In this document: positions 1-33,027 of the stretch, in pieces
How the letters are laid out: every line of letters begins with the position of its first letter
Numbering within the stretch: position 1 is the stretch's first letter
Made by a program: the position numbers and the translations under genes
IMG/VR virus record: IMGVR_UViG_3300037042_005366
Coordinates: 1-33,027 of that record
Source of the DNA: a virus
DNA: 33,027 bases
Strand: one strand, 5' to 3'
The notes under the pieces: generated by a model
Database searches by the model: none
What the model was told of the DNA's origin: nothing
What the model saw: only the letters and a program-made list of their open reading frames with translations

Positions 1-1
1 A

Positions 2-70
2 GAAGAAAATAAAAAAGCGGCCGAATATTATAGGAACTATCGGAAAGAAAATCCTAATCCGGCTAAATAA
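2..70 (+). CDS. C-terminal end of an unidentified small protein (partial)
   Basis: Reading frame 2 is open from the window edge to a TAA at 68-70 and gives 22 residues rich in Lys, Glu, Asn and Tyr (ending NPNPAK). The start lies outside the window. It is on the same strand as, and 21 bases before, the next gene, so it probably belongs to the same early operon. The fragment is too short to identify, and it may be a chance open frame. Confidence 0.4.
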   Translation, partial: EENKKAAEYYRNYRKENPNPAK

Positions 71-91
71 CAAGTATATATTTGTGAAGTT

Positions 92-289
92 ATGAAAAAA
101 TTAATGTGTAAAATATTTGGGTGCGATTGGAGGTATAATTTTATGTCAGTCCCGAATAAATGTATTTGCAAAAGATGTCATTCAAAAGCAAAATTGAATT
201 TAAAGACTTTAGAATGGGAGGAAACCATATCATTTAGCAGTAATTTAGGTACTGATGAAGAAATGGCAAACAGATGGTTTAAACTATAA
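92..289 (+). CDS. Small zinc-binding phage protein, DUF1660-like
   Basis: A 65-aa protein beginning MKKLMCKIFGCDW, followed by a CxCxxC cluster (CICKRC, near residues 25-30). The order 'CKIFG.W...C.RC' is the pattern I associate with the DUF1660 family of short prophage proteins, in which paired cysteines and the C/H near the N terminus probably bind one zinc ion. No catalytic motif is visible, and the molecular role of the family is not established. A TATATTTG at 77-84 resembles a Bacteroidota -7 element, but no TTG is found at the right distance upstream, so a promoter is doubtful. It is followed after 12 bases by the DUF5131 gene. Confidence 0.6.
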   Translation: MKKLMCKIFGCDWRYNFMSVPNKCICKRCHSKAKLNLKTLEWEETISFSSNLGTDEEMANRWFKL

Positions 290-301
290 AAAACAAAAAC
301 T

Positions 302-1012
302 ATGGGACTGAACAAAAGTAAAGGAAACATGTACGAATGGGTTACCCACACTTGGAACCCGTTGGCAGGAAAATGTACTCATGCCTGTTCTTATTGTAGC
401 ACAAATAAATTCTATTATCCATCACTCATAGAAAAATATTCCGGGGAACAAAGATTGGTTGAAAAAGAACTTAAAACGAATCTTGGGTCAGGTAATTTTA
501 TATTTGTTTGCGCCCAAAATGATTTATTTAATCTAAGCGTACCTCACGATATAATACAAAAAGTATTAAATTATTGTTCCCAATTCAGAAATGACTATTT
601 ATTTCAAAGTAAAAATCCTTTTAAGTTTATAAATAGTAGTTTATGGTTTCCAAATACAAGCGTTTTTTGTACAACTATTGAAACGAATAGATTCTATGAA
701 AAAATAATGGGCAATACCCCAAGATCAGAAGAAAGGGCTTATTACCTACCGATTGATAGCTACATAACAATTGAACCAATACTTAATTTTGACTTAAAAG
801 ACTTTATTACCTTGTTAAAAGGTGCAAAGCCAAGACAAATTAATGTCGGGGCTGACAGTGGTCATAACAATTTACCAGAACCAAGCAAAGAAAAAATACT
901 TGAATTGATATTTGAACTTGAAAAATTCACGGTAGTTAAGGTTAAAGAGAATTTAAAAAGGCTTATTCAAAACCCTGCAGGCTGTGAAAGCCGTACATTG
1001 ACGAATGTATGA
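302..1012 (+). CDS. DUF5131 (phage Gp37/Gp68-type) radical-SAM-like protein
   Basis: A 236-aa protein with a C25-x3-C29-x2-C32 motif (KCTHACSYC), the arrangement that holds the 4Fe-4S cluster of radical SAM enzymes. The downstream segments (GSGNFIFV, LFQSKNP, TTIETNRFY, YITIEPI, NVGADSG.N.LPEPSKEK) match what I know of the DUF5131 family, once called phage Gp37/Gp68. The family resembles spore photoproduct lyase-like radical SAM proteins, and its substrate is not known. Relatives usually end near 'LKRL'. Here about 14 further residues (QNPAG...) are read through a strongly folded DNA segment (969-1025), so the tail may not be functional. The next gene starts within 40 bases and encodes an ASCH domain, a possible nucleic-acid-modification partner. 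Family assignment is fairly secure; function is open. Confidence 0.8.
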   Translation: MGLNKSKGNMYEWVTHTWNPLAGKCTHACSYCSTNKFYYPSLIEKYSGEQRLVEKELKTNLGSGNFIFVCAQNDLFNLSVPHDIIQKVLNYCSQFRNDYLFQSKNPFKFINSSLWFPNTSVFCTTIETNRFYEKIMGNTPRSEERAYYLPIDSYITIEPILNFDLKDFITLLKGAKPRQINVGADSGHNNLPEPSKEKILELIFELEKFTVVKVKENLKRLIQNPAGCESRTLTNV

Positions 1013-1025
1013 TGCCGGGGGTTTT
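969..1025 (+). other. Folded segment at the DUF5131-ASCH gene junction
   Basis: AAAACCC (969-975) can pair with GGGTTTT (1019-1025), enclosing two small hairpins: GGCT/AGCC near 980-992 and TACATT-GACG-AATGTA at about 994-1009. A five-base T run follows the G run. It covers the last codons of the DUF5131 gene and ends about 19 bases before the preferred ASCH start at 1044. It could act as an attenuator, a processing site or a weak terminator. No function is shown by the sequence alone. Confidence 0.35.
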
Positions 1026-1043
1026 TACATTAAAAATCGAACT

Positions 1044-1454
1044 ATGAAAACAGAAAAAGAGAAAAACTTACGCCTTCCAGTAACGACTAAGTGGTTTGAG
1101 ATGACAAAAGCGGGCATTAAAACAGAAGATTACAGGGAAATTACACCTTATTGGGTTAAGAGATTAACACAATTTGATAAAAAAGAATGTGATATTGATC
1201 AAGCTTGTGATTTTTTAAAAAAAGGAAAAGAATATAATGATACTAATTGTTTTGGGCGGGTTAAGTATTCTTTTTATTTTCCTAAAAAATTTAGAAATAA
1301 TATAATGACATTAGCCTATCCCAAATCAACCGATTCTGAAAGAATTTCAAAGCTCGAACATAAAGGGATTGAAATTAGAACAGGGAATTCAGAATGGGGG
1401 GCAGAGCCGAATAAATTATACTTCGTTATCATGCACGGAAATATTTTAACATAA
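1044..1454 (+). CDS. ASCH-domain phage protein
   Basis: A 136-aa protein when started at the ATG at 1044. The frame is open from 1005, but those 13 extra codons overlap the previous gene and a folded region, and residue 14 (MKTEKEK) is followed directly by conserved sequence. The segment LRLPVTTKWFEMTKAGIKTEDYRE, then TPYWVKRL, fits the 'kwFd.I..G.K..EYRe..pyW..RL' signature of ASCH/PUA-like domains in Bacteroidota phages. The C-terminal part (EIRTGNSEWGAEP..LYFVI) fits the end of the same fold. ASCH domains bind RNA or modified nucleotides; no substrate can be read here. It is co-directional with the radical-SAM-like gene upstream. Confidence 0.7.
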   Translation: MKTEKEKNLRLPVTTKWFEMTKAGIKTEDYREITPYWVKRLTQFDKKECDIDQACDFLKKGKEYNDTNCFGRVKYSFYFPKKFRNNIMTLAYPKSTDSERISKLEHKGIEIRTGNSEWGAEPNKLYFVIMHGNILT

Positions 1455-1464
1455 TTTTATAACT

Positions 1465-1728
1465 ATGAAAAAGCAAAAAGAAATTCAAAAAAAACATCAA
1501 GAGTTTTTGAAATTATTTAACCCCTTACTGGATTTTATGAAAAAAAACGGGTTCAGTTATTTTGTTGTAGCAGGGAAAGACGGGATTTGCGCCCGTTACA
1601 TAGAAGGGAATCCTTATGACCTTTCGGCAATGATAGGAGAACTGGCTGAAAAAAACAAACAGGTAAAAGAAATATTTGAGTATGGGATCAAATCTTTGGA
1701 AACCGATAAAACAGAGGATTCAAAATGA
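1465..1728 (+). CDS. Small protein of unknown function
   Basis: An 87-aa, charged, mostly helical protein starting 10 bases after the ASCH gene. It has a basic N terminus (KKQKEIQKKHQEF), a short hydrophobic stretch FSYFVVAGKDGICARYIEG near residues 30-50 that could form a beta hairpin, and a helical C terminus. I do not recognise the family. Its stop overlaps the next start by four bases (ATGA at 1725-1728), which suggests translational coupling and supports it as a real gene. Confidence 0.65.
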   Translation: MKKQKEIQKKHQEFLKLFNPLLDFMKKNGFSYFVVAGKDGICARYIEGNPYDLSAMIGELAEKNKQVKEIFEYGIKSLETDKTEDSK

Positions 1729-1955
1729 ATAAACTGACACTGTTCCCTTGCGGGACAATGGTGAAAACCAAGTATGGATCGATTAAAGGGATGATTACGT
1801 CTCAAAATATAAGATTCGACAGGGTGCAATATGAAATAAGTTACTTTAACGCTGGGGAACACGAAACGGTCTGGATGAACGAAAACGAATTTGAAATAGA
1901 TGAAGAAAAAAGAAAGCTTGGGTTTAAAACAGTTTTTTACGGATTTGAACACTAA
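1725..1955 (+). CDS. Small beta-barrel-like protein of unknown function
   Basis: A 76-aa protein whose ATG overlaps the previous stop (ATGA). The pattern GTMVKTKYGSIKGMIT....ISYF.AGEHETVWMNENEFEI looks like a short SH3/KOW/Tudor-like beta barrel, a shape seen in many small phage proteins that modify the properties of a locus-encoded partner. This is a fold guess from residue pattern, not a recognised family. There is no membrane segment or metal site. Confidence 0.65.
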   Translation: MNKLTLFPCGTMVKTKYGSIKGMITSQNIRFDRVQYEISYFNAGEHETVWMNENEFEIDEEKRKLGFKTVFYGFEH

Positions 1956-1967
1956 AATTTAAAATAC

Positions 1968-2222
1968 ATGATGCAATCAATTGAAATGACGCACTCCGAA
2001 AAAGTAGAGATGTATCGAATGGTAGAAAAAGACAAATTGATAGAAATGTTGATAGAAGCAAACAATGTTATTAACCGACTAACGGAAGTAAAAAACTTGC
2101 AGCGACCTCCTGTTATAAAATCGGTTTGCTCATGTGATAATGTTCATAGTGAAATAGAAACTAAAACTAATTTCTGTGGGTATTTATTAAAAATAACAAA
2201 AAATGAATATTGTATTTTATAA
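1968..2222 (+). CDS. Small phage protein with helical N terminus
   Basis: An 84-aa protein. Residues 7-42 (THSEKVEMYRMVEKDKLI and following) form an amphipathic helical region of the 'EKxEMY..l.K.eLIeMLIeaN..i.rL' kind seen in small Bacteroidota phage proteins. The C terminus has several cysteines (SVCSC, NFC, YCIL) without a clean zinc pattern. Its last 20 bases overlap a 43-aa frame starting at 2203. Function unknown. Confidence 0.55.
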   Translation: MMQSIEMTHSEKVEMYRMVEKDKLIEMLIEANNVINRLTEVKNLQRPPVIKSVCSCDNVHSEIETKTNFCGYLLKITKNEYCIL

Positions 2223-2334
2223 CGGAAATTTTACTTCTGTTTGTGAAAAACGGTTTTCTTATTTTATTGAAAAAATAAAACCTCCTGTAACACAAGAAAA
2301 GATAATCAATTACAAGGAAAGAATTGTTAAATAA
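2203..2334 (+). CDS. Small ORF, 43 aa, unknown
   Basis: ATG at 2203 and TAA at 2332-2334 give 43 residues (MNIVFYNGNFTSVCEKRF...). It fills the space between the 84-aa gene and the HNH-like gene at 2341, overlaps the former by 20 bases, and ends six bases before the latter. Tight packing on the same strand favours a real gene. No motif is recognised. Confidence 0.45.
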   Translation: MNIVFYNGNFTSVCEKRFSYFIEKIKPPVTQEKIINYKERIVK

Positions 2335-2340
2335 TTTCAA

Positions 2341-2637
2341 ATGATATTTAAAACGCAAAAGCAAATGTTCGAGTGGATATGGGAAACAAGACCCCATGTT
2401 TCTGAACTTTCGGGAGAGCCATTGTTGCCTAAAGGTCATTTTAAATGGCATTGGCAGTTTTTGCACGTTTTGCCAAAAGGAAGTTACCCAAGCATGAAAC
2501 TTGACCCCGATAACATACTTTTGGGGCTTCCAGACGAACATTCCCACCAAGAGCGGTACGAAGTGTTCAAAGACAAAAAAATTGAATTAAAACGAAAATA
2601 TGCAGAAGAACATAAAATAAAGAAATATGGACGGTAA
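2341..2637 (+). CDS. HNH/NinG-like phage protein
   Basis: A 98-aa protein with the order RPHVSELSGEPL (residues 17-28), KWHWQFLHVLPKG (about 35-47), LDPDNILLGLPDEHSHQE (about 54-71), then a basic helix. The spacing of His/Trp/His followed by 'DNI...DEH' resembles the beta-beta-alpha metal site of HNH and NinG-type nucleases encoded next to RusA-like resolvases in phages. The zinc-binding cysteines of classical HNH proteins are absent. It overlaps the truncated rusA-like gene by 11 bases, so the two were probably translated together. Nuclease activity is an inference; a DNA-recombination role fits the context. Confidence 0.5.
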   Translation: MIFKTQKQMFEWIWETRPHVSELSGEPLLPKGHFKWHWQFLHVLPKGSYPSMKLDPDNILLGLPDEHSHQERYEVFKDKKIELKRKYAEEHKIKKYGR

Positions 2638-2809
2638 AACAGTAATTGAATTAAAAATAAAGCCACTTTCAGTAAATAATGCTTGGCAAGGAAGAAGGTT
2701 TAAGACTTATAAATATAAACAATTTGAACGTGATGTTTTATTTACATTGCCTAAATTGGGGATACCAGAAGGTAAACTTCAAATTGAAATTTGTTTTGGA
2801 TTCAGTTAA
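2627..2809 (+). pseudogene. rusA: RusA-like Holliday junction resolvase, N-terminal remnant
   Basis: A 60-aa frame starting ELKIKPLSVNNAWQGRRFKT, then YKQFERDVL...GKLQIEICFGFS and a TAA. This matches the N-terminal half of phage RusA endonucleases, which in full run to roughly 115-130 aa. In the family, the next segment ('FGFSN..SD.DNPVKP..D.L...YGF') carries the catalytic Asp cluster and a Lys. The stop falls exactly before that segment, and the other two frames downstream do not continue it, so this looks like a deletion rather than a frameshift. Without the Asp residues the product cannot cut DNA; a dimer-forming or DNA-binding fragment remains possible. The next gene starts 18 bases later after an AAAAAGGGGG run. 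Confidence 0.75.
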
Positions 2810-2827
2810 AATTTTAAAAAGGGGGTT

Positions 2828-3064
2828 ATGAAAAAAACGATTAAAGGAGATAAATTTATGATTGATTTTAAAGAACTCCCAGAGCCGGATTGTCATTTTT
2901 ACGATAAGGAATATAATAAATGGATTTGGGCGTACTCTAAAGAGTTAATAGATTCAATAACAAAAAAAGAACCGCATCCTAAAAATTGTACTTGTGGGGA
3001 AGAAAGTACCGGATGGATGGAATTAAAATGCTGCAATAATTGCGGCAAACCAATTAAATTTTAA
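2828..3064 (+). CDS. Small zinc-ribbon protein
   Basis: A 78-aa protein. The C-terminal third has two cysteine pairs (CTCGEE near 55-57; CCNNCGKPI near 69-74) separated by about 12 residues, a likely one-zinc ribbon. The N-terminal part is rich in aromatic and acidic residues (PDCHFYDKEYNKWIWAY). A second in-frame ATG at 2858 is preceded by AAAGGAGA, so translation may start there and give 68 aa. The ribbon suggests nucleic-acid or protein binding; no family recognised. Confidence 0.6.
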   Translation: MKKTIKGDKFMIDFKELPEPDCHFYDKEYNKWIWAYSKELIDSITKKEPHPKNCTCGEESTGWMELKCCNNCGKPIKF

Positions 3065-3083
3065 ATTAAAATATTAAATCACC

Positions 3084-3620
3084 ATGAAAAATAGATTTGA
3101 AAAATATTTGAAGTACGTAAAAGAGAACGGTAAAATAGTAAACGTAAGCCCTGATGCGCTTAAGTTAGCTGATGAAGCATTTTTATTGTTCAAAAGTATG
3201 TACAATACAAATTACGGGTCAATAAATGAAGAAGAAAATTTAATATCAATCCATTCAGGAGGTTGGTCTGATAATGAAGAATTGATCCGTGAATTTGAAG
3301 AAACCGGATGGTGGTTAAAAAACCATGAAATAACGGCAAGGGGCGGTCATTATTATTTTGACACCGATTTTCATGCGGATAAAGAATGGGAGATTGTAGG
3401 AATGAATGCGACCAAATTTAATTGGCGGAAATTAAAGGATAGTGTTCCAATAATGACACCTACGCAGTGGAGTGAAGATGTATTGCTTGTAGATGAAGAA
3501 GGAAAACAATGGATAGATACTTTGTTTTATGACACGGGAGGTAAACCATTATTTTGGTTGTCACGAAGAACGGATGCAACACATTGGATGCCATTACCAT
3601 TTTCACCAGTTTGCACATAA
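3084..3620 (+). CDS. Phage protein with DUF551-like C-terminal domain
   Basis: A 178-aa protein in two parts. Residues 1-115 are an aromatic-rich domain I do not recognise (SIHSGGWSDNEELIREFEETGWW, HEITARGGHYYFDTDF). Residues 116-178 (KLKDSVPIM, VLLVDEEGKQW, then DATHWMPLPFSP) match the DUF551 pattern, which ends in 'VTHWMPLPepP' in many phage and prophage proteins. DUF551 is a small beta-rich domain of unknown function. The fusion suggests a phage accessory protein; no enzymatic residues are obvious. Confidence 0.6.
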   Translation: MKNRFEKYLKYVKENGKIVNVSPDALKLADEAFLLFKSMYNTNYGSINEEENLISIHSGGWSDNEELIREFEETGWWLKNHEITARGGHYYFDTDFHADKEWEIVGMNATKFNWRKLKDSVPIMTPTQWSEDVLLVDEEGKQWIDTLFYDTGGKPLFWLSRRTDATHWMPLPFSPVCT

Positions 3621-3650
3621 CTATAATATACCAATTTTAAACAAAATACG

Positions 3651-3971
3651 ATGGAAACAGCAAAAGAATTTTTCAACAAACAATTAATCACAGATGCTAA
3701 CTGTCCGATAGATACGCTTGCGCACAAATACGACAGAAGCGATTTATTTAAATTCACCGAAGCGTACCACAAAAATTGCACGTTAAAGTGTGCAAACACC
3801 GTTCCGTATCAAAAATGCCCGGTGTGCGAAGGCGAAGGTGAGGTACTCGTTAATCAATTTATTTTAGACAGTACAATAAAGTTGCCAAATTATAAACCTT
3901 GCCATGCGTGCAAAGGAGAAGGCATAATACCAATGCACGTACTTTCTTCAAAACAGGAAACGGTTGATTAA
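3651..3971 (+). CDS. Small protein with DnaJ-type CxxCxGxG zinc motifs
   Basis: A 106-aa protein with two CxxCxGxG repeats (CPVCEGEGEV near 56-65 and CHACKGEGII near 84-93), the same unit that forms the zinc-binding middle domain of DnaJ. A further CTLKC pair lies just upstream. DnaJ has four such units; here there are two, enough for one zinc. The J domain is absent. It may be a small zinc-stabilised adaptor; the function is unknown. Confidence 0.6.
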   Translation: METAKEFFNKQLITDANCPIDTLAHKYDRSDLFKFTEAYHKNCTLKCANTVPYQKCPVCEGEGEVLVNQFILDSTIKLPNYKPCHACKGEGIIPMHVLSSKQETVD

Positions 3972-3980
3972 CCTTGCACA

Positions 3981-4247
3981 ATGGAAACAATAAGTTCAAA
4001 TAAATTCGATGAAAACGGACGGGAAATTCTTGTCGGTGATACATTAGAAGCTCAATTTTTTAACGGAGAGCAATATAAGGCTATTTTAAAAGTGGTAATT
4101 GACCCACGGGATAATGAAATTTGCCTCCAAATGATCTCTGGGAACAAAAAGGCAATGGAAAACTTTAATGATAAATCCCCATATCAAGCCTTTCCGTCCG
4201 AAAACGAAAAAGGGTGGTTGAGGAAAGGTGTAATTATAAATAGGTAA
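3981..4247 (+). CDS. YopX-like small phage protein
   Basis: An 88-aa protein. The start 'NKFDENGREILVGDTLEAQF' resembles the opening strand of YopX-type phage proteins ('D.nGkeIyeGDiv'). The rest is beta-rich with a basic C terminus (GWLRKGVIINR). YopX proteins are small accessory phage proteins with no settled activity. It starts 10 bases after the previous gene and ends two bases before the next. The family call rests on a short motif and may be wrong. Confidence 0.5.
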   Translation: METISSNKFDENGREILVGDTLEAQFFNGEQYKAILKVVIDPRDNEICLQMISGNKKAMENFNDKSPYQAFPSENEKGWLRKGVIINR

Positions 4248-4249
4248 CC

Positions 4250-4471
4250 ATGAAGATAAACCTTACTTGCCTCTCCTGCGGTGCAGAGTTCAAGGTGGAA
4301 TGCAACGGGATAAAATACGTCCACTTTGGAAAAGAAAACTGTGTGAAGTTATTAGATAAAAACCTTACTTGCCCGGAGTGCAGTTCCGAACGGCTGAACT
4401 TTACGAGCAATTTGAAAATTAAAAAAGAGGATTATCCAAAAAAACTACTTCACAACAACAACAAGAAGTGA
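4250..4471 (+). CDS. Zinc-ribbon protein, last gene of the early strand
   Basis: A 73-aa protein with CLSC (residues 7-10) and CPEC (about 41-44) pairs, a typical zinc ribbon that would bind nucleic acid or another protein. It ends at 4471 and overlaps the 3' end of the opposing late gene (4445-5158) by 27 bases. This is therefore the convergence point of early and late transcription. No terminator hairpin is visible there, so read-through from each side would produce antisense RNA. Confidence 0.6.
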   Translation: MKINLTCLSCGAEFKVECNGIKYVHFGKENCVKLLDKNLTCPECSSERLNFTSNLKIKKEDYPKKLLHNNNKK

Positions 4472-5158
4472 AAGGACAGCAAGCCCATAGGCAATGTCCC
4501 TTTGTTTTTTGAAATTTTTAGTCCTACCGTCCTGAAAAATGTCCTTTGTGTTATGTTCTGCAATGATAAGGTCTTTCATTATGAACATTTTGTCAGTTGC
4601 GGTTTTATACTCTAAAAATGTTTTTATTTGTTGATCTTGCGAAAACATGACCCTGTTCATTGATTCTATCTGTTCTATCAGGAGTAAGTTGTTTTTCAAA
4701 TGAAACTCCCCGTCAAGAAAAGCTTTGTTTGCAAACTTTATGGATTCAAAGCTTATCAAGTATTTATCTCCCATTTTTAAAGGTCCATAATTTTCCCCTG
4801 TAAAAGAAATGAAATATCCGACCTGTTCCAGTTCCGTCATGTCCGAAATTTGGCTGTAAATTTTCAATTTTTCGGCTTCCAACAGTTTTATTTTACCGTT
4901 TATTGCAAATACCTCTGATTTTCCCCTGAAAACAAGTTTTTGAAGGCTGTCAACACGTTTTAACAACTTTGCGGTGTCCTGCTTCAAAATGGTTACCGTG
5001 TCGTTATAAAGGCTTATTTTCGCCTCGGATAATTCAAGCTTCCCGTTTATTTCATTTTTACTGTTCCTTTCATTCAGGAATTTATAAAACATAAAAGCGG
5101 ATATTGACAATACTGCAATCACAAAGATTGTCAGGGCTATTTTTAATGTCTTTTTCAT
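4445..5158 (-). CDS. Coiled-coil membrane protein at the end of the lysis module
   Basis: A 237-aa protein with an N-terminal membrane anchor (about residues 5-27, IALTIFVIAVLSISAFMFY), a long charged heptad-like region from about 40 to 105, a mixed globular part, and a second hydrophobic segment at the extreme C terminus (about 222-236, YGLAVLSLLVVVV). Both ends therefore reach a membrane, with the middle exposed. Last-gene position after lysozyme plus this layout would suit a spanin-like function (disrupting the outer membrane), but there is no lipobox or Rz sequence match. That role is only inferred. Its tail overlaps the last early gene. Confidence 0.6.
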   Translation of the reverse strand: MKKTLKIALTIFVIAVLSISAFMFYKFLNERNSKNEINGKLELSEAKISLYNDTVTILKQDTAKLLKRVDSLQKLVFRGKSEVFAINGKIKLLEAEKLKIYSQISDMTELEQVGYFISFTGENYGPLKMGDKYLISFESIKFANKAFLDGEFHLKNNLLLIEQIESMNRVMFSQDQQIKTFLEYKTATDKMFIMKDLIIAEHNTKDIFQDGRTKNFKKQRDIAYGLAVLSLLVVVVK

Positions 5159-5177
5159 AAAATGTATTTTTTAGAAT

Positions 5178-5201
5178 AAGAACAGGGCGAACCCTGTTCT
5201 T
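5178..5201. other. Perfect 10-bp hairpin between two late genes
   Basis: AAGAACAGGG (5178-5187) and CCCTGTTCTT (5192-5201) form a perfect stem with a four-base loop (TTCG on the - strand). It lies between the genes at 5205 and 5158. The flanks are A/T-rich on both sides, without a clean T run on the late (-) strand, so it may be a weak bidirectional terminator or an mRNA-stabilising or processing hairpin. Confidence 0.55.
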
Positions 5202-5204
5202 TAT

Positions 5205-5459
5205 TTATTTTAAAGTGATATTGGCAAATGTTTGTCCATCCCCTACCATTATAAAATATAGAGATTTTTTATACAACGGTATCAATTTACCGTCAAAATA
5301 AGAAACAAATCCATAAACATCCTTCTTGTCGCATTTAGTTGCTTCCAGTGAAGCTGTAAAATTTTCTTTGTTTCTTTCTTCTAAAATAAGCGCATAATTA
5401 ACACCAAGAATGGTATTGATTTCTGCATTTTCCGATGTGATCCTTCTTAAAATAAACAT
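5205..5459 (-). CDS. Conserved small phage protein next to the lysozyme gene
   Basis: An 84-aa protein when started at the ATG at 5459 (MFILRRITSENAEINTILG). The frame stays open to 5504, but those 15 residues are read from the intergenic leader and lack the conserved look. The end (DVYGFVSYFDGKLIPLYKKSLYFIMVGDGQTFANIT) matches a small protein type I associate with Bacteroidota phages, where a 'plyk...yIm...G.TF.nlt' ending is common. It is predicted to be soluble and beta-rich; function unknown. It sits between the lysozyme and the coiled-coil membrane protein. Confidence 0.6.
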   Translation of the reverse strand: MFILRRITSENAEINTILGVNYALILEERNKENFTASLEATKCDKKDVYGFVSYFDGKLIPLYKKSLYFIMVGDGQTFANITLK

Positions 5460-5531
5460 ATTTATGTATTTATATATTAAGTGCAGTTTGAACCCACCGC
5501 ACATTGGGGTTCTAAAATGTTTTTTATTTTT

Positions 5532-6071
5532 TTATGTTTGAAAATAAAGTGTCGCTTCTTTTAATCTTCTTATAGCAAGTCCAACAAGATAATCATCCCC
5601 GGATTTTATCCACATCATAAACGCTTGTGAAATCCTTGCATCTTTCGGATTTGTTTTTATATACTGATACAGTGTCGATTTTATAAAACTACCGATACCT
5701 AAATTGAACACAAAATCGGCACAAGCGTAAAATTGATTGTCGTTAAGTTTTAGGTTAAGGCTTTTTAATTGCCTTTCTGTTTTTGCAAAATCAATATCGA
5801 GCAACCTTTCCGCTTCTATGTCGTCATCTATGTTAGGGTCGTTTATGAACGCAATTTTTCTGGCGTATGCTTCGTTTTCTTTTCCTTTTAACGCCTTTCC
5901 GGTTTTTGGGTCAATCATTAAATGACCCCAAGCTTCCGTCCAGTTTCCAGCCGGGTCCATTTTCGGTTGATACCCGATAAGCGATAAATCCCCGTCATGT
6001 AAACTTTCGGAAAATTTCAAAATCTCCAAACATCTATCACGAGCCGTTACTATTCTGTATTCATACCCCAT
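5532..6071 (-). CDS. Endolysin, GH24 (T4-type) lysozyme
   Basis: A 179-aa muramidase that cleaves the peptidoglycan glycan chain at the end of infection. The active-site region reads SESLHDGDLSLIG, then KMDPAGNWTEAWGH. Glu22, Asp39 and Thr45 correspond to the Glu/Asp/Thr triad of T4 lysozyme; the Asp-to-Thr spacing is the usual six, while the Glu-to-Asp loop is longer, as I know it from Bacteroidota phages. The C-terminal lobe has the expected LNDNQFYACADFVFNLGIGSF and a final RR-L-KEA-LY. There is no signal peptide, so a holin is needed for release. The gene is transcribed in the late operon; a candidate antisense RNA (6126-6185) lies across its leader. Confidence 0.93.
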   Translation of the reverse strand: MGYEYRIVTARDRCLEILKFSESLHDGDLSLIGYQPKMDPAGNWTEAWGHLMIDPKTGKALKGKENEAYARKIAFINDPNIDDDIEAERLLDIDFAKTERQLKSLNLKLNDNQFYACADFVFNLGIGSFIKSTLYQYIKTNPKDARISQAFMMWIKSGDDYLVGLAIRRLKEATLYFQT

Positions 6072-6088
6072 GTTTATTTTAGTTTTTC

Positions 6089-6119
6089 TTGACTTTTGTT
6101 AAAAAACAAATTATCTTTG
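6089..6119 (+). promoter_or_regulatory. Bacteroidota-type promoter facing against the late operon
   Basis: TTG at 6089-6091 (within CTTGAC), a 20-base spacer, and TATCTTTG at 6112-6119 followed by CA. This is an exact match to the TTG / TAnnTTTG promoter of Bacteroidota vegetative sigma factor. It points to the + strand, opposite to the holin-like and lysozyme genes on either side. Transcription should start near 6126, and an intrinsic terminator follows within 60 bases. Confidence 0.75.
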
Positions 6120-6125
6120 CAATGC

Positions 6126-6185
6126 CATATTTATTACATTTTTTACTTTAACCGGGGTTTTTGCTTGTTGCTCCCCGGTTTTTTT
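6126..6185 (+). ncRNA. Candidate short antisense RNA in the lysis cassette
   Basis: The interval between the + strand promoter and the + strand terminator would give an RNA of about 60 bases. It has an AU-rich 5' half and a terminator hairpin as its 3' half. Its sequence is complementary to the holin-lysozyme intergenic part of the late mRNA, upstream of the lysozyme start codon, so it could limit lysozyme translation or endolysin mRNA stability. The ends are predicted, not seen. The ATG at 6122 precedes the predicted start site, so a coding role is unlikely. Confidence 0.5.
6150..6185 (+). terminator. Intrinsic terminator on the + strand
   Basis: AACCGGGG (6150-6157) pairs with CCCCGGTT (6173-6180) around a 15-base loop, and T6179-T6185 form a seven-base T run. 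The orientation is + only: on the late (-) strand the hairpin is followed by TTAAAG. It therefore ends a transcript from the promoter at 6089-6119 rather than the late operon. Confidence 0.75.
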
Positions 6186-6495
6186 ATTTACTCTTATCAA
6201 TGATTTTATTTATCAATCCACCGTTTTCAGCCATTTTAGCAATCGCTTTTGGGGCTATCCATAACAGGTTAAGTATAACTATCATTGTCGCAGAATAGAT
6301 TAACTGTTGCCAAGTAAACCCCATTTTTACAAACATTACCCTTGCGTCAAGCAATACGATGAATGTTCCGGGCAAAGACAAGCAGAAAAAAGCCAAAAAG
6401 CACATTAATCTTGTTGAGGATTTTTCGATATACTGAACGCCGTTAGCTGTTGATTTTAGGATTTGAAAGAACCCAACTTTTAATAAATTATCCAT
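6184..6495 (-). CDS. Holin-like membrane protein
   Basis: A 103-aa protein with two predicted membrane helices (about residues 31-50, MCFLAFFCLSLPGTFIVLL, and 64-83, LIYSATMIVILNLLWIAPK) and a charged, basic C terminus (INKIIDKSK). Both the size and the two-helix shape fit phage holins. The 'SSTRLM.F...FTWQQL' layout is like holin-type proteins beside lysozymes in Bacteroidota phages. It lies directly upstream of the endolysin and would form the inner-membrane lesion that releases it. The call is by topology and context. Confidence 0.6.
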   Translation of the reverse strand: MDNLLKVGFFQILKSTANGVQYIEKSSTRLMCFLAFFCLSLPGTFIVLLDARVMFVKMGFTWQQLIYSATMIVILNLLWIAPKAIAKMAENGGLINKIIDKSK

Positions 6496-6691
6496 GTTTC
6501 TTTGAATTTAATTTTTTTGTTATTGATACATCTTTTGCTTTAATGTGCATAAAAGTAACTGCACATGAAGTGATACCTAATAAAAGGAACAAGCCTAAAA
6601 AAACCTTGCTGCCGCTCAACGCAATTATCCCTGTAAGGAACAAAAGCGGGGCAATAAGCAAAAGTACGTTTTTTGATTTCAGTGTTTCCAT
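6488..6691 (-). CDS. Small two-helix membrane protein
   Basis: A 67-aa protein, mostly two hydrophobic helices (about residues 8-25 and 30-48) with a basic C-terminal tail (KKLNSKKHG). It overlaps the holin-like gene by eight bases, which indicates coupled translation. It could be a second holin, an antiholin or a holin regulator; the sequence does not decide. Confidence 0.55.
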   Translation of the reverse strand: METLKSKNVLLLIAPLLFLTGIIALSGSKVFLGLFLLLGITSCAVTFMHIKAKDVSITKKLNSKKHG

Positions 6692-6724
6692 AATTTTATT
6701 TTTTTTGGTTTATAATGTTAAGAA

Positions 6725-7033
6725 TTAACGATCTTTTTTCAATTTCAAGTCCTCTCTTAAAAACCTTATCTCATTAAGTATAAGCGTTATGTTTTCGTCA
6801 AGTTTTTTTTCGACCTTACCGTCCATTTTGTCAACGTAATTTATTATGTTGTCAATCGTTTTTTCAGTCCTTTCATCTTGCCTTTTATTTTCTTCGTTTA
6901 CATAAGATACAGTGGCAGCTTGGCTTGGATCGAATACTTTGAACGCTATATTACCTATTATTGTTACCGTGAAAAACAACAGGTACATTATATATTTTTC
7001 TTTTTTTGGCATTTCCGGTTGAATTGAATCCAT
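6725..7033 (-). CDS. Single-pass membrane protein with coiled coil
   Basis: A 102-aa protein. A short polar N terminus (MDSIQPEMPKKEKY) is followed by a membrane helix (about 14-33) and a charged helical region to the end (EENKRQDERTEKTIDN..., KKLDENITLILNEIRFLRED), probably a coiled coil. The overall shape is like i-spanins, which have one N-terminal anchor and a periplasmic coiled coil, and the position before holin and lysozyme agrees. No partner outer-membrane spanin is obvious nearby unless it is the lipoprotein at 7887-8195. It overlaps the upstream gene by 46 bases. Confidence 0.55.
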   Translation of the reverse strand: MDSIQPEMPKKEKYIMYLLFFTVTIIGNIAFKVFDPSQAATVSYVNEENKRQDERTEKTIDNIINYVDKMDGKVEKKLDENITLILNEIRFLREDLKLKKDR

Positions 7034-7374
7034 AATATCATTGGAATTAAAATCAATAAATAAACAATTGACGAATTGTAAACTGGTTTAGAATCTTCAA
7101 GTTTGGACATGAATTGCAAATATTGCGGTGTGTAAAAAAAACACAACCTTAGATAATGGTACGCTATCACGATTAAGAGACCCAAAGAGTATATCCTAAG
7201 TATTCGCCCTATTGGTTTCATCATTTCACATATCAACAGATAAGAAACGAATAAAACAGGGACGCCCCAATAATACAACGTATAAAACGTATTTTCCCAC
7301 TTTCCGTTCAGATCGTAGAATATATATTGAAAGAATATATACAATACCACAATATTTACAATCCTGTTACCCAT
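6988..7374 (-). CDS. Multi-pass membrane protein, unknown
   Basis: A 128-aa protein with about four hydrophobic helices (roughly residues 5-20, 33-50, 58-76 and 102-117) separated by short polar loops, ending in a strongly basic tail (FNRKCQKKKNI). I know no family. It opens the membrane-protein part of the lysis module. The 46-base overlap with the next gene is long but both frames look coding. It may be involved in lysis timing or in superinfection exclusion. Confidence 0.5.
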   Translation of the reverse strand: MGNRIVNIVVLYIFFQYIFYDLNGKWENTFYTLYYWGVPVLFVSYLLICEMMKPIGRILRIYSLGLLIVIAYHYLRLCFFYTPQYLQFMSKLEDSKPVYNSSIVYLLILIPMILWIQFNRKCQKKKNI

Positions 7375-7377
7375 AAT

Positions 7378-7491
7378 CTAATCTTCATCCGGTATTTCAA
7401 CGGGAGGCTGTGTACCGTCAGTCTCTCCACCAGGCGGGTTTGGCGGAGGGACTATTGGAGGGTCTGCCCATAATTTAAACTCTTTTTTCAT
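7378..7491 (-). CDS. Small proline-rich protein, 37 aa
   Basis: ATG at 7491 and TAG at 7378-7380 give 37 residues, MKKEFKLWADPPIVPPPNPP then GGETDGTQPPVEIPDED. It is proline- and acid-rich and has no signal or membrane segment. It starts right after an A-rich leader and ends three bases before the next start, which supports a real gene. Function unknown. Confidence 0.55.
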   Translation of the reverse strand: MKKEFKLWADPPIVPPPNPPGGETDGTQPPVEIPDED

Positions 7492-7524
7492 AACATACTG
7501 TTTTTAATTAATACTGAAATTGAC

Positions 7525-7548
7525 TAAAAAGTAACCCTTAAAGTTACT
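7525..7548 (-). terminator. Probable intrinsic terminator of the tail-gene transcript
   Basis: On the - strand AGTAAC and GTTACT (7530-7548 on the +) form a stem that can be extended by G-T pairs to a short loop, followed by TTTTT (A7526-A7530 on the +) and AG. It lies downstream of the 77-aa gene (7664-7897) and upstream of the lysis genes, so it could reduce late transcription entering the lysis module. The hairpin is modest in strength. Confidence 0.45.
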
Positions 7549-7565
7549 ATATTTTAATATTTTTA

Positions 7566-7596
7566 TTGACATTATTGTTTTTTTATACTAAATTTA
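7566..7596 (+). promoter_or_regulatory. Possible + strand promoter, second antisense unit
   Basis: TTG at 7566-7568 (in TTGACA), a 20-base spacer, and TAAATTTA at 7589-7596, one base away from TAnnTTTG. Orientation and spacing are the same as the stronger site at 6089-6119. It lies in a non-coding stretch (7492-7663) and is followed by a + strand terminator at 7632-7652. Confidence 0.4.
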
Positions 7597-7631
7597 TACT
7601 GTTTTTCATTTTAAAAAGTTTGGTTCAAATT

Positions 7632-7652
7632 GCGGGATTCGTCCCGCTTTTT
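7632..7652 (+). terminator. Intrinsic terminator on the + strand with TTCG tetraloop
   Basis: GCGGGA (7632-7637), loop TTCG, TCCCGC (7642-7647), then TTTTT (7648-7652). This is a classical short terminator and reads only on the + strand; on the late strand it is followed by AATTTG. Together with the TTG/TAAATTTA site upstream it would define an RNA of about 50 bases. Confidence 0.7.
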
Positions 7653-7663
7653 GTTATGTAAAG

Positions 7664-7897
7664 TTACAACGGTTTTGAAACAATTCCCAATTTTTTGCAT
7701 TCATTGAGCAAAAAATCCACCTTTGCAATCTCTTTGTCCCGTTGTGCCATTTCCCTTGCTTTCTGCTCCAAAATGGTTTTCTTTTGCTGCACAAGGAAAT
7801 CATAGTCATAAGTTTCCGTGATAGGTTTTTGTTCGCCGTCTATCGTGTCCACACGGGACACTTCGATGGTTGTGCTGTTGAGTTTTCTAATTTCCAT
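7664..7897 (-). CDS. Small helical protein of unknown function
   Basis: A 77-aa protein. The N-terminal third is beta-like (IRKLNSTTIEVSRVDTIDGEQ); residues 33-60 (DFLVQQKKTILEQKAREM...) form a charged amphipathic helix, probably a coiled coil, ending in a short hydrophobic tail. It is the last gene before the non-coding stretch that precedes the lysis genes, and it overlaps the lipoprotein gene by 11 bases. A minor tail or host-interaction role is possible; no family recognised. Confidence 0.55.
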   Translation of the reverse strand: MEIRKLNSTTIEVSRVDTIDGEQKPITETYDYDFLVQQKKTILEQKAREMAQRDKEIAKVDFLLNECKKLGIVSKPL

Positions 7898-8195
7898 AAT
7901 ATAAAAATTTTAAATCCGAGATATAAATAGTTTTTGATCCAGTTGTAAATTCAACGTCAAAAAAATACGTCAAAGGATAAGTTTTCAACGGTGGATATTC
8001 AGTTACTTCAATAACACATTCTTTTTCTTCGAGCCAATTAACGAAATTTTCCTGTCCGTTTTTTTGCAAATAATTTGTAATCATTTCTCCGAACAGTTCT
8101 GGATCGGTATTTATGCACCCGCAAAAATCAACTTCCTGTTTTGTACAGGCACATAAAAATAATATGGCTATAATTTTATAGGCATTCATCTCCAT
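7887..8195 (-). CDS. Small lipoprotein
   Basis: A 102-aa protein with a lipoprotein signal: a short N-terminal hydrophobic run (AYKIIAILFL) followed by LCAC, where Cys17 would be lipid-modified, then TKQEVDF. The rest is acidic and small, with CGC and EKEC cysteines. A lipoprotein in a phage late operon may block superinfection at the outer membrane or act as an o-spanin; it is larger than most o-spanins and lies seven genes before the lysozyme. It overlaps the BACON gene by 20 bases and the 77-aa gene by 11. Confidence 0.6.
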   Translation of the reverse strand: MEMNAYKIIAILFLCACTKQEVDFCGCINTDPELFGEMITNYLQKNGQENFVNWLEEKECVIEVTEYPPLKTYPLTYFFDVEFTTGSKTIYISDLKFLYYGN

Positions 8196-8550
8196 TTGCT
8201 GTTTGAGTTACTGTTATTACGATATTTGAGAAGCCCGAAGATGCAAGAACAACAATGTTTCCCCTATATACTCCAGCATTTGAATCAACGGTTATTGTGA
8301 TTGTTGCGTTTCCAGAGCCACTGCCACTGCTGACATGAATCCATTCCGTGCTTGGCGATGCTGTCCAAGAACCTGATGATGTTATATCTATTGTATTATC
8401 AGAGCAAGCTGATGTATCATGTTTAAAATCAACATTTGTTGGGGTTGCTGAAAAAAATACCCCTTTCGTTTTGTTCATCCCGAAAAAGAAGTTTTGAGGA
8501 TTGACCGAAACCGAAACTAACAAAAAAAGAAGTACCAGTATTTTTTTCAT
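8176..8550 (-). CDS. Secreted single BACON-domain protein
   Basis: A 124-aa protein with a signal peptide (MKKILVLLFLLVSVSVNPQ, residues 1-19) followed by one BACON domain at about 33-116: TIDITSSGSWTASPSTEW, GSGSGNATITITVDSN, YRGNIVVLASSG, IVITVTQ. This is the standard BACON pattern (Trp-Ser..Trp-Ile, GsG..tiTv..N, R.G.i.v, vTQ). BACON domains are Ig-like modules of Bacteroidota, thought to bind carbohydrate or mucin, and also known in crAss-like phage tail proteins. The gene shares one base with the giant fibre gene upstream (8550), so the two are coupled. Its role may be receptor or glycan binding. Confidence 0.8.
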   Translation of the reverse strand: MKKILVLLFLLVSVSVNPQNFFFGMNKTKGVFFSATPTNVDFKHDTSACSDNTIDITSSGSWTASPSTEWIHVSSGSGSGNATITITVDSNAGVYRGNIVVLASSGFSNIVITVTQTANGDECL

Positions 8551-11500
8551 TATTGAAAGGTATTAGAGGTTATCATTAAATTAGTACCGTCATAATAGTA
8601 CGAAACTACTGTAATCGCACTCGCTCCTATACTTACAATCGGGTCTATGTTCCCTGTCGCTACTTTTTTTGTATTTGTGAAAGTAACGTCATAATGGTTT
8701 GAAGCGTGCTGATAGAATATAACCTCTCCGACCGCTCCAGTTACAAGATTCGTTATTGAAAAATTTGTTACATTGTGGGCTAAAGTAATCTTACCGTTTG
8801 CACCGTTCCTATAATCCATTGCAACGGTTGCGGCACTTGTCAGGGTTTGTTGGGTTGCATTGAACGATTTGGCATTAACACTACCCGATGTTGTAATGTC
8901 TAATGCTGTAATAGTTATGCTATCATTAGCCGTTAATTTTATATAATTTTTATCTACTTTAGGGCTACCATCGGATTCGTCTAAATTTAAACTTCCATCT
9001 GTACCGATTCTTAACCCCCAATTAACTGCGCCATTTGGATTTATACTTGTTATCCATGAATCCCCATTGATATCGCTAACGCAATCAGCATCCCCGATCT
9101 GTACATTGTTTACAAATATTGTACTGTCATTGATCCTCGAAATTGGAGAATCCGACAAAGTATTTGTACCTGACCAATGGGCTATTTTATTAGTTGTACC
9201 CGTACCCATTGCGAATGTACCTGTAACAGCAGGTATTGTATTGGTATATGATGTAGCTGATGTGTTCGCTACCGAAATAGTGTTTACACCAGTTGAAGTA
9301 CCCTTCATGGCAATCATATCCTTGTCAAAAGTCTTTAATCCTGTAACAGATTGTGAAGAAGCTAAGAACATATCACCCTTAACCGCAAGAGCATCGTAAA
9401 CAGCATTTGCACTTACCAATGTGTCTGAACCGTTAAGAATAAGACCACTTGTACCCACCGTCCCCCAACTATTCATTTGAACGCCATTGCCGAAAATGGT
9501 TCTTACACCGTTCGGAGATATATTCAGATCGCCAGTTGCAGACGTATTGAAAGTTGTGTAATATGTGCCATCATAACTTAACTTTAGCTGACCGCCAGTA
9601 TTCATTATTTCTAATGGAGTATCAGGGTCATCAACACCAATACCAATACTATCTGTTAATGTCGTTGGATATATATCGCCGCCATTTTTTGTCCAATATG
9701 TAACAGCACTTCCACCAGTACCCCATCGTGTCGTATCTGCGGCTGTGATTGCTTGATAAGACCAATAATTATCTAAAGTATCGTTTAAAGCAAAATTAGA
9801 AACATAACCATCGTTTGCTGTCGAATCTGAATTAAGTTTAAATCCAGAAATATCAAATTGCGTTGCTATCTTTAAGGCAGTATCAGACCAATGAACAATG
9901 GCTGCCGAATCAGCTGCAAATACAGGATCGACTTCTGTTCCTATTTTATTGTTAAAAGTACTCCAATCGGTACTGCTTAATGCACCCCTATTGGTAGCGC
10001 TTGCCGTTGGAACTTGCAAGGTAATTACTGGAGTTGTTGTACCGTTTGCAACGGTACTGCTCAAATCCGTTCCAGTAGTACCTAAAGTCAATGCGGCAAC
10101 CGAAGTAACAGTACCACTACCTTTCTCTGTATCAAGTTCTTCAATGGCTGTTTGTACATTTGTTGCCGATATATTCCCAGAAGGGTTGAATGTTACTGCA
10201 CTTGCCGTAGTTGACACATTTCCTGCCGATTGTGGCAATGATGACACGGTCCGGTAATCGTCCTGTACCAAATCTATGGCTTGGAGTACCCCATCAGCCC
10301 TCCATATCAACCGATAAATAGGTTTAAGTTCAGGTGAAAGCCCGTAACCGGACAAATTTGGGAACGGGACAGCCCTTACAAGTGCGAGGCTTGTGTAACC
10401 ATTATCGGCTGCGATTGTCGAATTTACCGATTCCGTAAAGAAATAAATTGGTGTATGTATGTCCGTTGTGGCATACACAAAAACATTTATATACCTATTC
10501 GGGGCTGATGACATTTCTGTTAAAGCGTATCCGGTAGTATTTACATAATACGGACGATTATTTACTCCCAAATATCCGGGGGTTACAGATGTCGTATTCA
10601 CGAAATTATACAAACTTGCGGAAGTTTGGTAAAATAAACGACCCGCATTTGCTGTCGGAAAAGCTGACGAAGCATTGACAACGAATTGTAAATCTTCATC
10701 ATCTATTTCACCGGAAGTTGTGGAAAAAGTTTCCGCTCCCGTGTTCACGGTAAGCGTTATACCTGACCTATATCTCGCACCAATTGTATAATGCGCCCAA
10801 TTGTGCCATTCCGTGTCCCTAACGTATGAGTGCCTTTCATCGTTGACCAATCCATAATCCGTTCCATTGAAATAAACGGTCGCTAAAATAATATTGGAAG
10901 AAAGGGTAAAACTTGCGCTTGCAGCAAGCGTTAAATTCCCAGAAACTTCATTAAAAAATACAAAATAAGCCCCCGGCATACCTACACGTTGAACTGTCGA
11001 TCCATTGGTCCACGTTGTGGGTGTTGTCCCAGTTGCAGTGAACGTATATCCGGTTGTGTTAACCGTTCCTTCAAGGGTAGAGGAAACATTGCTAAAATTA
11101 TCCCCTGCCACATACGTTGTTATCTTATAATGATAACCTACCGTCAACGTCCCAGAAGTTTGAGTGCCTCCTGTCGAATTGTTAAGGATTATTGATTTGT
11201 CCGTGTTAACCGTTACCAGTGTCCCCTGATAATAGTATTGAACCGTTGTCGTAGAACCCCTAAGCGTAAATACGGGATTTGTCAAATATTGAGGGAGGGG
11301 ATTGTTTGCCCCTACAACTCTTGCGACTATACCGTGAAAAGGTTTTTTTGCTTCTAACGATAAAATATGGGCAGCCGTTGCATAGCCTGTCTGGGCGTTC
11401 GTTGCTGCCCTAAAAGTTATTTCCTGTGTGGACAGACCCAATCCCCCAGTAGTAGCGGATGAGTTTAAAGTAACAGCAGCGTGTAAATCTGTGGTAAAAG

Positions 11501-13463
11501 CAAATTGCTTTCTTGTCGGCCCCGTTGTCGTTGTAAAATAAAGAGCATCTGTCAAAAATTCAATAGCACCCGCTTCGGGGTTTGTGTTTAATGTTCCGCT
11601 TGTGAACTTTAAAGGTGCGGTCGAGTTTGTTGCCGTTCCGGCTTTTAAGTGAAGTACTGCTGTTGGTGCCGTCGTCCCGATGCCGACGTTGCCTGTTGAA
11701 TTTATTCTTATCCCCTCACTATTCGAAGCATATCTTAGTGATAACTCACCATTACTCATGTTAGAACCTAAAATAGCAATATTACTTGAGGCTTCAACAT
11801 AAAACTGTGCTTCCTTTTGTAGACCACCTCCAAGACCACGAAGTATCAGTTTTGAACCTCTCGGACCACTTGTTCCTTGGTTATTTATGAGAATAGATGT
11901 AAATGCTGAATTTTGGTCCTTTTGAATATTCAACATTTCACTCGGACTCGTCGTCCCGATACCGACGTTGCCGGTGGTTAATACTGTCATTAAATTACCA
12001 GAACTTGAACGCAGATTTATATCATTACTTAAGGCAGAAGAACCTATTTGTATATCATCACCAGTATCCAACAACATCATATCTTGCAAAGTTCCACCTG
12101 CTCTTTTGGCACCAAATCCCTGATTGTTTGCTACTACAAATCCCGTAGAAGCATAGCCTTGTCCAACAATATCGAGTTTATACCCCGGATTCGTCGTCCC
12201 GATGCCAACGTTGCCGTTTGAAGTCAAAACAATTGAATGAGGGTCTGTAATCAAACCATCATCGTAACTATTGGTTATATATAATGTTGAACTTGATGCA
12301 GGAAAACCAAAATGAGCAGAACCCACACCACCTTGTAAAAGAAATAAGTTTGTTTGAGTCGCACCAGGGTTTACAGCTTTTATTGTCCCTATAAAACTAC
12401 TGCTCATTGTTCCTGTTCCAAATATACCAATTCCATTGACATCTAGAGTTCCGAGAGGATTCGTCGTCCCGATGCCGACTAACCCACCCTTAAAATAAAT
12501 CCCCGTAGTTGAACTTGGCCCAATCCAGCTTTCCGCTAAAGTGGTCAAAGGATTTATCAGTGTGAAAGAATTGGCTTGGTTGAGCATTGCCGCCGTCCCT
12601 GTTGCAGGGATGGTCATGTTGTAATCCCCCGTACTTGTCAGTGTAAGGGTTTTGGTATTCGAGACGGCAAAAGAAGTCTTCCCTCCGGTAGTCCCGTCCA
12701 ACAAGAACCCAGAATACACAGGGGCAAAAGGCGTTGACCCCGTTATGATGGTCTGGTATTGGCTTGTACCGTTCCCAAGTAAAGACGGAGAGACCGTTAT
12801 GGAATGGGTATGGGTTGTACCGGATGCCGAGTTTGTCGTTGAACTTGTCAACGTGCTTGGTGTACCCATTGTTACCGAACCCGATCCGGTAATTGTTGTA
12901 AAGTTCATCCCGTTGCCTGCTGCTACGCTTGTAACCGTCCCTCCGGTAGCATAGTAACTCCCATGCTGCCCGTCCAACAAGTCCGCATTAAGGTTAGTGT
13001 TCACGGTCGTTGAAGTCGTTGCATAAGGTTGAGTTCCTATTGCTATATTGGATATAAAATTTGGTGCTGTCTGTGTTTTTGTAAAAGCATTAGGCGTTAT
13101 CAACCGAGGTACGTTCACGGTGTCCGTCCACGGAATGTATTTCCCGTCCAAACTTACCGAATCCATCACAATACCTCCCTCGTAAAACCTCACATAACCG
13201 TCCGAAGTATTGAACGTTACGCTGTCGAATTTAGCATAGTTCATCGAATCCATCAACTGTTTCAAAGGGACTGCATCCAGTGAATCAATTGCCACCCTTA
13301 CATTTTTAAAATAATTACCGTCCCCGGAGTAAGGGGCTATCAGCGTGTCCCCTGTCGTCCCGTACATAACGTTTTTAAGCCAGAGATTATAAACAGGGTT
13401 TTGGCAAATACCTGTCAAGACAAAACATGTCCAAAATAAAAATATCAATATCAGTTTTTTCAT
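8550..13463 (-). CDS. Giant tail-fibre-like protein with signal peptide and VGIGTT repeats
   Basis: A 1637-aa protein, the largest gene here. It opens with an apparent signal peptide (MKKLILIFLFWTCFVLTGIC). Typical tail-fibre modules follow: ADLLDGQHGSYYATGG near 160, TSVAAGNGM near 180, four VGIGTT[NSA]P units at about residues 329, 417, 498 and 591, a beta-rich central part, TSVAALTLGTTGT and NRGALSSTDWSTFNNK near 1125-1175, and a later SIGIGVDDP near 1270. Such modules form trimeric fibre shafts that recognise the host surface. The usual C-terminal S74 chaperone (endosialidase-type) is missing; the protein ends in a small beta domain (HYDVTFTNTKKV...). It overlaps its upstream neighbour by four bases and is coupled to the BACON gene. 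Confidence 0.8.
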   Translation of the reverse strand: MKKLILIFLFWTCFVLTGICQNPVYNLWLKNVMYGTTGDTLIAPYSGDGNYFKNVRVAIDSLDAVPLKQLMDSMNYAKFDSVTFNTSDGYVRFYEGGIVMDSVSLDGKYIPWTDTVNVPRLITPNAFTKTQTAPNFISNIAIGTQPYATTSTTVNTNLNADLLDGQHGSYYATGGTVTSVAAGNGMNFTTITGSGSVTMGTPSTLTSSTTNSASGTTHTHSITVSPSLLGNGTSQYQTIITGSTPFAPVYSGFLLDGTTGGKTSFAVSNTKTLTLTSTGDYNMTIPATGTAAMLNQANSFTLINPLTTLAESWIGPSSTTGIYFKGGLVGIGTTNPLGTLDVNGIGIFGTGTMSSSFIGTIKAVNPGATQTNLFLLQGGVGSAHFGFPASSSTLYITNSYDDGLITDPHSIVLTSNGNVGIGTTNPGYKLDIVGQGYASTGFVVANNQGFGAKRAGGTLQDMMLLDTGDDIQIGSSALSNDINLRSSSGNLMTVLTTGNVGIGTTSPSEMLNIQKDQNSAFTSILINNQGTSGPRGSKLILRGLGGGLQKEAQFYVEASSNIAILGSNMSNGELSLRYASNSEGIRINSTGNVGIGTTAPTAVLHLKAGTATNSTAPLKFTSGTLNTNPEAGAIEFLTDALYFTTTTGPTRKQFAFTTDLHAAVTLNSSATTGGLGLSTQEITFRAATNAQTGYATAAHILSLEAKKPFHGIVARVVGANNPLPQYLTNPVFTLRGSTTTVQYYYQGTLVTVNTDKSIILNNSTGGTQTSGTLTVGYHYKITTYVAGDNFSNVSSTLEGTVNTTGYTFTATGTTPTTWTNGSTVQRVGMPGAYFVFFNEVSGNLTLAASASFTLSSNIILATVYFNGTDYGLVNDERHSYVRDTEWHNWAHYTIGARYRSGITLTVNTGAETFSTTSGEIDDEDLQFVVNASSAFPTANAGRLFYQTSASLYNFVNTTSVTPGYLGVNNRPYYVNTTGYALTEMSSAPNRYINVFVYATTDIHTPIYFFTESVNSTIAADNGYTSLALVRAVPFPNLSGYGLSPELKPIYRLIWRADGVLQAIDLVQDDYRTVSSLPQSAGNVSTTASAVTFNPSGNISATNVQTAIEELDTEKGSGTVTSVAALTLGTTGTDLSSTVANGTTTPVITLQVPTASATNRGALSSTDWSTFNNKIGTEVDPVFAADSAAIVHWSDTALKIATQFDISGFKLNSDSTANDGYVSNFALNDTLDNYWSYQAITAADTTRWGTGGSAVTYWTKNGGDIYPTTLTDSIGIGVDDPDTPLEIMNTGGQLKLSYDGTYYTTFNTSATGDLNISPNGVRTIFGNGVQMNSWGTVGTSGLILNGSDTLVSANAVYDALAVKGDMFLASSQSVTGLKTFDKDMIAMKGTSTGVNTISVANTSATSYTNTIPAVTGTFAMGTGTTNKIAHWSGTNTLSDSPISRINDSTIFVNNVQIGDADCVSDINGDSWITSINPNGAVNWGLRIGTDGSLNLDESDGSPKVDKNYIKLTANDSITITALDITTSGSVNAKSFNATQQTLTSAATVAMDYRNGANGKITLAHNVTNFSITNLVTGAVGEVIFYQHASNHYDVTFTNTKKVATGNIDPIVSIGASAITVVSYYYDGTNLMITSNTFQ
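11671..12479 (-). repeat. Dispersed 17-23-bp DNA repeats encoding VGIGTT
   Basis: The + strand sequence GTCGTCCCGATGCCGACGTT recurs, with one or two changes, at 11671-11693, 11950-11972, 12193-12215 and (shorter) 12463-12479, spaced 240-280 bases. It encodes the VGIGTT core of the fibre repeats. DNA identity is much higher than protein constraint alone requires, so the copies are plausible substrates for recombination between fibre alleles. Confidence 0.8.
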
Positions 13464-14620
13464 GGTACAATATATAAGTTTGTAATGTAAAATACTGCTT
13501 TAGCCCCCGGACTGTCAACTATTTCAAAATAAATAGTCTTGTCAACACTAAAATCTTCTACTTGGTGTAAAGGTACGCCACGGGGCTTGTCCGTCTTGAC
13601 TATATTAGTTGTCATTTCGAGGATTATGTCGTTCCCTCCCGGAGTGCTGCCGACCTTGAACTGATAAACATCGGCAGCCGAATCAACGGCGTGTTTTGCC
13701 GTTATCGTGTGCAGCATCCATCCGGCTTTTAATGTGATTGTCCCGGTGGACGTAATCTCTATTGATTGTGCTTCCATATCGTCATTGATTATTATTGTAG
13801 CCCCTCTGTCATCGGTTGAAAGCCCTAAAGTGTCCTGTTCTATCAAGTCCATTTTAAGAACGTCAAAATTAGTGTTCCCGCTTTCTTCTATATTGGCTTC
13901 TTTTGCTTTGTATCCAAGCCCGTTGACCATGAACGTAAAATGCCCAGCTGCAAGCTGTATTTTTTCAGCCAAAAATTTAGGTATCGGGTCTGTTTCGAGT
14001 ACGTTCCCACGGAAATATTGAAATTCGGTAAGTTGTTTCCTTGATTGGTTCATATATTCATCTTCCTCGACCGATGGTTTAGATTTCCTTAAAACCGCCT
14101 CAACGTAGAAAAATAAAATTATCCCTGTTGTGAAGTTAATTTGAAAGTTAGGGAAATTGGCAGGGTGGTCAGAGTTTGTATAGGTCAATTTTAAAGCGTT
14201 CCCGTCCAGTACTTCCGTTAACATACTGTCAGCCATTTGGTACTCGGACTTCCATATTGTTGATCCTTTTTGTGCAACGATCTGGAAAACACCAGCGTAA
14301 TCAGAATAATCAACAACGAACTCAAAATAATATCTATATTCCGAAACTTCCGCCCAAGAAGGTTCTACCGATTCCTTTAATACGGCAGTTATGCTCGACG
14401 TCCCATTCGTTCCTTTAACCGTAATTGTAGGTACAGTATTTGTTGATGAAACACATTGAGATGTTACTTTATCTGCCGTATCGAACCTTTGGATGTATTC
14501 ATTGATGATATGACTTCCATATTTTTCTTCGTAAGACCTCCGGTTCTCCCTTGTAGGTAAAGAGGAAGGTTCGTACTTTGCGAAATGTATCGCATTCGAT
14601 GCACTAAAGACCAAATCCAT
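13460..14620 (-). CDS. Distal tail structural protein, unknown family
   Basis: A 386-aa, mostly beta-strand protein with no signal, membrane segment or catalytic motif that I can see. The N-terminal part has RENRRSYEEKYG; the middle is rich in aromatic residues (SEYRYYFEFVVDYSDYAGVF). It overlaps the fibre gene by four bases and the 737-aa gene by 17. Position after tape measure and before the fibre suggests a baseplate or fibre-attachment component. The role is by context only. Confidence 0.6.
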   Translation of the reverse strand: MDLVFSASNAIHFAKYEPSSLPTRENRRSYEEKYGSHIINEYIQRFDTADKVTSQCVSSTNTVPTITVKGTNGTSSITAVLKESVEPSWAEVSEYRYYFEFVVDYSDYAGVFQIVAQKGSTIWKSEYQMADSMLTEVLDGNALKLTYTNSDHPANFPNFQINFTTGIILFFYVEAVLRKSKPSVEEDEYMNQSRKQLTEFQYFRGNVLETDPIPKFLAEKIQLAAGHFTFMVNGLGYKAKEANIEESGNTNFDVLKMDLIEQDTLGLSTDDRGATIIINDDMEAQSIEITSTGTITLKAGWMLHTITAKHAVDSAADVYQFKVGSTPGGNDIILEMTTNIVKTDKPRGVPLHQVEDFSVDKTIYFEIVDSPGAKAVFYITNLYIVP

Positions 14621-16817
14621 GTTTCTTGATTAATTCGATTTTTGCTTTGTTTTCGTCCAATTTATCTTCGAGCTTCATCATCCAACCACCCATTGAGTTC
14701 GACAATTTTACAATCTTGTTTTTGTTCGCCATAAATGTCGCATAATCCTCATCGTAAAAATCAACCTCAACGATCAACCTTATAGGGTCGAATTTAGGTG
14801 TCCCTATGCTCGCAATAGGAGCGGTTGCAGTTATGTTTATGTCTTGGTTTTCAATTATATTGACAGTCCCGTCCGTTGTTTCGAGGGTTGTAAGTTTGTC
14901 CGATTGTTGGTAAGTAAGCAATGAGTTTGCGGCTTTGTCAAGTCCCGTTGCGATTTTTTCTTTGTGCCTCAAAAGGATACGGGTAGGTGTAAAATAAAGG
15001 TTAAGCGATGAATCACCGAAAAGGCTCGAATTGTTCAGTATCTGCACGTTCTCGTCGGTTTCGGGTTTCCATTCATCACCGTCCGGTTGGGTTTTGATTA
15101 TAAACACATCACTGTCGCCCTGAACGTCCTCGCTTGCCTGCGCCCCCGTTCCTAAAACAGGCTTTTCAAGCTGCATGAACATACCTTTTGAATCGCCCCT
15201 TATATCGGATACAAGGTCGAGTTTCTGGTTGGATGGTATAACGGTAGTCCTTGAATTTTTTGTATTGTATTCGTACCTTCCGTTTATGCTTTCATAATCG
15301 AACTTATCGAACCCTGCCTCTATCTCGGCTATTGCAGATTCTATTATGACTTCTTCTTCGATTTCGTTTGGGTTTACCCTGTCCGATAAGTCCAAACCGA
15401 CCTCATCGGTCATAAAATATGAAGGTGGTTCGATCACAAGTTTGTCTATTCCATCAATGTTTTCTATCCCAAATTCGACATTGAACAAAACGCCTATCGA
15501 CCTGAAAAATTTCTCCGGCTCAACGGCTATCTGGTTGTTGATGTCCGAAATAGCCAATCCCCTCAACGATAAACCGCTTGTTATCAATGCCTGCACTTCT
15601 TGGTCAACTTCATTGAAAAAATCGGATTTTATCGGGTATTGGGTGTCGAATATAAGCTGTGCGCACCTTTCAAGGGCTTGACGGATAGGAATGCCCTCTA
15701 CCGTTGTAGCGGGTATATTTACCACCTTTTCGGTAACTTTCATAAACACCTGAAAAGTCCTTACAGAACCAGTGCCTGGGAAATTGCTCACATAAAAAAC
15801 AACGGATTGATTTTGCAAAACGTTTATTTCTATATTGTTCAATATCGCATAAGATGTTTGCGATGGGTTCTTGAAACTGAAGGTGCCTATTGCTGTTTCG
15901 TCCACAACTGTAACATCATCTGTATCGAGTATCGCTATATACAATGTACCACCAAGATTCCTTGATGTAGATTTTAAAGCAATCCCGAAACTTGATGTTT
16001 GTTCAAATATCAAACTCCTGTCGAATAAGGATTTTTTAAACACGCAATCATCGGTTGTTATTTTTTTTGGCAGCCCATGAGTGTTCACCGGATAAATCCC
16101 ACGGTTTACGACCGATTGTGTTTCGTTAAAATCGGTTTCCGTCAATGTCATTTTAGGGATGTAAATTTGCCCCTCATGTGGCCCGTAATCAAAAGGAGGC
16201 ACGGTAGAAATCATTGTGTTCCCTGTTTCCCCGTTTGTCCAGTTTGCCAAGTAATTATTGGATATTTCTGGGAAGTTTATGTTTTTCTTTAAAGCCGGAT
16301 AATCAATAATGTTATACCCGCCCAAACTTGTTGTCCTTGTTAGGTCAACTTTTATTTTTTTCCTTTTGTTGTATTTTGAAACTGTATCCGATTCTATGGC
16401 GTTTATCTCAACACCGTTAACCGACTTGACCCTCCTTGTTTTTAAGGTCATAAAATCAAGTGCAAAAGTACCCAATAATTGGTATTCCCAATCTTTGTCA
16501 AGGTACGATATTTCGAGTTTAGCCTCTGCAAAAATAATGTCTTCCTTGAAAAGCCCATTCTGCCATTCATCGTTCCCTAAATACGTCCCGTACAAAAGCC
16601 TGAACCCATCGTTTATGAACACGAGGCTTCCTATCTTGTAATCGGTTATGATCCCGCCTGTAAAAGATTGGAAAAACCCCAATCCCCTCTTTAACATAAT
16701 AGAGGAGTTGTTCCACCCTAACGGTGCGGATTTAAGTTCTGTCCGTCCATATTTGCTTATTATGACGAACCTGAACCGTTCCGGAGAACCACTGCCTATG
16801 TTATCAAACTCACCCAT
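14604..16817 (-). CDS. Large tail-tip/baseplate protein (tail-associated)
   Basis: A 737-aa protein directly after the tape-measure gene, which it overlaps by eight bases. The first 160 residues (FRFVIISKYGRTELKSAPLGWNNS..., YLDKDWEYQLLGTF) look like a beta-rich tail-tip domain; the C-terminal part (FDPIRLIVEVDFYDEDY, KIVKLSNSMGGWMM) is also beta-rich. In siphoviruses this position holds the distal tail and tail-associated (Dit/Tal) proteins that join the tube to the fibres. No lytic domain is visible. Sequence family not recognised, so the role is positional. Confidence 0.6.
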   Translation of the reverse strand: MGEFDNIGSGSPERFRFVIISKYGRTELKSAPLGWNNSSIMLKRGLGFFQSFTGGIITDYKIGSLVFINDGFRLLYGTYLGNDEWQNGLFKEDIIFAEAKLEISYLDKDWEYQLLGTFALDFMTLKTRRVKSVNGVEINAIESDTVSKYNKRKKIKVDLTRTTSLGGYNIIDYPALKKNINFPEISNNYLANWTNGETGNTMISTVPPFDYGPHEGQIYIPKMTLTETDFNETQSVVNRGIYPVNTHGLPKKITTDDCVFKKSLFDRSLIFEQTSSFGIALKSTSRNLGGTLYIAILDTDDVTVVDETAIGTFSFKNPSQTSYAILNNIEINVLQNQSVVFYVSNFPGTGSVRTFQVFMKVTEKVVNIPATTVEGIPIRQALERCAQLIFDTQYPIKSDFFNEVDQEVQALITSGLSLRGLAISDINNQIAVEPEKFFRSIGVLFNVEFGIENIDGIDKLVIEPPSYFMTDEVGLDLSDRVNPNEIEEEVIIESAIAEIEAGFDKFDYESINGRYEYNTKNSRTTVIPSNQKLDLVSDIRGDSKGMFMQLEKPVLGTGAQASEDVQGDSDVFIIKTQPDGDEWKPETDENVQILNNSSLFGDSSLNLYFTPTRILLRHKEKIATGLDKAANSLLTYQQSDKLTTLETTDGTVNIIENQDINITATAPIASIGTPKFDPIRLIVEVDFYDEDYATFMANKNKIVKLSNSMGGWMMKLEDKLDENKAKIELIKKHGFGL

Positions 16818-19272
16818 TCATCAATTGTTCAACGTACATAACTGTCCGATTGTCCCTTTTGCTGCCTATCACCCTATTAGATTTATCGAACACAAAAGTC
16901 GGTTTGCTCCTAATAGTTTGTGCAATCATTTTATTTCCGTTGTTTATATCATTTCTTAACTCCGAAATCCCTTTTATGTCCGTGTTTATGCTCATTGAGC
17001 TTTGTGCAAGTTTCCGAAGCTCTGGGTTCGAGTAAACCCTTGCACCTTTCATTCCCGTGAAAATCGTAGGTTTTTTCGTTATTGTAACTTTGCCGTCTTT
17101 TTCAACTGCTTCGATCCCTGCCCCAGGTTCGGAGGTTTCAAAAGTGTCCGGCGTGTTGAATTTACCACCCGTTCCTAATTTGAATTTTTTGGCTTTTTTA
17201 AACAGCCCAATAATACCGACAAATTGAGCTATTGCCATCAAGATAAAAGGAATATTAAAAGGCGGTGGATAAGCTGCTGCTGCCCTTGCCTGCGCTTCTG
17301 CACTTTTGGAGGTGATGATCCCCATTGAAATCCCCATTTGCTTTAAAGCCTCTATCCGCTGCGCTGCTGTCGCCAATTTACCAATAGTTGATTCCTGCCC
17401 TAAAATTGCACGTATTGAATCGGCAGAGGATTGCCTTATTTCGACCCTGCGCCTTTCGATGTCGGCCTCATCCAGTAAACGCTGTTCGGAAGCGTCAGCA
17501 CGTCTTTTATCGTCTGCTGTTTCTCTATCTGCTATTTCATCGAGTTTTGCCGTGGCTTTGTCCACACCATCGTCATCATCAATAGTATCCATCTTCCCAT
17601 TTCTGCGTTCATATTCGGCATCCCATAAAGCAGCCAAAGCCAGTATTTTTTCCTGTTCTGAAAGCAGGGCAAACTCTTTGCTCTTTTTTATTGATTCGAC
17701 TTCGTTGTTGTAAATTTCATCATCGGACAAAAGTCCCATCTTCTTTTTAAATTCAAAAAGAGCTTTTGCGGAATCTTCTTGTTCCTTTAATTTATCTTCA
17801 TTTATTTTTTTTGTTTCATTGTTGGTTTTTTTAGCTTCTTCAATCTCTTTTTTTGAATTTTCTTCTTTTATGCGCCTAAGTCTTAAATTCAACAAAATAG
17901 CTTTATCACCTAATTTTATTGATTCATCGTTAAGGTTATTTAATTGATCTGTTTGTTCTGTTGTTATCTTTCCTGTTTTGTTTATTTCTTCAAGTGTTTT
18001 TATTAAATTCAGATTTGCATTTTGCCGGTTTTTGTTGTTTTCGATTTCTTTTGCCGTTATTTGTTCATCGGTAGCCCCTCTCTCCTTCATTATATCGAGT
18101 GCAAATTCATCCCATTCTGAATTGTTTTTTTTAAGTTTTAATTTTAATTCAAGTTCCTTGTTGTATTTTTTTAATTTTTCACTTGTTCCACCAATTGCCG
18201 AACTTAATTTATCCCAATTGGCGACCAATAACCCAATACCTACTATTATCGCACCTATACCAGTGGAAAGCAAAGCAACTTTAAAAGCTTTTGTAGCCCC
18301 AGTGGAAGTACCTACGGCTGTTGTGTAAATAGCTTGCGCCCCTGCAAGCACTTTTGTTTTTACGGCATTTACCGTCATCATTAATCCGCTTTCACGTTGC
18401 AAAGCATTTCCTATTTCCTGAACTCCCGTCAGGATACTTTGTATTGCAACCATCTTTTGAATCCCACGGGTTACGTTTTCGTTTTCTGATCCAAATAATT
18501 GAGTTGCTCCCTCTGCGACTTGTGCAGCAGAACCGATGGCAGTAAAAGAACTGACCATCATGTCTATATATTTCGTGTCAGAACCTAAAAGCTTCAGTTC
18601 TTGCCTGATATCCGACATTGCATCGGTAATCTCTCCACCTCGTTGTGCAAGTTTTTTGAAGGATTCTGTATTTTCTTCCCCCCTTAACTTCATTTGACCA
18701 AGTTGTAGGGTTATACCTTTCAATTCAGCCAATAAAGATTTTCCTGCAACTTCATAATCACCAACACTCCTGAAATTGCGTTTTATTTGTGCATCGCTTT
18801 CTTTTAATTCGATTGTGTTCTTGGCTATTTCAGCTGTTAATGCAGCGTGTTTTGCCTTGCCTTCATCTGTTGTTTTGTCAAGTTTCCTCCTTATGGCTAC
18901 AAGCGCATCTGTCTTTTTTATCAAATCATCTTCCGATTTGACTTCCTTACTCATAGCTGTTTGTAACTCTAATTCTTTTAATGTTTGTTTTTCAATTGCT
19001 TGTAAAGCTTTTTGTCTCTGTTTGTCAAGTTCTGCTGCTGCTTTTTGGGCTTCTTTTTCAGAGACATATAATTTTTCAGTAGTGGAATTTAATTGTTCCT
19101 CCGCCTTTTTTAGTTCCTCAGTAGTTTTTTTGCTTTTGTTTAATTCCTGATTGCTTTGTCCAAGTTGAGTGGCCATCTCGGAATACGAGTTTCCAAGTTT
19201 AATTATTTCACCGTTCAACCTTTCGATCTCATCGCTGATCTGCTTTACCAATTTTTCGTTAAGTTCTGCCAT
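16810..19272 (-). CDS. Tape-measure protein
   Basis: An 820-aa protein. Residues 1-165 are a long coiled coil (NQELNKSKKTTEELKKAEEQ and onward). A membrane-like segment lies at about 331-352 (KVALLSTGIGAIIVGIGLLVA), another charged helical block at about 380-640, and a second hydrophobic stretch near 680-705 (AYPPPFNIPFILMAIAQFVG). The end (GTGGKFNTPDTF..., GMKGARVYSNPELRKLA) is typical for tape-measure proteins of Bacteroidota phages. It sets tail length and helps DNA cross the membrane. At roughly 0.15 nm per residue it would give a tail of about 120 nm. The gene order (tube, small genes, tape measure) agrees. Confidence 0.9.
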   Translation of the reverse strand: MAELNEKLVKQISDEIERLNGEIIKLGNSYSEMATQLGQSNQELNKSKKTTEELKKAEEQLNSTTEKLYVSEKEAQKAAAELDKQRQKALQAIEKQTLKELELQTAMSKEVKSEDDLIKKTDALVAIRRKLDKTTDEGKAKHAALTAEIAKNTIELKESDAQIKRNFRSVGDYEVAGKSLLAELKGITLQLGQMKLRGEENTESFKKLAQRGGEITDAMSDIRQELKLLGSDTKYIDMMVSSFTAIGSAAQVAEGATQLFGSENENVTRGIQKMVAIQSILTGVQEIGNALQRESGLMMTVNAVKTKVLAGAQAIYTTAVGTSTGATKAFKVALLSTGIGAIIVGIGLLVANWDKLSSAIGGTSEKLKKYNKELELKLKLKKNNSEWDEFALDIMKERGATDEQITAKEIENNKNRQNANLNLIKTLEEINKTGKITTEQTDQLNNLNDESIKLGDKAILLNLRLRRIKEENSKKEIEEAKKTNNETKKINEDKLKEQEDSAKALFEFKKKMGLLSDDEIYNNEVESIKKSKEFALLSEQEKILALAALWDAEYERRNGKMDTIDDDDGVDKATAKLDEIADRETADDKRRADASEQRLLDEADIERRRVEIRQSSADSIRAILGQESTIGKLATAAQRIEALKQMGISMGIITSKSAEAQARAAAAYPPPFNIPFILMAIAQFVGIIGLFKKAKKFKLGTGGKFNTPDTFETSEPGAGIEAVEKDGKVTITKKPTIFTGMKGARVYSNPELRKLAQSSMSINTDIKGISELRNDINNGNKMIAQTIRSKPTFVFDKSNRVIGSKRDNRTVMYVEQLMNG

Positions 19273-19852
19273 ACTTCAATGCCATATCTTTTAAGTGAAA
19301 AAATCCGCTAAGCTTCATATCGTAATCTATTTTTTGATAGCCCAAAGTCCTGAAAACATAAATCACGATTTCGGAAAACGTCATGCCGGAAACTTCCTTT
19401 TTTATTGCTTTGAACCGCTCTGTATATTTGTCGATCCTCCGGTTGATTTCCCTTTGTATTTTTTCGATGTCATCTAAACTTTCAACCTCAATGGTGAATT
19501 TTGATTTTAACCTTTCCTTTGCCGATTCCAATATATTTTCAATCCTTTCATCTTTTTTTATCTTTGCGCCCGTTTCGGCTTCTATGACCGAAATTTGGAT
19601 TTTGTGCAAAAACAAAGTAGTGAACAGATAAAGGTAAACCATCAATTCTTGAATCTTGAACTCCGAATCCAAAGCCTCTGCTTTTTTCTCGTTTTCTTCG
19701 TTTCCTTCGTTGTTCAATGTTCTGAAAACAAACTCACCAAGTCCGGCTATGTTCGATTTGTTCACGCCATGTTTTTTCATTCCGGAAAAATCCCCGGTAT
19801 TTGAGAAGTAATCCCATTCGCCTACCGTTACTTTATGAATTAACCGTTCCAT
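19259..19852 (-). CDS. Tail-assembly-chaperone-position protein
   Basis: A 197-aa helical protein with no signal or membrane segment; charged, with a long helix at about 85-150 (KDERIENILESAKERLKSKF...). It lies directly upstream of the tape-measure gene, which it overlaps by 14 bases, and downstream of a 146-aa gene it overlaps by 13. This is where tail assembly chaperones are usually encoded. No slippery sequence or frameshifted partner was looked for in detail. The assignment is positional. Confidence 0.55.
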   Translation of the reverse strand: MERLIHKVTVGEWDYFSNTGDFSGMKKHGVNKSNIAGLGEFVFRTLNNEGNEENEKKAEALDSEFKIQELMVYLYLFTTLFLHKIQISVIEAETGAKIKKDERIENILESAKERLKSKFTIEVESLDDIEKIQREINRRIDKYTERFKAIKKEVSGMTFSEIVIYVFRTLGYQKIDYDMKLSGFFHLKDMALKYGRT

Positions 19853-20280
19853 ACTTTCTCTTTATATATATTGAACAAGTGCTTGCTTGCCTCGATCTCT
19901 GCTTCATCAAAATTAGAGGGTGCTGTCCCGAATATATCCCCATAATTTTCTTCAAGGAAAGGTGTTTTGAAATCAAAACTACCTATAAAATAAATTCCTG
20001 CATTCTCATCAGTTTCAAGGAACATTTCTTTTTCAAAATCCCCATTAAGTTTTAAATTTGGTTTCCTTTTGCCTGTTCGTTTAGCATACGGGAAAGAAAG
20101 CAACGGAGACCCTGTACTCTTGTGTACCAACGCTTCACCTTTTGAATCCGTTGAAGACATCATTTGTTTCCTGTTCAGTTCAACGAGCAATTTTTCGCTT
20201 GCCTGAACGGCCATCGCTTGATAGAGTTTCAAATTTGCATTGAAATTTTTGGCACGTTCCGCTAAAGCAAGTATATCCAT
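19840..20280 (-). CDS. Small tail-assembly protein, unknown family
   Basis: A 146-aa protein. It has an N-terminal helix (LALAERAKNFNANLKLY) and a basic middle (FPYAKRTGKRKPNLKLNG) followed by aromatic-rich beta segments (GIYFIGSFDFKTPFLEENYG). It follows a strong hairpin (20324-20357) downstream of a 57-aa gene. The position between tail tube and tape measure suggests a tail-assembly role, perhaps a chaperone partner of the 197-aa protein. Confidence 0.55.
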   Translation of the reverse strand: MDILALAERAKNFNANLKLYQAMAVQASEKLLVELNRKQMMSSTDSKGEALVHKSTGSPLLSFPYAKRTGKRKPNLKLNGDFEKEMFLETDENAGIYFIGSFDFKTPFLEENYGDIFGTAPSNFDEAEIEASKHLFNIYKEKVWNG

Positions 20281-20323
20281 TGCTGAAAATTTGATGGTTT
20301 ATAAACAATTCCCTTTAACCAAA

Positions 20324-20357
20324 GCTGTGAGCTTCCAATTATGGAAGCTCCAACAGC
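20324..20357. other. Strong imperfect hairpin between tail genes
   Basis: GAGCTTCCA (20329-20337) and TGGAAGCTC (20342-20350) form a nine-bp stem with a four-base ATTA loop; GCTGT (20324-20328) and ACAGC (20353-20357) add five more pairs after a two-base bulge. There is no T run on either strand, so it is unlikely to be an ordinary terminator. It may protect or separate the abundant tail-tube message from the tape-measure part of the late transcript. Confidence 0.6.
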
Positions 20358-20365
20358 CTTATTGG

Positions 20366-20539
20366 TTATTTTGACGGCTTTGCCTTTTCAGGTAACTTGC
20401 CGCCAATCTTTACGTATCGCTCCTCTACAGTCAAAGGATCGTTTGGGTGATCCATTTTGTGTAGTTTTGCGAATTTCTCAAAAGGCAATTTTGCCATGAT
20501 AGGGTTCACGTCTATTTTATCGTTCACGTCCTTTCTCAT
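20366..20539 (-). CDS. Small basic tail-region protein, 57 aa, with strong ribosome-binding site
   Basis: ATG at 20539 and TAA at 20366-20368 give 57 residues (MRKDVNDKIDVNPIMAKLPFEKF..., ending EKAKPSK). A perfect Shine-Dalgarno AAAGGAGGT lies seven bases before the ATG and overlaps the stop codon of the tail-tube gene. Most starts in this window show no such site. The protein is small, soluble and basic; it may be a tail-assembly factor made at high level. No family recognised. Confidence 0.65.
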   Translation of the reverse strand: MRKDVNDKIDVNPIMAKLPFEKFAKLHKMDHPNDPLTVEERYVKIGGKLPEKAKPSK

Positions 20540-20550
20540 AGATACCTCCT

Positions 20551-21450
20551 TTAAGCTACCGTTTCTTTGATTACGTTGCTCAAGTAAGTTACATAGGTTG
20601 CATCATCATCACTGACTTGCATCCTATAATATTGCCCCGAACTCAAAGCTGCCGGGGTTGCGTTCTTTATCAAAACGTTGTAACTTCCAAGCCCGTTGTC
20701 AACGATTGAAGTAACCGTTACTGGTGCGGGAGTTCCGTCCGATTCAAGTATTTCAAAATCGGCAGCAGCCAATCCTGTCATTCCAAGCCCTGTGCTTCGT
20801 TTTGTTACTTTGTACACAGTTGTAAAAGTACCCGGAACATAAGCGGTAGTAATTTCAAGGTTCAATCCAACGGGTACAAAATCGACCAAATCTCCGAACG
20901 TGTAGCTCGGAGAAGAATAGACCACGTTATTGTTCATAAATTCTTCTGGATTCCTAAAGAACAGATGCATTGCAAACTGCAATTGTCCGTTGTCCGAAGG
21001 AGGAAGCCCGTATTTGAACGCTACTTTTGCCCTGAACCCTTTGTTCACGTTCAACGATTTTTTGGTTGCCATTTGTTTTCCTTCATCCGTGTACAATAAC
21101 ACATCGTATAATCTTCCTTCCAAAGAAGAAAGTGTCTGGTAATCACAGGCACTTACGTCCAAGTATACCAAAGCCGATGGGATTGGTTTCCCGAAAGTGT
21201 CTTTGTAACCCAAACCTGATGTTTCAATGTTTACATCGTCTGTTGTGTTTTCAAAAGAGAGTACCGGGAATACCATAGAATTTCTGCTCGCAGTCGTTAC
21301 AGAGGCTATTCCGGTATGGTGTGTAGAGATGGAAGTTAACGTAACATCGGTAAAAGTAGTCCCTTTGTTCGTTAACATTATCCCTTTTATTTTTCCAAGT
21401 TTGCATATCACATCAGATAGGCCTTGGAAATATGGAGTTTCACATTTCAT
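20551..21450 (-). CDS. Major tail (tube) protein with C-terminal Ig-like domain
   Basis: A 299-aa protein. Residues 1-200 (MKCETPYFQGLSDVICKLGK..., TSGLGYKDTFGKPIPSALVY, AMHLFFRNPEEFM) are beta-rich, as expected for a tail-tube subunit. The last 95 residues, from LEITTAYVPGTFTTVYKVTK, have the spaced hydrophobic and G-x-Y/N strand pattern of an Ig-like domain that would decorate the tail surface. Position (neck genes upstream, small assembly genes and tape measure downstream) supports the call. The exact family was not verified. Confidence 0.7.
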   Translation of the reverse strand: MKCETPYFQGLSDVICKLGKIKGIMLTNKGTTFTDVTLTSISTHHTGIASVTTASRNSMVFPVLSFENTTDDVNIETSGLGYKDTFGKPIPSALVYLDVSACDYQTLSSLEGRLYDVLLYTDEGKQMATKKSLNVNKGFRAKVAFKYGLPPSDNGQLQFAMHLFFRNPEEFMNNNVVYSSPSYTFGDLVDFVPVGLNLEITTAYVPGTFTTVYKVTKRSTGLGMTGLAAADFEILESDGTPAPVTVTSIVDNGLGSYNVLIKNATPAALSSGQYYRMQVSDDDATYVTYLSNVIKETVA

Positions 21451-21462
21451 TTCATTATTTTT

Positions 21463-21981
21463 TTAAGTTGTACAATTTTGTCTGTATTCTATTTCAGTGT
21501 CGAACCTTACTAAGTAGTATGGTTCCATATTGTCTGTTTCTTTTATGAACCCGAATCTTTTAAAAGCATTTTCTGGATCAATATCTTTAAGTTCAAAAGA
21601 ATAATCATCTAAGATTTTTAGAACGTCCCGGTGCAAATATTCCACTGCCCGCTCTGCAATAGTTGGATAGAGTATGTCAAGATTTACTGAAAAATAAATT
21701 TCTACCTTTGTTCTTAACAAATCACTTGCAATTACTTCGATTTTAGATTCAGCTAAGAAAAAACTATGCCCGTCAATGTTCCTGTTTTGCAGTACTTCGT
21801 AATATTTTACGCCACTTGGCAATTGCAGTTCAGGGACATCAATTACCCTTCCTTCTTTATCTTTCCTTTTTGTTATAAATGCACGACCATAAGAAACATA
21901 TGTATTCCCGGTTATACCAGTGAATAATTTGGATTGAAACCGTGTTTTAACGATGTCGATCTTTGCATCCAGTCCTATCAT
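21463..21981 (-). CDS. Tail-completion / tail-terminator-like protein
   Basis: A 172-aa protein beginning MIGLDAKIDIVKTRFQSKLF. The C-terminal half (YFSVNLDILYPTIAERAVEYLHRDVLKIL... YYLVRFDTEIEYRQNC) looks like a small alpha-beta neck protein. It sits just before the tail-tube gene, where terminator or completion proteins that cap the tail are encoded, and overlaps the upstream neck gene by four bases. The role is inferred from place and size. Confidence 0.55.
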   Translation of the reverse strand: MIGLDAKIDIVKTRFQSKLFTGITGNTYVSYGRAFITKRKDKEGRVIDVPELQLPSGVKYYEVLQNRNIDGHSFFLAESKIEVIASDLLRTKVEIYFSVNLDILYPTIAERAVEYLHRDVLKILDDYSFELKDIDPENAFKRFGFIKETDNMEPYYLVRFDTEIEYRQNCTT

Positions 21982-23108
21982 ATTACCCCCCTTCTTACTT
22001 TGAAACCAGAAGGCGAATGAAGGAATTTATCGAATGTCCGGTTTATGGCTTCGATTGATTCTTTTTTTATCCTTTCATACTTACGGGCGACCGTCCCCAT
22101 ATCCAATGACATGATTTCAGTCGGGAGCATTGCGTTCGATGTTATGTTCCGTTCCTCTAAAGAAGATTGAGCGTTGGCGTTGTAATAAGCCATCCTTAGA
22201 AAGTCATATTCAAATTGTGTTTGAATGAATTTAGCAAAGTCGATTTTGTTGTTCGTTAAATAAACATCCGAATCCAGATAGGCACTTACGTTGAAGTTAA
22301 GCCCGTTACCTATTGATGATTCAGAATATTCGGCATCCTGTGGGGACGCCCCGATCCCGTTGACCGGATAACAAACAAACCCATCGTACCTCAAAGGATC
22401 ATTAAAAGCGTTTTCACTCAATACGGTTTGTGAAGGAAAAACAAACAGGAACCTTCCTTTGCCAGAAATGGTATATCCAACATCCTCGAATTCCAATAGT
22501 CCGTTATTGGGATTTAAAGTAATTGTAGTAATAACAGTTTCTTGATTTACTACAGTTACCGTAACAGGATTGGTTGTAACTGCCTGTAAGGACATTTGAT
22601 TGATCCGTATCTTTATATAATCACTCCCTTTTGGTTCAAATGCCCAACCGGAATAGTCATTTGATAAAGATACGGATGTTTTGCCAACATTATAAATGTA
22701 TTGGTTTTCGATCAGTTTACGATCTAACTTTAATGCAGAACGGTAATTGTCCTCAACGCCCCAAATAAAAGCCCTCAACCTTAACGAATCAATCGTTGTT
22801 TCGAGCCAATAAGTTGTGGAGACACCGGGAACTTTATTTAAATTCGTTCCAAGTAAAGACAAATAAATCTTACTGTTATAGGAAACAACATCTGAACGCT
22901 TACGGCTTGTATCAAATTTAGAGTATGTAATTATTGAACTCCATGCCGTAAATGTAAAACTCTTGCTCGGTATAATACTGAATATATTATCGAGCGTTAC
23001 CAACGGATGTACACCCCTGTTCCAGTACAAGCCGGATTCAGGAGTGTCCGTTAATTGAGTATCCAATGATGTTGTCGAAGTAAAATCTTCTGCAAAAGTC
23101 AGTATCAT
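21978..23108 (-). CDS. Neck-region structural protein with CBM5/12-like segment
   Basis: A 376-aa protein. Within residues about 70-106 lies VVSYNSKIYLSLLGTNLNKVPG then STTYW, which resembles the 'v.YnGk.Y.s...nN.n..Pg....W' pattern of CBM5/12-type chitin- or glycan-binding modules often found on phage virions. The C-terminal 120 residues are helical and charged (FIQTQFEYDFLRMAYYNANAQSS, RKYERIKKES). Genes on both sides overlap by four bases. Placed between capsid and tail-tube genes, it may be a head-tail connector carrying a surface-exposed binding module. Confidence 0.6.
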   Translation of the reverse strand: MILTFAEDFTSTTSLDTQLTDTPESGLYWNRGVHPLVTLDNIFSIIPSKSFTFTAWSSIITYSKFDTSRKRSDVVSYNSKIYLSLLGTNLNKVPGVSTTYWLETTIDSLRLRAFIWGVEDNYRSALKLDRKLIENQYIYNVGKTSVSLSNDYSGWAFEPKGSDYIKIRINQMSLQAVTTNPVTVTVVNQETVITTITLNPNNGLLEFEDVGYTISGKGRFLFVFPSQTVLSENAFNDPLRYDGFVCYPVNGIGASPQDAEYSESSIGNGLNFNVSAYLDSDVYLTNNKIDFAKFIQTQFEYDFLRMAYYNANAQSSLEERNITSNAMLPTEIMSLDMGTVARKYERIKKESIEAINRTFDKFLHSPSGFKVRRGVI

Positions 23109-23890
23109 AATATTGTTGCGCTAAATGCACCCGGAAAATCACTTGCATCAACAGCAACCGGGACGTATTCAGTTGCCTCTGTCCAACAACCTACTGTTGA
23201 TATTACATTGTTTGCATGCCCTCCTGTAATCCCTTCGTGTGGAAGTTTGCAATTGGCAAAAAAATATGTCGCAACAACATCAACTACGGCAGCGACCAAA
23301 TTCTCATTGATGCTATAATTATGAATTGTAAGCCTATCACCAGTGTCTTTCGGTGTGTGGGCAATGCCATCAATTTCGCCGGGGCCATCCATGTAAATTC
23401 TGATAGCGTTCGATCCATCTGAATTAACAACAGTTAATGCTTTCCCTGTTCCGTTGTCTTCTAAATCTACCCGGTTAATATAAACATTGACTTTTTTAGT
23501 TGTTGCTGTGTTTTTTACATGCAATCCAATTTTATTTTCACCGCCTTTTATGCTTAAATTTTCAAGTGAATATTCAAATGTAGCAGTGGCAACGGCAGGA
23601 TTGATTAAAATAGCCTCATCGGCAGCAGCAGCACCAGTAATAGATACCCTTCCTATACCTAATATACCACCACCTGTGGCAGCTAAAGGAATAGAAAGTG
23701 ATTTGGTTAATACATAATCACCGGGTAATACTTCAATTGTTTGATTTTCTGTTTGTACTGCCACAGCTGCTTCAAATGCAGCGACATCTCCAACGGTTAC
23801 AATAGTTTTAGATGAATTTACAGAACTTTCGTTTTTTTCAGTGTATAGACGGGTGTCTGTACCATCTGAATTTCTTCTTATATAGTCCAT
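23105..23890 (-). CDS. Beta-helix-like protein after the major capsid gene
   Basis: A 261-aa protein. After a short N terminus (MDYIRRNSDGTDTRLYTEK), residues 30-215 consist of short, regularly spaced strands with IEVLPGDYVLTKS..., ISITG-like turns, SLENLSIKGG..., VNVYINRVDLEDNGTGKAL. This repeating pattern suggests a right-handed beta-helix of the pectate-lyase or phage-tailspike type. It lacks an obvious catalytic triad. It lies directly downstream of the major capsid gene, an unusual place for such a fold, and may be a head-decorating or head-fibre protein. It ends FPGAFSATIL and overlaps the neck gene by four bases. Confidence 0.6.
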   Translation of the reverse strand: MDYIRRNSDGTDTRLYTEKNESSVNSSKTIVTVGDVAAFEAAVAVQTENQTIEVLPGDYVLTKSLSIPLAATGGGILGIGRVSITGAAAADEAILINPAVATATFEYSLENLSIKGGENKIGLHVKNTATTKKVNVYINRVDLEDNGTGKALTVVNSDGSNAIRIYMDGPGEIDGIAHTPKDTGDRLTIHNYSINENLVAAVVDVVATYFFANCKLPHEGITGGHANNVISTVGCWTEATEYVPVAVDASDFPGAFSATIL

Positions 23891-23905
23891 TTTATCTTCC
23901 TTTTT

Positions 23906-24982
23906 TTAAGTGGTTAACCCAGCTAATTTAATAATGTCGTTAACCCTTGTAGTAAAATCCGAGTTGTAACGATAAACAATGTAGAAACGATCCCAAAGAG
24001 CCATCTCTTTGAAATGGGTCATTTTGTTGTTTGTGTCAGCAGTCGTTAAGATAGCTGTTGCATCTGTGGCTTCGTTGTTTGTGAAGAAGTTCATGCGGCT
24101 TCTTACATAAGGCATCTCAACATCGGTGATCCCCCATTCTTTTCCGGCAAACATAGTCCCGTTGCGGAAGTCCCAAGGGAAGTTTTCATAAATCCCAATA
24201 GCCCCATCACGGACCAAGAACCCTTTGAAAATATCGCTCGAAGGGGATATTTGGTCTGTTACATATCTGCGATCAGGAGGCATAGCGGACTGCGCCCAAA
24301 GCAATTGCTTTGTTTGTTGGTCTTGATATTTGTAAGCCTCGGTAGTTTGAACCACTAAGCCACCTGGACTGGTTACTATGCGATATTGACCGGGCAGTTG
24401 ATTTGCGGCCATCAAAGCCTGCAAGTTAGGGAACATGGTATCTTTTTGTGCTGCTTTGTTTATTTCAAGGGTATCAGTCCCTGTTTGGAATGTAAAAGTT
24501 CCATCACCTTGGGAAACTTGGGTCGCATAACTCAATACTTGGGTTTTACGTGCTTCAAGGATTGTTTCGATAATGTCGTCTTTTGCAACTGCCATCGCTT
24601 TCAAAACATTCCTTAATCTTTGTTGCCTCCACCATGTGGAATCAATTTGGTTGTTTTCAAAAGTTGAAGGATATTCACGGAATCCCGAAAATATATCATA
24701 GGCAGTAAAGTAGTAAGTTCCGCTCTCCCCCAAATTGATTGGTATATTGCTGAACCCCGGAGTTGTTGTTACGGTAACTGATTGGTCTTTCATCACAGGG
24801 ATAACCGCATTCCTTGCAGATGAGATCGTGTTCAGTTTTTCCTGAACGCTCGGTGGAACATAGTCCACGAAAGGGGTTGAATCTTTTGTCAGGTTCAACA
24901 TCCCATAATTAGCCTCCCGCTTTTCATTAACGGCTTCCGTAGCCTGAAAATCGTTCAGCACTGTGCTATCCAAATAAGACAT
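23906..24982 (-). CDS. Major capsid protein
   Basis: A 358-aa protein, the expected size for an HK97-fold major capsid subunit after scaffold removal. Typical features are an N-terminal helix region (VLNDFQATEAVNEKRE), a beta segment with VTVTTTPGFSNIPINLGESG, a long helix-rich middle (WRQQRLRNVLKAMAVAKDDIIETILEARK), and a C-terminal part with FYIVYRYNSDFTTRVNDI. It follows the scaffold gene and precedes neck genes. The family could not be fixed, but position, length and composition make the call firm. Confidence 0.85.
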   Translation of the reverse strand: MSYLDSTVLNDFQATEAVNEKREANYGMLNLTKDSTPFVDYVPPSVQEKLNTISSARNAVIPVMKDQSVTVTTTPGFSNIPINLGESGTYYFTAYDIFSGFREYPSTFENNQIDSTWWRQQRLRNVLKAMAVAKDDIIETILEARKTQVLSYATQVSQGDGTFTFQTGTDTLEINKAAQKDTMFPNLQALMAANQLPGQYRIVTSPGGLVVQTTEAYKYQDQQTKQLLWAQSAMPPDRRYVTDQISPSSDIFKGFLVRDGAIGIYENFPWDFRNGTMFAGKEWGITDVEMPYVRSRMNFFTNNEATDATAILTTADTNNKMTHFKEMALWDRFYIVYRYNSDFTTRVNDIIKLAGLTT

Positions 24983-25000
24983 AATTAAATGATTTAATTT

Positions 25001-25888
25001 TTATGCTGGCTTCTTTTCCAGAATTTTTTTGTTTAAATCGGCGAACTGTTTTGCATATTCGCTCGATGTTACTGAAAGTTTTAACGTGCCAGTCAAATAT
25101 TCTTTTATCGAAGCTTGGCGTTCTTTTGCTGTTGCATTTTCGGGTACCTTAAAAGGTACACCTTCGATGCTGATTGCTGTTTTAGGATCAGAACCAAGCC
25201 CTTTGGCTTCCCTTCCTTTTGCCAGTTCTGATATTTCTTTATTTTGTAAAACCAATTCTTTTAATTTAAATATCTTGTATTGGTTTTCTTTGTCGATTGC
25301 AATAGGTTCATTGTCTTCACCTATTTCGATATTGTATTTTTTCAGGATGTCGGTTTTAAATTCGTTCCACCTCCCTTTTGCTTCATATTCATTGACCGAA
25401 TCGGGGAAGTTTGGTTTTACTTCCTGAAAGGCTATGTTAAGTTTAAATTCACTTAACTTTTGATTGGCCTGTTCATACTTGCCTTTATAGTCTTCTTTCT
25501 CCCACTCGGAAAATTGAGCTTCTTTTTGCAGAAGTATATCCAGTTTACCTTTTGTTTCTTGGAGTTGTTGTTTCAAAACCTCATCGCCTTTGTTGTTTTT
25601 AAGTTTTGTTTCAAGTTCCAATTCTTTTGTTTCTAATGCAGCTTTGCTACCTTTGACATAACTTTCTGCTGCTACACTCAAGTAGTCTGCAATCTTTTGT
25701 CCTTTGTCCCTTTTGATCCCTGTCAAAACCTCGACTTTATCGGCAGCACCTTGAATGATCCCTTCTGCATCATCGTTAGCTTTTTTGTCCCATTGCTGTT
25801 TTAAATCGGCAACGTGGGTTTTTAACACTTCTGAAACTTTTGTTAATTGTTCGTCAGAAAGTCCTATTTCTTTTATTTTTGCTTCCAT
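25001..25888 (-). CDS. Capsid scaffolding protein
   Basis: A 295-aa, highly charged, almost fully helical protein with a long coiled-coil stretch (residues about 80-145, KGSKAALETKELELETKLKN...), typical of scaffolds that shape the procapsid and then leave. It is directly upstream of the major capsid gene. The frame is open to 25936, but I place the start at the ATG at 25888 (MEAKIKEIGLSDEQ) because the extra 16 codons would overlap a separate 47-aa gene ending at 25902. No protease motif is visible. Confidence 0.8.
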   Translation of the reverse strand: MEAKIKEIGLSDEQLTKVSEVLKTHVADLKQQWDKKANDDAEGIIQGAADKVEVLTGIKRDKGQKIADYLSVAAESYVKGSKAALETKELELETKLKNNKGDEVLKQQLQETKGKLDILLQKEAQFSEWEKEDYKGKYEQANQKLSEFKLNIAFQEVKPNFPDSVNEYEAKGRWNEFKTDILKKYNIEIGEDNEPIAIDKENQYKIFKLKELVLQNKEISELAKGREAKGLGSDPKTAISIEGVPFKVPENATAKERQASIKEYLTGTLKLSVTSSEYAKQFADLNKKILEKKPA

Positions 25889-25901
25889 TTTATCTATTCT
25901 T

Positions 25902-26045
25902 TTAGAGTGTTTGAAAAAATACGTCTGGATAAGCATCTGACATCAGGCTTATAACGTATATATTATTTAATTCCAATTCTTTTGTGATTTTATCAACCAA
26001 ATCTTTTGCGGATTCGGGATATTTAATTACAACTATTTTTTTCAT
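25902..26045 (-). CDS. Small head-region protein, 47 aa
   Basis: ATG at 26045 and TAA at 25902-25904 give 47 residues (MKKIVVIKYPESAKDLVDKI ... DVFFQTL). It starts just after the 120-aa gene and stops 14 bases before the chosen scaffold start. Compact fit in the operon suggests it is real. It has an alpha-beta look; function unknown. Confidence 0.5.
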   Translation of the reverse strand: MKKIVVIKYPESAKDLVDKITKELELNNIYVISLMSDAYPDVFFQTL

Positions 26046-26051
26046 AGTCTT

Positions 26052-26414
26052 TTATGTTAAATTTATACCAATTGAATAAGTTACCGCTTTCGTATCGGCA
26101 GCCGTCATTACAACCCTGAATTCTGATGGCAGAATATCACTTATAGCTAAATTTGTAACGGCGACAATCCCCGGATATATCCTGTAAACAGTTGTCCCTG
26201 TTGCCGTGATTGCTACACCGGTCAACAAAGTATAATATTTGCCGCTTACAGAATCCTTGCCCTGAATCGTAGGGACTATGCTCGCCCCGGCGGTCAAAAC
26301 CGTTACATCGATTATAATATGCCCTCCGATATGCCCTGAATTTTTTATATCGGAACTTGATGTTGTGGCAGTCCTTGAAGCGGACGCCATTATTTCTGCA
26401 TTGAAATTGTTCAT
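26052..26414 (-). CDS. Small beta-rich head-decoration-like protein
   Basis: A 120-aa protein rich in Thr, Ser, Ala and Ile, with alternating polar/hydrophobic strands (GGHIIIDVTVLTAGASIVPT, YRIYPGIVAVTNLAIS, EFRVVMTAADTKAVTYSIG). No signal, metal or catalytic motif. Encoded next to scaffold and capsid, it fits a capsid-decoration or head-stabilising protein, an inference from composition and position. It ends seven bases before the 47-aa gene. Confidence 0.55.
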   Translation of the reverse strand: MNNFNAEIMASASRTATTSSSDIKNSGHIGGHIIIDVTVLTAGASIVPTIQGKDSVSGKYYTLLTGVAITATGTTVYRIYPGIVAVTNLAISDILPSEFRVVMTAADTKAVTYSIGINLT

Positions 26415-26418
26415 GGTC

Positions 26419-26958
26419 TTAGATTTTAAATTTTGGTTCTTTTCCCTGAATCCTTAACAGCAATTTATCATTGCCGATATTGTCCCTGAATTTTATGCCA
26501 AGTTCATTAGCTTTGCTTTCAAGGATTGACCTTTTCGGGATTACAATTGTTTCTGTTGCCGTAGTGTCCATACCAGTCAATATTGATTCTGATTCGATAA
26601 GTTTTGAATTTTCAAGTTTGCTCAACCTTTCGGAAAACGAATCGATCAATGTTTTTTTCTTTGCCAACTCATCAGCTTGTTTTTCGGACAATTCCCTGTA
26701 ATCAATAGGTTTTGATTTGTCAACTTCCATTGCTTCGTTGACAAGTTTTTGATATTTGGTTTTGTCGATTTCGATTCCGTTTTCCAAAACTTTCACCACT
26801 TCCGGTGTTTCGGTATATCCTTTAAGATAGATATGTTCAACGAACTTTAAAAAATTCCCACCATCGATCAACTTTATAATGTTTGTTTCGATTTCAGGAA
26901 GCCCGTTCTTCTGATAGCTGTAAACTCTCTTCGTTTTCAGATGGATTACTGTTTTCAT
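26419..26958 (-). CDS. Head-region protein with SAP/HeH-like C terminus
   Basis: A 179-aa protein. The N-terminal half is beta-like (MKTVIHLKTKRVYSYQKNGLPEI), the middle has a charged helix (KQADELAKKKTLIDSFSERL), and the last 30 residues (ILESKANELGIKFRDNIGNDKLLLRI) match the HeH/SAP-like small helical domain that often binds DNA or protein. It overlaps the portal gene by 65 bases, a long overlap. Its position between portal and scaffold suggests a capsid-assembly role. Confidence 0.55.
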   Translation of the reverse strand: MKTVIHLKTKRVYSYQKNGLPEIETNIIKLIDGGNFLKFVEHIYLKGYTETPEVVKVLENGIEIDKTKYQKLVNEAMEVDKSKPIDYRELSEKQADELAKKKTLIDSFSERLSKLENSKLIESESILTGMDTTATETIVIPKRSILESKANELGIKFRDNIGNDKLLLRIQGKEPKFKI

Positions 26959-28651
26959 TGTCTTCTGTTTTAATTTGTTTTTTTATCAATTCGATAATTA
27001 AATTATTGATTAGTGTTAATTTTTCAACCTTCTCAAATTCTAAATCTTTATAAAAAGTTACTATGTCTCCATATATTGATTCAAAATTCCCGATCCAGAA
27101 ATTGAACCTCAACTGGTAGTCTTTAGTGATATCGTCAATAGACGATATGGCCTTGTCAAAATCGGTATCAGAAACATACGGTATCAGGTCATAAAGCAGC
27201 TTCTGCCTGCTCAATTGATCCGTGTTGTTTTTATAGCGGTTCTGGTTTATCCGGACTATTATGTTTTTCCGCTCTAAAGAGTTCGGCGCTTTTTGTAAAT
27301 CCTCGAATAATTTTGTTTGTGAATCCAGAAAAAAGTCGGTCCCGTAATGTATGAATATTGAATTTACATTTTTGATCCCGTATTTTAAACCTAACATATC
27401 TTTGTCCGATAATGACCTTATCCTGTTCAAGGATTCGGCTAAACTTATCAAAGTGTTTTCAAGTACGGAAATCGATTTTTCTATTTGCATTTCATTTTTT
27501 GCAGATTCGTTCCCTTCCAAGAAATCACCGACAATTGTTGAAATTATAGAGACCCTCAACTCATTGACACGTTCATTCAGATACTTGATGGATTCAACGG
27601 GCAAGTAATGGAAGGTTAAATATCTGGTTACAATGTCCATGTTGATTTTGCCTTCATTGTCCATTACGGATTCCTGTTGGATTTCATGTATAGTTCCAGG
27701 TTGCAAATCACCACCGCCGACACTTACGTTCTGATCCATGAATTTAGCCTGTTGCGATCCCATTATAGAATCCGAATCCGGCTGCCCTTCTGGTCCCCTT
27801 TGCCCTTCTTTTTGCTGATCAGTACCTAATTTTGTCACGACAGGGACCACACCGTTCGCTTCGGTCATCTTTTGAAGCGTTTTTAAAAAAGTATATTCTT
27901 CGATTTCTTCCCGCACATAAGTATAAATAGATTCACGGATTACAAAGTCGTTGTTTAACTTTTTAGGTGAAATAAAATGGACTGGGCAATATCCGAGATC
28001 ATGCGGAACGGATTTTATGGGTTCGTGTTTTTTGTCAAAAAAAGCATATTCTCTATCGTCAATATAAATTATCCCATCAACCTTTTTATCCTCAATTAAC
28101 GCAGAGGCATTGTATGCGATTTTTGTTATTGCATCGTCTTTTTCTTCGATTGACAATACTTTGTCTATGTTTATGAAATATCGCTTGGGTGAATTTAACA
28201 CCTCCGAATCAAGGTCAGATACAATCAATGAATTGTGCCTGTACAATAATTCGCTGAATATATCGTCATTGAATTTCTTTATGTTAAGATCATCAGAATA
28301 ATCAGAAAAGTCTTTGCCTTTTACATCATATTTAAACTCTGCGTCCTCGGCATTGAACACACGCCTTAATTGAGGTTCTATTTTATTTTTAATCAGCTTT
28401 GCAGAGGGGAGAGGATAACGGAGGTATTTATAGAATGAAATAAAATTTTCGGTCTTGAATATCAGTTTTATCCAGTTAAGGAAATAGTCATTTGTTTGAT
28501 ATTTGCGTTCTGCCCAAGATTCCAAATACTTTATATCGACCCTTTCATCCTGAAGTTCGGACTGGATAAAATATTGCAACTGCACCTGTTGTAGGGTAGC
28601 TTTCTTAATGGATGGTGAGTTCAACGCTTTTTCGATGAAATCTTTGCTCAC
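26894..28651 (-). CDS. Portal protein
   Basis: A 585-aa protein starting with GTG at 28651 (no earlier in-frame ATG; MSKDFIEKALNS). The size, the helix-rich C-terminal half and the position directly after terminase fit a portal, the dodecameric ring through which DNA enters the head. Visible pieces include PKRYFINIDKVLSIEEKDD, HDLGYCPVHFISPKKL, a Gln/Gly-rich middle (QQKEGQRGPEGQPDSDS) and a long acidic C terminus. It lacks a clear match in my memory, so the call rests on gene order, length and composition. It overlaps the next gene by 65 bases. Confidence 0.8.
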   Translation of the reverse strand: MSKDFIEKALNSPSIKKATLQQVQLQYFIQSELQDERVDIKYLESWAERKYQTNDYFLNWIKLIFKTENFISFYKYLRYPLPSAKLIKNKIEPQLRRVFNAEDAEFKYDVKGKDFSDYSDDLNIKKFNDDIFSELLYRHNSLIVSDLDSEVLNSPKRYFINIDKVLSIEEKDDAITKIAYNASALIEDKKVDGIIYIDDREYAFFDKKHEPIKSVPHDLGYCPVHFISPKKLNNDFVIRESIYTYVREEIEEYTFLKTLQKMTEANGVVPVVTKLGTDQQKEGQRGPEGQPDSDSIMGSQQAKFMDQNVSVGGGDLQPGTIHEIQQESVMDNEGKINMDIVTRYLTFHYLPVESIKYLNERVNELRVSIISTIVGDFLEGNESAKNEMQIEKSISVLENTLISLAESLNRIRSLSDKDMLGLKYGIKNVNSIFIHYGTDFFLDSQTKLFEDLQKAPNSLERKNIIVRINQNRYKNNTDQLSRQKLLYDLIPYVSDTDFDKAISSIDDITKDYQLRFNFWIGNFESIYGDIVTFYKDLEFEKVEKLTLINNLIIELIKKQIKTEDNENSNPSENEESLQLSEERAS

Positions 28652-28740
28652 GAAAAATGACTTTACATATTTTCAGTGATCTTTCACTATCCAACAAATT
28701 TAATGATTGTTTTTAGTATATTTTAATTTATAGAAATAAT

Positions 28741-28777
28741 GTAGAGTTTATACGGTATAAACTCTACTCTATTTTTT
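28741..28777 (+). terminator. Perfect 27-bp palindrome with T run between accessory gene and portal
   Basis: GTAGAGTTTATAC (28741-28753), one central G, GTATAAACTCTAC (28755-28767): a perfect inverted repeat of 13 bp arms, followed on the + strand by TCTATTTTTT. On the late (-) strand it is followed by ATTATTTCT, a weaker tract. It lies downstream of the 108-aa gene and upstream of the portal. It may be a bidirectional or antisense terminator, or a boundary of an inserted block. Confidence 0.6.
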
Positions 28778-29102
28778 ATGAATTTGCAGACATCCAAAGA
28801 ACACATTCGTAATTGCCACTGCCACCTTTCAATATTCTATTTTCATTTGTTACATCATGGTTTTCATAAATCATTATATTCCCAACAAAACTCCATTCCT
28901 TTTTATTTGTTTTTGTAAACATCCTAAAATCATAACAAATATTAAAATTTCTATAATTCGACATTTGTTTAAATATCAACTCCATAGCTTCCAATTTATT
29001 ATTTTTATTATCTATTCCATAAAAACAATTAAAAGATTTTTTATAATTCAAATGTTTTAATTCACGAACATTTAATTCCGGGAAACTCATTGGTTTATTC
29101 AT
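28776..29102 (-). CDS. AT-rich accessory protein, unknown
   Basis: A 108-aa protein (MNKPMSFPELNVRELKHLNYKKS...) rich in Asn, Lys, Phe and Met, with no motif I know. The DNA (28650-29110) is visibly richer in A/T than the structural genes around it, and a perfect palindrome marks its downstream side. These are signs of a later insertion ('moron'). It stands between the small HTH-like gene and the portal. Confidence 0.5.
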   Translation of the reverse strand: MNKPMSFPELNVRELKHLNYKKSFNCFYGIDNKNNKLEAMELIFKQMSNYRNFNICYDFRMFTKTNKKEWSFVGNIMIYENHDVTNENRILKGGSGNYECVLWMSANS

Positions 29103-29108
29103 TGTTTT

Positions 29109-29315
29109 TTATTTTAAATTGTTTATGGCAAATCCCTTTTTTTGTTTTACCTTTTCGGGATTAAAATAAATTATCCAATAATTATAATTTTCCTTTTCTT
29201 TTCCCTCTTTTTTCCACCTTGTTATGGTGTTCGGGTCAATACCTATCTTGTTGGCAACAAACACATTTGAGCAGTTTGTGAACGATTCGTTTGTTTTGGT
29301 ATTGATCAGTATCAT
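29109..29315 (-). CDS. Small HTH/NUMOD1-like DNA-binding protein
   Basis: A 68-aa protein. VFVANKIGIDPNTITRWKKEG (about 18-38) fits a helix-turn-helix of the NUMOD1 type ('aa..lgis..tI.r...G'), and the following YWIIYFN closes the unit. NUMOD1 modules usually belong to homing endonucleases; here it stands alone, with no nuclease domain. It overlaps terL by four bases (ATGA), so it is translated with terminase and may bind DNA near the packaging site. The function is an inference. Confidence 0.5.
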   Translation of the reverse strand: MILINTKTNESFTNCSNVFVANKIGIDPNTITRWKKEGKEKENYNYWIIYFNPEKVKQKKGFAINNLK

Positions 29316-30502
29316 CGCTTAATGGTTTGTATTTGCCTTTGAGAATTGGTATAGAGTATGACATACCGCAATGCAGCCAATCCATCCGGTTCATGCCCGT
29401 CCGGTTCTGGTATCACCTTGTCGTTATTGTCAACTTTGAAATAATAAGATTCACAACCATTTTTTATATTTATTGACCTCCTGGTGATAAAGAGGGTATA
29501 TGACCTTACCTTTGAAATCCCATCAATGACCGATCCCGAATACTTTTTTACCCCCCTCACATTATAACCGTACTTCCTTAAATCTTTAATCTCTGTTGCC
29601 CCTGCGCTGTCCGCTATTATTAATTGACCCCTTAAATGGTTAACCTCCTCCAATTTGTCAACTATCGCCATTCTTTCTGCTCCCTTTATTTTTTCTGGCA
29701 TTAAGTTATTCTGGCAAAAAACCTCATCAACGTATAGATTGCTGTCCTTGATCCAACAATCAATTAATACGGTCGGGTCGGGCGAAACACCGAAGTCCAT
29801 CCCTGAACTGATACGCCTTGCATCGTCCGGGATTTTGTCAATAAAATTATAGGAATATATTTGGCGATCCGAATAAAAGCCGATCTGTCCAAGACCGTAT
29901 ATATTGAACCATTGTATATTGTCTTTCCGTGAAAGTATATAATTGACCTCCGATTCTGGACACATCTCGTTATCTAAATAAGTAACAACTATCTGTTCGC
30001 TTATCGAGTTTCCCTTTTCATCTTTCAATTTAGGGATTTCCGTGTGCGCCCAAAATTCACGATCAGGGTTAAAGTCGATATAGACTTCTTCATGCGTCCT
30101 CCCTATATATGTAGAGACTATTCCCCAACCAAATTTGTTGCCTTCATTAAGGTAAAGTATATCCCTGCGCTTTGACTTTCCTGCATTTAATTTTAAATCC
30201 GAAATGTACCTGAATTGGATTATGGAATTGCAAAGCCTTAAATCCTTATCTGTCTTATTATATGAACAATCCCAATTTAAACCAGACGCTTCAAACAAAT
30301 TCTTAAAGTCAGTTATTGCTCCATCTTTTAAATTGTCGTAAGTATCGGTCATTATGGTAATCAACCGCTTTTTTTCTATTGCCTTTTCCATCAAAATTTG
30401 AGCAATGGATACGTTCTTTCCTGCGCCCTGGCCCCCTTGGATAACCTTTATTTTTTTGGTCATCCGTTTGATCTTATAATATGTTGAGGTTCGGTATATC
30501 AA
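29312..30502 (-). CDS. terL: Terminase large subunit
   Basis: A 396-aa DNA-packaging motor. Walker A is GGQGAGKN at residues 23-30; the Walker B region is ILYLNEGNK (about 115-123), where the usual Asp before Glu is Asn, as in the terminase group with 'NEAN'. The C-terminal nuclease shows its three acidic sites: D236 (GMDFG), D298 (IADSA) and D373 (EPDGLAALRY), with E260 near. The first start is kept because it overlaps the small terminase stop by four bases (ATGA); MTKKIKV at residue 14 is another option. The gene order terS, terL, portal is standard. Confidence 0.95.
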   Translation of the reverse strand: MIYRTSTYYKIKRMTKKIKVIQGGQGAGKNVSIAQILMEKAIEKKRLITIMTDTYDNLKDGAITDFKNLFEASGLNWDCSYNKTDKDLRLCNSIIQFRYISDLKLNAGKSKRRDILYLNEGNKFGWGIVSTYIGRTHEEVYIDFNPDREFWAHTEIPKLKDEKGNSISEQIVVTYLDNEMCPESEVNYILSRKDNIQWFNIYGLGQIGFYSDRQIYSYNFIDKIPDDARRISSGMDFGVSPDPTVLIDCWIKDSNLYVDEVFCQNNLMPEKIKGAERMAIVDKLEEVNHLRGQLIIADSAGATEIKDLRKYGYNVRGVKKYSGSVIDGISKVRSYTLFITRRSINIKNGCESYYFKVDNNDKVIPEPDGHEPDGLAALRYVILYTNSQRQIQTIKR

Positions 30503-30882
30503 TCCTCTTGGAATTGCGTTGATACATTCTTGTACGAAATGGTTATTTCGCCGTCAACTTTTATGCCCTGCTCTGATCTGCCTATGCTCCGATCCAGCAT
30601 TTTTTCAATGATTTCAAAGCCTTTTCCCGACAATATCGACTTACCAACTATCCTAACGAGTGCGGGTTGTTCTTTATCTTCAACAGCCTTCTTTACCTCT
30701 GACAACTCCATATTTATCAACCGCATATAAATGTCCTGTATCTCTGTTTTTGTTGCGGGTTTTATCCCCATTGCCTCCAAATTCACAATTACATCCGATA
30801 TGAGCTTACGGGGCCTTCCGTTAGGGTTTAGCGTTTCGCCTTTTTTCATTTGATACGGCTCTATGTTTTCAGGATTTGGCAT
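30499..30882 (-). CDS. terS: Terminase small subunit
   Basis: A 127-aa protein beginning with KKGETLNPNGRPRK (residues 13-26), the 'NPnGRPrk' motif of DUF5681-type small terminases and packaging proteins in Bacteroidota phages, followed by a helical body (LEAMGIKPATKTEIQDIYMRLIN) and GFEIIEKMLDRSIGRSEQGIK. It binds phage DNA to start packaging. Its ATG lies in an 11-bp tandem repeat (30881-30902). It overlaps terL by four bases. Confidence 0.75.
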   Translation of the reverse strand: MPNPENIEPYQMKKGETLNPNGRPRKLISDVIVNLEAMGIKPATKTEIQDIYMRLINMELSEVKKAVEDKEQPALVRIVGKSILSGKGFEIIEKMLDRSIGRSEQGIKVDGEITISYKNVSTQFQED

Positions 30883-30902
30883 TTCGCTGTTATTTCGCTG
30901 TT
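30881..30902. repeat. 11-bp tandem direct repeat at the terS start
   Basis: ATTTCGCTGTT occurs twice without a gap (30881-30891 and 30892-30902). It covers the last codons and the TAA of the ParB-like remnant and reaches the terS start codon. Its origin may be slippage. Confidence 0.85.
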
Positions 30903-30982
30903 AATAAATACGGTTCTGTGCTTTTCCGTGGATTGTACGGGGCAGGTTTTAAATCTTTTATTTTTATTTTTTCGATTATCAT
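30890..30982 (-). pseudogene. ParB-like N-terminal remnant, 30 aa
   Basis: ATG at 30982 and TAA at 30890-30892 give 30 residues opening IEKIKIKDLKPAPYNPRK. This is the typical first strand of ParB/Srx-like nuclease domains ('I.kikisdLkp...NPRk') that are often encoded next to terminases. The rest of the domain is missing: after STEPYLLTAK the frame stops in an 11-bp tandem repeat. It looks like a deletion remnant whose start has been kept as a leader for terS. It might also be a true small peptide. Confidence 0.65.
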
Positions 30983-31138
30983 AAAACAAAATTACAATTC
31001 GCCGTTAAACATTATTTAAGATAACTTTAAATTCTATCTTTTTACACTTAACACATCTTCTTTTCTCATTGTTGTTCTCTTATGAGGATTTTATTTTTTT
31101 TGCGCTTATTATTCATTATTTTTATTAGGCGTAATGCA

Positions 31139-31312
31139 CTATTTTATATACTTATACTTAAATAAAACTTTTACCTCTTCATTTTTGGGTTCAAATATCT
31201 TTTCAATTTCCCATCTGTTTTGGCCATTTATCATAAACTCTAATCCTGAACATAATTCATTTATTGAATAAGTGCATAACCGAAATTCAAATTCTCCTTT
31301 TTTATAACCCAT
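31139..31312 (-). CDS. First late gene, 57-aa protein of unknown function
   Basis: ATG at 31312 and TAG at 31139-31141 give 57 residues (MGYKKGEFEFRLCTYSINEL ... VKVLFKYKYIK). It begins about 20 bases after the predicted transcription start of the late promoter. It is small and beta-like, without a motif. Between it and the ParB remnant, 30983-31138 is AT-rich and holds only two tiny frames (16 and 11 codons) that I do not call. Confidence 0.5.
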   Translation of the reverse strand: MGYKKGEFEFRLCTYSINELCSGLEFMINGQNRWEIEKIFEPKNEEVKVLFKYKYIK

Positions 31313-31330
31313 AATTTAAAGATTTATATG

Positions 31331-31363
31331 TTTTGTACAAAATTAATATAATTATGTACAAAA
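31331..31363. promoter_or_regulatory. Operator-like inverted repeat over the late promoter
   Basis: TTTTGTACA (31331-31339) and TGTACAAAA (31355-31363) are perfect inverted 9-base arms with 15 A/T bases between. One arm overlaps the -7 element and the other lies in the spacer just before the -33 element, so a dimeric repressor (or an activator) bound here would control the late operon. No candidate regulator gene is visible nearby. Confidence 0.65.
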
Positions 31364-31368
31364 AACAA
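31338..31368 (-). promoter_or_regulatory. Late-operon promoter (Bacteroidota type)
   Basis: On the - strand, TTG (+ 31366-31368, in TATTTG), a 20-base spacer, then TAATTTTG (+ 31338-31345). This is an exact TTG/TAnnTTTG promoter with transcription start predicted near 31331, about 20 bases before the first late ATG. It is the only well-formed promoter pointing into the late operon that I found. Confidence 0.7.
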
Positions 31369-31528
31369 ATACATTTTCATGGTTCTTTCAATAAAACGTG
31401 CCGATTTATTTGGTTGTTTTGTAGAAGTGGCTGTAATTGTTATTTAGACTTATTTAAAATAGCGTGTAACTTATTGATGTATTGTGTTTTACTGCACTAT
31501 TTAGAACGATTATGTATTGCAAAAAGGC
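31369..31528. other. Non-coding divergent region
   Basis: AT-rich stretch between the late promoter and the + strand promoter at 31529. I see no convincing gene. A TTG-initiated + frame at 31333-31626 crosses it, but it runs through the operator, a promoter and the hairpin leader and looks accidental. It may hold further control sites. Confidence 0.5.
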
Positions 31529-31559
31529 TTGACAATCGTTTGTTTATGGCTTACCTTTA
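31529..31559 (+). promoter_or_regulatory. + strand promoter of the right-hand gene block
   Basis: TTG at 31529-31531 (CTTGACA), a 20-base spacer, and TACCTTTA at 31552-31559, one base off TAnnTTTG. It points to the + strand, and the transcript would start near 31566, just before the structured leader. It is divergent from the late promoter. Confidence 0.6.
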
Positions 31560-31570
31560 TTTCATAAAAC

Positions 31571-31678
31571 AAGGGTGCGTGAACCCTTTGGCGAAGCGGG
31601 GCAGACAATCCCCTCCTGGTAAGTAAGAGATGAGTGTTTGTCTTACCGGTTCGGATATTCGTAAGGCTGCAAACCTTA
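31571..31678 (+). ncRNA. Structured leader RNA with mutually exclusive hairpins
   Basis: Directly after the + promoter come AAGGGT/ACCCTT (31571-31576/31583-31588), GGGG/CCCC (31598-31601/31610-31613), then four related segments: (1) CTGGTAAG 31616-31623, (2) CTTACCGG 31642-31649, (3) GTAAGG 31661-31666, (4) CCTTA 31674-31678. Segments 1:2, 2:3 and 3:4 can pair, so 1:2 plus 3:4 excludes 2:3, the layout of attenuators and riboswitches. The 3:4 hairpin has no T run, so a translational or processing switch is likelier than a terminator. It lies 78 bases before the gene at 31756. No known RNA family recognised. Confidence 0.45.
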
Positions 31679-31755
31679 AAACATAAAACGATGATAGTAA
31701 CTTGTTGATGATGAATTATTCAATGAAATTAATCATTTTGGTAAAAAACAATCAA

Positions 31756-31977
31756 ATGATAAATAAAAAACTGATCGAGAGATTCCTGGACGGAGATTGC
31801 TCGGAAAAAGAAAAACGGATCGTAAAAAAACTCCTGCAAACAGACCCGGATTTTGGGAAAGAATTTAATTTGCGCCTTGATGTGAATCTTGCTAACTTTG
31901 ATTCAGATGAACGTAGATTTGTCCGGGAGTTTGGACAAAAAAGGAAAGAAATGTTAAAGGAATACTTAAATAAATAA
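31756..31977 (+). CDS. Small helical protein resembling anti-sigma N-terminal domains
   Basis: A 73-aa protein from the ATG at 31756. The frame is open to 31702, but the added 18 residues (MLMMNYSMKLIILVKNN) look like read leader. IERFLDGDCSEKEKRIVKKL, then LLQTDPDFGKEFNLR, resembles the N-terminal segment of Bacteroidota anti-sigma or membrane regulators ('..f..G.LseeE...f...l..Dpef..e'). No membrane part follows, so it may be a small regulatory protein. The leader with alternative hairpins precedes it, and a small membrane protein follows after four bases. Confidence 0.5.
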   Translation: MINKKLIERFLDGDCSEKEKRIVKKLLQTDPDFGKEFNLRLDVNLANFDSDERRFVREFGQKRKEMLKEYLNK

Positions 31978-31981
31978 AAAT

Positions 31982-32137
31982 ATGAGAACAGTAATTTACG
32001 TAGGATTATTAGCAATTGCAGACGCTATTAACAAAGATTGGCAACAAGGACAATATATTGCAGTTTACGCCATAATATTCATAGTTGCAATTGTGATGGA
32101 TATAGTTGAATTTATTAATGGGAAAAATTACCGCTAA
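31982..32137 (+). CDS. Small membrane protein, 51 aa
   Basis: ATG at 31982 and TAA at 32135-32137 give 51 residues with one clear membrane helix (about 24-42, YIAVYAIIFIVAIVMDIVEF) and a basic end. The N-terminal part (VIYVGLLAIADAI) is also hydrophobic. It starts four bases after the previous stop, and its stop is 12 bases before the first attC-like element. Function unknown. Confidence 0.55.
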   Translation: MRTVIYVGLLAIADAINKDWQQGQYIAVYAIIFIVAIVMDIVEFINGKNYR

Positions 32138-32149
32138 CTCGTTTATATG

Positions 32150-32277
32150 TATAACGGTTTGTATATGGCAAGTTGGGGATTAAAATGTACCGACCTATCA
32201 ACCTGCTAAAAACTAAATTAAAGGTACAAAAGTAACAAGTTGGAACACGCCCCCAATTTGCTATATACGGTGTTATA
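32150..32277. repeat. attC-like imperfect inverted repeat 1 (128 bp)
   Basis: The left arm (32150-32178, TATAACGGTTTGTATATGGC then AAGTTGGGG) and the right arm (32250-32277, CCCCCAATTTG, then CTATATACGGTGTTATA) pair nearly throughout: TATAAC/GTTATA ends, an unpaired spacer of unequal length (5 v 3 bases), then about 18 pairs with G-T wobbles. Inside, TGTACC (32186-32191) pairs with GGTACA (32223-32228). Outer R boxes, an unpaired central spacer, extrahelical bases and a variable tip are the plan of integron attC sites. The length matches long attC (VCR-like) sites. The box consensus GTTRRRY is only partly met. Confidence 0.55.
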
Positions 32278-32299
32278 GGGCGTTTTAATTCAAATCAAA

Positions 32300-32707
32300 A
32301 TGGAAAAAGAATTAGCAACAAGTAGTTACAACCCGTCAGTGGGTTGTGGATACAACAACAAAAGAGTGTTTATCCAGGATGAAAAAATAATTTTTGAAAG
32401 CATTGGATGGCGGACATTTGATGTTTTTGAGATGCCTAAAAAAAACGCTGAAAAAGCGTGTGAAATAATGATAGAAAATTCTTTCAATATAACAAGTACA
32501 TTTAAAGATGTTTATCATTATTTTGAGGGAGGGTGCTTATGCACAAAAAAACAAACTCTTGAAGAAAGCCGTAACGAATTTACTAAAAACGTGTGGAATG
32601 AGTTACAGTCCATCCTGTGGGACTTTCATCATTATAGAGGGGGAGTTAATTCTCCGCTACAGAAAGAGCTGTCTGCAAGCAGTAGAGTTTATCGCAGCGA
32701 TTACTAA
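32300..32707 (+). CDS. Orphan ORF between two attC-like repeats (cassette gene)
   Basis: A 135-aa protein (MEKELATSSYNPSVGCGYNN...), rich in aromatic and polar residues, with CLC and a Cys pair (GGCLCTKKQ near 78) and a helical middle (NAEKACEIMIENSF). I know no family. It starts 23 bases after the first repeat and its stop is seven bases before the second, as expected for the single gene of an integron cassette. There is no promoter of its own, so it would depend on upstream transcription. Confidence 0.6.
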   Translation: MEKELATSSYNPSVGCGYNNKRVFIQDEKIIFESIGWRTFDVFEMPKKNAEKACEIMIENSFNITSTFKDVYHYFEGGCLCTKKQTLEESRNEFTKNVWNELQSILWDFHHYRGGVNSPLQKELSASSRVYRSDY

Positions 32708-32714
32708 AATGCCC

Positions 32715-32786
32715 TATAACGTTTGGCAGATACACGCTGTGAGCGTTGGATTGAGGGAGGGAAAATAGCGTGTATGTGCTGTTATA
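32715..32786. repeat. attC-like imperfect inverted repeat 2 (72 bp)
   Basis: TATAAC (32715-32720) pairs with GTTATA (32781-32786); an unequal unpaired spacer follows (GTTTG v one base), then GCA/TGC, a G-G mismatch, and ATACACGCT (32730-32738) with AGCGTGTAT (32767-32775). The tip (32739-32766) is unpaired. The plan and the end boxes are the same as in the first repeat, with different arms, which is the usual relation between attC sites of different cassettes. Confidence 0.55.
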
Positions 32787-32821
32787 ACCAGTGCGGATAA
32801 TTAACGATAAAACTAAATAAA

Positions 32822-33019
32822 ATGGCAGGATTAGCAAGAATTTGTAAAATGTATGGCTCAATGGAAATGAGTGATGCAAATGGTAAAAAAGTAACTTGGC
32901 TTTGGGATTATGTAAACGATAAACCAAGACTAAAAACAGAAATGACCAAAGAAGAAATAATGGCAAGTGAAAAAGCCAAGTGGATGGGTGTAAAATCTAA
33001 ATTAGATGCAGAAAAGTAG
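32822..33019 (+). CDS. Small phage protein, MAGLA-type
   Basis: A 65-aa protein, MAGLARICKMYGSMEMSDAN then GKKVTWLWDYVNDKPRLKTE and a charged helix (MTKEEIMASEKAKWM). I recall small proteins of this kind ('MAGLakICk.YGsm...W.WDY..dkprl..EMTkeEi..Sek.KW') from Bacteroidota phages, with unknown role. It starts 35 bases after the second attC-like repeat. If the family recognition is correct, the attC-like elements lie within the phage genome rather than host DNA. Confidence 0.6.
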   Translation: MAGLARICKMYGSMEMSDANGKKVTWLWDYVNDKPRLKTEMTKEEIMASEKAKWMGVKSKLDAEK

Positions 33020-33027
33020 CATTGGTT

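What the first reader, a model, noticed from the sequence alone, without database searches (positions are those of the whole stretch)
32138..32821. An integron-like gene cassette: an orphan ORF enclosed by two attC-like repeats
Seen: two long imperfect inverted repeats with the same TATAAC...GTTATA ends but different arms, each placed within 7-23 bases of the ORF 32300-32707, both with unequal unpaired spacers after the end boxes, wobble-paired inner arms and an open tip. Known: attC recombination sites of integrons have this plan, with extrahelical bases and variable lengths (about 57-141 bp), and cassettes carry one gene ending at attC. Inferred: the phage (or its host neighbour) has taken up a mobile cassette. 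The neighbour at 32822 looks like a phage protein, so this may be a cassette inside a phage genome, which I do not know as an established arrangement. No integrase is in the window.
Basis: partly seen in the sequence, partly recalled or inferred. Interest (0 to 1): 0.8.

Follow-up and report, generated by a model that had tools for sequence, protein, structure and literature searches.

The report
Integron gene cassettes inside a phage
A virus of Bacteroidota-type bacteria carries small swappable gene units that use the same DNA "sockets" as integrons in bacterial chromosomes, but with the genes consistently turned the other way round, which suggests phages keep their own pool of such cassettes.

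Summary
The two hairpins (32150-32277, 32715-32786) belong to an attC family found in viral contigs and in 32 of 148 sampled Bacteroidota genomes, but in 0 of 149 genomes of a control phylum. A model built only from chromosomal sites scores site 1 at E=5e-16 and site 2 at E=0.002. In host chromosomes the sites form arrays of up to about 30 single-gene cassettes beside a tyrosine integrase that lacks the IntI-specific domain.

Decisive test: the boxes at the two ends of each inter-hairpin segment are complementary (72% in phages, 92% in chromosomes), as if each segment had once been a circle. The two boxes of one hairpin match no better than chance. The window's ORF segment matches 10/10 (GTTATAGGGC...GCCCTATAAC). 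Two unrelated phage contigs share one cassette cut exactly at AA^C on both ends.

Unexpected: relative to the site, phage genes are inverted: 80 sense to 3 antisense in phages, 2 to 106 in chromosomes. Phages with integron sites are already published. The Bacteroidota site family, its domain-less integrase and the inverted phage pool were not found in the literature I could search.

The parts
32150..32277 (+). Site 1, attC-like hairpin. Left box TATAAC 32150-32155; arms 32161-32178 and 32251-32268; right box GTTATA 32272-32277. The plus strand is the folded (bottom-type) strand.
   Evidence: R1 74 bits (site was in the training set); R2, chromosomal sites only, 72.4 bits, E=5.4e-16
32715..32786 (+). 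Site 2, attC-like hairpin. Left box TATAAC 32715-32720; arms 32726-32738 and 32767-32779; right box GTTATA 32781-32786.
   Evidence: R1 55.8 bits (site was in the training set); R2 21.2 bits, E=0.0019
32155..32719 (+). Predicted mobile cassette (565 bp) between the two AA^C cut points: hairpin 1, leader, ORF2.
   Evidence: Cut position inferred from duplicated chromosomal cassettes and from a phage cassette shared by two unrelated contigs
32272..32281 (+). Box GTTATAGGGC that opens the ORF2 segment; reverse complement of 32711-32720.
   Evidence: sequence; 7/7 match beyond the core
32711..32720 (+). Box GCCCTATAAC that closes the ORF2 segment.
   Evidence: sequence
32300..32707 (+). ORF2, 135 aa, the cassette gene; orphan.
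   Evidence: no relative in viral contigs, phages, 296 Bacteroidota genomes or Pfam; weak PHROG match only
32822..33019 (+). ORF3, 65 aa, gene of the next cassette. Homologues at 47-94% identity in 12 viral contigs, with attC-like sites on both sides in L079 and L082 and no hairpin in others.
31982..32137 (+). ORF1, 51 aa, last gene before the array; no hairpin seen upstream of it.
29312..30502 (-). Terminase large subunit, phage hallmark of the contig.
   Evidence: Pfam Terminase_3 1.3e-10, PHROG 6.8e-19; 48 viral relatives

Best explanation
The region is the start of an integron-type cassette array in a phage that very probably infects Bacteroidota. Each cassette is a hairpin site followed by a short leader and one small gene. 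Shown by sequence: the sites belong to the attC family of Bacteroidota chromosomal cassette arrays; segments end in boxes that pair with each other across the gene; breakpoints fall at AA^C; and the plus strand is the strand whose hairpin is preserved. Inferred: when the plus strand is single-stranded (replication or transcription), the hairpin folds, a host tyrosine integrase of the XerA/IntI type joins AA^C of one folded site to another site, and the cassette excises or inserts as a circle. The phage carries no such enzyme and would use the host's. Phage cassettes have their gene inverted relative to host cassettes, so they form a separate pool exchanged mainly among phages.
For: Family: 9 viral contigs share the 18-mer, 111 model hits in 62 further viral loci, 32/148 Bacteroidota genomes against 0/149 in the control phylum. 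Independent model R2, without phage sequences: E=5e-16 and 0.002. Cassette closure: segment-end boxes match at >=5 of 6 bases in 72% of 89 phage and 92% of 59 chromosomal segments; one hairpin's own two boxes in 4% and 8%; 0 of 3000 shuffles reach the observed mean. A second chromosomal set gives 84% against 11%. Window segment 10/10. Breakpoints: L138 and L095 share about 280 nt at about 97% identity that begin at AACGGTTTG and end at GTGTATAAC, with unrelated flanks; two chromosomal cassettes are duplicated with the break at the same side of the site. Folded strand: G.T against A.C oppositions on that strand 305:18 in phages and 120:8 in chromosomes, so the pairing is kept on the strand that is antisense in chromosomes, i.e. 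DNA and not mRNA. Stem covariation 0.249 against 0.116 in shuffles. Integrase beside arrays in several genomes. A site of P12002L, a phage with sites of this family, was recombined by IntI1 in published work.
Against: No integrase in the window or in 15 of 18 array-bearing records, and the three that have one were not shown to encode an IntI-like protein. No relative of this very phage with and without the ORF2 cassette was found. ORF3 of L082 keeps the window's leader but has a different hairpin upstream, which a single cut side does not explain. The published active site of P12002L could not be matched to one of my coordinates. Recombination itself was not tested. Which host supplies the enzyme is unknown.
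Confidence: 0.85

Rival explanations
1. A MITE or REP-like inverted repeat family that happens to lie between genes; the TATAAC...GTTATA ends are its terminal repeats.
For: Conserved ends, variable middle, many copies.
Against: In a MITE the two ends of one copy belong together; here they match no better than chance while the ends of the segment between two copies match. Copies abut stop codons at fixed distance; in 30 of 95 phage cases the TAA of TATAAC is the gene's stop. Gene strand relative to the copy is fixed.
Confidence: 0.03
2. An RNA element of phage mRNAs (terminator, processing or translational control hairpin in the leader of each gene).
For: In phages the hairpin-preserving strand is the mRNA-like strand and the hairpin is in the leader.
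Against: The same strand bias exists in chromosomes, where that strand is antisense to the genes. RNA function does not predict complementary boxes at opposite ends of a gene. No Rfam match in the window. A secondary RNA role in phages is not excluded.
Confidence: 0.05
3. A passive fragment of a host chromosomal integron picked up by the phage by illegitimate recombination, with no continuing cassette exchange.
For: Proposed for phage CALINs by Qi et al. 2023; no integrase in the phage; related phages lack the sites.
Against: Phage cassettes have the gene inverted relative to host cassettes (80:3 against 2:106); no phage cassette gene matched a host cassette gene among 144; one phage has about 45 sites; a cassette is shared between two unrelated phage contigs.
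Confidence: 0.07

Closest known systems
CALINs in phage genomes, in particular Polaribacter phage P12002L (Qi et al. 2023, PMC9892861)
   Same: attC sites between small phage genes without an integrase; the R1 model finds sites of this family in P12002L, best 38022-38102, 56 bits. A P12002L site was recombined by IntI1 in that paper.
   Different: That paper tested two attC sites of P12002L, notes divergent directions, and does not define the family. Here the family, its chromosomal relatives, the box test and the inverted gene orientation are added.
Sedentary chromosomal integrons (Vibrio-type superintegrons)
   Same: Long one-gene arrays with similar long sites, integrase at one end, cassettes bounded at the R' box, bottom-strand hairpin. 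The comparison with Vibrio rests on my own knowledge.
   Different: The Bacteroidota integrase lacks the IntI-specific domain and is often co-directional with the cassettes; phage cassettes carry the gene inverted.
XerA / IntI tyrosine recombinases (NF040815, TIGR02249)
   Same: The array-adjacent integrase P0001 passes the NF040815 cut-off (230.5 against 220) and is related to TIGR02249 (211.9 bits).
   Different: It is below the TIGR02249 cut-off (265); 22 residues stand where VchIntIA (2A3V) has 65.

Membership tests
Integron gene cassette | attC site with R boxes, spacers and an imperfect hairpin | tested here: met
Integron gene cassette | Segment boxes complementary, as if from a circular intermediate cut inside the box | tested here: met
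   window 10/10; population test
Integron gene cassette | One gene per cassette | tested here: met
   one ORF in 32155-32719; ORF covers more than half of most segments
Integron gene cassette | Gene oriented towards its own attC (gene then attC) | tested here: not met
   phage genes are inverted relative to the site; the chromosomal arrays of the same family meet it
Integron gene cassette | Recombined by an integron integrase | not testable with these tools
   published for one P12002L site, not for these
Integron gene cassette | Scored as attC by HattCI or IntegronFinder models | not tested
   those models are not available here; own models R1 and R2 used instead
Complete integron | intI and attI next to the array | tested here: not met
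   no tyrosine recombinase in the window; met in Bacteroidota chromosomes for an IntI-like enzyme
IntI (for the chromosomal integrase) | IntI-specific additional domain | tested here: not met
MITE/REP | Ends of each copy match each other | tested here: not met
   own boxes equal chance

The most novel reading that the evidence does not exclude
Bacteroidota carry a widespread integron class driven by XerA-like integrases without the IntI domain, overlooked because standard tools require that domain; and phages of these hosts maintain their own exchange pool of gene cassettes on the same sites, with genes systematically inverted, recombined in trans by the host's integrase.
Probability: 0.6. Interest if true: 0.9.

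Novelty: new variant of a known kind. Interest (0 to 1): 0.8.

Why it matters
Integrons are known mostly from Proteobacteria. IntegronFinder 2.0 reports a single complete one, in Salinibacter, for Bacteroidetes proper. An integrase that handles folded single-strand sites without the IntI-specific domain would challenge what that domain is needed for. A phage-specific cassette pool with inverted genes would give phages a modular system for swapping small accessory genes (in P12002L several adjacent genes are DNA methyltransferases), and the orientation rule makes the direction of exchange between phages and hosts readable from sequence.

Tried and rejected
Single-sequence folding was uninformative for site 1. 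A BLAST of the region against named phages and plasmids gave only chance hits. ORF2 has no relatives and its single-sequence fold is unusable (pLDDT 43). I searched for an empty site in relatives found by terminase: 48 loci, one weak site hit, no shared flank. Linking genes to hairpins by gene homology gave few informative pairs; breakpoints and boxes were decisive instead. My first breakpoint statistics mixed neighbouring sites and were redone. The first box test mis-registered GTTGTT ends and was redone. Integrase genes on two viral contigs (L175, L176) were read but not classified further; L176 lies beside a portal gene and looks like an ordinary phage recombinase. Published attC taxon classifiers have no Bacteroidota model.

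Full report
WHAT IS THERE. The window is a 33-kb linear virus contig with terminase and lysozyme genes. Near its right end two hairpins frame ORF2 (32300-32707). Site 1 runs from TATAAC at 32150 to GTTATA ending at 32277, site 2 from TATAAC at 32715 to GTTATA ending at 32786. Folding energy does not by itself make site 1 unusual.

A FAMILY, AND WHERE IT LIVES. The first 18 bases of site 1 occur in nine other viral contigs, between genes and mostly with a matching right arm. They also occur in Bacteroidota chromosomes. Aligned, the outer parts are conserved (TATAACGGTTTGTATATG...TATATACGTTGTTA), while the inner arms differ and stay complementary. Covariation on this alignment exceeds all shuffles (score 0.249 against 0.116, 0 of 500 reaching it). 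A covariance model of ten sites, R1, finds 32 of 148 Bacteroidota genomes and none of 149 genomes of the control phylum. Among 398 kb of phages related to the window by terminase it finds one weak hit, so the sites are an accessory load and not a feature of this phage group.

THE CHROMOSOMAL ARRAYS. In Aestuariibaculum (G003:C3) about 30 sites lie at 718560-745212, most directly after the stop codon of a gene, all genes in one direction, preceded by a tyrosine integrase at 716423-717553. Two cassettes are present twice; the copies agree up to ...CAAACCGTTG and then part, which places the cut in G^TT of the gene strand, AA^C of the other strand. The Aestuariibaculum integrase passes NCBIfam's XerA/integron-integrase model NF040815 but is below the cut-off of TIGR02249. 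Aligned to VchIntIA (2A3V) it has 22 residues where VchIntIA has 65, the place of the IntI-specific domain. A candidate attI lies between integrase and first cassette. IntegronFinder requires that domain and reports one complete integron, Salinibacter, in Bacteroidetes proper; published taxon models of attC include none for Bacteroidota.

INDEPENDENT TEST OF THE WINDOW. A second model, R2, was built from 28 chromosomal sites only. It scores window site 1 at 72.4 bits (E=5.4e-16) and site 2 at 21.2 bits (E=0.0019); the next match in the window has E=0.085. The evidence for site 2 is weaker than for site 1 and rests more on the box test.

THE CASSETTE TEST. If a segment between two sites was once a circle closed inside the box, the box at its start must pair with the box at its end, while the two boxes of one hairpin come from different cassettes. 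That is what is seen. In phages 72% of 89 segments match at five or six of six bases beyond the core, against 4% of hairpins with themselves; in chromosomes 92% of 59 against 8%; no shuffle of 3000 reached either mean. In a further set of chromosomes the figures are 84% and 11%. The window's ORF2 segment starts GTTATAGGGC and ends GCCCTATAAC, ten of ten. The ORF3 segment starts GTTATAACCA, and the contig ends ...TTGGTT, which fits ATAAC as the next bases. A terminal-repeat transposon or an RNA hairpin predicts none of this.

A CASSETTE CAUGHT IN TWO PHAGES. L138 and L095 share a unit at about 97% identity that begins at AACGGTTTG and ends at GTGTATAAC; on both sides the sequences are unrelated. 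Its start and end boxes are complementary over nine bases. So the phage cassette is hairpin, then leader, then gene, cut on the same side of the hairpin as in chromosomes.

THE INVERSION. Relative to the hairpin, genes in phage segments run in the opposite sense to those of chromosomal cassettes: longest ORF 80 sense, 3 antisense, 6 ties in phages; 1 to 58 in chromosomes; 1 to 48 in a second chromosomal set. Flanking-gene counts agree (159:15 and 3:130), and in P12002L the orientation can be read from annotated methyltransferases. In both groups the strand I call R1 keeps its hairpin through G.T pairs and not A.C mismatches (305:18 and 120:8). In chromosomes this strand is antisense to the genes, so pairing is kept for single-stranded DNA, as in the classical attC bottom strand (established knowledge of integrons). 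Phages have the same DNA element with the gene turned round. No phage cassette gene matched a chromosomal one among 144, a small sample. Why the inversion was selected is open. My guess: in phages the folding strand is the coding strand, which is exposed by transcription and, for genes co-directional with the fork, is the lagging-strand template, so folding and recombination would be favoured.

EXTENT IN PHAGES. One 71-kb phage contig (G165) has about 45 sites in three clusters, nearly all in one direction, and no tyrosine recombinase. The window, an 87-kb contig that shares ORF3, and P12002L also have none. ORF3 occurs with attC-like sites in some phages and as a plain gene without any in others, as expected of genes drawn into cassettes.

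WHAT REMAINS UNCERTAIN. Recombination was not shown here. The published work shows that one P12002L site is used by IntI1, and P12002L has sites matching R1 and R2, but I could not identify which site it was. ORF3 in L082 has the window's leader with a different hairpin; a cut at the other box or gene conversion may also occur. The literature searched is the open part of PubMed Central only, so the claim of novelty is limited to it.

VERDICT. Membership in the integron cassette family is met except for gene orientation, which is inverted, and for an integrase in cis, which is absent. It works like an integron cassette; it is best described as a phage variant of one.

Noticed in passing
L062-L064 (G003:C3:716423-745671); L250-L255: Chromosomal integron-like arrays in Bacteroidota with an integrase lacking the IntI-specific domain, up to about 30 cassettes; about a fifth of sampled genomes carry sites of the family.
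   Followed up: partly
L179, L180, L182 (G165, 71 kb): A large phage contig with about 45 attC-like sites in three clusters of very small genes.
   Followed up: partly
L010:780-920, L073: A cassette ORF that appears to start inside the hairpin loop and to read through the right arm, so that the site would encode a protein N-terminus.
   Followed up: no
L081:530-750: In place of the hairpin upstream of the ORF3 homologue there is a tRNA-like stretch that seems interrupted (gcggaattggcagacgct ... ggttcgaatccaac).
   Followed up: no
window 33020-33027: The window contig ends just before the predicted next cut point, possibly because assembly breaks at variable cassette junctions.
   Followed up: no
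L130 / L175 (G170:C1:16052-16531): A 294-aa tyrosine recombinase beside a phage-type array on a 26-kb viral contig; could be a phage-borne enzyme for these sites or an ordinary phage integrase.
   Followed up: no
window 302-1012: A gene matching DUF5131 and more weakly radical SAM (PHROG 2045).
   Followed up: no
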